This document shows, one piece after another, positions 1 to 64,000 of a DNA stretch of 64,000 nucleotides. The first letter of the stretch is position 1. Each line of letters opens with the position of its first letter. A program made the translations under genes and the position numbers. The notes beneath the pieces are model-generated. The model had not been told where the DNA came from, ran no database searches, and worked only from the letters and a program-made list of their open reading frames with translations. Source of the DNA: Poseidonibacter lekithochrous (lineage in GTDB: Bacteria; Campylobacterota; Campylobacteria; Campylobacterales; Arcobacteraceae); the NCBI RefSeq assembly GCF_013283835.1, contig NZ_CP054052.1:1922001-1986000 (forward strand), written 5' to 3'.

Positions 1-197
1 CTGTAAATTCACTTCTTTTAGATGAAGAAGATATAAATAGAATGATCGATGTACTAATAAAACTTGGCTATAAAAACACCTATTATTTACAAAATTTTTT
101 ACTTACCTCATCAAATATTGGAAATATTAAAGAGGGTTTAGACTTAGACAAAAGCCTAATTAATGCAAAAGGTCTAGATATACAATGGAGAAATTAA
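1..197 (+). CDS. Partial C-terminus of a radical-SAM activating enzyme-like protein
   Basis: An open frame enters from the left edge and ends at TAA 195-197, giving the last 64 residues. The tail contains YYLQNF followed by an acidic stretch and ends in GLDIQWRN. A YYLQNF-type ending resembles the C-terminus of anaerobic ribonucleotide reductase activating proteins (NrdG type, radical SAM), but the catalytic CxxxCxxC region lies outside the window, so the family call is from recall of the tail only. It converges on the response regulator gene and the two overlap by 24 nt (174-197). Confidence 0.5.
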   Translation, partial: VNSLLLDEEDINRMIDVLIKLGYKNTYYLQNFLLTSSNIGNIKEGLDLDKSLINAKGLDIQWRN

Positions 198-854
198 GTA
201 TCCTTGTCCTGAAGCATTTTCTATAATATCCTTAGAAGTTTTAAGTCTAAGTCTTTTGATAAATGTTCTAAGTCTTTCATCACTTACAGGATCATCCCAT
301 AATATATCTTTTATCTTTTGGGAATCTACTACTTCATTACTATGTTTTAATAGAATATAGAAAAACTCTTTTTCTCTTTTTGTAAGATTAACTAACTTAT
401 CATTTTTATACAAAGACCTTGAGTTATTATCAAAAGTATATGAATTCTTTAGTTTAATCTTTCTTCTTTTATTTAAATTAGGAGCGATTTTATTAATATG
501 CTCTATTAACTCATCTGGATCAAAAGGTTTAATAAAATATTTATTAATTCCTATATCAATCGCTTTTAATAGTTTCTCTTTATCCGAATATGCACTAAGA
601 ACAATAATAGGTATTAACTCATCTATATCTTTAATACTCTGAGTCATTTCTAATCCATCACAATTAGGCATCATAATATCTGTTATTACGATATCTGGCT
701 TATTTGCTTTGAATTTCTTAAGTCCTTCATTTCCATCTCTTGCTATGATAACTGAGAAGAAGAACTCTCCTATTGCGTCTTTTAAAAGTTTTGATAATCT
801 ATCTTCGTCTTCAACTATCAATATTTTAAGTGTTTTTAATAAATTGTAATCCAT
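174..854 (-). CDS. OmpR/PhoB-type response regulator
   Basis: 226 aa. An N-terminal receiver domain (about residues 8-125) carries the acidic pair ED at 15-16, the phospho-acceptor Asp59 in ITDIMMP and the conserved Lys in KPFDPDEL. A C-terminal winged-helix DNA-binding domain (about 140-226) contains LTKREKEFF and ends with a GQGYLI hairpin, as in OmpR/PhoB proteins. It lies 5 nt downstream of a histidine kinase gene and is surely its partner. The kinase follows hemB by one nucleotide, so the three genes probably form one transcript. The signal sensed is not evident. The 3' end overlaps the end of the convergent radical-SAM gene. Confidence 0.9.
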   Translation of the reverse strand: MDYNLLKTLKILIVEDEDRLSKLLKDAIGEFFFSVIIARDGNEGLKKFKANKPDIVITDIMMPNCDGLEMTQSIKDIDELIPIIVLSAYSDKEKLLKAIDIGINKYFIKPFDPDELIEHINKIAPNLNKRRKIKLKNSYTFDNNSRSLYKNDKLVNLTKREKEFFYILLKHSNEVVDSQKIKDILWDDPVSDERLRTFIKRLRLKTSKDIIENASGQGYLISPLYI

Positions 855-859
855 CTATA

Positions 860-2074
860 TTATTCCATTGGTATGCTAATTGTAAATTTTGAACCATTCT
901 TATAGTTTTTATGCTCAATTATTCCATCTAAACTTTTTTCTATAATCATCTTTGACATAAATAATCCAAGTCCTGTACCTTGACTTTTATGTTTTGTAGT
1001 AAAATATGGTTCAAATATTTTATCTATGTTTTCTTTTGATATACCACAAGCATTGTCATATATGTTTAAAACAGCATAACTCTTGTCTGAGAGAGTTTTA
1101 TGCTCTAATGTAATATCAATATGCCTATTTTTAATATCTTTGCTTATAAAGGCATCTTTTGCATTTTGTATTAGGTTTATTATTACTTGAGATAACTCAT
1201 TTGAAACACCTAATACTTTACAATCATTTTTTATTACAAGCTTAATGTTAATATCTTCTTGTAATATTATCTTATTCAAAATATTAATAGATTCATCTAC
1301 AGCATCTTTTACCATAAAAACTTTTTTTTCTTTCTTTGGATTAAAAAAGTTTGTAAAATCTTCTATTGTATTAGACATATTCTGTATTAAGTTCTTACTA
1401 TCAGTATATAACTCTAATACCTTCTGATCATCATTTTGAACTGAAGCTTTTTTCATATTAAACATCACTAAAGATAACTCTGTTAATGGTTGTCTCCACT
1501 GGTGTGCAATATTACCTAACATTTGACCAAGACTTGCCATTCTTGATTGCCAAAATAGGATTTTTTGTTTTTCTTTGTTTTTTGCTACTTCAGTTTTAAC
1601 TCTTTTTTCTAAATTTGCATTTAAATCTTTTAATTCTTTTGTTTGTTGCTCAACTCTATGCTCTAGTGTTTTATTTAGAAACTCTAACTCTTTTTCTTTT
1701 AACTCTAAACTCTTTTGTAACTCAACTTCTTTAGTAACATCATAACGAATAGCAATAAACTCTTTTATGTCCCCATGTATATTAAGAATAGGAGTTATTG
1801 TAGTATTTAAATAAACTGTATTACCATTTTTACTTAAGTTCTTAACTGTAGCCTTATATGGTTTCTTTGAAAGAATAGTATCCCAAAGCATTGTAAAATT
1901 TGTAGGTGATACATCAGGATGTCTCACGATATTATGGTTTTGACCAATTAATTCATCGTAAGAGTATCCTGATATTTTACAGAACTCATCATTTACAAAA
2001 GTAATTATTCCATTAATATCTGTCTTAGATACTATATTAGAGTTTTCAATTGCATCTTGATAAGTTGTAGTCAT
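860..2074 (-). CDS. PAS-domain sensor histidine kinase
   Basis: 404 aa, with no membrane segment visible, so probably cytoplasmic. Order: a PAS domain (about 5-115, with an Aer-like NIVRHPD core), a long charged coiled coil (about 115-175), a dimerisation/phospho-acceptor region with His191 in GNIAHQWRQPL, then a HATPase domain with N box (LIQNAKDAF), G1 (DNACGI) and G2 (GTGLGLFMSK). The QWRQPL form of the H box is common in campylobacterotal kinases. ATG lies one base after the hemB stop (TAGTATG), so it is probably translated by coupling. The response regulator follows after 5 nt. The PAS form suggests redox, oxygen or a small ligand as the signal, but that is inference. Confidence 0.9.
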   Translation of the reverse strand: MTTTYQDAIENSNIVSKTDINGIITFVNDEFCKISGYSYDELIGQNHNIVRHPDVSPTNFTMLWDTILSKKPYKATVKNLSKNGNTVYLNTTITPILNIHGDIKEFIAIRYDVTKEVELQKSLELKEKELEFLNKTLEHRVEQQTKELKDLNANLEKRVKTEVAKNKEKQKILFWQSRMASLGQMLGNIAHQWRQPLTELSLVMFNMKKASVQNDDQKVLELYTDSKNLIQNMSNTIEDFTNFFNPKKEKKVFMVKDAVDESINILNKIILQEDINIKLVIKNDCKVLGVSNELSQVIINLIQNAKDAFISKDIKNRHIDITLEHKTLSDKSYAVLNIYDNACGISKENIDKIFEPYFTTKHKSQGTGLGLFMSKMIIEKSLDGIIEHKNYKNGSKFTISIPME

Positions 2075-2075
2075 A

Positions 2076-3050
2076 CTAGTTTTTTCTTAATAATTCACAA
2101 GCTTCTTTAGCATGGTAAGTAATAATCATATTAGCACCAGCTCTTTTGAAACCAATTAATGTTTCCATCATTACTCTTTCATAATCAATAAGACCTGCAG
2201 CTCCTGCATTTTTAAGCATAGCATATTCACCACTTACGTTATATACACATAATGGTAATTTAGTTTCATTTCTAATATCTCTAATTACATCTAAGAATGC
2301 AAGTGCTGGTTTAACCATTAAGATATCTGCACCTTCTGCCTCATCTGCTAATGACTCTTCAATAGCTTCTAATCTATTTGCAGGATTCATTTGATAAGTT
2401 CTTCTATCTCCAAATGATGGTGATGATTCAGCTACATCTCTAAATGGTCCATAATAACCACTCGCAAATTTAGTTGAATATGCCATAATTGGTAAGTTTT
2501 CATATCCATTTTCATCTAGTGCAGTTCTTAAAGTTGTAATAATACCATCCATCATTCCAGAAGGAGCAATCATATCAACACCAGCTTTTGCATGAACGAT
2601 TGCTTGTTGAGCTGAAATTTCTAATGTTTTATCATTATCAACAGTTTCAGTTTTTGGATCTAAAATTCCACAATGTCCGTGGTCTGTATATTCACAAAAA
2701 CATAAATCAGTAACTACAAACATTTCTGGGTATTTAGCTTTAATAGCTTTAACTGTTCTTGCAATAATACTTTCATTACATAAACACTCACTACCAACTG
2801 AATCTTTAACATCTGGAATAGCAAATAATATAATAGACTTAAGATTAATACTCATTAAGTATTCACACTCTTTTAATATTTCATCAATACTCATTTGGAA
2901 TACTCCTGGCATTGAAGAAACCTCAGTTTTAATACCTTCACCTTCTCTTACAAACAGTGGATATATGAAATCATCACAAGAAAGATGTGTCTCTTGTACC
3001 AAGTTTCTAAGTGTTTCATTTATTCTTAATCTTCTAAATCGTTTAAACAT
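2076..3050 (-). CDS. hemB: Delta-aminolevulinic acid dehydratase (porphobilinogen synthase)
   Basis: 324 aa, full length. It condenses two 5-aminolevulinate molecules into porphobilinogen, the first common step of tetrapyrrole synthesis, in the cytoplasm. Visible motifs are the Cys cluster CFCEYTDHGHC of the metal site, a Lys in YSTKFASGYYGPF and the Schiff-base Lys in MVKPALAF. A good ribosome site (AGAGG) precedes the ATG. The gene is divergent from ribA and is followed without a gap by a histidine kinase and regulator, an unusual partnership for a heme gene. hemD and hemW lie elsewhere in the window. Confidence 0.97.
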   Translation of the reverse strand: MFKRFRRLRINETLRNLVQETHLSCDDFIYPLFVREGEGIKTEVSSMPGVFQMSIDEILKECEYLMSINLKSIILFAIPDVKDSVGSECLCNESIIARTVKAIKAKYPEMFVVTDLCFCEYTDHGHCGILDPKTETVDNDKTLEISAQQAIVHAKAGVDMIAPSGMMDGIITTLRTALDENGYENLPIMAYSTKFASGYYGPFRDVAESSPSFGDRRTYQMNPANRLEAIEESLADEAEGADILMVKPALAFLDVIRDIRNETKLPLCVYNVSGEYAMLKNAGAAGLIDYERVMMETLIGFKRAGANMIITYHAKEACELLRKN

Positions 3051-3069
3051 TCTATTTACCTCTTTTGGT

Positions 3070-3075
3070 TATAAT
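3070..3075 (+). promoter_or_regulatory. Probable -10 box for ribA
   Basis: TATAAT lies 34 bases before the ribA start inside the 58-bp hemB/ribA divergent gap. No good -35 hexamer is visible at the usual distance. Confidence 0.5.
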
Positions 3076-3108
3076 CACGAATTCTAACAATATAAGGTTT
3101 AAAAACGA

Positions 3109-3684
3109 ATGAATATAATACAATCAAATATTGCTAACCTACCTACAAAACATGGAAAGTTTAGAATAAAAGCATATAAAGACGGAAATCAAGAACATTT
3201 AGCCATTATGAGTGAAGACTTTGAAAATATAGAAGCACCTTTTGTGCGAATTCACTCAGAATGCCTAACAGGCGACACACTAGGAAGTTTAAAGTGTGAT
3301 TGTCAAAACCAATTAAATTTAGCATTAGATTTTATTTCGAAAGAGGGTGGACTTATAATCTACCATAGACAAGAGGGAAGAAATATAGGATTACTAAATA
3401 AAGTAAATGCCTATTCTTTACAAGACAAAGGAAGAAATACTATTGAAGCTAATATTGAATTAGGTTTCGGAGAAGATGATAGAGATTATAGAGTAGTTGA
3501 CTATATATTTAAAGATTTAGGAATAAAGAAAATTAAACTTATTACTAACAATCCTAAAAAAATTGAATATGTTGAAGGTATAGGAATTGATATAGTTAAA
3601 AGAGTTCCAGCAATCACAGTTACAAATAAACATAACGAAGACTATTTACAAACAAAAAAAGATCAAATGGGACACATGCTGTAA
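3109..3684 (+). CDS. ribA: GTP cyclohydrolase II
   Basis: 191 aa. It opens GTP to the pyrimidine precursor of riboflavin. The zinc-binding cysteines are present in CLTGDTLGSLKCDC and the GTP/arginine motif reads RQEGRNIGL. The protein is a stand-alone RibA of normal length. A second riboflavin gene at 10431-11459 has a RibA-like half without these residues, so this gene is probably the only source of this activity in the window. AAGG precedes the ATG. The stop overlaps the rsmG start by one base (TAATG), so translation is probably coupled. Confidence 0.96.
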   Translation: MNIIQSNIANLPTKHGKFRIKAYKDGNQEHLAIMSEDFENIEAPFVRIHSECLTGDTLGSLKCDCQNQLNLALDFISKEGGLIIYHRQEGRNIGLLNKVNAYSLQDKGRNTIEANIELGFGEDDRDYRVVDYIFKDLGIKKIKLITNNPKKIEYVEGIGIDIVKRVPAITVTNKHNEDYLQTKKDQMGHML

Positions 3685-4268
3685 TGAGTTTAAAACAATT
3701 AATAGAATCTAATGATTTAAAATTCGATGATAAGTTTTATGAGGACTGTGAAGTTTTCACTAAATTACTTAGACAATGGGGTAAAATTCATAATCTAACA
3801 GGTAGTTTACAAGTTGACGATATAAATGAGAATATCTTGGATTCAGTATATCCACTAAAGTTTATAGATAAACATGAAAGTTTTGCAGATATAGGTACAG
3901 GGGCAGGGTATCCTGGTCTTATTCTTGCTATGGCACTAAGAGATACAAAAGCATATTTAATAGAGCCTAGAATTAAAAGAGTATCTTTTCTAAACTTTGT
4001 AAAAGCAAGTTTAAAACTTGATAATCTTAAAGTTATTTGTAATAGAGTTGAAAAAGTAGAAGATTTAAACGTAGATTTAATTACTTCAAGAGCAGTTACT
4101 AATACTAACTTACTTTTAGATATTACAGATAATATTAAAGAAGATACTAGTTCATACCTTTTCTACAAAGGTTCATTAGTAAATGATGAAGTAGAAGATG
4201 CAAAAGTTAATAATTATACGATAGTAAATAGAAAAGATAGAAATTATCTTTATATCAAAGGCAAATAA
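3684..4268 (+). CDS. rsmG: 16S rRNA (guanine-N7) methyltransferase RsmG
   Basis: 194 aa. It methylates a guanine of 16S rRNA using S-adenosylmethionine. The SAM-binding loop reads FADIGTGAGYPGL, followed by IEPRIKRVSFL and the SRAV motif, typical of RsmG/GidB. Its start overlaps the ribA stop by one base and its own stop overlaps the next gene in the same way, so it sits in a tightly coupled plus-strand operon. The length is slightly short for the family but the core is complete. Confidence 0.95.
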   Translation: MSLKQLIESNDLKFDDKFYEDCEVFTKLLRQWGKIHNLTGSLQVDDINENILDSVYPLKFIDKHESFADIGTGAGYPGLILAMALRDTKAYLIEPRIKRVSFLNFVKASLKLDNLKVICNRVEKVEDLNVDLITSRAVTNTNLLLDITDNIKEDTSSYLFYKGSLVNDEVEDAKVNNYTIVNRKDRNYLYIKGK

Positions 4269-4495
4269 TGATTTTTAAAATAATAGCGATATTAGTAGTT
4301 TTATTTTTAGTATATTTAGTTTTCTTCAAAAAAGGAAGAGAAAAAGAAGTAGAGAGAAATACTAAAAAGAAAAATGAAAGAATCTCTGATGAAATGGTAG
4401 AGTGTCCATCATGTGGAACTTATGTTTCTCAAAATGAAGCAATACTTAGTAATGGTAAATTTTACTGTTCAAAAGACTGCCTTAATAATAAATAG
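4268..4495 (+). CDS. PP0621-like small membrane protein with Cys cluster
   Basis: 75 aa. An N-terminal membrane helix (about residues 2-20) is followed by a basic stretch and a C-terminal CPSCG ... FYCSKDC motif that looks like a small zinc ribbon. This layout matches the PP0621 family of short proteins of unknown function. The start overlaps the rsmG stop by one base, so it is probably co-translated. The function is not known. Confidence 0.8.
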   Translation: MIFKIIAILVVLFLVYLVFFKKGREKEVERNTKKKNERISDEMVECPSCGTYVSQNEAILSNGKFYCSKDCLNNK

Positions 4496-4503
4496 GAATT
4501 ACT

Positions 4504-4875
4504 ATGATATTAATAGGTGATAAACTTGTACCATTTGAAGAAATTTCTAATATATTAAATATTGAAGATATTAAAACAACAAAAGCTAATAGTACTATTG
4601 CATTTGGATACAACGAAAAGATAATGAAATATTCTTTTGAAAATGACTTAAATAGTGCCATTATTGTAAACTCAATAAAAGAGTCTATTTATGCAAATGC
4701 TTTAAATGCAAAATATATTATTGCTAATAAAAATTTAGCAAAAGATATACAAAAAACTGCTGAAAACTATATGTTTGATTCGAAAGTTTTAGCAATTATT
4801 GAATCAAATGAAGAAATAGAAGAAATTGCATCTTATGAAATAGATGGAGTAATCTTTAAAACACTATTAGGTTAA
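4504..4875 (+). CDS. Conserved hypothetical protein (unrecognised)
   Basis: 123 aa, with no signal peptide, membrane segment or catalytic motif that I recognise. It looks like a compact soluble alpha/beta protein with alternating strands and helices (ANALNAKYIIANKNLAKDI, then a C-terminal strand ending in GVIFKTLLG). AGGAATTACT precedes the ATG. It lies 8 nt after the PP0621-like gene and 4 nt before the tetraheme cytochrome gene, so it is in the same transcript. No function is proposed. Confidence 0.75.
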   Translation: MILIGDKLVPFEEISNILNIEDIKTTKANSTIAFGYNEKIMKYSFENDLNSAIIVNSIKESIYANALNAKYIIANKNLAKDIQKTAENYMFDSKVLAIIESNEEIEEIASYEIDGVIFKTLLG

Positions 4876-4879
4876 TACT

Positions 4880-5221
4880 ATGAAAAAAATTCTTTTTTTA
4901 CTAATAAGCCTTTCTATATACTGCTTTGCATGTAGTGGAGACTGCATGCAATGTCATCCAGTTTTAGAAAAATCTATAAAAAAACAACATCATCAAATAC
5001 TAACTTCATGTATTAAATGTCATACAACTACTCCTCAAGGTATGACTGAATGTGGTGGAGATTGTTTTGCTTGTCACTCACAAAATAAGCTAATCAAATC
5101 TAATAGAGTAGAGCACCAAAATCTAAGCACTTGTAAAGAGTGTCATATCAATAAAGAAGACTTGTTTAAATCTCCTGGTATTGATAATAGCTCAAATATG
5201 ATGGATTTATTAGGAAAATAA
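4880..5221 (+). CDS. Small periplasmic tetraheme cytochrome c
   Basis: 113 aa. A signal peptide (about residues 1-17) is followed by four CxxCH heme-binding motifs in order: CMQCH, CIKCH, CFACH and CKECH. Extra His residues (KKQHHQ, RVEHQN) could act as distal ligands. It is probably exported and loaded with heme in the periplasm, where it would carry electrons. The partner redox enzyme is not in the window. It is the last gene of the ribA operon and is followed by a hairpin. Confidence 0.88.
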   Translation: MKKILFLLISLSIYCFACSGDCMQCHPVLEKSIKKQHHQILTSCIKCHTTTPQGMTECGGDCFACHSQNKLIKSNRVEHQNLSTCKECHINKEDLFKSPGIDNSSNMMDLLGK

Positions 5222-5250
5222 ATACTATAACTCTTTAGTATTTTATTATT
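5221..5250 (+). terminator. Intrinsic terminator after the cytochrome gene
   Basis: A 7-bp stem, AATACTA (5221-5227) with TAGTATT (5236-5242), starts on the last base of the stop codon and is followed by a T-rich run. The stem has little GC, so it is only moderately convincing. Confidence 0.55.
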
Positions 5251-5334
5251 CCTTTGTATACACCATTAACTTATATAAATAACAATTAAAATATAACCAA
5301 AAAATAAGCAAGCATTAGATAAAATAGCCACTTT

Positions 5335-5340
5335 TATAAT
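5335..5340 (+). promoter_or_regulatory. Probable -10 box for the small ORF and glyS
   Basis: TATAAT lies 20 bases before the GTG start of the small membrane ORF. I see no strong -35 hexamer. Confidence 0.45.
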
Positions 5341-5360
5341 ATGAATACATTAGGATAAAT

Positions 5361-5525
5361 GTGAAAGATATATTAGACACAATAATACTTATTATGTTTG
5401 TTATTATGGTTGCTTTGTTTATCATAAACTTCAACAGACAACAAATAAAAAAACATACAGATAAAACAGATAAATTTGAAGATAACGAAAAGAAGACTTC
5501 GACTAAGGATACAACAGATGAATAA
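5361..5525 (+). CDS. Small membrane protein upstream of glyS
   Basis: 54 aa from a GTG start with AGGAT 5-8 bases upstream. An N-terminal hydrophobic helix (about residues 5-23, rich in Ile, Val, Met) is followed by a very polar Lys/Asp/Thr tail. The last 8 bases overlap the glyS start (ATGAATAA), so ribosomes finishing it would re-start on glyS. A one-helix protein with a charged cytoplasmic tail is all that can be said. It could instead be a translated leader. Confidence 0.6.
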   Translation: MKDILDTIILIMFVIMVALFIINFNRQQIKKHTDKTDKFEDNEKKTSTKDTTDE

Positions 5526-7533
5526 ACCATTATTAATAGAGATTGGTGTTGAAGAACTACCAGCAATTCCATTTTTAAAAGAATTACCAAACATTGAAAA
5601 AAAATGGAGTGACATTTTAGAAAAAAACAGATTACTATGTGATTTTGATTTTTACTATACACCAAGAAGATTAGTATTATGGCATAGAGAGTTCCAAGTT
5701 AAACAAGAAGATTCTGTTCAAGAACAATTTGGAGCACCTGTTAAGATTGCATTTAAAGATGGAGAACCTACTGGTGCTGCATTAGGTTTTGCTAAAAAAT
5801 GTGGTGTTAGTGTTGATGAATTAGACAAAATTGATCAAGGTAGAGGAGAAGTACTTTATTTCAAAAAAGAAGTAGCAGGTACTGATGCAAAAGATTTATT
5901 AAACGATATGGTTAATGAATTCATCAACTCTTTAAACTTTGGTAAATCAATGAGATGGGCATCAAGAACTGATACATTCATTAGACCAATTAGATCTTTA
6001 TCTATGATTTTAGGTGAAGAAGTAGTTGAGGGCGAATTATTCGGCGTAAAATCATCTAACTTCTCATTCGCACATAGAATGGTTTCTTATGAGCCATTTA
6101 CTTATAATTTTGCTGGAGATTACTTTGCAAAATTAGATAATAATGGTGTAATTTTATATCCAGAAGATAGAAGAAGTAGAATCTTAAATCAAATGAAAGA
6201 CATCGAGCAAAGACACGGTGTTAATATTGAATTAGATAAAGAACTATTAGAAGAAGTTGTTGCTATTACTGAATACCCAACTGCATTAATTGGTAAATTT
6301 GATGAAGAATTCTTAGAATTACCAGAAGAAGTAATTGTAACATCTATGAAAGAACACCAAAGATATTTTGCTGTTTATAAAGATGGAAAATTAACAAACA
6401 ACTTCATTGTAGTTTCTAACTCAAAAACTGAAGACTTTGGATATATCATTGCTGGTAATGAAAAAGTATTAAGACCAAGACTTGCTGATGGTATGTTCTT
6501 CTACAAAAATGATATTAATAATGGACTTAGCAATGAAGGGCTTAAGAAATTAACATTCGTAGAAGGTTTAGGTTCTATGTATGAAAAGTCACAAAGAGAA
6601 GCAAAAATTGCATCTTTCTTAGCTGATATTTTCAATGTTGAACAAAAAGACTTAGTTGAAAAAGCTGTAATGTTAAGTAAAGCTGACTTAATGTCTGAAA
6701 TGGTATTCGAATTTACAGAATTACAAGGTCTTATGGGATACTACTATGCAAAACTTGCAGGAGAAGATGAATTAGTATATACAGCACTTAAAGAGCAGTA
6801 TTTACCAGATGGTGAAGATTCAGAATTACCATCAAATAAATTCTCATCGATTATTGCACTTTCTTATAAATTAGATAACTTAATGGGTCTATTCTCTGTA
6901 GGAAAAATTCCATCAGGTTCAAAAGATCCATTTGGATTAAGAAGAGCAGCCGCAGGAATTGTAAAAATTGCAATGGAACATGAACTTCCAGTAGATTTAG
7001 GAAAAATCATTGATGCATTAGCCGCTTCATACCCAGGACTAGACAAAAAACAATTAGTAGAATTCTTTAATGAAAGATTATTTAAAATCTTTGAAGTAAA
7101 TCCATCTGTATTAAAAGCAGTATTAGGTTCTGGAGAAACTGATATTTTCAAAATCTCTAAAAAACTATGTGCTTTAAACCCAGTTGTTCAAAGTGATAAC
7201 TTTAAAGAATATACAACTACATTTAAAAGAGTTGCTAATATCATCAAAGATGTTGATATTAACTCTGAATTAAATGTAAATGATTCATTATTAGAAGATG
7301 CAGCTGAAAAAGAATTATACTCTGCATTTACAACAGTAACATCAAAAGATTATACTTGTTACGAAGATGAATTAGAAGCATTATTCGCATTAAAACCACA
7401 ATTAGATAACTTCTTTGATAATGTATTTGTAAATCATGAAGATGAAGCTATTAAAACAAATAGAAAAAACACTATTGGATTAGTTTATCAAGAATTCAGA
7501 AAAATCGCTGATATTAAAGAAATTACAATCTAA
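5518..7533 (+). CDS. glyS: Glycyl-tRNA synthetase beta subunit
   Basis: 671 aa. This is the tRNA-recognising beta subunit of the heterotetrameric bacterial glycyl-tRNA synthetase; glyQ is not in the window. The protein starts MNKPLLIEIGVEELP, the family N-terminus, and AAGGAT precedes this ATG. An in-frame ATG 42 bases earlier lies inside the small membrane ORF and is not preferred. Characteristic stretches are SMRW, the EHQRYF region and DPFGLRRAA in the HD-like core. The length is normal. Confidence 0.96.
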   Translation: MNKPLLIEIGVEELPAIPFLKELPNIEKKWSDILEKNRLLCDFDFYYTPRRLVLWHREFQVKQEDSVQEQFGAPVKIAFKDGEPTGAALGFAKKCGVSVDELDKIDQGRGEVLYFKKEVAGTDAKDLLNDMVNEFINSLNFGKSMRWASRTDTFIRPIRSLSMILGEEVVEGELFGVKSSNFSFAHRMVSYEPFTYNFAGDYFAKLDNNGVILYPEDRRSRILNQMKDIEQRHGVNIELDKELLEEVVAITEYPTALIGKFDEEFLELPEEVIVTSMKEHQRYFAVYKDGKLTNNFIVVSNSKTEDFGYIIAGNEKVLRPRLADGMFFYKNDINNGLSNEGLKKLTFVEGLGSMYEKSQREAKIASFLADIFNVEQKDLVEKAVMLSKADLMSEMVFEFTELQGLMGYYYAKLAGEDELVYTALKEQYLPDGEDSELPSNKFSSIIALSYKLDNLMGLFSVGKIPSGSKDPFGLRRAAAGIVKIAMEHELPVDLGKIIDALAASYPGLDKKQLVEFFNERLFKIFEVNPSVLKAVLGSGETDIFKISKKLCALNPVVQSDNFKEYTTTFKRVANIIKDVDINSELNVNDSLLEDAAEKELYSAFTTVTSKDYTCYEDELEALFALKPQLDNFFDNVFVNHEDEAIKTNRKNTIGLVYQEFRKIADIKEITI

Positions 7534-7543
7534 TACAAATATT

Positions 7544-7576
7544 CATAAAGAGCCAATAAATAGCTCTTTATGTTTT
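7544..7576 (+). terminator. Intrinsic terminator after glyS
   Basis: A perfect 10-bp stem, CATAAAGAGC (7544-7553) with GCTCTTTATG (7563-7572), and a 9-nt loop are followed by TTTTCTAT. It separates glyS from the convergent regulator gene. Confidence 0.85.
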
Positions 7577-7593
7577 CTATCTATATACAAAAC

Positions 7594-8472
7594 CTACAAA
7601 TTCCTAATAGGTAAATAATAAGTCGCATCAACTCCATTCTCTTCTAAAAAATGATTTTTATGCATAATTGCATACGAAGGTTCAGTTGTAGTTTCAAAAC
7701 CACTATTTGGCAACCATTCTTGATATGCCCATTTTATAAACCAACCAATTTCACTTTGATCCCCATAAATTTCAAAAGTTGCATACAATCCTTTTGGCAA
7801 AATTGTATAAGGCAATTTAGTATTTTCAATTCTTTTATTAGAACTGGGATTAATAGCTGCAATATAAAAACAATCTTTATGGGGAGTAATAGCGGGATTA
7901 TCATGAAAAATACTTATTTGTTCATAATTTTCCAAACTATTAGTATATACCCATGCTTGCAGTTGTTGCCATTTTTCTTTTGCTTCTTCTGTTTTATAAC
8001 CTTTTTGCCTAATATAATAAATCACTTTTGATTCAGTTTTTACAATCTTTACTTTTGATTTATCAAAATTTGGTAAATAGTTAATTAATTTTGAATTTTC
8101 AAATATCTTTTTTGAATATTCTTCGTATCCTCTATTTCTCCACTCTTTTGGTGTCTTCTCAAATCTTTTTTTAAAAGCTTTAATAAATGACGATTGAGAG
8201 CTATACCCACAAATATTAGCTATCTCTGTAATAGTTGAATACTTATTTGTTAATAATAAATTAGAAGCTTTTTGAAGACGAATTGATTTTATAAATTCAT
8301 AAATATTAATATCCATCTGTTCTTTAAATACATTATGTAAATGAATTTTACTAATATTAAAACTTATTGCTAATTCATCAATATTTATTGATGTATCTAT
8401 ATTTTGATAAATATAAGACATTGTTTCATTTGCTATTTTTATGTGAATATCACGTGTATTTTTTTTTTGCAT
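7594..8472 (-). CDS. AraC-family regulator with GyrI-like effector domain
   Basis: 292 aa from the ATG of MQKKNTRD; two earlier in-frame ATGs (8487, 8496) exist and no candidate has a clear ribosome site. The N-terminal AraC double helix-turn-helix (about 5-110) contains ICGYSSQSSFIKAFKKRF and TPKEWR. The C-terminal part (about 130-292) resembles the GyrI-like small-molecule-binding domain, as in Rob/SoxS-like regulators of drug response. It is divergently arranged with a LysE-type exporter, so it probably senses a compound and controls that exporter; this is inference from context. Confidence 0.88.
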   Translation of the reverse strand: MQKKNTRDIHIKIANETMSYIYQNIDTSINIDELAISFNISKIHLHNVFKEQMDINIYEFIKSIRLQKASNLLLTNKYSTITEIANICGYSSQSSFIKAFKKRFEKTPKEWRNRGYEEYSKKIFENSKLINYLPNFDKSKVKIVKTESKVIYYIRQKGYKTEEAKEKWQQLQAWVYTNSLENYEQISIFHDNPAITPHKDCFYIAAINPSSNKRIENTKLPYTILPKGLYATFEIYGDQSEIGWFIKWAYQEWLPNSGFETTTEPSYAIMHKNHFLEENGVDATYYLPIRNL

Positions 8473-8615
8473 AATATATTCTAACATAAAAAACAATTTT
8501 ATGTTTAATTATGAACACTTTTATAAATATAAAAAGACAAATAAATTATTAAAAATGATAAAGAATAAATTTTAATCTATAGATATAATTCCTACAAATA
8601 ACAAAAGGATTAAAC

Positions 8616-9230
8616 TTGAATGATATATATACAATATCAATGATAATTTCAATATCAGTCTTTATATTAACAACACATATATCGCCAGGACCCACAAATA
8701 TAATACTTTTGTCATCAGTTCTAAATTTTGGTTATAAAAAAAGTATGCCTTTTATGTTTGGATGTATTATCAGTTATCCTTTATTAATGATATTTACAGG
8801 CATGGGGATTGGACTTTTCTTAATACAATATCCAAGTTTAATGCAAATATTAAAAGTCATTGGAATAATATACTTATCATGGATGGCATACAAAATTTTA
8901 AAAGACAATAGTTCTTATGATACTAACAATAATGTTCAAAACAAACCTTTTACGTTCTTACAAGCCTTTTCATATACAATATTAAATCCAAAAGCATGGG
9001 TTGTTTATACATCAGCAGTATCAATTTTTGTAACTTCACAAGAAGAGAGTTTTTGGCAAATTAGTATAATAGTATTTATAACACTAATTGCAATGATAAT
9101 AACAGTATATACATGGTTGTTCGGAGGAATAGTATTAAAAAAATTTATAAAAGATGAAAAGTTTATAAAAAAAATAAATACTGTTATGGCAATTTTATTA
9201 TTAGCATCAATAGTACCAATCATTATATAA
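8616..9230 (+). CDS. LysE/RhtB-family exporter
   Basis: 204 aa, inner-membrane protein with about six hydrophobic helices. The family signature is HISPGPTNIILLSSVLNFG near the N-terminus, with a NPKAWVVY segment in the middle. LysE/RhtB proteins export amino acids or related metabolites. The start is TTG at 8616, with AAAGGAT 5-12 bases upstream; the overlapping ATG at 8620 is out of frame. It is divergent from an AraC-type regulator with a ligand-binding domain, its probable controller. The substrate is unknown. Confidence 0.88.
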   Translation: MNDIYTISMIISISVFILTTHISPGPTNIILLSSVLNFGYKKSMPFMFGCIISYPLLMIFTGMGIGLFLIQYPSLMQILKVIGIIYLSWMAYKILKDNSSYDTNNNVQNKPFTFLQAFSYTILNPKAWVVYTSAVSIFVTSQEESFWQISIIVFITLIAMIITVYTWLFGGIVLKKFIKDEKFIKKINTVMAILLLASIVPIII

Positions 9231-9313
9231 ACAAGTAAAAACTCTTTCATATTTTGATTTTAGTACATTTGTTGTAGACTACTGCATTAAAATGACTTAT
9301 AGAGGATTAATAA

Positions 9314-9655
9314 ATGAAAAAAATATTAATAACAAGTTCATTAATTGCAGCAGCTTTGCTATTTAATGGATGTGAAGAAAAACAAAATAAAATTAATAGA
9401 TACTTACAAAACTGGACAGGTGTAAATGGAGTACTTGAAGTTTACGCAGGAGAAAAGTTAGTTAAAAGATTTATCAAAATTGATAAATTATCAACTGCTG
9501 TAGCAACTGAAGGAAAGCAACAAAGAGCTTATAGATATGGATATGGTTTCTTAGATGCCAATTTAAACTTCAAAAAAGATGCTAATGAGAAAAAAGTATA
9601 TTTTGAAGTATCAGATTATTCAACTTATGTTTTCTTTGAAAATCCAGACTTATAG
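9314..9655 (+). CDS. Small lipoprotein (unknown)
   Basis: 113 aa. A lipoprotein signal peptide ends in the lipobox LFNGC (Cys20). The mature part is short and polar with many aromatic residues (RAYRYGYGF, YSTYVFF), suggesting a small beta-rich domain. GAGGA precedes the ATG. A second small lipoprotein gene follows after 13 nt, probably in the same transcript. No family was recognised. Confidence 0.75.
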   Translation: MKKILITSSLIAAALLFNGCEEKQNKINRYLQNWTGVNGVLEVYAGEKLVKRFIKIDKLSTAVATEGKQQRAYRYGYGFLDANLNFKKDANEKKVYFEVSDYSTYVFFENPDL

Positions 9656-9668
9656 AAGGTAAAATAAA

Positions 9669-9839
9669 ATGAAAAGATATATCTCAATGATTCTATTAAG
9701 TACTATAGTATTTACAGGTTGTGCCACATGGAGTGGAGTTAAAGAAGATAGTTCTACTGCTTGGGAAGCAACAAAAGAGGGTACTTCAAAAGCTTACAAA
9801 AATACAAAAGAAGCAATACACGACGCGACTGCTGATTAG
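9669..9839 (+). CDS. Very small lipoprotein, entericidin-like layout
   Basis: 56 aa. The signal peptide ends in lipobox FTGC (Cys18) and leaves a 39-residue mature peptide with repeating Ala/Thr/Lys (TAWEATKEGTSKAYKNTKEA), probably one amphipathic helix. AGAAGG precedes the ATG. The layout recalls entericidin-type small lipoproteins but the sequence match is not strong enough to name it. It follows another lipoprotein gene by 13 nt and is closed by a hairpin. Confidence 0.75.
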   Translation: MKRYISMILLSTIVFTGCATWSGVKEDSSTAWEATKEGTSKAYKNTKEAIHDATAD

Positions 9840-9844
9840 AACTA

Positions 9845-9869
9845 ATTTTGGGGAGTGTATCCCCAAAAT
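9845..9869 (+). terminator. Strong hairpin after the small lipoprotein genes
   Basis: A perfect 10-bp stem, ATTTTGGGGA (9845-9854) with TCCCCAAAAT (9860-9869), has a 5-nt loop and lies 5 bases after the stop. There is no T run behind it on either strand, so it may be a stabilising 3' hairpin rather than a classical intrinsic terminator. Confidence 0.5.
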
Positions 9870-9957
9870 GAGAACAAAGTATTAAATGAAAATTTCGCGC
9901 TTTCGAATAGTTGTTTGTATTTATAATATAACTTTGTGAAAAAAAGTTTGTAAGTAG

Positions 9958-10035
9958 TGGAGCTGGTGAAGGGACTTGAACCCCCGACCTGCTGATTACA
10001 AATCAGCTGCTCTAGCCAAGCTGAGCTACACCAGC
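9958..10035 (-). tRNA. tRNA-Thr (TGT)
   Basis: 78 nt including encoded CCA. The acceptor stem GCTGGTG/CACCAGC is perfect, the anticodon arm is GCTGATTTGTAATCAGC with TGT in the loop, and the T arm is GGGGGTTCAAGTCCC. It is the last of four tRNA genes on the minus strand. Confidence 0.95.
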
Positions 10036-10050
10036 AACAGTGTATAAAAA

Positions 10051-10127
10051 TGGTGTCAAAAGAGAGACTTGAACTCTCGACCTCCGGCTTATGAGACCAG
10101 CGCTCTAGCCAGCTGAGCTACTTTGAC
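10051..10127 (-). tRNA. tRNA-Met (CAT), elongator type
   Basis: 77 nt including CCA. The acceptor stem is GTCAAAG/TTTTGAC and the anticodon loop is CTCATAA. The C1-A72 mismatch of initiators is absent, so it is an elongator-type CAT tRNA. A lysidine-modified Ile tRNA also has a CAT anticodon and cannot be fully excluded by eye. Confidence 0.85.
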
Positions 10128-10137
10128 ACAGGCTAAT

Positions 10138-10214
<77 letters not shown>

Positions 10215-10235
10215 TTCTATAAAAGTACCTAAAAA

Positions 10236-10310
10236 TGGATGGGGTAGAAGGATTCGAACCTTCGAATGACGGCACCAAAAGCCGTTGCCTTACCACTTGG
10301 CGATACCCCA
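10236..10310 (-). tRNA. tRNA-Gln (TTG)
   Basis: 75 nt including CCA. The acceptor stem TGGGGTA/TACCCCA is perfect and the anticodon arm is ACGGCTTTTGGTGCCGT with TTG. It is the first gene of the tRNA transcript. This is the tRNA that a GltX2-type synthetase would be expected to charge in this lineage. Confidence 0.95.
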
Positions 10311-10327
10311 ACCGTTTAAGTGCCGAA

Positions 10328-10356
10328 ATTATAGTAAAAAATGTTTTTTTTGTCAA
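10328..10356 (-). promoter_or_regulatory. Consensus sigma70 promoter for the tRNA cluster
   Basis: On the minus strand TTGACA (10351-10356) and TATAAT (10328-10333) are both perfect and 17 bp apart. The -10 box lies 17 bp before tRNA-Gln, as expected for a strong stable-RNA promoter. Confidence 0.9.
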
Positions 10357-10387
10357 GACTTTTTAGAATAAATTTTAAAATTTCTGA

Positions 10388-10393
10388 TATAAT
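10388..10393 (+). promoter_or_regulatory. Probable -10 box for ribBA
   Basis: TATAAT on the plus strand lies 37 bases before the ribBA ATG. It is divergent from the tRNA promoter. No strong -35 hexamer is visible. Confidence 0.5.
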
Positions 10394-10430
10394 AATGCAC
10401 ATACAAATAAATTATAGTAAAGAAGAAAAA

Positions 10431-11459
10431 ATGAACGCAATACAAAGAGTAAAAGAAGCTATCGTAGAGATTCAAAAAGGTAATATGGTAATTATGCTTG
10501 ATGATGAAGATAGAGAAAACGAGGGTGATTTAGTTTATGCAGCACCACTTAGTACTCCTGAAAAAGTTAATTTTATGGCTACTCATGCAAAAGGATTAAT
10601 TTGTGTATCAGTAACAAAAGAGACTGCTGATAAATTAGAATTAAATCCAATGGTTAGCTCAAACACATCATCTTATGAAACTGCATTTACAGTTTCTGTT
10701 GATGCTGTTGATGCTCTTACAGGAATTAGTGCAGGGGAAAGAGATGATACTATTAAAATTTTAGCAAACCCTGTATCAAAAGCAACGGAACTAGTAAGAC
10801 CAGGACATATCTTCCCATTAATTGCTAAAGATGGTGGAGTATTAGTACGAACTGGACATACAGAGGGAAGTGTTGATTTATGTAAACTTGCAGGTCTAAG
10901 TGGTGAAGCAGTAATTTGTGAAATCATGAAAGAAGACGGAACTATGGCAAGAAGAGATGATTTAGATATCTTCGCTGATAAACATAATATGAAACAAATT
11001 TATATTTCTGATTTAGTTGAGTATAGATTATCACATGAAAAGTTAGTAGAAGAAGTATCAAATGATGATGCATTATTCTTTAATACTAAAGTTAAAAAGA
11101 AAGAATTCCAAGATCATTTAGGAAATGTACATACTGCTATTATCTTTGGAGAACCAAGTGAAGTTACACATGTTAAATTTCATACAGTAATTCCAGATAT
11201 TGAACTGTTTTTAAATAATGAAAAATTAGACTCAATGATAAAAACAATTAATTTCTTATCATCTAAAGGTGGTGTTCTTATTTTCTTATCAGATGAGAAA
11301 AAAAGAGAATCACAAAAAGATTATGGAATAGGGGCACAAATTTTAAATACTTTAAATATTAAACAAATCAAGTTAATGACAAGTGGTGGAAAACATTCAT
11401 TTGTAGGATTAAATGGATTTGGTCTTGAAATTATAGAAGAGATTCAAATAGAGTGTTAA
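10431..11459 (+). CDS. ribBA: 3,4-dihydroxy-2-butanone 4-phosphate synthase with degenerate RibA-like domain
   Basis: 342 aa from MNAIQRVKEA; an in-frame ATG at 10341 would lie inside the tRNA promoter and is rejected. The N-terminal RibB domain (about 1-200) has the acidic motif DDEDRENEGDL, a TGISAGERDDT segment and the GHTEGSVDL motif, so it should make the four-carbon riboflavin precursor. The C-terminal half (about 205-342) is RibA-like in length and ends in SFVGLNGFGLEI, but lacks the zinc cysteines and the RQEGRG motif. RibA activity is supplied by the separate gene at 3109-3684. A hybrid RibBA with a non-functional RibA part is known from the related Helicobacter. Confidence 0.93.
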   Translation: MNAIQRVKEAIVEIQKGNMVIMLDDEDRENEGDLVYAAPLSTPEKVNFMATHAKGLICVSVTKETADKLELNPMVSSNTSSYETAFTVSVDAVDALTGISAGERDDTIKILANPVSKATELVRPGHIFPLIAKDGGVLVRTGHTEGSVDLCKLAGLSGEAVICEIMKEDGTMARRDDLDIFADKHNMKQIYISDLVEYRLSHEKLVEEVSNDDALFFNTKVKKKEFQDHLGNVHTAIIFGEPSEVTHVKFHTVIPDIELFLNNEKLDSMIKTINFLSSKGGVLIFLSDEKKRESQKDYGIGAQILNTLNIKQIKLMTSGGKHSFVGLNGFGLEIIEEIQIEC

Positions 11460-11478
11460 ACTCTATTTGAATAAAATA

Positions 11479-11973
11479 TTAAATTAAACCTGCTGCTGAT
11501 TTAATTAAATCCAAAGTCTTAATTGGAAGTTCTAAATCTTTTGATAAAACATCTTTATTCTCATTGTAATACTTCGATTCTAAAATTTCATTAATCTTAT
11601 CTTCTAATTTTTGTACAACAACTTCTTGAGTATCTTTATCTTCAATGTCTAAAAACTGTCTTGGATCTTGATTTACAACTCTTGCTAACCTAAATTCATA
11701 TAAAGATTTATTATCAAAGTCTACATTAAATTTATTACAAATTTCCTTATATACATCGTTTAGCTCTGCTTCATATTGTCTATAAATAACACCTGCACTA
11801 TCATTTAAAGATTTATTAAACGTATCATAATTAATAAATAACTCTTTTAGATCTTCATCATCTAATGAACCTTCTTCAATATTATATTTCTTTGATAAAA
11901 GATGTTTACAACAATAATATATTACTTGTTTCTCATTTTCTTTAATATCATTTAAAAAATCTATTAATTTCAT
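11479..11973 (-). CDS. Conserved hypothetical protein downstream of pckA
   Basis: 164 aa, acidic, probably all helical and cytoplasmic, with no signal peptide or membrane helix. I do not recognise a family. The visible features are YYCCKHLL near the N-terminus, a FRLARVVNQDPRQFL middle and an acidic C-terminal half. A good ribosome site (AAAAGGAG) precedes the ATG, but the same bases are the outer arm of a hairpin with the end of the pckA terminator. It is the last minus-strand gene after oadG-oadA-oadB-pckA and may be reached by read-through. Confidence 0.75.
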   Translation of the reverse strand: MKLIDFLNDIKENEKQVIYYCCKHLLSKKYNIEEGSLDDEDLKELFINYDTFNKSLNDSAGVIYRQYEAELNDVYKEICNKFNVDFDNKSLYEFRLARVVNQDPRQFLDIEDKDTQEVVVQKLEDKINEILESKYYNENKDVLSKDLELPIKTLDLIKSAAGLI

Positions 11974-11997
11974 ATATTCTCCTTTTTTTTGAATAAA

Positions 11998-12027
11998 AAA
12001 AAGGAGTGAATAAATTCACTCCTTTTT
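11998..12027 (-). terminator. Intrinsic terminator after pckA
   Basis: A perfect 13-bp stem (11998-12010 with 12015-12027, GGAGTGAA core) has a 4-nt loop. On the minus strand it begins about 24 nt after the pckA stop and ends in a T run. Its 3' arm is also part of an alternative hairpin with the next gene's ribosome site (11981-12004). Confidence 0.9.
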
Positions 12028-12050
12028 AAAAATAAATTATAAGAAACTTC

Positions 12051-13631
12051 TTATAAAATTGGTCCAGCTGCAGTAAAGTCATATTCACTCTCTAAAGTTA
12101 AATACTTTTTAAAGTTTTCAATATACATACCAGCTAATTTTTTCTTAGTTGAATCGTAGTAATCTTTATCTACCCATGTGTTTCTAGGGTTTAATACTTC
12201 AGTATCAACACCATTTAAAGTTTTTGGAATAGATAAATTAAATACAGGTAAAGTTTCAAATTCTGATTTTTCAATAGAACCATCTAAAATACCATCAATA
12301 CAAGCTCTAGTGTTTTTAATACTCATTCTAGAACCAATACCGTAAGGACCACCAGTCCATCCAGTATTAACTAAATATACATTAACACCATGTTTATCAA
12401 TTTTTTGACCTAATAACTCAGCATAAACTGTAGGGTTTAAAGGTAAAAATGCTTCTCCAAAACAAGATGAGAATGTAGCAACTGGCTCAGTAATACCTCT
12501 CTCAGTTCCTGCAACTTTTGCAGTATATCCACTTAAGAAGTAGTACATTGCTTGTTGCTTATCTAACTTAGCAACTGGAGGTAAAACACCAAATGCATCA
12601 GCACATAAGAAGATAATATTAGTAGGGTGTCCACCTTTCATATCTGGAGTATGATTTGGAATATGGTCTAATGGATAAGAAACTCTAGTATTCTCAGTTT
12701 TAGAACCATCTGTATAATCAACAACACCATCTTCATCAGCTACAACATTTTCTAAAATTGCACCTTTTTTAATAGCATTGAAAATTTCTGGTTCAGAACT
12801 ACCATCAAGATTAATAACTTTAGCATAACAACCACCTTCGAAGTTGAATACACCATTATCATCCCAACCATGTTCATCATCACCAATTAAAGCTCTTTTT
12901 GGATCTGTAGATAAAGTTGTTTTACCAGTACCTGAAAGTCCAAAGAATAAAGCAGTATCTCCATCTTTACCAATATTAGCAGAACAGTGCATTGGAAGTT
13001 TACCTTCTAATGGAAGCCAGTAATTCATCATAGAGAATACACCTTTTTTCATTTCACCAGCATACCAAGTTCCACCAATAATTGCAACATTATCTTCAAC
13101 ATTAAAGATAACATATACTTCAGAATGTAAGTTATGACTTGCATAAGCCATATCAACTGTTTTACAAGAATTGAAAACAGTAAACTCAGGAACGAAATTA
13201 TCAATTTCTTCTTGAGTTTGAGGAACAATAAACATATTTTGAATAAAATGTGCTTGCCAAGCAACTTCAGTAATAAATCTTACAGATTTTCGAGAGTCTA
13301 AAGAAGCTCCACAATATACATCAGTTACATATAGATCTTTATTACTTAATTGCTTTTTAGAGTTACTTAATAAATCCTCATAAACTTCTTTCGAAACTTT
13401 TTGGTTAATATCTCCCCAAGCAATATATTTATTTGATGGATCTTGATTTACAAAAAACTTGTCTTTTGGGCTTCTACCCGTAAAAATTCCTGTATCAATC
13501 ATTAATGCTCCAGTAGAAGAAAGTTTAGCACCTTCATTTTCTACTGCATGTTTAATTAATGTATCTACATCAAGATTTCTTCTTACATTTCCAACGTTTT
13601 CTAGACCTAATGTGTCTTTAATCTCAGACAT
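12051..13631 (-). CDS. pckA: Phosphoenolpyruvate carboxykinase (ATP)
   Basis: 526 aa, normal length. It converts oxaloacetate and ATP to phosphoenolpyruvate, CO2 and ADP, the entry to gluconeogenesis. The P-loop reads [11 protein letters not shown], followed by IGDDEHGW; the N-terminal GRSPKDKF and the C-terminal TGWTGGPYG are also typical of the ATP type. It lies 29 nt downstream of oadB, so oxaloacetate decarboxylase and PEP carboxykinase, which share the substrate oxaloacetate, are probably co-expressed. A strong terminator follows. Confidence 0.98.
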
Positions 13632-13660
13632 AATTTATTTTTCCTACTAATTTTAATTTT

Positions 13661-14986
13661 TTATTTAAATATTGATAACAGCACACCTGCTGCAACTGCT
13701 GAACCGATAACTCCAGCAACATTTGGACCCATTGCATGCATTAAAAGAATGTTAGACTTGTCATAAACTTGACCTTCCTTACTAACAACTCTTGCCGCCA
13801 TTGGTACAGCTGATACACCAGCAGCACCAATTAATGGATTAATCTGATTCTCTTTTGAACTAAGCATATTCATGATTTTAGCCATGATTACACCCATAGC
13901 TGTACCAGAAGCAAATGCAACTAGTCCAATAGCCATAATTCCCATAGTTTCTGCAACTAAAAATTGCTCAGATGCTAACTTAGAACCAACCCCTAGTCCT
14001 AAGAAAATTGTTACAACATTAATTAATGCATTTTGCATAGTATCAGATAATCTATCTACAACACCAGACTCTTTTGCAAAGTTACCAAAACAAAATGCAC
14101 CAATTAATGGAGCGGCATCTGGTAAAATTAACATTGTTAAAAGAACAACAACAATAGGGAATATAGTTTTTTCAACTTTAGAAACCCTTCTACTTGCTTT
14201 CATTCTAATTTTTCGCTCTTCTAATGTTGTAAGTGCTCTCATAATTGGAGGTTGGATAACTGGTACCAGTGCCATATAAGAATATGCAGCAACAGCAATA
14301 GCTCCAAGTAACTCAGGTGCAAGAGCAGTTGCAATAAAGATTGATGTTGGACCATCAGCCCCACCAATAATTGAAATAGCTGCAGCTTGTTCTAATGAGA
14401 ACTCAATTCCCGGAACCATTTGTGATAATACAACTGCACCAACTAATGATCCAAAGATACCAAATTGAGCTGCACCACCAAGTAATGCAGTTTTAGGATT
14501 TGATAATAAAGGACCAAAATCAGTCATTGCTCCTACACCCATAAAAATTAAAAGAGGGAAGAAACCATTTGCAATACCCATATTATAAATAATACCTAAC
14601 ATCCCATCTGCACCAGCAATTTCAGCAATTGGAATATTAGCCAAAATACCACCAAATCCAATAGGAATTAATAGTAATGGTTCAAAACCTTTAGTAACTG
14701 CTAGATAGAAAAGAACTAAACAAATTGCTATCATAATAATTCTACCAAAGCTTTGTGCAAATGTAGTTAATTCTTCACCATGAGGACCTTTTAATCCTTC
14801 TTGTGGACTTAAAATTGCTTTTAAACCTGTTGTACTATAAAATGAATCAACTAATTGAGACATTGATTTCGCTTCATACTCTTTTTTTTCTTCTGAAACA
14901 TCAACAGGAGCTGATGCTGCAAAAGAGTTTACAGAAAATACTGCAAAAAGAGTAAATAAAATTAGAAATAGATTTTTTTTCATCAT
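13661..14986 (-). CDS. oadB: Oxaloacetate decarboxylase beta subunit (sodium pump)
   Basis: 441 aa, polytopic inner-membrane protein. It couples decarboxylation of carboxybiotin on the alpha subunit to sodium export. Key stretches are [10 protein letters not shown], the [11 protein letters not shown] substrate/Na+ region and [14 protein letters not shown] near the C-terminus. The N-terminus starts with a signal-like hydrophobic segment ending in SFAAS and a polar region of about 40 residues before the first pump helices, which makes it slightly longer than many OadB. It lies 14 nt after oadA. Confidence 0.96.
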
Positions 14987-15000
14987 TACTCCAATAACTA

Positions 15001-16797
15001 TTAACCGATAACGGCTAATGTTTGTCCTTCATCAACTGCATCATTCTGACCAACTAAAATACTAGTTACAGTTCCAGCAACAGGAGCGTTAATATCAATT
15101 TCCATTTTCATAGCTTCTAAGATCATAATTTGTTGATCTTGTTCAACTTTATCACCAACTTTAACAAGAATCTTCCATACAGCACCATTAACAGCAGCAG
15201 ATACATCAGTTCCTTCACCATTTGAGGCAACAGGCGCTGGAGTAGCTTCATTTGAAGCTGCAGCTGCTGGAGTTACTTGGATATCAGCATTACCTTCAGC
15301 AATACTTACATTGAATTTTTGTCCGTCTACAACTACTGTGTAGTTTCCAGTTGCATTACTCATACTATTATTTTCCCCTTGTGTAGTTTCATCATTTTTT
15401 CTAACATTTAAAGGTGAATCACCTTTTAAGAAAGCAATACCTTTTTCATCACAAGCAGCTGCAATGAAAATGTTTTCTTCACTTGTTTCTATACCTTCAA
15501 TTTCTAATCTTTGTTTCCAAACAGAAACTTTTTTCTTATCGTCTCTATCTGCAATATCTAAAGGATTTTCTTTTGTTGGTTCAAGTTTTAATTTCTCAGC
15601 AGCTAAAGCTACAATTTCTGCATCTGGTTCAACAGGAGTTTTACCAAAGTACCCAAGTACCATTTTACCGTAACCTGGTGCAATTTGTTTCCATGGACCA
15701 AACATAACATTAGCATATGCTTGTTGCCAGTAGAATTGAGATACAGGAGTTACAGATGTACCATAACCACCTTTTTCAACAACTTCTCTCATTGCTTTAA
15801 TAACTTCTGGGAATTTATCTAAAGTTCCATTGTCTCTCATCATTTGAGTGTTAGCAGTTAATGCTCCACCTGGCATAGGTGAGAAAGGAATTAAAGGAGA
15901 TACTTGTGTAGCTTCAGGTGGTATGAAATAATCTTTTAATTGATCATTTAATACTTCTTGATATTTTAATATTTTATCAATTTCTAAACCACCTAAATCG
16001 TAGTTCTTACCTTTTACAGCATGTAACATAGTTAAAATATCTGGTTGAGATGTTCCACCTGAAACAGGTGAAGCAGCTAAATCAATACCATCAGCACCTG
16101 CTTCTAAAGCAGCTAGATAACATGCAACAGAAACACCCGCTGTTTCATGTGTATGTAATCTAATATGAGACTCATCACCAACTAGTTTTCTAGCCATTTG
16201 AATTGTTTCATATACTTTTTGAGGTGATGATGTACCTGATGCATCTTTAAAACAGATAGAATCATAAGGAATACCACTATCAAGAATACCTCTTAACGTC
16301 TTTTCATAAAATGCTACATCATGTGCACCTGTACATCCTGGAGGTAAATCCATTAATGTAACAACTACTTCATGATTTAAGCCGTACTTTTTAATACACT
16401 CAGCAGAGTATTCTAAATTTTGTACATCATTTAAAGCGTCAAAGTTTCTGATTGTTGTTGTACCATGTTTGGCAAACATTTTAGCGTGTAAATCGATAAG
16501 CTCTCTAGAACCTGTATCTAACATTACTGTATTGATACCTCTAGCTAGTGTTTGTAAGTTTGCATCTGGACCAACAATATCTCTAAACTTGTCCATCATT
16601 TCAAATGCGTTTTCTTGTAAGTAGAAGAAAAGAGATTGAAACCTAGCTCCTCCACCAAACTCAAAGTGAGTTATACCAGCATCTTTCGCAGCTTCTACAG
16701 CTGGAAAGAAGTCATCCATTAAAACCCTACCTCCAAAGACAGATTGAAATCCATCTCTAAAAGTTGTATCCATGACATCTATATACTTTTTAGCCAT
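15001..16797 (-). CDS. oadA: Oxaloacetate decarboxylase alpha subunit (biotin-containing)
   Basis: 598 aa. The carboxyltransferase TIM-barrel domain (about 1-290) begins [10 protein letters not shown] and has LHTHETAGV. It is followed by the conserved carboxylase domain (about 300-450), a flexible Ala/Pro-rich linker (about 510-530) and a biotinyl domain with the attachment Lys in EAMKMEI near the C-terminus. It transfers the carboxyl group from oxaloacetate to biotin for OadB. oadG precedes it by 5 nt and oadB follows. The sequence could also serve a pyruvate carboxylase B role, but the oadG/oadB neighbours favour the decarboxylase. Confidence 0.95.
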
Positions 16798-16802
16798 TTG
16801 TC

Positions 16803-17045
16803 TTAACCTTTCAGATTTTTGTGATGTTGTACAGCTGCAATAATCGCTGCAGTTTTTGCAGAATCGTTAGATGCTGCAGACTTTTGCGGTTTATTTGCAA
16901 TGTTTTTTTCCTTCTCAGGAAAATACTTTGTAATTAAAGCTGTTTGAGCTTTAAGCACGAAAATCAAAATTACTAAAAATGAGAAAACTACTCCCATTCC
17001 CAACAACATGAACTTGAATGCCTCTGTGACTAAGTTAACTTCCAT
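16803..17045 (-). CDS. oadG: Oxaloacetate decarboxylase gamma subunit
   Basis: 80 aa from MEVNLVTEAFKFMLLG, chosen because GGAGAG lies just upstream; longer in-frame starts have no ribosome site. One membrane helix (GMGVVFSFLVILIFVL) is followed by a charged tail rich in Lys and Ala. OadG anchors the alpha subunit to the membrane beta subunit. It is the first structural gene of the oad-pckA operon. Confidence 0.9.
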   Translation of the reverse strand: MEVNLVTEAFKFMLLGMGVVFSFLVILIFVLKAQTALITKYFPEKEKNIANKPQKSAASNDSAKTAAIIAAVQHHKNLKG

Positions 17046-17167
17046 AATACTCTCCGTGGTTACCACCATGTAATTATTAATGTAATAATATATAAAAGAA
17101 CCTTTATTAACATTTATACTTATCTTCAATTTTTATTAAATTTAAAAATTTGAACAAATATATTAAA

Positions 17168-17263
17168 TTATAATATCTTATCACCTAATTCATAAATCAT
17201 TATGTCAAGTTTTTGGAAAAAATTGATAACATTATTTCTAGTTTCTTTGATTTTTCGTGCCAT
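17168..17263 (-). CDS. Possible 31-aa small protein or leader peptide upstream of oadG
   Basis: An ATG-started ORF of 31 residues (starts MARKIKETRN, ends ELGDKIL) with AAAAGGA 7-13 bases upstream. It would be an amphipathic basic helix. It lies in the 330-bp gap between oadG and the divergent S24 regulator, with TATAAT-like bases on its upstream side. It may be a leader of the oad operon or a free small protein; there is no homology evidence. Confidence 0.4.
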   Translation of the reverse strand: MARKIKETRNNVINFFQKLDIMIYELGDKIL

Positions 17264-17317
17264 TTTGCATCCTTTTTCTAAAAGTATCCCAAATTATATA
17301 TTTTTTTATCAAAAGAC

Positions 17318-17346
17318 TTGAAAAATATTGCAAATTGTAATATAAT
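17318..17346 (+). promoter_or_regulatory. Promoter of the S24/CI-like regulator with embedded palindrome
   Basis: TTGAAA (17318-17323) and TATAAT (17341-17346) are 17 bp apart. The spacer holds a 15-bp near-palindrome, ATTGCAAATTGTAAT (17327-17341, 6 of 7 arm positions matching). This is the usual place for a repressor operator, so self-repression is a reasonable inference. Confidence 0.7.
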
Positions 17347-17375
17347 TGTGTAAATAGTATGTATTAGGAGAAAAA

Positions 17376-18032
17376 ATGCTTGATGTAAGTGAAATTATAG
17401 ATAAATTAAAAGATATTATCAGTTCAGATGGCAAAAATGGTAAGGTTTTTGACAAAGATGTTGCTACTTCATTGGAGTTAAGCCAAGCAAATTTTGCAAC
17501 TATGAAGAATAGAGGAAAAATTCCTTATTCGAATATATTAAACTTTTGTGCAATTAAGAAAATATCTATCAACTGGTTACTATACAATCAAAACCCTGGA
17601 TCACTTGTAGATTCTACAGATAAATACTGGGTTAAGTACTATCCTTCTGTTGCAGTTAGTGCGGGAGGTGGTGCCTATGAATCAGAAGATAATTTTGAAT
17701 CTTTAGAAGTTCCACAATATTTTATTAATATGCTAGGTGGACAAGAAAACCTTAAAAACATTGATGCAATTAATGTAGTAGGGGACTCAATGGAGCCTAC
17801 ACTTAATAATGACAATATTATTTTTGTTGACAAAACAAGAAATGATGCAGCAAGAGATGGAATTTATGCTTTTACAACAGTTCATGGTCTATTTGTAAAA
17901 AGAGTACAAAAAAGAGTAGATGGGAATTTAGATATTATTTCTGATAATAAAGATTACCCATCACAAATTTTATCTGCTGCTGATATAAAAGTAGTAGGAA
18001 AAGTAATAAGTTCTTTTGGAATGGTTTATTAA
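17376..18032 (+). CDS. S24-family (CI/LexA-like) transcriptional regulator
   Basis: 218 aa. An N-terminal CI-repressor-type helix-turn-helix domain (about 1-70, with VATSLELSQANFATMKNRG) is joined to an S24 peptidase-like domain (about 90-218). The Ser of the Ser/Lys dyad is in VVGDSMEPTL and the Lys is probably in GLFVKRV. A possible cleavage region is VSAGGGAYESED (an Ala-Gly bond). AGGAG precedes the ATG. There are no phage genes around it, so it seems a resident regulator. Whether it cleaves itself on DNA damage is not known. Confidence 0.9.
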   Translation: MLDVSEIIDKLKDIISSDGKNGKVFDKDVATSLELSQANFATMKNRGKIPYSNILNFCAIKKISINWLLYNQNPGSLVDSTDKYWVKYYPSVAVSAGGGAYESEDNFESLEVPQYFINMLGGQENLKNIDAINVVGDSMEPTLNNDNIIFVDKTRNDAARDGIYAFTTVHGLFVKRVQKRVDGNLDIISDNKDYPSQILSAADIKVVGKVISSFGMVY

Positions 18033-18041
18033 AAATTAAAA

Positions 18042-19031
18042 TTAGAAAAGTGAATTTTGCTTTTCTAGTTTAATTAAATTAGTATTTATATCATAAAAAT
18101 CAAAACCGATTAAATAAGCAGCATTAAAAGAATTATTTTTTAATGTTTCTTTTAATTCTCGAATATCCTTAATTATAATTTGATTATCACTGAGTGTAGT
18201 ATTATAATAAGAAGTTATAAATATTGTTTTTGCATACTTGTATTTACTATTTAAATATTCAATTTCTTCTTTGATTAAATTTTCGTCATTTTGTGAAATG
18301 ATAAATCTATCACTTCTACCAAAATCAGTTATTTCTAAATTTTTATCTAAAAAAAGTGGTTTTAAATTATTAAAACTTTTTAACTTCGATATATCAAATT
18401 TTCCTTCTAAAAAAGAATAAATATTAATAAACTGATGAATATAAATACTTGCTAATTTTAATTTCGGGAAATATATATCATTATATGTAAATGAAACTTC
18501 GAATAATGAATGTTCAGTTAAATTATCAATCTTAAAAGTCTTATTATTAAAGTCTTTATTATTTGGATAAATTTTATCTAATAATTTAGGATCATTAGAA
18601 ATAAGAATATCATCATTTTTAATATCTTCTAACTCTTTTATAAAGTCTTCTAAATCATCTGTAATAAATTTTATATCTTTTGATGTAGATGAAGCAAAAA
18701 TATTCATCATATCATAAGAAACTTTATCACAATAAAAAGCTTCTAATTCAAAATGTGCCAATTTAAATCTAATTAAATTAATAAAACATTTATTGATACT
18801 ATCAACTTTTATCCATGCAATTTCCTTATCAATAATTGGATAAAAATTTTCAATAATAATTGCAAATGCACCGTTTTTAACAGCAGTTTCAATATCATCT
18901 AAATTTTTGGCTATAAATAAGTCTCCTTCTTTTACTTTAGAAGGATCAGTTTTGAAAGAATAAATAAAAGAGATTGATGGGTGATTTAATAATCGCCCAT
19001 CAATGATATCAATTAATGATGAAATTTGCAC
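18042..19031 (-). CDS. MurF N-terminal-like protein lacking the ATP-binding loop
   Basis: 329 aa from GTG. The first 90 residues resemble the N-terminal UDP-MurNAc-binding domain of Mur ligases (SFKTDPSKVKEGDLFIAKN, then VKNGAFAIII). Where a Mur ligase would have its GxxGKT P-loop the sequence reads EAFYCDKVSYDMMN, and no Walker motif is seen anywhere. The remainder is AT-rich and unrecognised. The start overlaps the metG stop (TAGTG), so it is translated after metG; a hypothetical gene beside metG is also found in related genomes. It is unlikely to be an active ligase. Confidence 0.7.
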   Translation of the reverse strand: MQISSLIDIIDGRLLNHPSISFIYSFKTDPSKVKEGDLFIAKNLDDIETAVKNGAFAIIIENFYPIIDKEIAWIKVDSINKCFINLIRFKLAHFELEAFYCDKVSYDMMNIFASSTSKDIKFITDDLEDFIKELEDIKNDDILISNDPKLLDKIYPNNKDFNNKTFKIDNLTEHSLFEVSFTYNDIYFPKLKLASIYIHQFINIYSFLEGKFDISKLKSFNNLKPLFLDKNLEITDFGRSDRFIISQNDENLIKEEIEYLNSKYKYAKTIFITSYYNTTLSDNQIIIKDIRELKETLKNNSFNAAYLIGFDFYDINTNLIKLEKQNSLF

Positions 19032-20986
19032 TAGCTTATTTTTGTTCCGATTTTTTTAGGAGCTTCTGGTCTAATTAAAGATAAGCCATTTTCATCTTTA
19101 GCAGCCATTAACATTCCTTCACTTAACATACCCATTAATTTTGCAGATTTTAAGTTTGCAACAACACAAGCTTGTGTTCCAACTAAATCAGCAGCATTAT
19201 AGAATTCTTTAATTCCTGCTAAGATTTGTCTATTTCTTCCTTCACCTAAATCAACTTGTAACTTTAAAAGTTTTTTAGACTTAGGAACTTCTTCAGCCTC
19301 TACAATTGTTCCAATCTTAAGAGAAGTTTCAAAGAATTTGTCAATAGTGATTAAGTTATCATCTTCTTCACTTTTTTCTTCTTTTTTATTACATTTTTCT
19401 TCAGCAACTGCTTTTGAAACAACAGCAGGCTTAGCTTGTTCTAATAAAATTTCTTCAATTCTTGGGAATAATTGCTCAACTTTTGTAATAGTTGTATCTG
19501 CAATAATTTCCTTATTTTTAATTAATGAAACATAAGTAGCATTATCTATAGTGATTCCTAAAGAAGCTGCAATTTTTCCAATTTTATCTGGCATAACAGA
19601 ATCTAAAAGAAGAGAAACTCTAGCCATGATATTAGTAATTAAAGCTACTAAAGCCATAGCTTCGTCTTCTTTACCTTCTTTCATTTTTGCCCAAGGTTCA
19701 TAATCACCAATTGCTTTATTTGCAATTGTTAATACTTTCCAAATATCTTCTAAATATCTATTTAATTGCATTTTATATAAGTAATCTTCGATATTTTCTA
19801 AAATAGCTTCAACTTCATCAAGCTCTTTTTTATGGAATTTTACTACATCTTTAGAAGTAACTTTAAAATCAAAGTATTTTCCACTCATTCCAGAAATTCT
19901 ATTAAGTAGATTTCCTAAATCATTTCCTAAATCAGAATTAATTCTATCCATTAATGCTTTTTGTGAGAAATCACCATCTTGACCAAAAGGAACTTCTCTA
20001 AGCATAAAGTATCTAAATGCATCTAAACCATAAGCATCCGCAACTTGTTTAGGATCTACAACATTACCTTTTGATTTAGACATTTTTTCACCATCTCTAG
20101 TCCACCAACCGTGAGCTGCAATATGCTTTGGTAATGGTAAATCTAAAGACATTAAAAATGCTGGCCAATAAATAGCATGGAATCTTAAAATATCTTTTCC
20201 TACTAAATGCGTAGATGCAGGCCAGTGATTCATATTTTTATCATCTGTTCCATAACCTAATGCTGTAATATAGTTCATTAGAGCATCTAACCAAACATAC
20301 ATTACATGATCAGGTTCATTAATAGATTCTGGAAGTTTTACTCCCCAATCAAAAGAAGTTCTAGAGATAGATAAATCTCTTAATCCACCTTTAACAAAGT
20401 TAACAATTTCATTCTTTTTAGCTCTTGGTAAAATGCAATCTTCATTTTGTTCATACCATTCAATTAATTTATCTTCATATTTAGATAATTTAAAGAAGAA
20501 ACTTTCTTCTTTTACAATATTTGTAGGTTTTCCACAATCAGGACAAAATTGTTCATCAACTAGTTGTTTTTCTGTAAAGAATGTCTCACATGATACACAG
20601 TAATAACCTTCGTAATCACCTTTATAAATATCACCTTTGTTATACATTGTTTCAAATGCTTTTTGAACACCTGTTTTATGTTCATCATCAGTAGTTCTAA
20701 TAAATTTATCATAAGAAATATCAAAATCATCCCATAATGTTTTGAATTTTCCAGAAACTTCATCAGCATACTCTTTTGGAGTTTTTCCTCTTTGTTCTGC
20801 ACTTTGAGCAATTTTTTGACCATGCTCATCAGTTCCTGTTAAAAAATAAGTGTTTGCACCAGTTAATCTAGAGTATCTAGCTAACATATCTGCGATAATT
20901 GTAGTATATGCGTGACCGATGTGTGCTACATCATTTACATAATAAATTGGTGTTGTTATATATACATTTTTGCAAGATTCTTCCAT
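19031..20986 (-). CDS. metG: Methionyl-tRNA synthetase
   Basis: 651 aa, class I synthetase. The HIGH-like motif is in NDVAHIGHAYT, the zinc-type insert has CVSCETFF and CPDCGKP, and KMSKS is in GEKMSKSKGNVVDP. The C-terminal 100 residues form the OB-fold tRNA-binding domain (EVPKSKKLLKLQVDLGE), and the linker before it is Lys/Glu-rich. The length is that of the form with the fused C-terminal domain. It is followed by the MurF-N-like gene with a one-base overlap. Confidence 0.97.
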   Translation of the reverse strand: MEESCKNVYITTPIYYVNDVAHIGHAYTTIIADMLARYSRLTGANTYFLTGTDEHGQKIAQSAEQRGKTPKEYADEVSGKFKTLWDDFDISYDKFIRTTDDEHKTGVQKAFETMYNKGDIYKGDYEGYYCVSCETFFTEKQLVDEQFCPDCGKPTNIVKEESFFFKLSKYEDKLIEWYEQNEDCILPRAKKNEIVNFVKGGLRDLSISRTSFDWGVKLPESINEPDHVMYVWLDALMNYITALGYGTDDKNMNHWPASTHLVGKDILRFHAIYWPAFLMSLDLPLPKHIAAHGWWTRDGEKMSKSKGNVVDPKQVADAYGLDAFRYFMLREVPFGQDGDFSQKALMDRINSDLGNDLGNLLNRISGMSGKYFDFKVTSKDVVKFHKKELDEVEAILENIEDYLYKMQLNRYLEDIWKVLTIANKAIGDYEPWAKMKEGKEDEAMALVALITNIMARVSLLLDSVMPDKIGKIAASLGITIDNATYVSLIKNKEIIADTTITKVEQLFPRIEEILLEQAKPAVVSKAVAEEKCNKKEEKSEEDDNLITIDKFFETSLKIGTIVEAEEVPKSKKLLKLQVDLGEGRNRQILAGIKEFYNAADLVGTQACVVANLKSAKLMGMLSEGMLMAAKDENGLSLIRPEAPKKIGTKIS

Positions 20987-21016
20987 TCTCTACCTCTTCT
21001 ATAGTTTATAATAATT

Positions 21017-21223
21017 TTAAAATTCGAATCCACCGCCAGAGCCTTTATTCATCGACTCATAAACAGCAATTACATATTTCTTTCTTAGTTCACAACCAAA
21101 AAATTGATCGCAAGGATTACATGAAGCTAATCCTTTTACTTCTTGACATTTTTTTAACTCATTTAGTTTTTGATCAAGTTTTATATCCCACTCATCAATA
21201 ACTATATCTTCGGTTTTAGCCAT
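21017..21223 (-). CDS. Small Cys-containing protein between fbp and metG
   Basis: 68 aa, cytoplasmic. The Cys residues in [18 protein letters not shown] could bind a metal or cluster. The C-terminus is Gly-rich (GSGGGFEF). It overlaps the fbp 3' end by 8 nt. A small gene between fbp and metG is a conserved arrangement in Campylobacter, which supports it as a real gene. No function is known. Confidence 0.8.
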
Positions 21224-22058
21224 TATTCTTATATACTTCTAATACTCTATTGATTTCATTATTTGAACCAAAGAAACAAGGAGTAGTATCATGAATATGA
21301 GTAGTTTCAACTTCTAATGCTCTTTTAAAACCATCAATAGCTTGTCCACCAGCTTTTTCATAAGTATAAGCAAATGGGAAAACTTCGAACAATTGTCTTA
21401 ATTTACCTTTTGGTCTATCTGTAGTACCTGGGTATGAGAATAAACCACCACCTTTAAGTAAGATTTGGTGTAAGTCAGGAACCATACCACCAGAGTATCT
21501 TAATCTATATCCATCATTGAAAATATCATCAACCATTTGTTTATGATATGGAGCCCAACAATTTTGTGTTGAACCAGGAGCTTTTAAATTACCTTTTTCT
21601 TTTAAAACAATATTTTGAATAAATTCAAACTTACCATGTTTTAATCTATACATTTTAACATCATCAGTAGCAACAACAATTTCTACTCTAGGTCCAAATA
21701 CAACATATACTGAAGCAACAATATTTTGTGCATTAAATTCATTTTTATAGATTCCATAAATTGAACCAACAGATAAGTTTACATCAACTAAAGAAGATCC
21801 ATCTAATGGATCATAAGCAATTAAATACTCACCATCTTCATTTAAAGGAACAATAGCTTCTTGTTCTTCTGAAACAATTGCTTTAATTGATGGTATCTCT
21901 TTAAAAATATCTTCAATAATTACATCACTTGCAATATCAAGTTTTAATTGTGTATCACCTGTTGAGTTTTCTTGCTCACTTTTACCAGTATCACCAGTTT
22001 CTATTAAATCTTTAATTTTAATACTAGCTTCTTCAATTGCTTTTAATATTTCTTGCAT
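21216..22058 (-). CDS. fbp: Fructose-1,6-bisphosphatase, class I
   Basis: 280 aa from [11 protein letters not shown], two bases after the mobB stop; an ATG 33 bases earlier lies inside mobB. It removes the 1-phosphate of fructose-1,6-bisphosphate in gluconeogenesis. The metal-binding motif [12 protein letters not shown] and the family stretches [13 protein letters not shown] and EKAGGQA are present. Together with pckA in the same window it supports a gluconeogenic life style. Confidence 0.97.
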
Positions 22059-22060
22059 GA

Positions 22061-22558
22061 TTATACTCTTTTTGCGTTTTTGTCTATCCAAACAATAAGT
22101 TCATCTGGATTATTTAAATCTAATTTATCGATAGTAGAAGGTATTTCATTCTTATCAATAGTCTCATCACTTGCGATTGCATTAGTTACAGAAAAATATG
22201 TTTCATCTAATCTATCTCTAAATATAGAAATTCTTGGTAAATCTAATGTTTTTAATCCTTCAACTAACAAATAGTCAAAGTTATCAAAAAGCTCAATCAT
22301 CTCATCTATTGTTGAAGTATCTTTTTTTAGTAAAGTTGTTTTATTAGGACTAACAACTGCAACATCAGCACCTGTTTCACTAAACTTATAAGAATCCTTA
22401 CCTGGTTTATCAAATCTAGCTTTATCCTTTGGATCATGTTTAATAATACAAACTTTAAAACCTCTGTCTTGAAGGATATTAGATACCTTAACAATTGCCG
22501 TAGTTTTTCCACTATTTGATGGCCCTGAAAATGCCACTGCTAATCTTTTTTTATTCAT
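22061..22558 (-). CDS. mobB: Molybdopterin-guanine dinucleotide biosynthesis protein B
   Basis: 165 aa. A GTPase that helps attach GMP to molybdopterin. The P-loop is GPSNSGKTT at the N-terminus, followed by IIKHDPKDK and the DYLLVEG motif. It heads the minus-strand operon mobB-fbp-small Cys gene-metG-MurF-N-like gene. Confidence 0.94.
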
Positions 22559-22599
22559 AGTCGTGATTGTATCAAAATTGTTGTTAAATTATATTTAGA

Positions 22600-22619
22600 A
22601 TAGTAATTAAAATTACTAT
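22600..22619. repeat. Inverted repeat upstream of mobB
   Basis: Arms of 9 bp (ATAGTAATT and AATTACTAT) around a 2-bp centre lie 42 bp before mobB in the 193-bp divergent gap with the endonuclease gene. All the arms are AT-rich. It could be an operator. The rest of the gap shows only AT-rich sequence. Confidence 0.4.
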
Positions 22620-22751
22620 ATAAAAAAGAAAAAAGAAGAGCTTATATTTTAGGAAAAAAGAAGAAATATTAATTCACATTTATTTATTAGTCTTTTAATT
22701 GTAAGTACAGTAAAGTTAACATAAAATTGTTATTTTTTTAAAAGGATAACA

Positions 22752-23447
22752 ATGAAAAAGACCTTAATAATGTTATTAATTATAACATCATTTATAAACG
22801 CAACATCGTTTAGTAAATCAAAAAAGATTTTGACTAAAAAAATATATTACGATAATCAAAATACTTTTTATTGTAATAACCCATATAAACAACAAAAAGT
22901 AAATAAGAGATATAAAACTCTTATCATTCCTAATGATGATTTTTATACTCCACGAAAGAAATATTATAAATCTGGGAAAATTAATACTAGAGCAAAAAGA
23001 GTTGAATGGGAACATGTAATGCCTGCTTATAACTTTGGAAGACAACTAAAATGTTGGCAAAATGGAGGTAGAAAAGCTTGTAAAAAAGATAAACTATTCA
23101 AAAAAATGGAAGCAGATATGCATAATTTAGTTCCAGCAATTGGGGAAGTAAATGCAAATAGATCTAATTATAGATATGGAGCCGGTAGTCCAAAAGTAGG
23201 GCAGTATGGTAAGTGTATGGTGCAAGTTGATTTCAAAGGAAAAAAAGCTTATGTTTCAGATGATATAAAAGGTGATATTGCAAGAATATATTTTTATATG
23301 AGCGAAAGATATAATGTAAAATTATCAAAAAGAGATATAAAAATGTTTAAAATTTGGAATAAACAAGATCCTATAAGTAAATGGGAAAAAATAAAAAATA
23401 AAAGAGTTTACAAGCTACAAGGGAATAAGAATAGATTTATTAATTAA
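22752..23447 (+). CDS. Secreted endonuclease I (EndA/NucM family)
   Basis: 231 aa. A signal peptide (about 1-17, ending INAT) is followed by the endonuclease I domain. The metal-finger catalytic motif is VEWEHVMPA, with DMHNLVPAIGEVNANRSNYRYG downstream. These enzymes cut DNA in the periplasm or outside the cell and serve nutrient use or processing of DNA taken up. An AAAGGAT ribosome site precedes the ATG. A strong convergent hairpin follows. Confidence 0.93.
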   Translation: MKKTLIMLLIITSFINATSFSKSKKILTKKIYYDNQNTFYCNNPYKQQKVNKRYKTLIIPNDDFYTPRKKYYKSGKINTRAKRVEWEHVMPAYNFGRQLKCWQNGGRKACKKDKLFKKMEADMHNLVPAIGEVNANRSNYRYGAGSPKVGQYGKCMVQVDFKGKKAYVSDDIKGDIARIYFYMSERYNVKLSKRDIKMFKIWNKQDPISKWEKIKNKRVYKLQGNKNRFIN

Positions 23448-23466
23448 TAATAAATCTATTTTCTTT
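23430..23466 (+). terminator. Terminator between endonuclease I and cbiX
   Basis: A perfect 13-bp stem, AATAGATTTATTA (23430-23442) with TAATAAATCTATT (23448-23460), is followed by TTCTTT. The endonuclease stop lies in the 5-nt loop. Confidence 0.75.
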
Positions 23467-23827
23467 AATCTTCAAGACTAGTTAAAATAAATTTTGCTAA
23501 ACCATCAAACTTACCTAAATGAGGCAATAGTTCTATTTTAATATTTTTATTATTAATTCTTAACTGCTCAAGCTCATTTGGAATATCCACTTTAACGTGT
23601 TTTCCTTCTGCTAGAAAATAGGGTAAAACTTGAATTTCAGAACATTTATCATTATTTATTATTTCTTCAATACATTCTGTTATGCTTGGCTTAGTTAATT
23701 CTAAAAAAGCAGATTTAATATTTATTTCATTTTTGTTTAATTCTTTTAATTTATTTGTAAAATTAATTACTTCATCATTTGACTGCTGTAATCTACTACC
23801 ATGAGCAACAATTACTAATGTTTTCAT
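23465..23827 (-). CDS. CbiX/SirB-like sirohydrochlorin chelatase
   Basis: 120 aa from MKTLVIVAHGS, with AAAGGA upstream; a start 30 bases earlier has no ribosome site. The small single-domain chelatase form has the His of VAHGSR and a second His in EGKHVKVDIP. Such proteins insert iron or cobalt into sirohydrochlorin for siroheme or cobalamin. No other siroheme gene is next to it, so the metal cannot be told. Confidence 0.88.
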   Translation of the reverse strand: MKTLVIVAHGSRLQQSNDEVINFTNKLKELNKNEINIKSAFLELTKPSITECIEEIINNDKCSEIQVLPYFLAEGKHVKVDIPNELEQLRINNKNIKIELLPHLGKFDGLAKFILTSLED

Positions 23828-23950
23828 ATATAATCCTTTTGAAAAGAAATAATACAATAATTATTGAACTTTTGTATATAATTATTGTTAGTTAATATCA
23901 TTTTCAGATATTTCAAGTAAAATTGAATTCTAATTAAGTTTGGAGAAACA

Positions 23951-24427
23951 ATGTACAAAACAATACTAATTTCACTTATATCATCTCTTTTTATTGGTTG
24001 TTCATCAACTAATGCTTTAAAATATTTTAAGGCAAACGAATTAGAAGCTAATTCAATACAACATACAAAAAAAGCTGATTTAATTGTGAATAAAAATCAT
24101 GAAGCTATTATTTGGTCAACATACCTAAATAATATAAATAATAATCAATTTAATTTAGAAAAAGAAACTTTTATAGTTTCAGTCTATTTTACAGATACTA
24201 AGAAACAAGATTTTAGAAAAAGTGGTTATAAGTTATTATTAAATGATAGAGATGCAGATTCTATAAAAGAAATAGATAAAGAAACGTCTATTTATAAACC
24301 TCTACTAAAAAATAATCCTTGGGCTAAATATTATCTAGTTGATTTTGAAAAAATCAAAAGAGTATATGATTTAGATTTAGAATTTACAAATAGTACTAAT
24401 AGTACAAAAATAAAATTCAAGAAATAA
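23951..24427 (+). CDS. Lipoprotein of unknown function
   Basis: 158 aa. The signal peptide ends in lipobox LFIGC (Cys17). The mature protein is polar and probably beta-rich (TFIVSVYFTDTKKQDFR, KYYLVDFEKIK). TGGAGA precedes the ATG. It is monocistronic and closed by a hairpin. No family recognised. Confidence 0.8.
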   Translation: MYKTILISLISSLFIGCSSTNALKYFKANELEANSIQHTKKADLIVNKNHEAIIWSTYLNNINNNQFNLEKETFIVSVYFTDTKKQDFRKSGYKLLLNDRDADSIKEIDKETSIYKPLLKNNPWAKYYLVDFEKIKRVYDLDLEFTNSTNSTKIKFKK

Positions 24428-24430
24428 AAT

Positions 24431-24462
24431 AACTATATGTATTAAAATAAATACATATAGTT
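24431..24462. terminator. Convergent terminator hairpin
   Basis: A perfect 13-bp stem, AACTATATGTATT (24431-24443) with AATACATATAGTT (24450-24462), and a 6-nt loop lie between the lipoprotein gene and the convergent yggT-like gene. The T-rich flank is on the minus-strand side. Confidence 0.65.
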
Positions 24463-24472
24463 GAAATTTAAA

Positions 24473-24745
24473 TTAGAAAGCTAAACTTCTTAAAAAAGTT
24501 TCTAAAAATATTAATGCAAAGATTAAAATAATTGGCGCTAAGTCCATACCACCAAATACAGTTGGTATATATTTTCTAATTAATGCATAAGCAGGTTCAG
24601 TAAGTCTATATAACATTTGAACTATTGGGTTATATGGATCTGGCTTAACCCATGATAATACTGCTGAAATAATAATCACCCATTTGTATAAAAAGATAAT
24701 TGTTAGAACTACAGTAAAAATTGATGTTAATAAAGCATCTATCAT
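24473..24745 (-). CDS. YggT-family membrane protein
   Basis: 90 aa with two hydrophobic helices separated by the family motif [20 protein letters not shown]. YggT proteins are small inner-membrane proteins of unclear role, linked to osmotic tolerance and cell division in some bacteria. The start overlaps the gltX-like stop by 4 bases. Confidence 0.92.
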
Positions 24746-26010
24746 TTTGCAATTTCTCCTAAATAGTTTTTGATCAATGGATAAATTTCAGAAATTTCTG
24801 CGCCATCTTCTCTACCTGTTAAAATATATTTTAATGGCTTTAATAAATTTTCATTTTTAAAACCAGTTTTTTCTATAAGATATTTTTCAAGTTCCATATA
24901 ATTATCAAGATAAGGTGCATCTTGAATACAAAGTTTTAATTCTACAAATTCTTTTTCAAAACCTTCACAAGTGATTTTAGGAGCAAAGATTAAATCAATT
25001 TTTGATTTAATTTCTTTAATTGTAGACGATTCATTTAAAAGAATCTTTCCTAATTTACCAATATCAGTATCAGCAAATCCTAAAATTTTTGATAATCTCA
25101 TATCATCAAATTTTTCTAAATGAATTTTGTTAATAGCTTTTAATTTATTCATATCAAAGTTAACAGATTCTTTTGAAATATTTTTAATATCAAACCATTC
25201 TATAGCTTCTTCTAAAGTGAATATTTCACTAGGTGTTTCATTTCCTAGTAATACTAAATAATTTGCAATAGCACTAGGAATAAAACCATCATCAATCAAA
25301 GACTGAACTGTAATATCACTATTAGTAATACTTGATAAGTGAGCATAACTTATCTCTTTATCATATCCTAAAGATTTTCTAATAAAAATTTGATTAGCAG
25401 TATTTGAAATATGTTTTTCATCTCTAATAACAGTTGAAATATCTAAAATCATATCATCAACAGCAGCAGCATAATTTGCTGTTGGAGTTTTATCATGATT
25501 TAAAATAATAAAAGAATCCATATCAGAAGTAGAGTAGTTTAATTCGCCTTTTATTGAATCAACAAAGTTAATATCCTCTTTCGATTCTTTAATCCTAATT
25601 GTAAAAGGCGAATTTGTATTAAGAATTGTTTCATCAGATAATGTAGCACAAAAACCATCATATTTGTTTGCTTTACCATTAGCTTTAGCTTCTTCCTCTA
25701 ACTCTTTAAGTTTAGCGTCACCACAAAAACAAGAAAATGCTTTTTTCTTAGCTAATAATTGCATTACCATTTTTTGATGGTATTTTAATGAATCACTTTG
25801 ATGTACGGCTCTTTCATAATCAATTGAAAAAAGACTTAATATTTGTAATATTTCTTTATCTTTACCTTCAATAATTTTTTCACCATCAGTATCTTCAATT
25901 CTTACAATTAAACCTTCATTTAATTGCTTTGATACAATATAGTTTAAAATAGCAACTCTTAGGTCACCAATATTCATATCACCTGTTGGACTTGGTGCAA
26001 ATCTTAACAA
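24742..26010 (-). CDS. gltX: Glutamyl-tRNA synthetase-like protein with altered catalytic motifs
   Basis: 422 aa, clearly homologous end to end to GltX2-type glutamyl-tRNA synthetases (starts [18 protein letters not shown]). The class I signatures are damaged. The HIGH motif reads NIGD, and the RIEDTD stretch continues GEKII instead of a basic run. The TYN-type Tyr region reads TPTANYAAA, and the RGEDH-type motif reads RDEKH. The KMSKS loop is missing: [15 protein letters not shown] goes straight to the helix that normally follows it, about 11 residues short. The frame is intact and the C-terminal half is well kept. It may have lost aminoacylation or taken another role. It sits between an M16-like gene and yggT. 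Confidence 0.85.
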
Positions 26011-26012
26011 AT

Positions 26013-27299
26013 TTATTTCCTTACTATTGAGAATGTTAAATTATTAATCTCTTTATGAGATTTTATATATTCGTTTAAATCATCAAGTTTTAAATCTTGA
26101 ATCTTTTCTAACTCTAATGTAGAGTGATCTTGCTCTAGACCTCTATAATAAAGAGTAAATGCTCTATTTAATCTTTGAGATAATGTTTCACTTCTTAAAG
26201 GTTCACTTCCAGTTAAAAAGTTCTTCGCAGCATCTAGTTCATCTTGCGTAACACCTTTTTTAACAAACTGTGCAACTAATTCATTAACTAAATGTTGAGC
26301 TTCTTTCGCTGTTTCATTTTTTGTTTGTAAGTATCCTGAGAAGAAAGAATGTGATTTATTAATAGATACATAACCATAAGCACTATAAGCTAAACCTCTT
26401 TTAACCCTAATTTCTTCCATTAGTCTTGAACCAAAACCAGAGCCACCTAAAATAAATGAAGCGACTTTAGCTTTATAAGCATCAGAATCTTTAACATCAA
26501 CATTATATGAACTTCCAAAATAAATATACGCTTGCTGAGTATCTTTAATTAAAGTTTCTTCTTGTTTTTTAGAGTTAAGAGATATTTTTGACATCTCTTG
26601 TTTTTTTCCAGCTTCTAAAGTTTTTAATAAAGGAGTAATTAGTTTTGTAAATTCTTTATAATCAAAGTCACCGCCTGCAACAATAATTAAATTGTTAAGG
26701 TTAATAGTTTTATTTAAAAACTTTTTTACATCTTTTAATTCAATTTTAGAAAGAGAATCAATTGTTCCAGAAGAAGGATTCTCTAAAGGAGTATCTTTGA
26801 AAAGTGTAGATTTCAATAAGTTTTTAGCTGTATAATCAAAATCATTTTCTTTTCTTTTAAGAGCACCAATTTGAATAGTTTTTAGTTTATTCAATGTGTC
26901 TTCACTATAATTTGGAGACTTTAAAAGTTTTGTTAGTAATTTAATAGATTTTTCTGATACATCTTTTAAATTAGATAGTTCAATAACAAAAGTTTCAAAA
27001 CCATTAGATGCAGTTAAAGAAATAGCATTTTCTTCTAACTTTTGAGCAAATTCAGTTGAACCTAACTCTTTAGTTCCTTCATTTAAAAGTCTTGAAGATA
27101 AACTAACTAAACCACTTTTATTTTTATCTTGAATATATCCTGAATTTTGAAAAACTAATTGAAGGTTTAGTGTTGGTAAACTTTTTTGTTCTTCAAAAAC
27201 AACAGGTACTTTTATATCATTTATTTCAATATGCTTTATAATAGCACTCATTAAACTTCCTTGTATAACTAGTAATGCAAATAAGTATTTTTTTAACAT
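26013..27299 (-). CDS. M16-family peptidase-like protein, probably non-catalytic
   Basis: 428 aa with an N-terminal signal peptide (about 1-18), so periplasmic. It has the two-lobe M16 layout, with [26 protein letters not shown] in the second half. The zinc motif HxxEH, expected in the first lobe, is replaced by SSRLLNEGT, so it cannot bind zinc in the normal way. Related Campylobacterota also carry such non-catalytic M16 proteins. Three bases separate it from the gltX-like gene. Confidence 0.9.
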
Positions 27300-27303
27300 A
27301 GGT

Positions 27304-28395
27304 CTAGAACCTTTCTAAAATCTCGTATGCTGTATTTCTTTTTGCTGGGTTTTCACCAACATCCTTAATTAGCCTGATCATCTCATCTTGATTCATTCTA
27401 TTTGAAGCTCCTGCTGCTTTAACAACATTCTCTTCCATCATAGTTGAACCTAAATCATTTGCTCCAAATTTTAAAGCCATTTGCCCAATATAAGAGCCTT
27501 GAGTTACCCAAGAACTTTGCATGTTCATAAAATTATCTAAATAAATTCTAGAAACTGCAAGTAATCTTAAATATCTATTTGAAGATTGGGGTTTAATATC
27601 TGGTATTTCAGCTAATAATTTTGTATTAGCTCCTTGAAATGACCACATAATAAATGCTCTAAATCCACCTGATTCATCTTGAAGTTTTCTAAGTAACTCC
27701 CAATGTTCAATAATCTCTTCATCTGTTTCAACAGTTCCAAACATCATTGTAGCAGTAGTTTTCATACCAATTGAATGAGCAAGTCTATGAACTTCTATCC
27801 AATCTTCACTATCCATTTTATTAGGAGCAATAATATCTCTTACTCTATCTGATAAAATTTCAGCTCCAGCTCCTGGAATTGAACTTAGACCTTTAGCTTG
27901 TAATCTTTTTAAAACTTCTAAAATAGATATTTTAGATACTTTTGAAATGTATTTTACTTCAATAGCTGAAAAACCATGAATAGTAATTTGAGGATACTTA
28001 GTATGAATATGAGAAACTAATTCTTCATAATAATCAATTTTAAGTTTAGGATGAACACCACCTTGGAATAAAATCTGAGTCCCACCAATTTCAAGTAATT
28101 CATCAATCTTTTGGTCAATTTCATCAAATTTTAATACATAAGAGTCTTCATCTCGTCCATGTCTATAAAAAGCACAAAACTTACAATCAACCCAACATAC
28201 ATTAGTATAGTTAATATTTCTATCAACAATAAAAGATGTAGTTTTTTCTGGATGTAATTGAGATTTTTTTTCTGTTGCTAATTCTCCTAATTCTAAAAGA
28301 GAAGCATTTTTAATTAAATCTAATGCTTCTTCATTTGTAATTCTTCTATTAAGAATTTCTCTGTCAATTTTATTTTCATTCATTATTTTTGTCAT
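27304..28395 (-). CDS. mqnC: Cyclic dehypoxanthinyl futalosine synthase (menaquinone, futalosine pathway)
   Basis: 363 aa radical-SAM enzyme. The cluster motif is CWVDCKFCAF (CxxxCxxC), and FQGGVHP and GAGAEILSDRVRDII are typical for MqnC. It cyclises dehypoxanthine futalosine on the way to menaquinone, the route used by Campylobacterota in place of the Men pathway. It lies one base after bamA. The start has a poor ribosome site; the second Met (residue 5) is an alternative. Confidence 0.94.
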   Translation of the reverse strand: MTKIMNENKIDREILNRRITNEEALDLIKNASLLELGELATEKKSQLHPEKTTSFIVDRNINYTNVCWVDCKFCAFYRHGRDEDSYVLKFDEIDQKIDELLEIGGTQILFQGGVHPKLKIDYYEELVSHIHTKYPQITIHGFSAIEVKYISKVSKISILEVLKRLQAKGLSSIPGAGAEILSDRVRDIIAPNKMDSEDWIEVHRLAHSIGMKTTATMMFGTVETDEEIIEHWELLRKLQDESGGFRAFIMWSFQGANTKLLAEIPDIKPQSSNRYLRLLAVSRIYLDNFMNMQSSWVTQGSYIGQMALKFGANDLGSTMMEENVVKAAGASNRMNQDEMIRLIKDVGENPAKRNTAYEILERF

Positions 28396-28396
28396 A

Positions 28397-30646
28397 TTAG
28401 AAACTTGATCCTAGTGAGAATTCAAATGAAGATGTATCATCACCTTCTTTATCATTTAAAGGTTGTGCAAAAATTAATTGTAATGGTCCAACAGGAGAAT
28501 TCCATTCTAATAATGCACCCGTACTCATTCTTGATATCTCATCAAAAGTACTTTGACCAATCATTCCATAATCATAGAATAATCCCCATCTCATTTTTGC
28601 ACTTTCTATTAGAGGAAAGTTAACCTCTACAGAATTTGTCCATGATTTTTTATATGGATCTTCTACTAAACCTTGATCATTATTTGGTCCAAAGGCATAA
28701 GATTTAAATCCTCTTAAAGTCTTAGGTCCTCCTAAGTATAATGAATCACCTTGGTTAATTTGTCCCATATCAGATAATATTCTTAATTGAGTTTTATATC
28801 TAATGATCCAATCTAACTCTGTTAAATCTTCAATTGAGTAAAAATATTTAAATGATGATGTAGATTTTAAATACTTTGAATCTCCACCAACTCCAGCTAT
28901 TTCTAAAGATGTTTGAGCTTTATATCCTTCTCTTGGAAGATAAAAGTCATCTGTATTATCAAAATTAACATAAGGTGTAATTGAACTAGTAATATAATCA
29001 GTATCTTGGAAATAAAGAGGATTGCCTTCTCTACCAGCTTTATCATAATTATAATTTTCATCTATTAAATCAAACCTATATCTTAAACCGGCATACATAT
29101 CTCTAATTACTTGTTTACCAACAGATACAGAGAAACCTTGAGTTTTCTTATCTACATCATATTCGTCTCTATTAATTTCAGATTTACTATTATGGATTTC
29201 TACTTGTCCATTATATTCACTGTCATTAATAGCAGGATTTTTTAAAGAAATGGCAAATTTACTTTTTCTTGCTGATAAATCTGTACTTACACCTAATGAT
29301 AACCCTGATCCAAAGATATTTGCATCACTAACTGATGCACTAATCATTAATTTATCATAAGATCCATATCCACCACCAAGAATAAGGTTTCCAGTAGATG
29401 CTTCTGTTACATCAACTAAAATATCAACTTTATCCTCAGATACTCTTTTTTGCTCAATTTTTACATCTTCAAAAAATCTTGTTCTTTTTAGCTTTGATCT
29501 AGAGTCTTTAAAATCAGTAAGATTAAATAAATCTCCTGGAGCTAAATATACGTTTCTTCTAATAACTCTATCTAGTGTTCTTGTATTACCAGCAATTTTT
29601 ACATCATTGATATATACTTTTTTACCAGGAATTACGTTGAATACTACTTTTACTTTCCCATCTTTTTCATTCTTTTGAATGTCAAATCTAACAACAGCAA
29701 AAGCATAACCTTTATTTGCTACTTGAGTTTTAATATACTCTTGATCTTTTCTTAACCTTTTAATATTAAAAGTATTTCCAACAATTAATTTTAATTCAGG
29801 ATAAATAGTTTCTGGATCAACAATACTTGAGTCTAAAAATATTTTAATATCTTCAGTTTTATATTTTTTACCTTCTGTAATAAAAAAGTCTAATTTTGCT
29901 TGATTAGATGCAAAATCAATATTTAGAAATGGTTCTTTAACCTCAGCATCTAAATATCCCTTTTCAAAATATAATTCATTAATTCTTCTTGATTCATATT
30001 TTAACTGATCAATATTTACTTCACCATCATTTCTACCAAACCACCAAGAAACTGATTCTTCCTCTTTATTTGCAGTAACCGTATCAAAATCACCTTGATC
30101 TAAATTATCGGCACCATAATAGTTAGCTTTCTTAATAATGATTTCATCACCCTTATTAACATTAAATGTTAACTTAACAGAGTGTTCATTTAGTTTTTCA
30201 ACTTCAGTTTCAACTACAGAGTAAATATATCCATCATTTTCTAACATATCTAATAATGTACTTTTAGCATCTTGTACTCTTTTTTTAGTGTACATAGATC
30301 CTTTTCTAAGTTTTATAATAGATTTTAAAGATTCAATATCATCTTCTCTACTCTTATAACCTTTAATTTCAATTTTAGCAATTGAAGGTTTCTCTTTAAA
30401 ATTTAATTCTAAATTACCATTATTTTCATAAATGGCAATATCATCAAAATAACCAAAGTCATAAAACTTTTTAATTGCTTTATTTAACTTCTTATTGTCT
30501 AGTTCATCACCAACTTTAATATCTAATGTTTCATTTACAATTTTAGGTGAAATCTTACTTAAATTTTTATATTCAATTGTTTTTATCGTGTTTGCACTTA
30601 ATGCTGTTGCACACGCTAAAGAAAATAGTACTACTTTATTTTTCAC
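28397..30646 (-). CDS. bamA: Outer membrane protein assembly factor BamA
   Basis: 749 aa. A signal peptide (about 1-18) is followed by five POTRA repeats (to about residue 420, e.g. VNKGDEIIIKKANYYG and INDVKIAGNTRTLDRVIRR) and a C-terminal beta barrel. The family barrel motif appears as LYLGGPKTLRGF (the VRGF-type lid) and the chain ends in a Phe (GSSF). It inserts beta-barrel proteins into the outer membrane. The start is GTG with AAGGAAAGTC before it. It heads the operon bamA-mqnC-M16-gltX-yggT. Confidence 0.97.
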   Translation of the reverse strand: MKNKVVLFSLACATALSANTIKTIEYKNLSKISPKIVNETLDIKVGDELDNKKLNKAIKKFYDFGYFDDIAIYENNGNLELNFKEKPSIAKIEIKGYKSREDDIESLKSIIKLRKGSMYTKKRVQDAKSTLLDMLENDGYIYSVVETEVEKLNEHSVKLTFNVNKGDEIIIKKANYYGADNLDQGDFDTVTANKEEESVSWWFGRNDGEVNIDQLKYESRRINELYFEKGYLDAEVKEPFLNIDFASNQAKLDFFITEGKKYKTEDIKIFLDSSIVDPETIYPELKLIVGNTFNIKRLRKDQEYIKTQVANKGYAFAVVRFDIQKNEKDGKVKVVFNVIPGKKVYINDVKIAGNTRTLDRVIRRNVYLAPGDLFNLTDFKDSRSKLKRTRFFEDVKIEQKRVSEDKVDILVDVTEASTGNLILGGGYGSYDKLMISASVSDANIFGSGLSLGVSTDLSARKSKFAISLKNPAINDSEYNGQVEIHNSKSEINRDEYDVDKKTQGFSVSVGKQVIRDMYAGLRYRFDLIDENYNYDKAGREGNPLYFQDTDYITSSITPYVNFDNTDDFYLPREGYKAQTSLEIAGVGGDSKYLKSTSSFKYFYSIEDLTELDWIIRYKTQLRILSDMGQINQGDSLYLGGPKTLRGFKSYAFGPNNDQGLVEDPYKKSWTNSVEVNFPLIESAKMRWGLFYDYGMIGQSTFDEISRMSTGALLEWNSPVGPLQLIFAQPLNDKEGDDTSSFEFSLGSSF

Positions 30647-30747
30647 GACTTTCCTTAATATAATAATAAGACAATAATATAGCTAAATTCACTTTATATA
30701 ATAATTAAGATATAATCACAAAATTATATAAATAAAAAGGTATAAAT

Positions 30748-31578
30748 TTGAATATCGGAATAGTTGGTTTAGGACTAATGGGTGGATCTTTTGCAAAAGC
30801 CATGAAAAAGTATGGCATTGCAAAAAAAGTATATGGTTATGCAAGAAGTGAGCAATCAAAAAAAGAGATTGCTGAATTGAATTTAGTTGATGAACTTGTT
30901 GATATGACAACACTTAAAGAAAAATCAGACTTAATAGTATTGGCAATACCTGTTGATAATATTATTACTATACTACCAGACTTATTAGATATTAATGCAA
31001 ATACTACAATTATGGACCTAGGTTCAACAAAAGAGTTTATTGTAAAAAATATACCAAATGAAATTAGAAAAAACTTTGTTGCAGCACATCCAATGTGTGG
31101 TTCTGAGAAATTTGGACCAAAAGCTGCTATGGATAACCTATATGAAGGTAAAACTGTTGTTTTATGTAATTTAGAAGATAATGATGACATACATGAACAA
31201 AGAGCAATTAAAGTATTCCAAGATATTGGAATGAGACTTGTTTTTATGGATTCAAAAAACCATGATATTCATGCTTGTTATATGTCACATTTACCACATG
31301 CAATATCTTATTCTCTAGCAAATACGGTAATGGGTCATGAAGATCCAAAATCTATTATCGCACTAGCAGCTGGTGGTTTTACAGATATGAGTAGAATTGC
31401 AAAATCAAGTCCAGATATGTGGACTGATATTTTCAAACAAAATAAAGATAATCTATTAGATTCAATTGACTTATTTGAAGAACATATGAAAAAAGTAAGA
31501 AAAATGGTTGAAAATGAAGAGTACGATGATTTAAAACAGTGGATGGAAAAAGCAAATACTTTACATGAGATACTTTAA
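30748..31578 (+). CDS. tyrA: Prephenate dehydrogenase
   Basis: 276 aa from a TTG start with AAAAAGG 7 bases upstream. The Rossmann motif GIVGLGLMGGSFAKA opens the protein; HPMCGSEKFGP and SHLPHAISY are substrate-side stretches of the family. It converts prephenate to 4-hydroxyphenylpyruvate for tyrosine. No chorismate mutase or ACT domain is attached. It is divergent from bamA and ends in a convergent hairpin. Confidence 0.95.
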   Translation: MNIGIVGLGLMGGSFAKAMKKYGIAKKVYGYARSEQSKKEIAELNLVDELVDMTTLKEKSDLIVLAIPVDNIITILPDLLDINANTTIMDLGSTKEFIVKNIPNEIRKNFVAAHPMCGSEKFGPKAAMDNLYEGKTVVLCNLEDNDDIHEQRAIKVFQDIGMRLVFMDSKNHDIHACYMSHLPHAISYSLANTVMGHEDPKSIIALAAGGFTDMSRIAKSSPDMWTDIFKQNKDNLLDSIDLFEEHMKKVRKMVENEEYDDLKQWMEKANTLHEIL

Positions 31579-31590
31579 TTAGTATCTCAT
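31565..31590. terminator. Hairpin between convergent tyrA and folP
   Basis: A perfect 10-bp stem, ATGAGATACT (31565-31574) with AGTATCTCAT (31581-31590). The tyrA stop TAA lies in the 6-nt loop region. It can serve both convergent genes. Confidence 0.7.
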
Positions 31591-31595
31591 ATATA

Positions 31596-32735
31596 TTAAT
31601 TTATTGAATTAATAGCTTCTAAAACTTTAATAGCTTGATAGTGTTCTTTAACATCATGACATCTAACTATTGAAGCCCCTTTTTTTATAGACTCTAAATG
31701 AATAGCTAAAGTTCCTGGAAGTCTTTGCTCAATACTAGAACTTACAATTTTATCAATCATTGATTTTCTACTAGCACCAATTAATACTTCAAATCCAAAA
31801 TGTTTAAAATGTTCCATATTATTAAGTAATGTAAGATTGTGTTCTAATGTCTTACCAAAACCAATACCTACATCTAAAACAATATCCTTTATTCCAAAAG
31901 ATTGTGCCTTTTGAATTTGTGTTTGGAAATACTTATCTAAATCTAACATTATATTTTCATATTCTGGATTATCTTGCATATTACTTGGATCATTTTGCAT
32001 ATGCATTATTATAACTTGAGCATTATATTTAGCTGATACTTTACAAACCTCATCATTGCTTAAACCTGTAATATCATTTACAATTTTAAAACCTTTGTTT
32101 AAAACATAATCAATAACTAAAGGAGAATAGGAGTCAATAGAGAAATCTACTTTCTCAAAATATTTATTTTCATAAATAGCATCAACAATACTTTTAACTC
32201 TTTGCAATTCAACACTTTCTTCAACAGCAATAGATCCAGGTCTTGATGATACTGCACCTATATCTATAATATCAGCACCATCACTAATCATCTCTTCAAT
32301 TCTAGAAGATGCTTGAATCTCATCAAATCTACTTCCAGAAAAAAATGAATCTTCATTAGCATTTAATACACCCATGATTTTAGTCTTATTAGAATTTTGT
32401 TGTACATAAGCTTTTAAATCTTTTGCTAAATCTTTTAATCCAAAAGGTTGTGTTAATTCTTTTCTACTTAAAATCTCAAAATGTTTTGTAGTACCAATTA
32501 AAATTCCATCTACATGTTTTTCTTTTGCTGTAATAACTCCAGTTGGAACTGCTAATTCAGCACCAATAGATAAAGCATCTTGTTTTAATATATTTGCAGC
32601 ACCAACATGCATATCTTTTATATATAAGGTATGTAGTTTTGATTTTTTTGAAAGTATAGATATTCCACCAGTATCACAGTTTAATTGTGAGAATACTTTT
32701 TTTGTATCATTAATTGATATTTTATATGAGTTCAT
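31596..32735 (-). CDS. folP: Dihydropteroate synthase
   Basis: 379 aa. It joins the pterin diphosphate to p-aminobenzoate in folate synthesis. The catalytic TIM barrel is the C-terminal part (from about residue 115) with GVLNANEDSFFSGSRF, DIGAVSSRPGS, NDITGL and GFGKTLEHN. The N-terminal 110 residues are an extra segment not present in short FolP proteins, as in other Campylobacterota. It ends the conserved nudH-lysC-hobA-holB-folP operon. Confidence 0.94.
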   Translation of the reverse strand: MNSYKISINDTKKVFSQLNCDTGGISILSKKSKLHTLYIKDMHVGAANILKQDALSIGAELAVPTGVITAKEKHVDGILIGTTKHFEILSRKELTQPFGLKDLAKDLKAYVQQNSNKTKIMGVLNANEDSFFSGSRFDEIQASSRIEEMISDGADIIDIGAVSSRPGSIAVEESVELQRVKSIVDAIYENKYFEKVDFSIDSYSPLVIDYVLNKGFKIVNDITGLSNDEVCKVSAKYNAQVIIMHMQNDPSNMQDNPEYENIMLDLDKYFQTQIQKAQSFGIKDIVLDVGIGFGKTLEHNLTLLNNMEHFKHFGFEVLIGASRKSMIDKIVSSSIEQRLPGTLAIHLESIKKGASIVRCHDVKEHYQAIKVLEAINSIN

Positions 32736-32744
32736 ATAAAACCC

Positions 32745-33377
32745 TTAAAATTTAGTTTTTTGGTTTGATAAAGATAAAAGTAGGGTAGTTAATACATTTA
32801 CTGGTCTAGAGTTTAATTCTAACAACTTAATTGATTTTGAGAAAAATTCTAATTGATTTTGAGTAAGAGATAAATCTTGAATTTTTACTTTTAATAAAAT
32901 AGATTCAATAATTTCTTTTGCTTCATTTTTTGATATTTTTTGATTCTCTTTTAAAAAATTATAAATATCTTTTAAATCAAGTTTTTTAATATCTAATGGT
33001 GATTCATCTTTTAATTGTGATTTTTTTAAATATAAATAAGGCATTCTAGAATAAATAGTAGGAAGAATAGAAGACTTAGAAGTTGTTAATATAATAAATA
33101 CAACATTACTAGGTGGTTCTTCTAATACTTTCAGAAGTGAATTCTGTGCTTCATTCCTAAATGTAGTACCACATAGAAATATATATTTTTTTTCATTTGA
33201 AGCAATATATGCTTCTTTTATAGCAAGAGTAGCTTGAGATATTAAAAACTCTTCTTTTTCTTCATTTTTTATAATTCGTACTAAGTGTTTAGGATAAAAA
33301 GAAACTAAATCATTTAAAGTACTATCAATATTATCAACAACTAAAATAGTTGAATTATCAATTTTATTAGTAATCAT
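32745..33377 (-). CDS. holB: DNA polymerase III delta-prime subunit
   Basis: 210 aa. It is a short AAA-type clamp loader subunit with the stretch FLCGTTFRNEAQNSLLKVLEEPPSNVVFIILTT (residues in two parts), the conserved lid/sensor region of delta-prime. The P-loop is absent, as is normal for delta-prime. It is shorter than E. coli HolB. The position between hobA and folP is typical of this lineage. Confidence 0.9.
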   Translation of the reverse strand: MITNKIDNSTILVVDNIDSTLNDLVSFYPKHLVRIIKNEEKEEFLISQATLAIKEAYIASNEKKYIFLCGTTFRNEAQNSLLKVLEEPPSNVVFIILTTSKSSILPTIYSRMPYLYLKKSQLKDESPLDIKKLDLKDIYNFLKENQKISKNEAKEIIESILLKVKIQDLSLTQNQLEFFSKSIKLLELNSRPVNVLTTLLLSLSNQKTKF

Positions 33378-33378
33378 A

Positions 33379-33930
33379 TTAGTTCTCTACGTTAATCTCA
33401 GCAAATAATGCTGAACTTACAGTTTTATTGTAAAGTCTAAACATCTGTAATAGTTTCATATCTAAAGCCTCATCATTACTTCTTAAATTAAAAGCGTCTT
33501 GTTTCTCTTCATCTAATAACCATAAAAATGAGTTCTTAGATACTTTTGGTATTACCGCACGTGAGTCTTGACTCTTTCCAATAAACCAAAAACAATATCC
33601 ATTAGGAAAAGATATATTTAACATATCTTTAATATGTGAGATATCATCATCTGATTTAATATTGTCAATATACTTATAAAAAGACTTAAAATCATAAAAA
33701 GGTAAAAAGGGTCTATTTAATTTAGTCGAATTAATATTAGTTAAAATATATTCTAGAAACCATTCTCGCTCTTTATCAGTAATTACAATTACAGAACAAC
33801 CTTTTTCTAAAAGATTTACAATATTTTTAGATACTAATGGTGTCCATTCATATTTTTTTTCTTCCAACCAAGGAGAGATAAGTCTATCTTCCCTGATTGC
33901 ATCAACTGTCCAATTTAGAAATTCTTGCAC
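33379..33930 (-). CDS. hobA: DnaA-binding initiation protein HobA
   Basis: 183 aa. HobA binds domain I of DnaA and promotes assembly of the replication initiation complex in Campylobacterota; it is a functional counterpart of DiaA. The N-terminus FLNWTVDAIREDRLISPWLEEKKYEW (seen in two parts) and the WFIGKSQDSRAVIPK stretch are characteristic. One base separates it from holB and two from lysC. Confidence 0.93.
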   Translation of the reverse strand: MQEFLNWTVDAIREDRLISPWLEEKKYEWTPLVSKNIVNLLEKGCSVIVITDKEREWFLEYILTNINSTKLNRPFLPFYDFKSFYKYIDNIKSDDDISHIKDMLNISFPNGYCFWFIGKSQDSRAVIPKVSKNSFLWLLDEEKQDAFNLRSNDEALDMKLLQMFRLYNKTVSSALFAEINVEN

Positions 33931-33932
33931 TG

Positions 33933-35144
33933 CTACTTATCCAGTTCGTAAGCTTCGTGTAAAGATCTAACAGCTAATTCTGCATATTTTTCTTCGATAA
34001 TCATTGAAATTTTAATTTCTGAAGTTGAAATAATTCTGATATTAATATTTTCGTTTGCTAATGTTGAAAATGCTTTTGAAGCAACACCTGTATGAGATTT
34101 CATACCAACACCAACAATAGATACTTTTGCAATTGATTCATTATAATCAATTTTTCTAGCATCTCCTTCAAATCTATCCATTACAGTTCTACAAGCTTCC
34201 CAATCAGTTGTAGGAATAGTAAAGTCTAAATCTGTAGCGCCATCAACACCTACAGTTTGAACTATCATGTCAACATTAATATTGTCATCAGCAAGTGAAG
34301 TAAAAATTGATGCAGCAATGCCAGGCTTGTCAGTAACACCGTACATTCCAACTCTAACTTGATTTTTATCTAAAGCAATTCCACTAACAACTGGTTTTTC
34401 CATGATATTCTCTTCCTTTGTGATTAAAGTACCTTCAACTTCAGGCGTAAAGCTGCTTCTTGATACTAGGTTTACATTTAATTTTTTCGCCATTTCTACA
34501 GATCTATTCTGCAATACTTTAGCTCCTAATGAAGCTAATTCTAACATTTCATCATAAGAAATTTTATCTAATTTCTTTGCTTTTGGTTCAATTCTTGGGT
34601 CTGTAGTATAAATACCATCAACATCAGTATATATTTCACATACATCAGCTTCAATAGCACCAGCAATTGCAACAGCAGTTAAATCACTACCACCACGACC
34701 AAGAGTAGAAACCCTATGTGAATCTTCTGCAATTCCTTGGAATCCAGCAACAATAATTACATTACCTTCTCCAATTGCTTTCTTCATACCTGTAGTATCA
34801 ATTGATTCAATTCTTGCTTTTGTATGTGCATTATCAGTAATAATACCAGCTTGTCTACCACTCATAGAAGTAGCTTTATACCCTTGTTCATTTAAAGCAA
34901 TAGAAAGTAAAGCTGAAGTTACTCTCTCACCAGAACTTAAAAGCATATCAATTTCATCAGCCTTTGGCTTCTTTGAAAAAGTTTCTGCATATTCAATTAA
35001 TTTATTTGTTTCACCACTCATTGCTGAAACTACAGCAATTACATCGTGACCTTCATCTTTTATATTTTTTATAATATTCGCAACGTTTTGGATTCGCTCA
35101 AGTGTTCCTACACTTGTTCCACCAAATTTAAGTACTTTTAACAT
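33933..35144 (-). CDS. lysC: Aspartate kinase
   Basis: 403 aa. It phosphorylates aspartate as the first step to lysine, threonine, methionine and diaminopimelate. The kinase domain opens KFGGTSVGTLERI and has GRGGSDLTAVAIA; two C-terminal ACT domains (from about 265) include GVTDKPGIAASIF and IVGVGMKSHTGVA and allow feedback control. Full length. It lies 18 nt after nudH. Confidence 0.97.
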   Translation of the reverse strand: MLKVLKFGGTSVGTLERIQNVANIIKNIKDEGHDVIAVVSAMSGETNKLIEYAETFSKKPKADEIDMLLSSGERVTSALLSIALNEQGYKATSMSGRQAGIITDNAHTKARIESIDTTGMKKAIGEGNVIIVAGFQGIAEDSHRVSTLGRGGSDLTAVAIAGAIEADVCEIYTDVDGIYTTDPRIEPKAKKLDKISYDEMLELASLGAKVLQNRSVEMAKKLNVNLVSRSSFTPEVEGTLITKEENIMEKPVVSGIALDKNQVRVGMYGVTDKPGIAASIFTSLADDNINVDMIVQTVGVDGATDLDFTIPTTDWEACRTVMDRFEGDARKIDYNESIAKVSIVGVGMKSHTGVASKAFSTLANENINIRIISTSEIKISMIIEEKYAELAVRSLHEAYELDK

Positions 35145-35162
35145 TTAAATCTTAATCCCTTT

Positions 35163-35660
35163 CTAAATATAACCTTCATTTCTAAAATATTTTAAAACTT
35201 GTTTGTAAACTGTTCGTTTGAAAAAAGTTATATAATCATATATATTTTTTGTTGGTACAAACTTATATTCACTGAATTCTGGAATCTCAGTTTCAATATT
35301 TATTTTTGCACCTTTTTTTAATTTTACTAAAAAGTATTTTTGTCTTTGTCCATCGTATGGATGCATTTTTTTTGCTATTGCAGGGGGAAAATCATATGAA
35401 ACCCACTTTGGATATTCTGCAATAATCTCTACATCTCTTGTGCCTATTTCTTCTTCTAACTCTCTATATAGAGCCTCTTTAGCTGATTCACCTTCATCAA
35501 TTCCACCTTGTGGAAATTGCCATGCATTTTCTACATCTGTTCGTGAAGCTATAAAAATTTCACATGTATGGGGGTATTTAGCTGATAGTACAATTGCGGC
35601 CACATTTGGTCTGTAATTTTTCGTTTCATTTGATGTTATATTTTCATTTTTATCAGTCAT
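35163..35660 (-). CDS. rppH: RNA pyrophosphohydrolase (Nudix)
   Basis: 165 aa. The Nudix box reads GGIDEGESAKEALYRELEEE followed by IGT, and the protein starts YRPNVAAIVLS after a short polar N-terminus. It removes pyrophosphate from the 5' end of mRNA, starting decay; the gene is also called nudH. It heads the lysC-hobA-holB-folP operon. Confidence 0.94.
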   Translation of the reverse strand: MTDKNENITSNETKNYRPNVAAIVLSAKYPHTCEIFIASRTDVENAWQFPQGGIDEGESAKEALYRELEEEIGTRDVEIIAEYPKWVSYDFPPAIAKKMHPYDGQRQKYFLVKLKKGAKINIETEIPEFSEYKFVPTKNIYDYITFFKRTVYKQVLKYFRNEGYI

Positions 35661-35690
35661 AAATATATTTTCCCTTATAATTAGCCGAAT

Positions 35691-35696
35691 ATTATA
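35691..35696 (-). promoter_or_regulatory. Probable -10 box for the rppH operon
   Basis: TATAAT on the minus strand lies 31 bp before the rppH ATG in the 55-bp divergent gap with hemW. No good -35 hexamer is visible, and any hemW promoter would overlap it. Confidence 0.5.
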
Positions 35697-35715
35697 TAGA
35701 AACTAGGATTAAAAA

Positions 35716-36783
35716 TTGCTTTTATACATACATATACCCTTTTGCGACAGTAAATGTTTTTACTGCGCTTTTAACTCATATACAGATAGATTTCATTTGA
35801 AATCAGAATATATGAAAGCATTAAAATTACAACTAAAAAATGAATTAAATGATTATGTGAAAAAACATAATAAGAAAATCGAAACAGTATTTATAGGAGG
35901 AGGAACACCTTCAACAATTAAACATCATGAATATACAGAAGTATTTGAATTAATTAAACCATATCTTACACATGATGCTGAAATTACAACAGAAGCCAAT
36001 CCAAATTCTGCATCTTTTGAGTGGCAAGAAAACATGAATAAACTAGGAGTTAATAGAATCAGTTTTGGAGTACAAAGTTTTCATACTGAAAAACTAAAAT
36101 TTCTAGGAAGATCGCATAACAGTAAATCTGCTATAAAAGCTATACAAAATGCAAATCGGATAGGTTTTAATGGTATTAACTGCGATATTATTTATGGAGT
36201 ACAAGGTGACACATTAGAGAGTATGAAAGAAGATTTCGACACTGCTTTTTCACTACCTATTACACATCTTAGTGCATACTCTTTAACTATTGAGGAAGGA
36301 ACAAAATTCTTTGATAGAAGTTCAGTAAAAATAGATGATGAGGAACTATCATATGAAATATTTGATTATATTAAAGATGCAGGTTTTAAACAATATGAAA
36401 TTTCAAACTTTGCAAAAAATAAAGAGTATGAATCAAAACATAACTATGGATATTGGCAGCACAAAGAGTATTTAGGTATTGGAGCAGGTGCTGTTGGATA
36501 TTACAATAATCAAAGAAGATATCCAATTAAAGAAATTGAAGAATATATTCAAAATCCAATGAATATTGAACTTGAAAACATAAGTATTGATGATATAAAA
36601 GCTGAAAAAATATTACTAGGTTTTAGATCATCTTGTGGAGTAGAAATTGAACTTTTTTCAAAAGAAGAGTTAGAAAAAGTTAATGATTTAATTGAATATA
36701 AGAAAGTTTATAAAGAAAACAATAGAATATTTAATAATAACTTCTTATTATCCGATGAATTAGCTCTATACATACTAGAATAA
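35716..36783 (+). CDS. hemW: Radical-SAM heme chaperone HemW-like protein
   Basis: 355 aa from a TTG start with AGGATT just upstream. The radical-SAM cluster motif is CDSKCFYC, preceded by YIHIPF; GGGTPS and the NPNSA and GVQSF motifs follow. HemW delivers heme to respiratory proteins; it was formerly annotated as oxygen-independent coproporphyrinogen oxidase. It fits with the many heme-dependent proteins of such bacteria. The start codon is rare but the frame begins exactly at the family N-terminus. Confidence 0.92.
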   Translation: MLLYIHIPFCDSKCFYCAFNSYTDRFHLKSEYMKALKLQLKNELNDYVKKHNKKIETVFIGGGTPSTIKHHEYTEVFELIKPYLTHDAEITTEANPNSASFEWQENMNKLGVNRISFGVQSFHTEKLKFLGRSHNSKSAIKAIQNANRIGFNGINCDIIYGVQGDTLESMKEDFDTAFSLPITHLSAYSLTIEEGTKFFDRSSVKIDDEELSYEIFDYIKDAGFKQYEISNFAKNKEYESKHNYGYWQHKEYLGIGAGAVGYYNNQRRYPIKEIEEYIQNPMNIELENISIDDIKAEKILLGFRSSCGVEIELFSKEELEKVNDLIEYKKVYKENNRIFNNNFLLSDELALYILE

Positions 36784-36809
36784 AACAATAAGAATTATCA
36801 AAAAATAAT

Positions 36810-36833
36810 AGTAGATATACTATAATATCTACT
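36810..36833. repeat. Inverted repeat between hemW and prmC
   Basis: A 9-bp stem, AGTAGATAT (36810-36818) with ATATCTACT (36825-36833), encloses part of a TATAAT sequence (36821-36826). It may be a weak terminator for hemW or an operator over the prmC promoter. No T run follows on the plus strand. Confidence 0.45.
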
Positions 36834-36855
36834 TATTAAAGGAATATAAATAAGA

Positions 36856-37683
36856 ATGACAATTAAAGAAACAATTAAAAAATACAGTGCAAGACTAAAG
36901 TTTGTAACACATATTCCTGCAAAAGAAGTAGAAATTCTAATGTTACATTTATTAGAACAAAATACTATATGGCTTCATCTTAATTATAATAATGAGTTTT
37001 CACTTGAAAAAGAGCTAGAAAAACTTGTAAAAAAAAGAGAAACTAACTATCCAATAGAATATATTATTAATAAAGCTACATTTTATGGTGAGAACTTTAA
37101 TGTAAAAGATGGTGTATTAATACCAAGACCAGAAACTGAGCTTTTAGTAGATAATGCACTAGAAATAATTAAAGATTTAAATAAACCTGTAAAAGTACTT
37201 GAAATTGGTACAGGTTCAGGAATTATATCTGTAATGCTAGCTTTACTTATTAAAGATATTAATATTATTGCAGTTGATATTAATGAAAAAGCATTAGAAC
37301 TGGCAAAATCAAATGCCATCAAACACAATGTTGAGCACAAAATTGATTTTAGACTTAGTAATTTATATGAGAATGTAAATGAAGAAGATATAGATATGAC
37401 AATATCAAACCCTCCTTATATTGCAGATGATTATAAACTACCTGATAATGTAAAATATGAACCATCTAATGCTTTATTTGGTGGTAAGATTGGGGATGAA
37501 CTATTAAAAGACATCATTGATCAAACTAATGAGCGTAACATTGAATATTTATTATGTGAAATGGGATATGACCAAAAGAAACCACTTGAAGAGTATTTTA
37601 AAAACTTTGAAACAAAAGATTCATCATTTTACAAAGACTATGAAAAGTTCGATAGAGGTTTTACTCTACAATTAAAAAAATAA
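36856..37683 (+). CDS. prmC: Release factor glutamine methyltransferase
   Basis: 275 aa. It methylates the GGQ glutamine of peptide release factors. It has an N-terminal helical domain, then LIPRPETELLVD, the SAM loop EIGTGSGIISV and the NPPY catalytic motif (SNPPYIADDY). AAAGGAA precedes the ATG. The M3 peptidase gene follows after 12 nt, probably in the same transcript. Confidence 0.95.
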   Translation: MTIKETIKKYSARLKFVTHIPAKEVEILMLHLLEQNTIWLHLNYNNEFSLEKELEKLVKKRETNYPIEYIINKATFYGENFNVKDGVLIPRPETELLVDNALEIIKDLNKPVKVLEIGTGSGIISVMLALLIKDINIIAVDINEKALELAKSNAIKHNVEHKIDFRLSNLYENVNEEDIDMTISNPPYIADDYKLPDNVKYEPSNALFGGKIGDELLKDIIDQTNERNIEYLLCEMGYDQKKPLEEYFKNFETKDSSFYKDYEKFDRGFTLQLKK

Positions 37684-37695
37684 AAAGGAAAGAAA

Positions 37696-39663
37696 ATGTT
37701 TAAAGAATTCAATTTAGAAAACTTAGAAGATTCAAAAAATCAATTAGAACAATTATTAACTTCAAGTAGAAAAGAAACAAACAATTTATTAGAAATAGAG
37801 AATAAAACTTATAAAAATTTTGTAACTCCTTATCAAGAAATAGGGGAGAGCATCAGTGATTTTGTTACACCAATTTTTCATATTGATTCAGTTAAGAATT
37901 CTGAAACAACTAGAAAAGTTCATGAAGAGTGTCTTCCAATTATATCAAAGTATGAAACTGAAATATCTCAAAATGATAATATTTATAGAGCTTTAAAAGA
38001 TATACAGTCTAAAGAAAAAAGCACTTTAACATTTATACAAAATAAAGTATTAGAAAATGAAATTAGAGACTTTAAACTTTCTGGTTCTCACTTAGATGAT
38101 AATAAGAAGAAAAGACTTGAAGAGCTTAATTTAACTCTTAGTGAACTATCTCATAAATTTTCACAAAACTTACTAGATGCTACAAATGCTTTTGAAATGA
38201 TCATTGATAATGAAGAGGATGTAAAAGAGATTCCAGCTTCAGATTTAGAGTTAGCAAAATTCGAAGAAGAAGGAATTACTAAATATAAATTCTCTTTACA
38301 GATTCCATCTTATTTAGCATACATTACTTATGGTACTTCTAGAGAAAAAAGAGAAGAATTATATAAAGCATATTGCACAAGAGCTCCTGAAAATGGAAAA
38401 ATTATTGAAGAGATATTAACTTTAAAAAACGAAAAAGTTAAAATCTTAGGTTTTGATTCTTATTCACAATATTCAATAGAAACAAAAATGGCTAAAACAG
38501 AAGATGAAGTTATTTCATTTCTTGAAGAGTTAGGACATAAAGGAAAAGATAAAGCTAAAGAAGAATTAGAAGAAATTAAAGCAATTGCAAAAGAAGATGG
38601 TGTTAATGACTTTAGATCATCTGATATGGCTTATTACTCTGAGAAACTAAAAAAAGCTAAGTATGATTTAGATGAAGAGTATTATAGACCTTATTTTGAA
38701 CAAGAATCAGTTTTAAATGGTTTCTTTAACTTCTTAGATCAAATCTTTGATGTAAAGTTCACTTTAGCAAATACTCCTGCTTGGGATGAGAAAGTAAGAG
38801 TTTATGATTTAAGTTCTAAAAATAAAACTATTGCGAGAATTTATATTGATCTGGAAGCTAGAAGTGACAAAAGAGGTGGAGCATGGATGAATAACTGGCA
38901 TTCACACTTTGATAAGTCAAATGGTGAAACACAACTTCCTACTGCTTATATTGTTTGTAACTTTCCACAATCAACAGATACAACGCCTTCATTATTAAGA
39001 CACTCTGATGTAGTTACACTATTCCATGAAATGGGTCATGCATTACATCATTTATTAAGTGAAGTAAAAGAACCTTATGTAAGTGGTATTGCTGGTGTTG
39101 CTTGGGATACAGTTGAATTTCCTTCACAATTCCTAGAATATTTCTCTTATGACAAAGAAGTATTAAAACTGTTCGCAAAACATTATGAAACTGGAGAAGT
39201 TTTAGATGATGCTGCAATTAATAGAATTATTAATGCCAAAAACTTCCAATCATCATTAGCAATGGTTAGACAAATTGAATTTGCATTATTTGATTTTAAA
39301 CTTTATCAGAAGTTATACAAAACTGAAGATGACGTGCAAGAATTATTAGATTCAGTTAGGCAAGAGTTTGCAGCTATGACTCCACCATCATATAATAAAT
39401 TCCAAAATGGATTCTCTCATATCTTTGCTGGAGGATATTCAGCAGGATATTATTCATATAAATGGGCTGAAGTACTAAGTGCTGATGCATTTTATATGTT
39501 TATTGACTCTGAGAATATCTTTAATAAAAAGCTAGCTTTAAAATATAAAGCAGCAGTTTTAGCACAGGGTGGTTCTAAAAATATGGACGAATTATTCTAT
39601 GAGTTTGCACAAAGAGAACCAAGTGTTGATTCTTTATTAAAAATTGATGGAATTATTAGCTAA
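37696..39663 (+). CDS. M3-family oligopeptidase (oligopeptidase A type)
   Basis: 655 aa, no signal peptide, so cytoplasmic. The zinc motif is HEMGHALHH (HExxH) with a downstream EFPSQFLEYF that supplies the third ligand. Full length for the OpdA/PrlC type, which degrades short peptides. AAAGGAA precedes the ATG. Confidence 0.94.
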   Translation: MFKEFNLENLEDSKNQLEQLLTSSRKETNNLLEIENKTYKNFVTPYQEIGESISDFVTPIFHIDSVKNSETTRKVHEECLPIISKYETEISQNDNIYRALKDIQSKEKSTLTFIQNKVLENEIRDFKLSGSHLDDNKKKRLEELNLTLSELSHKFSQNLLDATNAFEMIIDNEEDVKEIPASDLELAKFEEEGITKYKFSLQIPSYLAYITYGTSREKREELYKAYCTRAPENGKIIEEILTLKNEKVKILGFDSYSQYSIETKMAKTEDEVISFLEELGHKGKDKAKEELEEIKAIAKEDGVNDFRSSDMAYYSEKLKKAKYDLDEEYYRPYFEQESVLNGFFNFLDQIFDVKFTLANTPAWDEKVRVYDLSSKNKTIARIYIDLEARSDKRGGAWMNNWHSHFDKSNGETQLPTAYIVCNFPQSTDTTPSLLRHSDVVTLFHEMGHALHHLLSEVKEPYVSGIAGVAWDTVEFPSQFLEYFSYDKEVLKLFAKHYETGEVLDDAAINRIINAKNFQSSLAMVRQIEFALFDFKLYQKLYKTEDDVQELLDSVRQEFAAMTPPSYNKFQNGFSHIFAGGYSAGYYSYKWAEVLSADAFYMFIDSENIFNKKLALKYKAAVLAQGGSKNMDELFYEFAQREPSVDSLLKIDGIIS

Positions 39664-39713
39664 ATTTCGCAATAATACGTTTTAATTATAATAGAAACAA
39701 GGATTTAATAACA

Positions 39714-40244
39714 ATGACAAATGCAGAGACAATCACAAAACTAAATAATGCATTAAATACGCTTATAAAAGCTTATGAAGAGCTTCAAAATGATAATGAA
39801 GGTTTAAAAGCTAGAATTAACGAATTAGAAGACGAAGTATTAGATTTAGAGTCTGCTAAAGAAGATTTAGAATTATCAAAAATGGATTTAGAGTCAAACC
39901 TTACTGAATTAAATGACCATACAGAAAAAGATAATTCAAATATCTCTTCAATGCTAGGAAAAATTGAATCGCTATTAAACACTTCTGATAGTGAAGAAAA
40001 AACTAGTAACAACTCATCAAATAACAATGTGCAAAATACACATAATAATAACCACAACAATCATCAAAAAAAAGATGATAAATTATTTGAAGAGAAAAAG
40101 ATAGAGAAACAAGAAGAGGGCAAGGAACCTAATTCTTTTGATAACTTAAGTGTTAAAGTAGAAGAAAAAAAAGAAGAAGATTCAAACAGTAATAAAATCG
40201 ATTTAAATAGAATGGCATCATTATTAAATGGATTTAATAACTAA
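39714..40244 (+). CDS. Coiled-coil protein of unknown function
   Basis: 176 aa, cytoplasmic and very acidic. Residues about 5-80 form one continuous heptad-rich coiled coil (LEDEVLDLESAKEDLELSK), then a low-complexity Asn/His linker (NNSSNNNVQNTHNNNHNNHQ) and a Lys/Glu-rich tail ending in MASLLNGFNN. A short helix SSMLGKIESLL precedes the linker. AAGGATTTAATAAC precedes the ATG. It is followed by a 92-aa unknown gene after 11 nt and then xerH. The coiled coil resembles division or scaffold proteins only in general shape. Confidence 0.75.
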   Translation: MTNAETITKLNNALNTLIKAYEELQNDNEGLKARINELEDEVLDLESAKEDLELSKMDLESNLTELNDHTEKDNSNISSMLGKIESLLNTSDSEEKTSNNSSNNNVQNTHNNNHNNHQKKDDKLFEEKKIEKQEEGKEPNSFDNLSVKVEEKKEEDSNSNKIDLNRMASLLNGFNN

Positions 40245-40255
40245 TTAGAGATAAA

Positions 40256-40534
40256 ATGACAATATTATTAAATAAAAATTCTTTGTATAATACTTTTGGA
40301 GTTGAAAATTTCAACTCCTTAGAGAATGCGGTAAATGGTATGGCACCTTCAATGGTAGAGTACTATTTATCGGATTTGAGTCAATATAGTGAAGACACTT
40401 ATTTAAATAAATCCCAGATAGAACAAAGTGTTTATATAGGGGATTATAGTTTATACATTGATTATAGTGATAATGTCTATTTAGAATTAGACAGCGAAAT
40501 AGTAAATAACAATGAAACAGGATCTTTTTGGTAA
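40256..40534 (+). CDS. Hypothetical protein upstream of xerH
   Basis: 92 aa, acidic, rich in Tyr, Ser and Asn, with no membrane helix or known motif (SLENAVNGMAPSMVEYYLSD, then YIDYSDNVYLELDSEIV). TTAGAGAT stands in for a weak ribosome site. It lies 11 nt after the coiled-coil gene and 101 nt before xerH. No family recognised. Confidence 0.65.
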   Translation: MTILLNKNSLYNTFGVENFNSLENAVNGMAPSMVEYYLSDLSQYSEDTYLNKSQIEQSVYIGDYSLYIDYSDNVYLELDSEIVNNNETGSFW

Positions 40535-40587
40535 AAATAATACTTATAAATGACTAGAAGAGATCTTATTCAGTTTAAATAAAATAG

Positions 40588-40609
40588 TTTGGAAATTATA
40601 GTTTCCAAA
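40588..40609. repeat. Inverted repeat just upstream of xerH
   Basis: TTTGGAAA (40588-40595) and TTTCCAAA (40602-40609) are perfect 8-bp arms around a 6-bp centre TTATAG. It may be a terminator, an operator or a Xer-type core site (two arms and a 6-bp centre). There is no T run on the plus strand. Confidence 0.5.
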
Positions 40610-40635
40610 AGTAAAATATATAATAAAGGTTAGAA

Positions 40636-41688
40636 ATGAAATATTCATTAGATTGCGAAGAAACATTTACTCAAACATATATGTTTTGGTTATCTAGATT
40701 CATTAGGAACAAAATTACAACATTATCAAACAGACAAGTTAAAGACAAAGATAGACTAACTCAAATTTTACATGAACTTTCAATTGGTTATAAAGAAATA
40801 GAAGAATTAAAAAGTACAGTAAAAGAAGTTAGAAATATTGGAATCAATAGTATTCATGTTTATTTTATACCACTTGGAAAACTATTTAAGTTTATGTCTA
40901 ATTATGGACCAAAGTCTATGAAAGAAATTGATGAAGAATTATTAAGTGATTTCTTAGCAACTCAAACAAGTAAATTATCAGATGCAACTAAAAAGAATTA
41001 TAGAATTGCATTAGTTACATTCTTTAATTACATAGATAAGCAAAATGAAGAAACAAATGGTAATACTTATAGGTTTGGTATTGAGCTAAAGAACTGGGGT
41101 GGATTATCTGGGAAAAGTGGTCAAAAACTACCCTCTTTTATGAAAAAAGACGAAGTTCAGAAATTTATTCAAGCTATTGATTCATATGAGTTTAGTAATA
41201 AAATAGCAGCAAGAAATAGATTAATTTTAAAGATTATACTTTATACGGGAATAAGAGTTAGTGAAGCTATTAATATTCATATGAAAGATTTTAATAAAGA
41301 TGAAGATGCATATATTATTCAAGTAAGAGGAAAAGGTAATAAACCTAGAGTTGTAATGATCAAGGAACTTATTATTGGAAAAGATTTAAATGAATGGAAT
41401 GAAATCAAAACATGTCAAAATAATCTTTTATTATGTAATCAAAAAGGCAATGAATTAACTCAAGCATATATTAGCTCAATTGTTGAAAAAATACTTTTAA
41501 GTGTAGGGATAAGAAAAGAAAAAAACGGAGCACATATGTTACGACATACTTTCGCAACTATGTTATATCAAAAAAGTAAAGATTTAATTTTGGTACAAGA
41601 ATCATTAGGTCACGCAGATATTAATACTTCTAGAATTTATACTCATTTTGATAAAGATAAATTAAAACAAACAACAGATATATTTTAG
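40636..41688 (+). CDS. xerH: Tyrosine recombinase XerH
   Basis: 350 aa. The N-terminal core-binding domain reaches about residue 165 and the catalytic domain follows: Arg in YTGIRVSEAI, HMLRHTFATML (His-x-x-Arg), GHADINTSRIYTHF with the second His and the catalytic Tyr. Campylobacterota use this single recombinase with a difH site to resolve chromosome dimers. An AAAGG ribosome site precedes the ATG. The stop codon is part of a terminator shared with cheB. Confidence 0.92.
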   Translation: MKYSLDCEETFTQTYMFWLSRFIRNKITTLSNRQVKDKDRLTQILHELSIGYKEIEELKSTVKEVRNIGINSIHVYFIPLGKLFKFMSNYGPKSMKEIDEELLSDFLATQTSKLSDATKKNYRIALVTFFNYIDKQNEETNGNTYRFGIELKNWGGLSGKSGQKLPSFMKKDEVQKFIQAIDSYEFSNKIAARNRLILKIILYTGIRVSEAINIHMKDFNKDEDAYIIQVRGKGNKPRVVMIKELIIGKDLNEWNEIKTCQNNLLLCNQKGNELTQAYISSIVEKILLSVGIRKEKNGAHMLRHTFATMLYQKSKDLILVQESLGHADINTSRIYTHFDKDKLKQTTDIF

Positions 41689-41718
41689 TAGGGTAAGCAC
41701 CCTACTATCTTCTTTTTC
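41686..41718 (+). terminator. Terminator carrying the stop codons of both xerH and cheB
   Basis: A perfect 9-bp stem, TAGTAGGGT (41686-41694) with ACCCTACTA (41699-41707), has a 4-nt loop and is followed by TCTTCTTTTTCC. The first TAG is the xerH stop, and the complement of the last CTA is the cheB stop. It works best on the plus strand. Confidence 0.85.
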
Positions 41719-42778
41719 CTTTAGAAAAATCAATTATATATTGTGCAATATCATCTAAATGAATTGTATCTTTTATTGCACCTGCTTGAATTGCTTTCAT
41801 AGGCATACCAAATACAACACAAGACTCTTTATTTTGAGCTACTGTATAAGCATTGTTATCAAACATTTCTTTCATAGCAATAGAGCCATCATCTCCCATA
41901 CCTGTCATCATTATACCCATAGCAGAAGAACCAACATTATTATTAATAGATCTAAATAATACATCAACACTTGGTTTATGTTGACTAACTTTTTTTGTAT
42001 CTAATAATTTTGTTTTGTAAGTATTGCCAACTTTTTCTATAGTTAAGTGCATATTACCAGGAGCTAAATAACCGCAACCTCTCTCTAAGATTTCACCATC
42101 TTTTGCCTCATGCACATTTACTTCTGAGTTATCATTAAGTCTATGAGCAAAAGAGTTCGAAAATCCATAAGGAATGTGTTGAGTAATAACAATAGGAGGT
42201 AAACCAGAAGGTAGTTTTTTAAATACTTTTAATAAAGACTCTACTCCACCTGTTGATGAACCAATAGCAATAACTTTACTCCCAGGCATAATAGCTGGTT
42301 TAGAAGGAATTACTTCATCCGGATGAACTTTATATTCAATTTGAGTAGAAATATTTTTTGGCTTCTTTAGAGCTTTTGGTTTTTTTAATGTATATCTTTT
42401 AAGTAAAAAAGTAAGATTTAATAATGTATCTTTAATTCGTTCAGAAAATGAAGCTATAGATTCTCCAACTTCAGGTTTTGGGATAAACCCAACAGCACCA
42501 TCATCAAAAATATCATTTCCTCTAACACCCTCACCTGAAATTACTACTGCAGGCATAGGGTGAAGTCGCATTAAATTTCGAAGAAATGTTACTCCATCCA
42601 TTTTAGGCATATTAATATCAATAGTAACTATATCTGGTTCATATTCTTTAATTTTTTCTCTTGCATCATAAGCATCAACAGCCATTGCAATTACTTCAAA
42701 TTCATCAATAGAATTTATCATATCTTTTATGACTCTTCTCATAGAAGGAGAGTCATCAATAACTAAAACTGTATACAC
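41705..42778 (-). CDS. cheB: Chemoreceptor methylesterase CheB
   Basis: 357 aa from GTG with AAAGG upstream. An N-terminal receiver (phospho-acceptor Asp54 in TIDINMPKMDG) is joined to the methylesterase domain (from about 165) with the catalytic Ser in GSSTGGVESL, His in VITQHIP and Asp in GMGDDG. It removes methyl groups from chemoreceptors under control of CheA. The receiver is kept here, unlike the receiver-less CheB known from Campylobacter jejuni. Last gene of the chemotaxis operon. Confidence 0.96.
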   Translation of the reverse strand: MYTVLVIDDSPSMRRVIKDMINSIDEFEVIAMAVDAYDAREKIKEYEPDIVTIDINMPKMDGVTFLRNLMRLHPMPAVVISGEGVRGNDIFDDGAVGFIPKPEVGESIASFSERIKDTLLNLTFLLKRYTLKKPKALKKPKNISTQIEYKVHPDEVIPSKPAIMPGSKVIAIGSSTGGVESLLKVFKKLPSGLPPIVITQHIPYGFSNSFAHRLNDNSEVNVHEAKDGEILERGCGYLAPGNMHLTIEKVGNTYKTKLLDTKKVSQHKPSVDVLFRSINNNVGSSAMGIMMTGMGDDGSIAMKEMFDNNAYTVAQNKESCVVFGMPMKAIQAGAIKDTIHLDDIAQYIIDFSKGKRR

Positions 42779-42802
42779 TTATTTACCTTTCCCTGAAAAA
42801 TA

Positions 42803-43477
42803 TTAGAAAAGTTCAATTTCCATTTCAGGTTCATCTTTTTCTTCAACACCAAATAGATCAACACCACCAACGTATTCTTTGATAACTGGTGCTTTTGTAA
42901 TCTCTTTCTGTAATGAACTCTCTTCTGATGCAATTTTACTATCAGTTTCAGTTTTCTGAGTAACTTTAATAAATGTCTCAAATGCATTTGCAAGGAGAAT
43001 TAATCTACCATGCTCACCACGAGTATGTTCACTCATAAGTTTAAAACCTTCAGATTGACAAAAATCTTTTGCAAATTCTACATTTCTGTGTCCAATTGAT
43101 TGTGCAGAAACATTTAATTGCATAATGTCAGCTCCACCAGAAATTTTAGCAATCATATTATTTTTAGAACAACCCAATTTATACATTTCATTTAGCATTG
43201 CTTCAACTGAATAAAGACCATATTTCATATCATCATTAGTATTATTTGTTTTAGGCAATAAAAAGTGATTCATACCTTTTATTTTTTTTACTTTATCGTA
43301 AAACATAATAGCTACACAAGAACCAAGTAATGTCTTAAATGCAATTTCTTCAATATCACTTCCAACAGCAAATTCACCACCAATTACAGTGTGAGTAAAT
43401 AAGCCTTTTGTTTTTTGTGTAAATCTAACTGAAGAGGTACGTTCAATACTTCCATCTTTATGTCCAATAACAATCAA
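42803..43477 (-). CDS. cheD: Chemoreceptor glutamine deamidase CheD
   Basis: 224 aa from TTG with AGAAGGAA upstream. The catalytic Cys is in TLLGSCVAIMF and the His in GMNHFLLP. It deamidates chemoreceptor glutamines and thereby creates methylation sites. The last 60 residues are a variable acidic tail. The start overlaps the cheR stop by 4 bases (TTGA). Confidence 0.94.
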   Translation of the reverse strand: MIVIGHKDGSIERTSSVRFTQKTKGLFTHTVIGGEFAVGSDIEEIAFKTLLGSCVAIMFYDKVKKIKGMNHFLLPKTNNTNDDMKYGLYSVEAMLNEMYKLGCSKNNMIAKISGGADIMQLNVSAQSIGHRNVEFAKDFCQSEGFKLMSEHTRGEHGRLILLANAFETFIKVTQKTETDSKIASEESSLQKEITKAPVIKEYVGGVDLFGVEEKDEPEMEIELF

Positions 43478-44319
43478 CTTATTTCCTTCTCTTTTACAAA
43501 AATATTTTGTCCTACTCTATTAACATAATTAATTAAATCATGAGGATTCTCAGAGTGTCCTAAATATAATGTTCCACCCATTTTAAGGTGTGAAAATAAT
43601 TTTTTTAATATTTCATTTTGATCTTCAGCTGAGAAATATATTAAAACATTTCTACAAAATATCACATCAAATTGACCTTTGCTAAAAGGATAAGATTTAT
43701 CATTTAAATTCATAACTTGAAAAGAAATAGGTTTCTTTAATTCATCTTTTACTTTTATTAAAACTTCTTCCCCAACTAAATTCTTTTGAACTCTACGTTT
43801 AAAATATTTTTGAGGTTTAATCCAATCTGGAAATTCTTTTGACGATTTAGAAAATCTATAAATACCATTAGCAGCATATTGTAATACATTTGTATCAATA
43901 TCAGTTGCAATAATTGAAGAATCTATAAACTTACCAATTTCTTCTTTTGCTTCCAAAACAGTCATAGCCATAGAATATGGTTCTTCCCCTGTAGAAGAGG
44001 CAGAACAATACATATTTACTTTTTTACCCTCTTTTGCTAAAGCAGGTAAAACTCTGTTTTTTAAATCAAGAAAATGAAAATCTTCTCTAAAGAAATGTGT
44101 TTTATTTGTAGTAAATGAATTAATAAACTCTGTAACTTTAGAGCCACTTTCGACTAAATCAAGGAGATCCATAATATCCCCTTTATATTTAGCATCTCTT
44201 TTTAATTTATCAATTCTATTAGAAATCATAATATCTTTATTCTCAGCTAGTGTAATACCAGTTAGAGAATAAAGAATTTTCTTTACTCTATTATGTACAT
44301 CATCAGTAGTATAACTCAT
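43474..44319 (-). CDS. cheR: Chemoreceptor methyltransferase CheR
   Basis: 281 aa. It methylates receptor glutamates with S-adenosylmethionine. The N-terminal helical domain is followed by NMYCSASSTGEEPYSMAM (the SAM motif) and FDVIFCRNVLIYF. It lies 5 nt after cheA and overlaps cheD by 4 nt. Confidence 0.96.
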   Translation of the reverse strand: MSYTTDDVHNRVKKILYSLTGITLAENKDIMISNRIDKLKRDAKYKGDIMDLLDLVESGSKVTEFINSFTTNKTHFFREDFHFLDLKNRVLPALAKEGKKVNMYCSASSTGEEPYSMAMTVLEAKEEIGKFIDSSIIATDIDTNVLQYAANGIYRFSKSSKEFPDWIKPQKYFKRRVQKNLVGEEVLIKVKDELKKPISFQVMNLNDKSYPFSKGQFDVIFCRNVLIYFSAEDQNEILKKLFSHLKMGGTLYLGHSENPHDLINYVNRVGQNIFVKEKEIS

Positions 44320-44324
44320 ATTAA

Positions 44325-46421
44325 TTATGAAGCCCTCTTAGATGCACTCATACCTTTTTCAAATTTAGTTTGTGCATTAATAATACCAACAACATCTAAG
44401 ATTAGACCGATACTACCGTCACCTCTTACAGTTGCTGCACCAACACCTTCAACAGATCTAAAGTTTTTATCTAAAGGTTTTACAACTACTTGATGCTGAT
44501 TTAAGAATTCATCAATTGATAAGGCAACTTTTGTATTTCCAGATTTAACAACAATTAACATTCCATCTTCAAGATTTTCAAAACTGTTTTCTAAACCAAA
44601 TAATTGATGTAATCTAACAACTGGAATAAATTCTTCTCTTAACATTAATAAGTCTTGAGTACCATCACCAATTTTCTTAATCATATCAGAAGTTGGTTGC
44701 AGTGATTCAACAATAGAACTTAAAGGTAAGATATATTTTTGATCACTAACAGCAATATCTAGACCATCTAGAATTGCAAGAGTAAGTGGTAACATAATTG
44801 TAATTACTGTACCTTCTCCTAACTTAGTATCAAGCTTAATTGCCCCACCAAGTTTTTGAATATTAGTTCTTACAACATCCATACCAACACCACGACCAGA
44901 TATATCAGTAATCTCATCAGCTGTAGAAACACCTGCTCCAAAGACTAACATAGCTTTTTCATTCTCGCTCATAGAGTTATATTGATTTTCATCAATTTGC
45001 CCTTGATCTAATGCTTTTAAAGCAACCTTGTCAGAATTGATTCCTCTACCATCGTCTTCAATAGTAATAATCATCTGACCATTTGCTTGTTCTGCTGAGA
45101 TGATAATTGATCCAACGTCTGATTTACCAGATTGATCTCTCTCTTCTGGAGTTTCTAATCCATGATCTAGTGAGTTTCTAATAATATGCATTAAAGGGTC
45201 AGTAAGACCTTCAATCATTGCTTTATCAATTTCAACATTATCACCAAAATGTTTAAATTCTACTTTTTTACCAAGTTTTTTAGATATATCTCTAACAACT
45301 TTTGGGAATTTAGAATAAATAGATTCCATTGGTACCATTCTGATACTCATAATTGAATCTTGCATATCTCTAATATGTCTCTCTAGTAATTCTAGTCTCT
45401 CTAATACAGCATTTCTTGTCTTTACTTCTTCAATAGAAGTTGAAAATTGAGTAAGCATTGCATTAGTGATAACAAGATCCCCGACATTATTCATAAGTAA
45501 ATCAATTTTATCTAAATTTACTCTAATGTTATTAGTAGTAGCTGACTTCTTTGTAGTAGCTGTTTCTTCTTTAGGTTTTCTTGCAGCTCTAGCTGGAGCA
45601 GCTGGTGTTTCAGCTTTTTTCTGAACAATATCAGGTGTTACTTCTTTAGCAACAGGTGCCAAAGGAGTAACTTCAACAGTCTTAATTTCTTCAATACTGT
45701 TACTTTCCATAACAGAATCAGCACTAAGAGATGGAACATCATCAAAGAAACCAAAATCCTCTTTGTCATCATCAGTAACAACTAAAGTATCATCAGTATT
45801 AAGAGCAATTTCTTCTAATTCATCATCAAAGAAACCATAGTTTTTTTGTGGTTCATCTAACATATCATCAGCAAAAATACCAAATGATCTAGAGTTTTTT
45901 TGTTCATTTAAATCATCATCAAAGAAACCAATAGCATCATTGTCAACTTCAATATGATCAACAGACTTAATATCAGAAGCTGGTGCAGTCACAACCGGTT
46001 CTTCTTTAGAAACAGGTGCATTACCGCTAGAGTAAGCTCTAATTTCTTCTAATAATGTAGTTGTCATTTCTGTAAATACTTCTCTAGTTATGTCTTCAGC
46101 AACTTCTAGATCTAGTATCTCTTTCATAACGTCTAAACCATCAATTAAAGTTCCTGCCATTTCTGGAATAAATTCAATTTGATGATTTCTTAACTTATCC
46201 ATTAAGTTTTCTACATCATGTGTAAACTCGGCAAATAATGTTAATTCAACAGATGCACCACTACCTTTTAAAGTATGTACATCCCTAAACAACTGACCCA
46301 TTTCTTCGTCAGTTAAAGATCCATTGTTCTCGGCTTCTAAAAGTACATTATCCGCTGATTCAAAAAGTTCTTCTGCTTCTTCAAGAAACATTTCTCTGTA
46401 TTTAGAAATATCAAATGACAT
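44325..46421 (-). CDS. cheA: Chemotaxis histidine kinase CheA
   Basis: 698 aa. Order: an HPt domain (1-125, phospho-acceptor His49 in FRDVHTLKGSG), a long acidic linker (about 130-300), dimerisation (about 305-370), a HATPase domain with HIIRNSLDHGLE, DDGRGI and GRGVGMDVV, and a C-terminal CheW-like regulatory domain. There is no C-terminal receiver, in contrast to the CheA-receiver fusion of C. jejuni and H. pylori. No typical P2 domain is evident. Instead the linker holds four copies of a G(F/I)F(D/A)DD-like motif at about residues 164-224. Confidence 0.94.
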   Translation of the reverse strand: MSFDISKYREMFLEEAEELFESADNVLLEAENNGSLTDEEMGQLFRDVHTLKGSGASVELTLFAEFTHDVENLMDKLRNHQIEFIPEMAGTLIDGLDVMKEILDLEVAEDITREVFTEMTTTLLEEIRAYSSGNAPVSKEEPVVTAPASDIKSVDHIEVDNDAIGFFDDDLNEQKNSRSFGIFADDMLDEPQKNYGFFDDELEEIALNTDDTLVVTDDDKEDFGFFDDVPSLSADSVMESNSIEEIKTVEVTPLAPVAKEVTPDIVQKKAETPAAPARAARKPKEETATTKKSATTNNIRVNLDKIDLLMNNVGDLVITNAMLTQFSTSIEEVKTRNAVLERLELLERHIRDMQDSIMSIRMVPMESIYSKFPKVVRDISKKLGKKVEFKHFGDNVEIDKAMIEGLTDPLMHIIRNSLDHGLETPEERDQSGKSDVGSIIISAEQANGQMIITIEDDGRGINSDKVALKALDQGQIDENQYNSMSENEKAMLVFGAGVSTADEITDISGRGVGMDVVRTNIQKLGGAIKLDTKLGEGTVITIMLPLTLAILDGLDIAVSDQKYILPLSSIVESLQPTSDMIKKIGDGTQDLLMLREEFIPVVRLHQLFGLENSFENLEDGMLIVVKSGNTKVALSIDEFLNQHQVVVKPLDKNFRSVEGVGAATVRGDGSIGLILDVVGIINAQTKFEKGMSASKRAS

Positions 46422-46434
46422 GCTAACTCCTTTA

Positions 46435-46803
46435 CTATCTACTTAATACTATATTAACTGCTTTTAGCAATTGATCTGGAACGAACGGTTTAACAATCCA
46501 ACCAGTTGCCCCTGCAGCTTTACCTTTAGCTTTCATTTCATCACTTCTTTCAGTAGTAAGTACTAAAATTGGTTTTTTTGAATATTGTGGTACTTTTCTT
46601 AGTTCGCCTATTAAAGTCAAACCATCCATATTTGGCATATTTACATCTGTTATTATTAGATCAAAATCTGCAGCTTTAGCTTTTGCTAAACCATCAACAC
46701 CATCAACAGCTTCAGTTACATCATTGTAACCACCTTCGTTTAATGCATAGTTTAGCATATCTCTTAGCATAGTAGAATCATCTACGATTAAAAGCTTAGC
46801 CAT
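46435..46803 (-). CDS. cheY: CheY-type single-domain response regulator
   Basis: 122 aa, a bare receiver domain with the acidic pair DD at 8-9, the phospho-acceptor Asp53 in ITDVNMPNMDG, the Thr of LTTE and the Lys in VKPFVPDQ. It heads the cheA-cheR-cheD-cheB operon. It could drive the flagellar motor or act as a phosphate sink for another output. No cheW lies in this operon. Confidence 0.9.
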   Translation of the reverse strand: MAKLLIVDDSTMLRDMLNYALNEGGYNDVTEAVDGVDGLAKAKAADFDLIITDVNMPNMDGLTLIGELRKVPQYSKKPILVLTTERSDEMKAKGKAAGATGWIVKPFVPDQLLKAVNIVLSR

Positions 46804-47024
46804 TATAAAACCCCTTGAATATATTAAAAAAATTATTTAAACTATACTAACGAAAGAAATATTAATTTTTGGTTAGTTTCTAAGCTAATTTATATTTATC
46901 ATAAATAATTATAAGTTTATAGTTATATTTTTACAAAAAAGATGTTTATTAGTATAAAGGATTCAGTATTACGGTATTTATTAAAGATTTTTTATGAGTT
47001 TATTTTTATTATTTTTATTAAAAT

Positions 47025-47050
47025 TAATAAATCCCAAGAGGGATTTATTA
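47025..47050 (-). terminator. Intrinsic terminator at the end of pnp
   Basis: A perfect 11-bp stem, TAATAAATCCC (47025-47035) with GGGATTTATTA (47040-47050), and a 4-nt loop overlap the pnp stop codon. The minus-strand flank is ATTTTAATAA. The rest of the 244-bp gap up to cheY is AT-rich, with a likely cheY promoter. Confidence 0.8.
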
Positions 47051-49225
47051 TATAGAACTAGAAGATAATTCTATTCTATCTCTTTTTACTTTTAAAACTT
47101 TTATTTCTACATCATCACCTGCATTTAATACATCTGATACATTCTTAACTCTTTGTTTAGAAATTTTAGAAATATGCAATAATCCTTCTCCACCTTTTGG
47201 TAAAGAAACAAAAGCACCAAAGTCAACAATTCTTTCAACTTTTCCAGTTAAAATCTCATCTACTTTATATAAGTCTTCAAAGTTAACATTTCTTGATTCT
47301 TTTCTTGCTGGAGCATTATTAGAAATTGACTTGATATGTTCACAAGCATCTAAAACACTTTGTTTACATTCACCAGAAACTTTAACATTTCCAGAATTTC
47401 TATCTAAATCAATTGCTACTGAGAATTTTTCAATAATTTCTTTAATTGTAGAACCAGCTTTACCAATTACAACCATAACTTTAGAAGGATCAATTGCAAA
47501 TTGTTCAACTAATGGTAATGCTGAACTTGGAATAATTTCAGAAGCTGCAGTTTCCATTAATCCTAAGATATGTTCCCTACCCTCTTTTGCTTGTAATAAA
47601 GCTTCTTCTAATACTGATAATTCAATACCACCAAGCTTAATATCCATTTGTAAAGCAGTAATACCATCTTTAGTACCAGCAACTTTAAAGTCCATATCTC
47701 CATCATGATCTTCAAGACCCATAATATCAGTAAGAACAGAATAGTTATCACCTTCAACAACCATACCCATAGCAACACCAGCAACTAAATCAGAGATTGG
47801 TACACCTGCTGCTTTTAATGCTAAAGATCCACCACAAACTGTAGCCATTGAAGAAGAACCGTTTGATTCTAAAATCTCAGATACTAATCTAATTGTTTCT
47901 GTGTAATCATTGTCAATAGTAGATTCTAAGGCTTTTCTACCTAGATTTCCATGACCTAATTCTCTTCTACCTACACCAAACATTGGCTTAGCTTCACCTA
48001 CAGAAAAACCTGGGAAGTTATAATGTAACAAGAAGTTATCCATAGAAGTTGATTTTTCAGTAAGTTTTTCAAACATTTGACCGTCTTTACTTCCTGCAAT
48101 TGTACCAACAACTAAAGCTTGAGTTTCACCTCTTGTAAATAAACAAGATGAATGAGCTGATGGTAAAATATTAGTATCAATAGAAATAGGTCTAACGTCT
48201 CTTAAACCTCTTCCATCTGCTCTAACTTTATCATTAACAATCATTGCTCTAACTAATTCTCTTTTAATAATAGAAACTGCTTCATAAATTGTACTAAATT
48301 CAATTTCATTACTAGCACAATATTCATTTGCAGAAATTGCTTTTGCTACATCTTTAAGCTCAGTTGCTCTCTCAGATTTTGCTAATTTTTTAATAGCTTC
48401 AGTAATATCAGCAGAGAAATTATCTCTAACATAATTAATCACTTCTTCTTCAATTTTAAATTCAACTAGTTCTACATCTTTTTTCTCAACACTTGCTGTT
48501 TCAAATCCAGATTCATATGTAGTATTTGCTTCATATAAAGCTTTTTGTGCAACACCAATAGCTTCAACTAAATCTGATTCATTTACTTCATTAGCTTTAT
48601 GAACTTTTGTAAATGCCTCAATATCAACTTCAACTAATTCTTGTGATGAAATAGATTTCATTTCAATCATTAATAATTCATCTTTTGTACCAGCTACATA
48701 TAAATCTAATGTAGAGTCTAATAATTCAGTTGTAGTAGGATTAATTACGTACTCACCATTAATTTTTCCAACTCTTACACCAGAAACTGATTTTTTAATT
48801 GGTAAATTTGAAGTATATAAAGCAGCACTTGCAGCATTTAATGCTAAGGCTTGTAAGTCAACATCTTTATCAGCACTTAATACCAGTACAGTAATTGTTG
48901 TAGGATAAACATAACCTTTAGGGAAAAGAGGTCTTAAACTTCTATCAATAACTCTTGAAGTTAAAGTTTCAAATTCGCTAGGCTTAGCTTCTCTTTTAAT
49001 AAATCCACCAGGTAATTTTGCAGCAGCATAAGTTTTCTCAATATATTGCACTGTAAGTGGAGTAAAATCCTCAGATACTGGGTTATCAAACTCACTTACT
49101 ACAGTAGCTAAAACTACTGCTTTTCCTAATTTAGCTAATACAGAACCATTAGCTTGTTTGGCTACTTTACCAAACTCAAATATCTCTTGTTTTTCATTTA
49201 ATTCAAATTCGCAAACTGTTGACAT
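47048..49225 (-). CDS. pnp: Polynucleotide phosphorylase
   Basis: 725 aa. A 3'-to-5' phosphorolytic exoribonuclease of RNA decay. Order: RNase PH domain 1, a helical domain, RNase PH domain 2 (VRADGRGLRDVRPI, FPGFSVGEAKP, GRRELGHGNLG), a KH domain (IGKAGSTIKEII) and an S1 domain (VDFGAFVSLPKGGEGLLHIS). Full length. It is followed at once by a terminator. Confidence 0.97.
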   Translation of the reverse strand: MSTVCEFELNEKQEIFEFGKVAKQANGSVLAKLGKAVVLATVVSEFDNPVSEDFTPLTVQYIEKTYAAAKLPGGFIKREAKPSEFETLTSRVIDRSLRPLFPKGYVYPTTITVLVLSADKDVDLQALALNAASAALYTSNLPIKKSVSGVRVGKINGEYVINPTTTELLDSTLDLYVAGTKDELLMIEMKSISSQELVEVDIEAFTKVHKANEVNESDLVEAIGVAQKALYEANTTYESGFETASVEKKDVELVEFKIEEEVINYVRDNFSADITEAIKKLAKSERATELKDVAKAISANEYCASNEIEFSTIYEAVSIIKRELVRAMIVNDKVRADGRGLRDVRPISIDTNILPSAHSSCLFTRGETQALVVGTIAGSKDGQMFEKLTEKSTSMDNFLLHYNFPGFSVGEAKPMFGVGRRELGHGNLGRKALESTIDNDYTETIRLVSEILESNGSSSMATVCGGSLALKAAGVPISDLVAGVAMGMVVEGDNYSVLTDIMGLEDHDGDMDFKVAGTKDGITALQMDIKLGGIELSVLEEALLQAKEGREHILGLMETAASEIIPSSALPLVEQFAIDPSKVMVVIGKAGSTIKEIIEKFSVAIDLDRNSGNVKVSGECKQSVLDACEHIKSISNNAPARKESRNVNFEDLYKVDEILTGKVERIVDFGAFVSLPKGGEGLLHISKISKQRVKNVSDVLNAGDDVEIKVLKVKRDRIELSSSSI

Positions 49226-49233
49226 AATTATTT

Positions 49234-49887
49234 TTATCCTTTTTTAATTTTTTCTATATCTTCAAACTCTATATCTTCTAGACTATCATAATAAAAATTA
49301 ATAGCTATAAAATGATCCAATTTTTTTATATAATATAAATCATCTGCAATAGATTCTATAGTTTGAATACTTGCACTTGGTAATATAGGTGTTGCCACTG
49401 AAACAGATTTTGCACCTAAATTAATTGCTGTTTTAATACAAGCCATCATAGTTAGACCTGTATTTATACCTTCATCAACAATCAAAACATTTTTATATTC
49501 TAATTGTGAAATCTTATTTCCATCTCTAAATGAGTTAACTCTAGATAAAATAGAATCTTCATATACTTGTTTTGATTTAGTATAAATATAATCTAAACTA
49601 ATATCAAAACTTTTTACAAGTTCCTCATGAATTAAAACCTCTTCATGTTCAGTTACAATTGCAATCTCACATTCATCATTTTGAGGAGCGATAATCTTAT
49701 CACTAAACATAATATCTACTTTTGCATCTAATGAATTTGCAATGATTTTAGCTATTTCGTATCCACCATATGAACTAGAGATAACTGTCCAGTTTTCTAA
49801 TTTCATTTTATCAATTGGCAAAATATCTAAAAGTCTATAACCAGCAACTTCTCTATTTTTGAAGTAAATATTATTTTCAGAATTCAT
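49234..49887 (-). CDS. Phosphoribosyltransferase-like protein
   Basis: 217 aa, cytoplasmic. The PRPP-loop-like motif is VLIVDEGINTGLTMMACI and the fold order (SSSYGGYEIAKIIA, the loop, then SVATPILP) is of the type I phosphoribosyltransferase kind. The loop has an E in place of the usual second D. It may act on a purine or be a regulator. A gene at this place between pnp and the lptD homologue is kept in related genomes. The start overlaps the lptD stop by one base. Confidence 0.8.
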   Translation of the reverse strand: MNSENNIYFKNREVAGYRLLDILPIDKMKLENWTVISSSYGGYEIAKIIANSLDAKVDIMFSDKIIAPQNDECEIAIVTEHEEVLIHEELVKSFDISLDYIYTKSKQVYEDSILSRVNSFRDGNKISQLEYKNVLIVDEGINTGLTMMACIKTAINLGAKSVSVATPILPSASIQTIESIADDLYYIKKLDHFIAINFYYDSLEDIEFEDIEKIKKG

Positions 49888-51980
49888 TATCTACCTTTGA
49901 CTTTATAATTCTGTTTTAATCCACCTAATGGTTTTAATATTAAATTTACGTATATAACATCTTGATCAACACTGTTTGTATTTGTACTAGTTGAAGGAAT
50001 GATTTCTTTTTCAAATTTGAAATCTAAATTCCAACATTTATCATTTACATTAAATGAAAAACCTTGCTTATTCTTAATATTATCTAATAAGTTGTAGTTT
50101 TCGTAATAACCAACAGTGTAGTCTTTACTAATATCATAAGTAGTATTGATTCTATAAGATTCAAGGTTTTCTTTATTAGAATTAGGAGTATTTTTTGACT
50201 TATAATAACCTAAATCTATTGTTACGTCTTTATAAGAGTATGAAATATTACTAGTATTTTCAATAAATTGTTTATCTTGAACATTATAAATCATTTTATT
50301 AGTCAATGATCCAAATTCATAATTGTATTTAATATAATTTTCTAAATCATGTAATTCCGGATTATCATTTTCATCATATAAAATTGATTGAGACAATTTA
50401 TGATTAATTATCTGTTGTAAATCAGTTTTGTTATATAAAGATTGATTAAATGATAATAAAATATTCTTCTTACTTTGTACAAATGGAAAAGAAGCTAAAT
50501 CAGAATCATTATTTGTTATATTATATAAATCTCCATCACTTGTAATATTCTCAGGATGAGAATATTTTGCATTGAAATTTACAGTATGTAAAACAGATTC
50601 ATATGGCTTAATTAAATCTGTACCAACAGAAACAGAAGAAACATTTTGAACTAAAGTAGCATTGTTAAACTCTTTAGAAGAATTTGTATATTCATATTTA
50701 CTTACAATAGTTTTATTCTCTATATTTAAATATAAATAATCATCAGCAAAATATTTTGTATAACTAATAGGCAAAGATAATTCATAGATATTTGCATTTA
50801 AGCCAACTGATCTTGTATAATTGATAAATTTAGCATCAGCTGAGTAAATTAAATTGTCAAGTAAAAACTCTTTATTATATGAATGGAATTGTAATTGAGG
50901 TAACTCTTGTAAAGTTTCATCATTATTATCTTTTTCAGTATCAATATAATACCTAGCATATAAACCACCATAATATTCAGGTGTATTATAAAAATAGTTT
51001 AATTTTGATTCAACATTTTTTTCACTAGATGTTCTATTATCTTTATCTTCAATTGTTTGATATTCTATATCATTCAACCAGTTAATAGATGCATATAAAC
51101 CATCTTGTGTATTATTATCGGAGAAAAGTTTTGTTCTCTCATAATCAATAGACCAACCATAATGTTTTCTATTCTTTAAATTAAACTCTCTTTGATATTC
51201 ACCTTTTTCTTCAAAAAAGCCTGTTTTTAATTTCAATAAAGAATATTGTGAATCAGCTAATCTAAAATGTGTAAATGCACCATATCCTCTTTTACTTCTA
51301 AACTGAGGAATAAATTCAAAATCATAATTAGCTTTTGGTGCAAAGTAAATTGGTTGTGAGTAGTAAAAACCATCATTATTAGAATACCCCATAGTAGGTA
51401 TTAATAATCCACTACGTCTTCTTCTATCTGTAGGAAATCCTAAATATGGACTATAAAACACTGGGACATTTTTAATATAAAGCCTTGGATTATATGCATG
51501 TATCCATTTATTTTCAGTATTATATGTAGCAGATGAAACTCTTATACTCCATGCTGGATCAATACAATCACAAGATGAAATAATAGAGCTTTCTAAATCA
51601 ATTTCAGTTTTTTCTTTTGATGATTTTTGTGAGTTAGCCCATAAGTTACTCTCTTTTTCAATTAAAAATACAGGAGATTGTTTATATGCATCTTCTTTCA
51701 TATCAACAAAAGCATAATCACTTTGCGTTTGAATACTATTATCTTTAAGAATTAGTACATCATCAAATAATTCAAATGTTTCATTTGTTTTATCATAAAT
51801 AATTTTCTTTGCTGAAATATAATAACTATTAGAAAAAATTACTACATCCCCTGATGCGATAACTTTATCATTCTTAGTATCAATAGATTTTGCAAGTAAT
51901 TGAAACTTTTCTGTATTCATTTCTTGTGCAAAAGAAAGAGAAGAAGCTATGATTAATGGAGCAATTATATGTTTAAGCAT
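49887..51980 (-). CDS. lptD: LPS assembly outer membrane protein LptD
   Basis: 697 aa. A signal peptide (about 1-18) is followed by a short LptA-like domain (KVIASGDVVIFSNSYYISAKK, in two parts) and a large beta barrel with many aromatic strands. Two close Cys (SSCDCIDP) near residue 130 and one near the C-terminus (DKCWNLDF) could form the disulfide needed for LptD maturation. It places lipopolysaccharide in the outer leaflet. The start overlaps the RDD gene by 8 nt. Confidence 0.93.
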   Translation of the reverse strand: MLKHIIAPLIIASSLSFAQEMNTEKFQLLAKSIDTKNDKVIASGDVVIFSNSYYISAKKIIYDKTNETFELFDDVLILKDNSIQTQSDYAFVDMKEDAYKQSPVFLIEKESNLWANSQKSSKEKTEIDLESSIISSCDCIDPAWSIRVSSATYNTENKWIHAYNPRLYIKNVPVFYSPYLGFPTDRRRRSGLLIPTMGYSNNDGFYYSQPIYFAPKANYDFEFIPQFRSKRGYGAFTHFRLADSQYSLLKLKTGFFEEKGEYQREFNLKNRKHYGWSIDYERTKLFSDNNTQDGLYASINWLNDIEYQTIEDKDNRTSSEKNVESKLNYFYNTPEYYGGLYARYYIDTEKDNNDETLQELPQLQFHSYNKEFLLDNLIYSADAKFINYTRSVGLNANIYELSLPISYTKYFADDYLYLNIENKTIVSKYEYTNSSKEFNNATLVQNVSSVSVGTDLIKPYESVLHTVNFNAKYSHPENITSDGDLYNITNNDSDLASFPFVQSKKNILLSFNQSLYNKTDLQQIINHKLSQSILYDENDNPELHDLENYIKYNYEFGSLTNKMIYNVQDKQFIENTSNISYSYKDVTIDLGYYKSKNTPNSNKENLESYRINTTYDISKDYTVGYYENYNLLDNIKNKQGFSFNVNDKCWNLDFKFEKEIIPSTSTNTNSVDQDVIYVNLILKPLGGLKQNYKVKGR

Positions 51981-52410
51981 TTACAACCAACGTTTTACCA
52001 GTGATATCATGGAATGTCTTTCTTCCATCATTAAAAAATCCAATTAAGAAACCAACATAGAAGAACATTTCTGAGAAAATTCTTCCACCTGATCTTAAAA
52101 AAGAAGAGAACAATGATACTCTATCCCATGAATTTGCGTCAATAACTCTAATCTTTGTAATAATTTTTCCTACCGTTGCACCATAATACCAAACAAAAAA
52201 AGTTTGATACACAACTTTTAAGATAATTAAAGGCATAACTAAATCTACTTTAACCAAGTACATCATAGCATCAATATTATCTTGTGCTGCAACAATATTT
52301 TCCCAAAAAATCACTAAAACTATAAATGTTACAAGTAAGTCATCAATGACAAAAGCAAAAGCTCTTGATCTCATTGATGCTAATTGTAAATCTTCATTGT
52401 TATTTTGCAT
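51973..52410 (-). CDS. RDD-family membrane protein
   Basis: 145 aa with three or four hydrophobic helices. The family Arg and Asp-Asp residues are in SRAFAFVIDDLLV, and the GKIITKIRVID segment is typical. The role is not known; RDD proteins are small inner-membrane proteins sometimes proposed as transporters. It follows purD by 4 nt. Confidence 0.88.
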   Translation of the reverse strand: MQNNNEDLQLASMRSRAFAFVIDDLLVTFIVLVIFWENIVAAQDNIDAMMYLVKVDLVMPLIILKVVYQTFFVWYYGATVGKIITKIRVIDANSWDRVSLFSSFLRSGGRIFSEMFFYVGFLIGFFNDGRKTFHDITGKTLVVNA

Positions 52411-52414
52411 ATAC

Positions 52415-53680
52415 CTACTTTAAAGCTTGGTATGCAATATCAGATCTGCATTTCTTACCAGCAAAATGAACTTGCCCACATAATTCGTAAGCTCTATCTC
52501 TAGCTTCCTTAATAGAAGATCCAAATCCAACACAAACTAATACTCTACCACCAGTAGCCATTAGTTTTCCATCTTCAGAAGCAACACCTGCATAAGAAAT
52601 ATGTGAATTAGCTGCTAAATCTTCATCAACAATTTTATCTACTATTATCTCAGCAGGTTTAGATGATGAATAAGGATAGTTTTCACTTGCAATTACAACA
52701 CCAACACCAAACTCTTTTTTGATTTTAATATCTAATTTATCAAGTTGTCTTGTAGCACCTTTATAAAACAATTCAGAAACCGGAGTTTCTAATAAAGGCA
52801 TTAAAATTTCACATTCTGGATCACCAAATCTAACATTATATTCTAAAATAATTGGCTCACCATTTACAACCATAACTCCAATGAATAATACACCTTCAAA
52901 AGGAGCACCTTCTTGTTTCATACCTTCAAGAGTTGGTTTAATAACTCTCTCTTCAACTTTTTTGTAAATATCATCATTTACTAAAGGTGTTGGAGCATAG
53001 GCACCCATACCACCAGTATTTGGTCCAGTATCACCATCACCTATTCTCTTATGATCTTGTGCTGCTGGAAGAACTTTATAATTCTCACCATCACAAATAG
53101 CAAAAATAGATAATTCATAACCATCTAAAAATTCTTCAACTACAATTGATGTTCCAGCATCTCCAAAAGACTCTCCAGATAACATATCAGATGCAGCTTC
53201 TTTAGCTTCATCTTTTGATTGAGCAATAATAACACCTTTACCAGCACATAAACCATCTGCTTTTACAACAATTGGAAGATTCATAGTATCAATAAAATCA
53301 TGAGCTTCTTTTTCATTTGTTGTTTCTATAAACGCTGCTGTTGGTATGTTGTATTTTTTAAGAATGTTTTTCATATAAACTTTTGAACCTTCAAGTTGAG
53401 CTGCAGCTGCACTTGGTCCAAAGATTGTTAAATCATTCTCTTTAAATATATCAACAACACCATCTACTAATGGAGCTTCTGGTCCTACAATTGTTAAATC
53501 AACAGAATTATCTTTTGCCCATTGTGCTAATTCGTTATAATCATTAATATTTATATTTTCACCTAATTCTGAAGTCGCACCATTTCCTGGCATGAAAAAT
53601 AAGTTATGAGCATTTTCTTTATATATTGCTAATCCAATAGAGTATTCTCTACCGCCACTTCCTAGTATCAATATATTCAC
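52415..53680 (-). CDS. purD: Phosphoribosylamine-glycine ligase
   Basis: 421 aa from GTG with AAGGAATTATC upstream. It is the ATP-grasp enzyme of the second step of purine synthesis, making glycinamide ribonucleotide. [10 protein letters not shown] opens the chain; [27 protein letters not shown] and [11 protein letters not shown] are the family motifs. Immediately upstream is a structured leader of about 190 nt (see separate entry), so its expression is probably RNA-controlled. Confidence 0.96.
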
Positions 53681-53705
53681 GATAATTCCTTGTATTATAA
53701 TAGTT

Positions 53706-53893
53706 TTTTTATGTTTGAGTTACCCAAGTAGCCGTTAACCATCAAATGGCCCACAAAAGCCAACGACTGCACGTAAGAGAGGTATATTAGGAGTAAGAAC
53801 GCAATGAATTACTGCACACCATACCACTACAATTACACACAAAAATATAGTATCGGACCCTCAACAATGGTAATCCCGTACTACTTAGATATC
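53706..53893 (-). ncRNA. Structured leader upstream of purD (candidate purD RNA motif)
   Basis: The 244-bp gap between hemD and purD is visibly richer in G and C than its flanks. On the minus strand it can fold into several helices: GTACGG with CCGATAC (bulged A), the hairpin GCAGT-AATTC-ATTGC, and AGTCGTT with AACGGCT enclosing a CCAT/ATGG hairpin. A possible long-range TTACC/GGTAA pair joins the two ends. The purD RNA motif is a known conserved RNA, published by comparative genomics, located before purD in epsilonproteobacteria. Placement and orientation match. I could not align to the published consensus. Confidence 0.7.
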
Positions 53894-53924
53894 AATATTG
53901 TAGCTAATTATGTTAAATCTGAGT

Positions 53925-54560
53925 TTAAATTTGTAATTCTTGTGCAACTTTTATGCACTCTTCAATGGATGTTTTACTACTTATTTTATAATTAATTTCA
54001 CTTGGCAGATACTTTGCTGTGGTTTCTCCAATACAAACAGCTAAATATGATTCATTCCAATCATAGTTTTTCAAAAAACATTGAACACTAGAAGGTGAAG
54101 TAAAAACAAAAATTGAGTTATTTTCAAGTTTTTTATCAACTTTTTTACAAGAAGTTTTATAAGCAATTAGTTCATCAATATCAATATTATCACTTTTTAA
54201 AATTTGTGTTAAATCTGAAACAGTTTTAGAGGCTCTTACATATAAGACTTTTTTATCTTTTAACAAAGGGCAAAGCTCACTAGCAAAACTGTCTCCATGA
54301 GAACTAACACCTGTAAAAACTAAATTGCCATTATATTTTTGAATTACATTTGCAGTTTTAGGAGCAATTGCATAAGAATCAATATCTCTCCAGTCCTTGT
54401 TAAATGAATCTATAGCATAAATAGCATTTTTAGAAGTAAAAATTAATGCATCATATTTATTGATATCTATTTCACTTGATATATATTCAATTCCGAAAAC
54501 TTCAAGGTTTTCAACTCCATCATATTTTAAATTATTTAGTAAATATATTTTCTTAGCCAT
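53925..54560 (-). CDS. hemD: Uroporphyrinogen-III synthase
   Basis: 211 aa, in the divergent HemD family. It closes hydroxymethylbilane to uroporphyrinogen III. LIFTSKNAIYAIDSF, VFTSPSSVQCFL and the C-terminal CIGETTAKYL are the recognisable stretches. It overlaps the end of sulP by 8 nt. The third tetrapyrrole-related gene of the window, apart from hemB and hemW. Confidence 0.9.
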   Translation of the reverse strand: MAKKIYLLNNLKYDGVENLEVFGIEYISSEIDINKYDALIFTSKNAIYAIDSFNKDWRDIDSYAIAPKTANVIQKYNGNLVFTGVSSHGDSFASELCPLLKDKKVLYVRASKTVSDLTQILKSDNIDIDELIAYKTSCKKVDKKLENNSIFVFTSPSSVQCFLKNYDWNESYLAVCIGETTAKYLPSEINYKISSKTSIEECIKVAQELQI

Positions 54561-56124
54561 ATTTTAATTCTATCTCTTGTGTGTAATTTATTGCATCATC
54601 AATTTTATGGAAAATCTTAATATCTTTAAAAGTTTTTTTTGTATCAACTTTTAAAATATGCCTTTTGTGAGCATGTTTTAATACTAAAATTGTTTCAATA
54701 TTTCTTGAACGCATTTTTTCTATTAAATCTTCGATTGTAAAGATTGCAGATAAATCCAAAAAGGAAACTAGTTTACAATCTAAAATAAGTATTTTATTTT
54801 CTTTTACTTTCTCTAGTTTACTATCTAATACAGATGCAGTACCAAAGAATAAAGACCCATCAATTTTGATTACTTCAATATGATTATTTTCAATATCAAT
54901 ATCAAATGAGGTTTTACTTCTATGTGTTTTTATTTTTGTATTCCTTGAAACATGATATACAGCTAGTATAGAAGAAATCGTAATTCCTACTCCAACAGCC
55001 ATAATCAAATCAACAAAAATTGTAAGAAGAAAAACTGTAACCATAATAAGTAAATCTTGTCTTGTTACATTTTTTAATATCTTTAAAAACCTATAGTCTA
55101 ATATATCAAACCCTACTTTAATCAAAATTCCTGACAAAACAGCTAAAGGGATTTTTGAGGCTAAAGGAGCTAAGAACAATACAATAACTAACAAAGTTAA
55201 TGAGTGAACAATACCTGATAATTTATTAGTACCACCAGAATTAATATTTATAACAGTACGCATTGTTGCCCCTGCTCCAGGTATTGCTCCAAAAAATGAG
55301 CAAAGAGAATTACCAATACCTTGAGCTATTAACTCTTTTTTTGGATTATGTTTAGTTTTAGTCATAGAATCAGCAACTAATGATGTTAATAAAGAATCAA
55401 TTGAACCTAACAAGGCTAGTGTAATAGCTAATGTAATAATAGTGTCTAACTTCAATAAATCAAAAGAAAAAGGAAATATAATTTCTGGTAATCCCATTGG
55501 TATTTCACCAATTGTATCTATTTCATATCCCATATACATTGTAAAATATGTAACTACTACTAGAGCAATTAACGCAGAAGGAACAATTTTTGTTATAAAT
55601 TTTGGTGTTAAAAACATAATAGCTAATGTAATATATGCAATAATCAAAGAACTGTCATCAGCTTGCTTCAGTGTTTCAAGTAATTGACTTAAGGTATATA
55701 TAACAGAACCATAAGCTTCAACTCCTAAAAAAGGATTTATTTGAAGTATTATTATAATAACTCCAACACCGCTCATAAAACCAGAAATTACAGGATAAGG
55801 GATATATTTAATCCATTTACCAATACCCACTATTCCAAAAGAAATTTGGATTAATCCTGATAAAAATATTATTGACATTACTGAAATTAAATCGTGTGGA
55901 AAAGCTGCAACAGCTGTTGCAGTTATGACAGTCATTGGACCAGTAGGTCCAGATATTTGAGTGTGAGTACCCCCAAATAGTGAAGCAAAAAAACCTAAAA
56001 TAATAGCACCATATAAACCTGCAATTGCACCCGCACCACTGGCAACACCAAAAGCAAGAGCTAAGGGTAAGGCAACAACTGCTGCTGTTACCCCAGAAAA
56101 TATATTATTTTTTATGCTATTCAA
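54553..56124 (-). CDS. SulP-family anion transporter with STAS domain
   Basis: 523 aa. The SLC26/SulP membrane domain has about 12-14 helices with QISGPTGPMTVI near the N-terminus and the GAIPGAGATMRTVININSGG segment (in two parts). A cytoplasmic STAS domain (about 415-520, ILDCKLVSFLDLSAI) follows. It could carry sulfate, bicarbonate or another anion; the substrate cannot be told from sequence. It lies 14 nt after der. Confidence 0.92.
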   Translation of the reverse strand: MNSIKNNIFSGVTAAVVALPLALAFGVASGAGAIAGLYGAIILGFFASLFGGTHTQISGPTGPMTVITATAVAAFPHDLISVMSIIFLSGLIQISFGIVGIGKWIKYIPYPVISGFMSGVGVIIIILQINPFLGVEAYGSVIYTLSQLLETLKQADDSSLIIAYITLAIMFLTPKFITKIVPSALIALVVVTYFTMYMGYEIDTIGEIPMGLPEIIFPFSFDLLKLDTIITLAITLALLGSIDSLLTSLVADSMTKTKHNPKKELIAQGIGNSLCSFFGAIPGAGATMRTVININSGGTNKLSGIVHSLTLLVIVLFLAPLASKIPLAVLSGILIKVGFDILDYRFLKILKNVTRQDLLIMVTVFLLTIFVDLIMAVGVGITISSILAVYHVSRNTKIKTHRSKTSFDIDIENNHIEVIKIDGSLFFGTASVLDSKLEKVKENKILILDCKLVSFLDLSAIFTIEDLIEKMRSRNIETILVLKHAHKRHILKVDTKKTFKDIKIFHKIDDAINYTQEIELKYG

Positions 56125-56138
56125 AATAACTCCTAGGT

Positions 56139-57560
56139 TTAATTATCCTCGTCTAGATATTCCTCGTCACCCATCTTATCATTCTTACCTCTAGCAATTA
56201 GATGTATTGGTGTACCTTCAAAATTGAATTTATCTCTTAAGAAGTTAATCAAGTATCTTTTATAAGAGAAGTGAAGTAATCTTGGTTTATTCATAACTAA
56301 AGCAATTTTTGGCGGTTTAGTACTGAATTGAGTTGAATAATAAATTCTTAAATAGTTCCCATTAGGACTTGGTAATGCATGTCTAATTACTGCTTGCTCA
56401 ATTACTTTATTTAAAGCTGAAGTTGTGATTCTTTGAGTATAGTTATCGTGTATTTCAATAATCTTCTCTTTTAATCTATCAACAGATCTTCCTGTTTTTG
56501 CAGAAATTGCAATAATTGGAGCATAGTAAAGGAATCTGAATCTTCTTCTAACTTCTTCTTCAAGTTTTTTGAAGGTATCCATATTCTCATCCCACTTATT
56601 TAAAACGATAATAGTTCCTAGACCATATTCATCAACAAGTCCAGCAATTTTCTCATCTAAATCAGTAAATGGTTCAGAAGCATCTAATACTACTAAAGCA
56701 ACATTGGCTTTATCTAACATCTCTTTAGTTCTCATTAATGCAAATTTTTCAATTCCATCAATTCTTCCACGTCTTCTTAATCCAGCCGTATCAACAAATG
56801 TAACACTTTTATCAGCATACTCATATGTTTCATCAACAGGATCAATTGTAGTACCAGCAATTGGAGAAACAACAGATCTTTCTTGACCAATGATTGCATT
56901 TAATGTAGATGATTTACCTACATTAACTCTACCAATAATACCAACTTTAATTTCATTGTTGTTATCTTCTTCACTTTCCCCATCTTCTAGTAAATCATCT
57001 AATGAATCAGTACCATTATCTGCTAGTTCAGTTTCAATTTCTGGTTCAATAACCTCTGGAAGGTGTTTATAAATCCATTCAAATAAGTTTTTAGTTCCTC
57101 TATTGTGAGAAACAGATATACCCATAAGATCTTCATCAGAAATTCCGAATTCAAAGAATTCCCATAATCTTTCTAATTCTTTATCATTATCGATTTTATT
57201 TACTACTAAAGCTAATTCTTTACCTAAAGCTTGAAGCTCATAAAATAATTCTTTATCTTTATCATCTGGTATATTTTTACCATCTACCATAAAAAGTATT
57301 ATATCAGCTTCTTTTGCAGTCTCAATTGCTTTTCTTTTTACATTTGAAAATATTGCATCATCAGTTTCATCAATACCACCAGTATCCAGCATTAATGCTT
57401 TTCTATCTAAAACTTCAACTTCATGTTTTCTAATATCTCTTGTTGTTCCCGCTTGTTCAGAAACAATTGCAATTCTTTTTTGTGCAATTCTATTAAAAAG
57501 AGAAGATTTTCCTACATTTGGTTGCCCAATAAGTGCAATTTTCTTTAATTCTTTACTCAT
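56139..57560 (-). CDS. der: Double-GTPase ribosome assembly factor Der (EngA)
   Basis: 473 aa. Two tandem GTPase domains have P-loops GQPNVGKSSLFNRI and GRVNVGKSSTLNAI, each with its DTGG/DTAG and NKxD motifs (VNKID, LNKWD), and a C-terminal KH-like domain (YYSTQFSTKPPKIALV) completes the layout. It is needed for 50S subunit maturation. An acidic linker (about 170-200) joins the two G domains. Full length. Confidence 0.97.
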   Translation of the reverse strand: MSKELKKIALIGQPNVGKSSLFNRIAQKRIAIVSEQAGTTRDIRKHEVEVLDRKALMLDTGGIDETDDAIFSNVKRKAIETAKEADIILFMVDGKNIPDDKDKELFYELQALGKELALVVNKIDNDKELERLWEFFEFGISDEDLMGISVSHNRGTKNLFEWIYKHLPEVIEPEIETELADNGTDSLDDLLEDGESEEDNNNEIKVGIIGRVNVGKSSTLNAIIGQERSVVSPIAGTTIDPVDETYEYADKSVTFVDTAGLRRRGRIDGIEKFALMRTKEMLDKANVALVVLDASEPFTDLDEKIAGLVDEYGLGTIIVLNKWDENMDTFKKLEEEVRRRFRFLYYAPIIAISAKTGRSVDRLKEKIIEIHDNYTQRITTSALNKVIEQAVIRHALPSPNGNYLRIYYSTQFSTKPPKIALVMNKPRLLHFSYKRYLINFLRDKFNFEGTPIHLIARGKNDKMGDEEYLDEDN

Positions 57561-57596
57561 AAATTTTTAAAATCCTAATTATAATTGTATAAAATA

Positions 57597-57632
57597 AAAA
57601 AGGCATTAGCCATTAACGACTAATACCTTTTT
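57597..57632 (-). terminator. Intrinsic terminator after hpf
   Basis: A 13-bp stem (57597-57609 with 57620-57632) pairs fully on the minus strand, with one G-U pair, has a 10-nt loop and is followed by a T run. It stands between hpf and der. Confidence 0.85.
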
Positions 57633-57650
57633 CACTAATGAAGCTAGGGA

Positions 57651-58193
57651 TTAATATAATCCGAAGTTACCTTCATCAGAACTTTTATAAAGTACTCTCA
57701 TGTTATCGTCTTTATCATAGAATACTTTAAATTGTGAATCAGAAGCTTTTAATTCTTTTAATGCTTCTTCAATATCCATTGGTTTATATGAATTTAATCT
57801 TACTGGAGTAATTTCATCTTCAAATTTTTCTAATTCAATAGCAATTTGATCTTCAATTACATTAGCTTCAACTTCAGTAAGTTTAGTAGCTCTATGTCCA
57901 GTAATTTTATCATGGTGTCTTCTTAACACTTTAGAAACTCTATCTACAGCAATATCAACTGCTGAATATAAGTCTTTATCTTTTTGTTTAACAACAATTG
58001 TATCTAAATGTGCAACATTTAGAGTGAACTCAAAAGAAAACGCTTTTTTACCGTGTTTTTCTTCTTGAGATATAATTGAATTAACAGAAATAATATCTAA
58101 ATTGTATTTTTTAAAAATCTCTACAGAACTATTAATATAATCTTTAATTGGCTCAGTTAAATCTATGTGTCTTCCTACAATACTTGTATTCAT
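57651..58193 (-). CDS. hpf: Long-form ribosome hibernation promoting factor
   Basis: 180 aa from MNTSIVGRHIDLT, chosen because AAGGAG lies just upstream; the frame extends 75 bases further without a good site. The N-terminal S30AE/YfiA-like domain (about 1-105) binds the ribosome A/P region, and the C-terminal domain (about 120-180, MDIEEALKELKASDSQFKVF) mediates 100S dimer formation. Long HPF joins two 70S ribosomes in stationary phase. It is a single gene with its own terminator. Confidence 0.94.
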   Translation of the reverse strand: MNTSIVGRHIDLTEPIKDYINSSVEIFKKYNLDIISVNSIISQEEKHGKKAFSFEFTLNVAHLDTIVVKQKDKDLYSAVDIAVDRVSKVLRRHHDKITGHRATKLTEVEANVIEDQIAIELEKFEDEITPVRLNSYKPMDIEEALKELKASDSQFKVFYDKDDNMRVLYKSSDEGNFGLY

Positions 58194-58500
58194 AACAAAC
58201 TCCTTAAATAATAATTTATTTATTCTAACATAAATAAAATAAAATAAACCATACAAAAAACTATGCAATTATAATTAAATTGTATTAAACACTAGCTTTA
58301 ATTAGTTATTGTATTTATAACTTTACTTTATACATGGTTTTAATTGTCTTTAAAAGATTATAGAATGAAAGAAAGTTTGATATTCTTTGTAAAATAATGA
58401 AATTTTTTACTATTAATGGAAAAATCTAACTATTTTTATAGGGAAAGTCGATATTTCGCATTTATTTAAGTTTAAAACTTAAATAAATGGAAATCAACTA
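58194..58500. other. Intergenic region between ftsK and hpf
   Basis: 307 bp, very AT-rich. It holds the ftsK 3' hairpin at its right side and, near the left end, a TAGAAT-like -10 box for hpf. I see no ORF with a ribosome site and no stable RNA. Nothing else can be assigned. Confidence 0.5.
58459..58489 (-). terminator. Hairpin after ftsK
   Basis: A 14-bp AT-rich stem (58459-58472 with 58476-58489) and a 3-nt loop lie 11 bases after the ftsK stop. There is no T run behind it, so termination would depend on the stem only. Confidence 0.5.
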
Positions 58501-60756
58501 TTAAAGTAATATTTCTCTATTACCTTTTACATTTGCTTCAGATAGTACTCCAGTTTGCTCTAATTGTTCAACAATTGTTGCAGCTCTGTTGTATCCTATT
58601 CTTAGTTTTCTTTGAATATAAGAAATAGAAGTCTTTTTATCATTTATTACAACTTGTTTGGCATCTTCATATAAAGGATCTAAATCACCTAGTTCTGCAT
58701 CAGTTGAAGTATTACTTGAAGATGATGAATTTCTATCTTTAATAAAATTCATATCATAATCAACATCTCTTTGCTCTTTTAAGAAATCAACAACTTTATC
58801 AATTTCTGCTTCCATAGACCAAGGAGCATGTATTCTTACAAGACCTGACATACCAGGAGGAGTAAATAGCATATCTCCACGCCCAAGTAATGATTCAGCA
58901 CCCATAGAGTCTAAGATAATCTTAGAATCAACTTTTTGACCTACCTTATAAGAAAGTCTAGAAGGTAAGTTTGCTTTAATAAGACCAGTTACAACATCAA
59001 CAGAAGGTCTTTGTGTTGCTACAATTAAGTGAATACCAGAAGCTCTTGCCATTTGAGCAAGCCTTGCAATTGAGTATTCAACATCTTTTCCAGATGTCAT
59101 CATCAAGTCAGCTAACTCATCAATCACTACTACAATATAAGGGAAAGCTTCAAAATCTTCTTTTTTAGCTTTCTCATTATAGTTCTCAATATTTTTAGTT
59201 CTAGTTTGAGACATTAAAGTATAACGTCTCTCCATCTCACCTACCATATTAGCTAATGCATTTATAGCATCCCCTGCTTTTGTAATAACGGGAGTCAATA
59301 AATGCGGAATATCATTGTACATTGAGAACTCAAGCATTTTTGGATCAATCATAACTAATTTTAGATTATCCGGTGAGTTCTTATATAATAATGAAAGAAT
59401 CATAGAATTAATACCAACTGATTTACCAGAACCTGTAGTTCCTGCAATAAGTAAATGAGGCAGTTTCTTTAAATCTGTGATAAATGGTTTTCCAACAATA
59501 TCTTTTCCTAATATCATAGTAAGAGGAGATTTTGAGTTTTGAAATAACTCACTCTCTAACATCTCTCTTAAATAAATAGTTTGCATCTCGATATTAGGAA
59601 CTTCAATACCAACAACATCTTTTCCAGGAATTGGAGCTTGAATTCTAATTGTTTGAGCTTTAAGAGCCATTGCTAAATCATCTTGAAGATTTAAAATCTT
59701 AGAAACTTTTACATTTGGTGCAGGTTTAAACTCAAAAGTTGTTACAACTGGACCTGTATAGGTTCTTACAACGTCACCATCAATTTTAAACATAGCAAGT
59801 TTGTCTAATAAATCAGAGATCTTTTGATCAATTTCAGATTCACTAACTTTATTCTTTTTCTCTTTAGGAGCTTTTTGGAAAAAGTCTGTATGAGGTAATT
59901 CAAAATCTTTTGGTTTCTCTGTTGTACCAATTTCAATATCTTCTAAAAGTTTTTTATTCTCTTCTAACTCTTCTACAATGATTCCATGTGATTCAGTTTG
60001 AGCTTCTAATATCTCTTCTTCTTTTTCATTTGTAGAAGCTTGATTTTCCATGGCTTCAGATTTTATCTCTTCCATAACTTCATAAGCATCTGGTTTAGAA
60101 ATAAACTCTTCTATATCACCTTTTGTATTAGAATCATTTTTTACTTCTTTTATATTAGTCTTAGCAGAAACAGGCATCTCAAGAATTATTTCAGCTGTGT
60201 CACCCTCTTCTTTTACAACAACATTTTGTTCTTTTCTTTTTGTTCTTCTACTATTTTCTATTCTTTTAGGTTTACTTTGTTTTGCTTCTGATTTAAATTT
60301 ATCTTTCATTTTTTGAACACCATTAAATTCAAAATCAGAGTTTTCTTTTATAACTAAGAAAGAGATTATATATCCCACTAAAACGAAGATATATAAACCT
60401 GCTCTACCAATAAATGGAATTAAGTCATGAACTAGAATATTACCTATTTCACCACTATTAGCTTTTGTATCTATTATTAGTGATTGGAAAATTAAAGATA
60501 TAAATAAAATTAGTAACACTACAGAGATATTTAAAAAAACATCTTTTTTTTGAATGTCTTTTTTGTAGTTTACTAAATATAATGGATATACAAAAAGTAA
60601 TAAATATACATAAGATAAGTACCCAAAATATTTTTGTGAGAAAGTAGCAAAACTTGAACCTGCAGTTCCTACTACCTCTTTTGCACTAACAAAAGTAGAA
60701 AACTCAAAGAATACTATAATAAATAGAATAATTAAGGATATGATTTTCTTTGCTAT
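58501..60756 (-). CDS. ftsK: DNA translocase FtsK, probable ATA start
   Basis: 751 aa if read from ATA at 60756. From the first standard start, GTG 60519, only 672 aa remain and two of four membrane helices are lost. The open frame from 60771 (in-frame TAA at 60772-60774) to 60519 has no ATG, GTG or TTG, but encodes two hydrophobic helices (KIISLIILFIIVFF and YVYLLLFVYPLYLV) that complete the FtsK 4-helix domain. AAAGG lies 7 bases before ATA. The motor domain has the P-loop GTTGSGKSVGINS and DELADLMM, and the C-terminal gamma winged helix has SYIQRKLRIGYNRAA. It moves DNA at the septum and, with XerH, resolves chromosome dimers. Confidence 0.85.
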   Translation of the reverse strand: MAKKIISLIILFIIVFFEFSTFVSAKEVVGTAGSSFATFSQKYFGYLSYVYLLLFVYPLYLVNYKKDIQKKDVFLNISVVLLILFISLIFQSLIIDTKANSGEIGNILVHDLIPFIGRAGLYIFVLVGYIISFLVIKENSDFEFNGVQKMKDKFKSEAKQSKPKRIENSRRTKRKEQNVVVKEEGDTAEIILEMPVSAKTNIKEVKNDSNTKGDIEEFISKPDAYEVMEEIKSEAMENQASTNEKEEEILEAQTESHGIIVEELEENKKLLEDIEIGTTEKPKDFELPHTDFFQKAPKEKKNKVSESEIDQKISDLLDKLAMFKIDGDVVRTYTGPVVTTFEFKPAPNVKVSKILNLQDDLAMALKAQTIRIQAPIPGKDVVGIEVPNIEMQTIYLREMLESELFQNSKSPLTMILGKDIVGKPFITDLKKLPHLLIAGTTGSGKSVGINSMILSLLYKNSPDNLKLVMIDPKMLEFSMYNDIPHLLTPVITKAGDAINALANMVGEMERRYTLMSQTRTKNIENYNEKAKKEDFEAFPYIVVVIDELADLMMTSGKDVEYSIARLAQMARASGIHLIVATQRPSVDVVTGLIKANLPSRLSYKVGQKVDSKIILDSMGAESLLGRGDMLFTPPGMSGLVRIHAPWSMEAEIDKVVDFLKEQRDVDYDMNFIKDRNSSSSSNTSTDAELGDLDPLYEDAKQVVINDKKTSISYIQRKLRIGYNRAATIVEQLEQTGVLSEANVKGNREILL

Positions 60757-60766
60757 TTTAAAGCCT

Positions 60767-61714
60767 TTATTTTAATAATTTTGCAATTCTTCCTTGTAAT
60801 TTAAGCCATTCTCTATGACCCATTAAAGGAAAACCTGCCCAAGATTTTTTTGGTTCAGTAATTGTTTTAGTAACACCACCACGAGCTGCAATTGTTGTAA
60901 AAGGAGCAATTTCTAAATGACCAGCTGTTCCACTTTGTCCACCCATAATTACATATTGATTTAATATAGTTGAACCAGATAAACCAACTTGTGAAACTAA
61001 AATAGATCCTGTTCTAATTTTACAGTTATGTGCAATATGTACTAAGTTATCAAGTCTTACACCACTTTCAATAATTGTTGATTTGAAAACTGCTCTATCA
61101 ATTGTACAATTAGCACCAATTTCAACATCATTTCCAATTGTAACATTACCATTTTGATATATTTTAATATATTTACCATCTTTAGTATTTGCAAATCCAA
61201 AACCATCACTACCAATAACAGTTCCAGCATGGATTAAACAATCACTTCCAATAGTACAGTCTCTATAAATAGTTACATTAGGATGGATAATAGTATTATC
61301 TCCAATACTTACATTATCACCAATATAAGCTCCCGCCATAATAGTACAGTCTTTACCAATAATTGAGTTTTTACCAAGATATACATTTGGCATAACTATA
61401 GTATTTTCAGCAACTACGGCTTCAGTTCCTGTAGTTTCAACTATTTTTGGTGCAAAAAACTTACTAGTATGAGCAAGATTTAAATAAGGCTCATCACAAA
61501 CTAATGCTATTGTTCCCTCAGGCACTTCATCTTTAAAGTCCTGTGTAACAAATACAGCTGCTGCTTTTGTACTTTTTAAATCGCTAAGATATTTTTTATT
61601 TTCTAAAAAAGTTAGTTCATTTTCATTTGAGTCAATTAGAGTATTTAACCCTAAAATCTCTTTTTGAGAGTCACATTGTAAATTCAATGCTTTTGCTATG
61701 TCTTGTAAAGTCAT
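60767..61714 (-). CDS. lpxD: UDP-3-O-acylglucosamine N-acyltransferase
   Basis: 315 aa. It adds the N-acyl chain in lipid A synthesis. The N-terminal uridine-binding domain is followed by a left-handed beta helix of hexapeptide repeats (for example IGDNVSIGDNTIIHPNVTIY) with the catalytic His in HIAHNCKI. The C-terminal helix WLKLQGRIAKLLK is present. Its stop overlaps the ribosome site used by ftsK. Confidence 0.96.
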   Translation of the reverse strand: MTLQDIAKALNLQCDSQKEILGLNTLIDSNENELTFLENKKYLSDLKSTKAAAVFVTQDFKDEVPEGTIALVCDEPYLNLAHTSKFFAPKIVETTGTEAVVAENTIVMPNVYLGKNSIIGKDCTIMAGAYIGDNVSIGDNTIIHPNVTIYRDCTIGSDCLIHAGTVIGSDGFGFANTKDGKYIKIYQNGNVTIGNDVEIGANCTIDRAVFKSTIIESGVRLDNLVHIAHNCKIRTGSILVSQVGLSGSTILNQYVIMGGQSGTAGHLEIAPFTTIAARGGVTKTITEPKKSWAGFPLMGHREWLKLQGRIAKLLK

Positions 61715-61737
61715 ATTTATCCTTAATAATAGGATAA

Positions 61738-61761
61738 GATAAGAAGGATCGTCTTCTTATC
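61738..61761 (-). terminator. Terminator after ilvH
   Basis: A 9-bp stem, GATAAGAAG (61738-61746) with CTTCTTATC (61753-61761), overlaps the ilvH stop and is followed on the minus strand by TTATCCTATTATT. It separates ilvBH from lpxD-ftsK. Confidence 0.6.
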
Positions 61762-62254
61762 TTTCCATTGCTACAATACCACTTCTTACTACTTCAAGTG
61801 GATTGAATTTTTGCATAATTTTAATAAAGTTCATGATTCTTGAAGAAGAATCAGTTGCTGATACGATAATTGCTTCCTCAGTAACATTTTGAATACTACC
61901 ATGATAAGCTCTAGCAATTACATCAATATCAGATAGATTATTGTTAAGAGAAAATTTCATTAATACTGTATCTTTTTCAATAACATTTCTATGTTCATTT
62001 ACTTTAAGTACTGGAATTAATTTATTTAATTGTTTAACAATCTGGTCAATAATTCTTTTATCACCAGTTGTTACAATTGTCATTCTTGAGTATTCACTTC
62101 CTTCAATAGGAGCTACTGTTAAAGAATCAATATTATATCCACGAGCAGAGAATAATCCAACAATTCTAGATAAAACATTGTGCTCATTCATCACAACAAC
62201 AGAAATAACTTGCCTAGTTGTTTCTGTATCGTAGTAGTGATTAAAATTATTCAT
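61757..62254 (-). CDS. ilvH: Acetolactate synthase small (regulatory) subunit
   Basis: 165 aa. An N-terminal ACT domain (VVMNEHNVLSRIVGLFSARGYN in two parts) and a C-terminal regulatory domain bind valine and control the large subunit. Its ATG overlaps the ilvB stop by one base, so the two subunits are made in coupled fashion. Confidence 0.96.
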   Translation of the reverse strand: MNNFNHYYDTETTRQVISVVVMNEHNVLSRIVGLFSARGYNIDSLTVAPIEGSEYSRMTIVTTGDKRIIDQIVKQLNKLIPVLKVNEHRNVIEKDTVLMKFSLNNNLSDIDVIARAYHGSIQNVTEEAIIVSATDSSSRIMNFIKIMQKFNPLEVVRSGIVAMER

Positions 62255-63951
62255 TATTTTGCCCCTTCAATTAACGTCATTTCATTTAAAGCATGCCCAT
62301 TTGGTACCATAGGTAATACTTCTTCATTTCTTTCAACAATAACTTCAATCATTGCTGGTTTTTTCTTTTCAACTGCATCTTTTAATGCAATATCAAATTC
62401 TTCTTTTGTTGTAACTCTATATCCAATTCCACCAAAGGCTTCAACTAACATTTTAAAGTTAGGCTGAGCACTTAAATCAGTTTCAGATAATCTATTATCA
62501 TAGAACATTGTTTGCCACTGTCTTACCATTCCTAAGTAATTATTATTTAAAACAATATTTATTACTGGTAAATCAGATTCAACACATGTCATTAACTCTT
62601 GAATGTTCATTAAAATAGAACCATCACCTGTGAAGTTAATAGAAACTTTATCTTTATCTTTCATTGCTCTTGCAACACCCATAGCTGCTGGAAGACCAAA
62701 CCCCATAGTTCCTAAACCACCAGAAGTGATAAATTGTCTTGGGAAAGAGAATGGATAAAACTGTGCAGTCCACATTTGATGTTGCCCAACATCAGTAGAA
62801 ACTACAGCTTTACTTCCTAGTAATTCTCCAACTCTTTGAATTGGCCATTGTGGCTTAATCACATCGTTTGAATCGTTATATCTTAAAGGTTCTTTCTCTC
62901 TATATTCAGTTAATAATTCAACCCAGTTAGAGTAATCATTAAATTCATTATCAGAAATTGCTTCTAACATACCTTCAACAGTTTTCTTTAAATCTCCAAC
63001 AATTGGAAAGTCAGGTGTAACTAACTTATCAATACTAGTTGGGTCAATATCAACATGAATTATTCTAGCTTTAGATGCAAATTCATCTAATCTACCTGTA
63101 ACTCTATCATCAAATCTTGCACCTAATGAGATTAATAAATCCGTCTCATGAGTTGCCATATTTGCAGCGAATTCACCATGCATTCCTAACATACCAAAGA
63201 ATAATGGGTTTGAATCACCCATAGTTCCTCTAGCCATTAATGTTTCAACAGCTGGAATATTAAGTTTTTTAGCAAATTCTCTAACTTCATAAGCACAGTT
63301 TGCTAAAATTGCACCACCACCAACATAAATTAAAGGTTTTTTAGCTTTTGAAATTGCTTCCATTGCTTTCTTTAACTGTCTTTTATTGTAGTTAACAGTT
63401 GGTTTATAAGTTGGTAAGTTTATCTTTTGAGGATAAACAAAATCACCTAACTCTGCTGTGATATCTTTTGGGATATCAATATGCACAGGTCCTGGTCTTC
63501 CAGTACTTGCAATATGGAAAGCTTCATTAATAATTCTTGGTAAATCATCAATAGAATTAACTAAATAATTGTGCTTTGTACATGGTCTAGATATACCTAC
63601 CGCATCAATTTCTTGAAATCCATCAGTCCCTATAATAGTTGTTGGTACTTGCCCAGAAATAACAACTAAAGGAGTAGAATCCATATAAGCATCAGCTAAA
63701 CCAGTGATTGCATTTGTGAAACCAGGTCCAGAAGTTACAATTGCAACTCCAACTTTACCAGTAGATCTAGCATAACCTTCCGCTGCTATGATAGATGCCT
63801 GTTCATGTCTATTTAGAATGTGTTGAAAATAGTTTTGTTTATATATTTCATCATAGACGTTCATAATAGCGCCACCTGGGTATCCGAATACGACTTCAAC
63901 CCCTTCTTGATGTAATGATTCTATAACCATTTTTGCGCCAGTCATTTTCAT
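62254..63951 (-). CDS. ilvB: Acetolactate synthase large subunit
   Basis: 565 aa thiamine-diphosphate enzyme. It makes acetolactate/acetohydroxybutyrate for valine, leucine and isoleucine. The catalytic Glu region NRHEQASIIAAEGYAR is near the N-terminus, and the thiamine-diphosphate motif is GDGSILMNIQELMT with NNNYLGMVRQWQ. FAD-binding region intact. GGAGAAATATT precedes the ATG. The gene is also called ilvI. Confidence 0.97.
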   Translation of the reverse strand: MKMTGAKMVIESLHQEGVEVVFGYPGGAIMNVYDEIYKQNYFQHILNRHEQASIIAAEGYARSTGKVGVAIVTSGPGFTNAITGLADAYMDSTPLVVISGQVPTTIIGTDGFQEIDAVGISRPCTKHNYLVNSIDDLPRIINEAFHIASTGRPGPVHIDIPKDITAELGDFVYPQKINLPTYKPTVNYNKRQLKKAMEAISKAKKPLIYVGGGAILANCAYEVREFAKKLNIPAVETLMARGTMGDSNPLFFGMLGMHGEFAANMATHETDLLISLGARFDDRVTGRLDEFASKARIIHVDIDPTSIDKLVTPDFPIVGDLKKTVEGMLEAISDNEFNDYSNWVELLTEYREKEPLRYNDSNDVIKPQWPIQRVGELLGSKAVVSTDVGQHQMWTAQFYPFSFPRQFITSGGLGTMGFGLPAAMGVARAMKDKDKVSINFTGDGSILMNIQELMTCVESDLPVINIVLNNNYLGMVRQWQTMFYDNRLSETDLSAQPNFKMLVEAFGGIGYRVTTKEEFDIALKDAVEKKKPAMIEVIVERNEEVLPMVPNGHALNEMTLIEGAK

Positions 63952-63980
63952 AATATTTCTCCATTTTAAAATAAGCAGAT

Positions 63981-63986
63981 ATTATA
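63981..63986 (-). promoter_or_regulatory. Probable -10 box for ilvBH
   Basis: TATAAT on the minus strand lies 29 bp before the ilvB ATG. A -35 box would be at or beyond the window edge. Confidence 0.5.
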
Positions 63987-64000
63987 TAGAAAATTATATT

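Follow-up and report, generated by a model that had tools for sequence, protein, structure and literature searches.

HisZ, the HisRS-like regulatory subunit of HisG, carries a synthetase fold without adenylation activity and has a retained function, as described in the available part of a 2022 review of synthetase duplicates (PMC9437257). It belongs to class II, is the paralogue of a retained enzyme and has a known partner. GluQRS (YadB), the sole GluRS paralogue entered in the available part of that review, is likewise GluRS-derived and non-canonical, but it is active and lacks the anticodon-binding half. For epsilon-proteobacteria, Dasgupta and Basu (2014) found GlnRS and GluRS2 together in 6 of 10 cases and raised the possibility that the GlnRS has no function (PMC3927822); glnS-positive Mesorhizobium genomes are also named there. 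We encountered the same co-occurrence here, together with a loss of GluRS2 motifs that the available portion of their paper does not report. In the literature searched we found neither a link between yggT and gltX nor a description of a dead GluRS2.

The window analyzed here, a 64,000-nucleotide stretch of the Poseidonibacter lekithochrous genome, holds a gltX2-derived gene on its minus strand (24742–26010) that encodes a predicted catalytically dead glutamyl-tRNA synthetase 2 of 422 residues. Unlike HisZ, this protein belongs to class I. Here the original tRNA-Gln enzyme itself appears to have gone dead after being replaced, and to have done so several times. In contrast to GluQRS, the window GltX2 is full-length with its C-terminal half, keeps the anticodon-binding region and has lost the activity motifs; it scores 134.6 bits against the GluQRS profile, below the cut-off of 276.7. 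With active GluRS2 it shares the fold, a yggT neighbor found across the order and a score above the cut-off of the gltX_bact profile TIGR00464 (323 bits against 290); the Pfam model of the GluRS catalytic domain, PF00749, also finds it (4e-53). It departs from active GluRS2 in its lost HIGH, RGEDH and KMSKS motifs, its altered anticodon-helix residues and an acidity about 10 units greater.

Alignment to intact GltX2 bears out what the initial annotation had read from the window, namely NIGD for HIGH, RDEKH for RGEDH, an in-frame KMSKS deletion of about 11 residues and an undamaged frame of 422 codons. The frame is open from its TTG start to a TGA stop that overlaps the ATG of yggT. The former HIGH motif (residues 11–17; 25960–25980, minus strand) reads DMNIGDL where intact relatives have DMHIGNL, and the former RGEDH motif (residues 196–200; 25411–25425, minus strand) reads RDEKH, aligned as IRDEKH with IRGEDH. 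The KMSKS loop has been removed at a junction between N230 and S231 (25318–25323, minus strand), so that alignment with the intact GltX2 of close relatives yields YAHLSSITN, a gap of 11 residues that hold KMSKR in intact orthologs, and SDITVQSL. The C-terminal motif of active GluRS2, LKGKxLFxPLR, is absent as well. Sequencing error can be dismissed as the source of these changes, because the substitutions and the deletion recur in G095, a relative with 94% identity.

A further question is which enzyme charges tRNA-Gln. The initial annotation had placed a tRNA-Gln in the window, and it is there (anticodon TTG; 10236–10310, minus strand), the putative former substrate of GltX2. It had also proposed searching the genome, which is complete in a single contig of 3.57 Mb, for a second gltX, glnS and gatCAB; the search returned an intact GltX1 (HIGG and KLSKR), a GlnRS-YqeY fusion and gatB. 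The fusion lies outside the window, unlinked to gltX2 (C1:2536678–2538243), scores above the glnS cut-off and has intact motifs (FPHIGHA, VMSKR). These motifs and an omega of 0.048 contradict the published guess of a non-functional enzyme and point to GlnRS as the working tRNA-Gln enzyme in these bacteria. GatCAB also provides a route to asparagine, and since a profile search found no asnS above the cut-off in the genus of the window genome, GatCAB is presumably retained there for that purpose.

We examined whether motif loss follows glnS across Campylobacterales. The Arcobacteraceae sample comprised 104 genomes, with glnS above cut-off in 60 and gltX2 in nearly all, and GltX2 proteins were also taken from other Campylobacterales families, including 80 further glnS-positive genomes. 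Where GltX2 could be read in a glnS-negative genome (69 cases), all motifs were kept in 68, with the reservation that the absence of glnS cannot be certain in incomplete metagenome-assembled genomes (MAGs). The lone exception, with a dead GltX2, is a 74%-complete MAG (G077, locus L074), from whose assembly glnS may be missing. Among glnS-positive genomes, by comparison, at least one motif was damaged in 108 of 119 and all three in 91; the 11 with intact GltX2 are presumably recent glnS gains. This pattern (108/119 versus 1/69) is far beyond chance, and dead copies are spread over six families and 26 genera. When the motif columns were left out and every row was included, 7.4 phylogenetically independent pairs went in the same direction and none in the opposite one (median p ~0.008).

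The GltX2 tree of Arcobacteraceae requires four to six separate motif losses, a count that depends on GltX2's own tree, with some long branches, rather than on a species tree. Deletion lengths in the aligned proteins vary between lineages, which also favors repeated loss. Genus g2 contains both states, with glnS-negative members whose GltX2 is intact (L039, L050) next to a glnS-positive clade in which motif loss is partial (L040 and further loci of the genus).

Despite the loss of motifs, the dead proteins are under selection. Pairwise codon maximum likelihood on 23 dead pairs gave omega values of 0.046–0.275 (median 0.12), all of which reject omega 1. For intact GltX2 pairs the value was 0.033; omega in the dead copies is thus three to four times higher, and part of the dead protein is therefore relaxed. 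For the window gene paired with G095, which shares its deletion, omega was 0.049; GlnRS and GltX1 of the same pair gave 0.048 and 0.027. Drift over the distance separating this pair would give ~25 stops, and none was observed. Frames are open in 109 dead copies, at lengths of 380–439 residues. An AlphaFold2 model of the window GltX2, built from an alignment of 67 relatives, had a mean pLDDT of 93.3, and its best matches in the PDB were all GluRS. The window protein thus combines, as HisZ does, a synthetase fold, lost catalytic motifs and purifying selection. The initial annotation had raised two alternatives, a move of aminoacylation to another enzyme with a new role for this protein, or gene decay; the first is supported by the intact GlnRS-YqeY, by motif loss that tracks glnS and by strong purifying selection. 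The GltX2 alignment over Arcobacteraceae that it had called for places the motif loss in many relatives, and their dead proteins are under purifying selection. We regard conservation of a catalytically dead GluRS2 by selection after replacement by GlnRS as well supported and very probably correct.

The distribution of lost and kept residues suggests what has been discarded. Dead copies have lost P6, G10, H13, G15, N16, T41, G197, D199 and KMSKR, and in the C-terminal LKGKxLFxPLR motif G397, K398 and F401 are mostly replaced, with K398 turned to Glu in 52% of dead copies in Arcobacteraceae and 76% in other families. From established GluRS structures we take the first group to be the ATP site and the C-terminal helix to be an anticodon contact. 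Mean net charge falls from -3.3 in intact proteins to -13.7 in dead ones of Arcobacteraceae and -16.3 in those of other families. Kept residues include R3, R18, D185, D186, M187, Y216 and the zinc-type cysteines C94, C96 and C121 of the acceptor-binding (CP) domain (25648–25731, minus strand), the cysteines being retained in 100% of dead Arcobacteraceae copies. The whole acceptor-binding domain has nevertheless been deleted in frame in one Arcobacteraceae genome (G071) and in several dead copies of family f6. Loci with this in-frame deletion of the acceptor-binding/zinc domain and a conserved remainder include L260 (1210–2256), L234 and L236. Judged from these sequences, dead GltX2 has probably lost aminoacylation and would bind tRNA weakly.

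One segment stands apart. A helical stretch of residues 300–324 (25039–25113, minus strand), corresponding to 311–335 in the intact protein of G010, is the one region whose constraint has not relaxed in the dead proteins: its ratio of between-family identity in dead versus intact proteins is 1.05, against 0.51–0.96 elsewhere. A consensus near LSK-LGFAD-DIGKLAK is common to dead copies and intact relatives of the same families, with a weaker match in families f10, f12, f15 and f18.

We propose that Campylobacterales GltX2 was a protein with two jobs. The first would be to make Glu-tRNA-Gln for GatCAB. The second would be non-catalytic and depend on the body of the fold, above all on the helix (300–324) that opens the anticodon-binding half. 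Horizontal gain of GlnRS-YqeY would then have allowed direct charging of tRNA-Gln, leaving the first job useless and perhaps harmful, as GltX2 would keep making and holding Glu-tRNA-Gln. The ATP site (HIGH, RGEDH, KMSKS) and the anticodon contacts would have disappeared in several independent events, with the rest preserved by selection for the second job. We consider this explanation, in which a pre-existing function was kept rather than a new one gained, the probable one. The second job may be that of a protein scaffold or regulator. A broader version, in which all Campylobacterota GltX2 carry a second, non-catalytic function located in the helix at ~300–324 and tied to yggT, is a conjecture to which we give somewhat less than even weight. 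If it is true, GlnRS gain exposed a hidden job of GltX2, and Helicobacter and Campylobacter, whose GltX2 is active, may have a bifunctional enzyme too.

The most constant companion of dead gltX2 is yggT, a membrane-protein gene (24473–24745, minus strand) whose ATG overlaps the gltX2 stop as ATGA. It lies directly 3' of every dead gltX2 with a readable 3' flank, whatever lies upstream, and the ATGA-type overlap is present in 101 of 108 dead copies. The arrangement persists across six families. In the window, an M16-family peptidase gene (26013–27299, minus strand), which precedes gltX2 in most Arcobacteraceae, and a radical-SAM gene of mqnC/CofH type farther upstream (27304–28395, minus strand) belong to the same run. 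As partner of dead GltX2 we favor the protein encoded by the overlapping yggT, or the pathway in which it acts, although we hold this identification only tentatively.

Among 20 glnS-positive genomes first scored as lacking GltX2, 8 proved to have a dead copy after all, highly diverged and placed upstream of yggT. About 11 glnS-positive genomes outside Arcobacteraceae truly lack the gene and most of them retain yggT; the second job is therefore dispensable in some backgrounds. Joint loss of yggT with gltX2 was considered and rejected, with yggT kept in 18 of the 20. Missing GatCAB does not account for GltX2 loss either: gatB is present in 79 of 80 glnS-positive genomes outside Arcobacteraceae, with and without GltX2.

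Taken together, these genomes repeat one natural experiment with an essential enzyme: a rival gene arrives by horizontal transfer, and the old synthetase, instead of simply being discarded, loses its chemistry but persists in most genomes. The pattern shows where in a synthetase a second, hidden function may be located. It also has a practical consequence, in that profile-based annotation would label more than 100 apparently dead proteins "glutamate--tRNA ligase".

Among rivals to the two-job explanation, a continued role in the tRNA machinery fares best, yet we consider it unlikely. Dead GltX2 could serve GlnRS as an accessory tRNA-Gln binder, or could be a scaffold for a GatCAB-AspRS asparagine transamidosome. 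The predicted retention of the synthetase fold is compatible with either, as are the conservation of GatB and the position of glnS, which adjoins gltX2 in several families and shares one operon with it in f20. However, GatB occurs also where GltX2 is gone, and does not distinguish genomes that kept GltX2 from those that lost it. The shift in net charge from -3 to about -15, the frequent Glu in place of the anticodon-helix lysine and the absence of the whole acceptor-binding domain from some dead copies make tRNA binding unlikely as the retained job, and less likely than when the initial annotation suggested it as a role. As for the placement of glnS, the two genes are divergent in f16 and f6, and in parts of Arcobacteraceae glnS is 3 kb from gltX2 or adjoins it. 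Acquired glnS thus came to lie beside gltX2 repeatedly, in varying orientation (L134, L144 and others). A GlnRS-GltX2 operon is not a general rule, being confined to some families.

Less probable still is that dead GltX2 senses glutamate or serves as a regulatory subunit, in the manner of HisZ and histidine, and has kept its Glu pocket without ATP. Among dead Arcobacteraceae copies 100% retain R3 and 95% retain S7, as a sensor would predict. The pocket is not uniformly conserved, however, because other residues drift: Y178 is kept in 71%/46% and R196 in 77%/65% of copies, and the window protein has A at 178.

It is very doubtful that the frame has been kept only through translational coupling to the downstream yggT. 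The ATGA overlap and the invariable position of yggT are what such coupling would lead one to expect, and the ancestral adjacency could be simple translational coupling. But coupling requires an open frame rather than conserved amino acids, whereas constraint at the protein level is strong in nearly all regions, and some glnS-positive genomes have yggT without gltX2.

Weakest of all is a pseudogene in slow decay, redundant since GlnRS arrived, which we consider extremely improbable and which the initial annotation had entertained: an omega above that of intact GltX2, the disappearance of the gene from about 11 glnS-positive genomes and one MAG (G072) with a gltX2-like stretch carrying 32 stops speak for it, but near-neutral selection, stops and frameshifts are not what the window gene displays, and decay is ruled out by the omega of the window pair, which is the same as for GlnRS, by the missing stops and the open frames of the other dead copies, by the unchanged operon position and by a fold predicted with high confidence. 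In G072 itself, contig C290 carries adjoining gltX2-like and glnS-like stretches that are both rich in stops, so that they are either two genuine pseudogenes or the result of damage to the contig.
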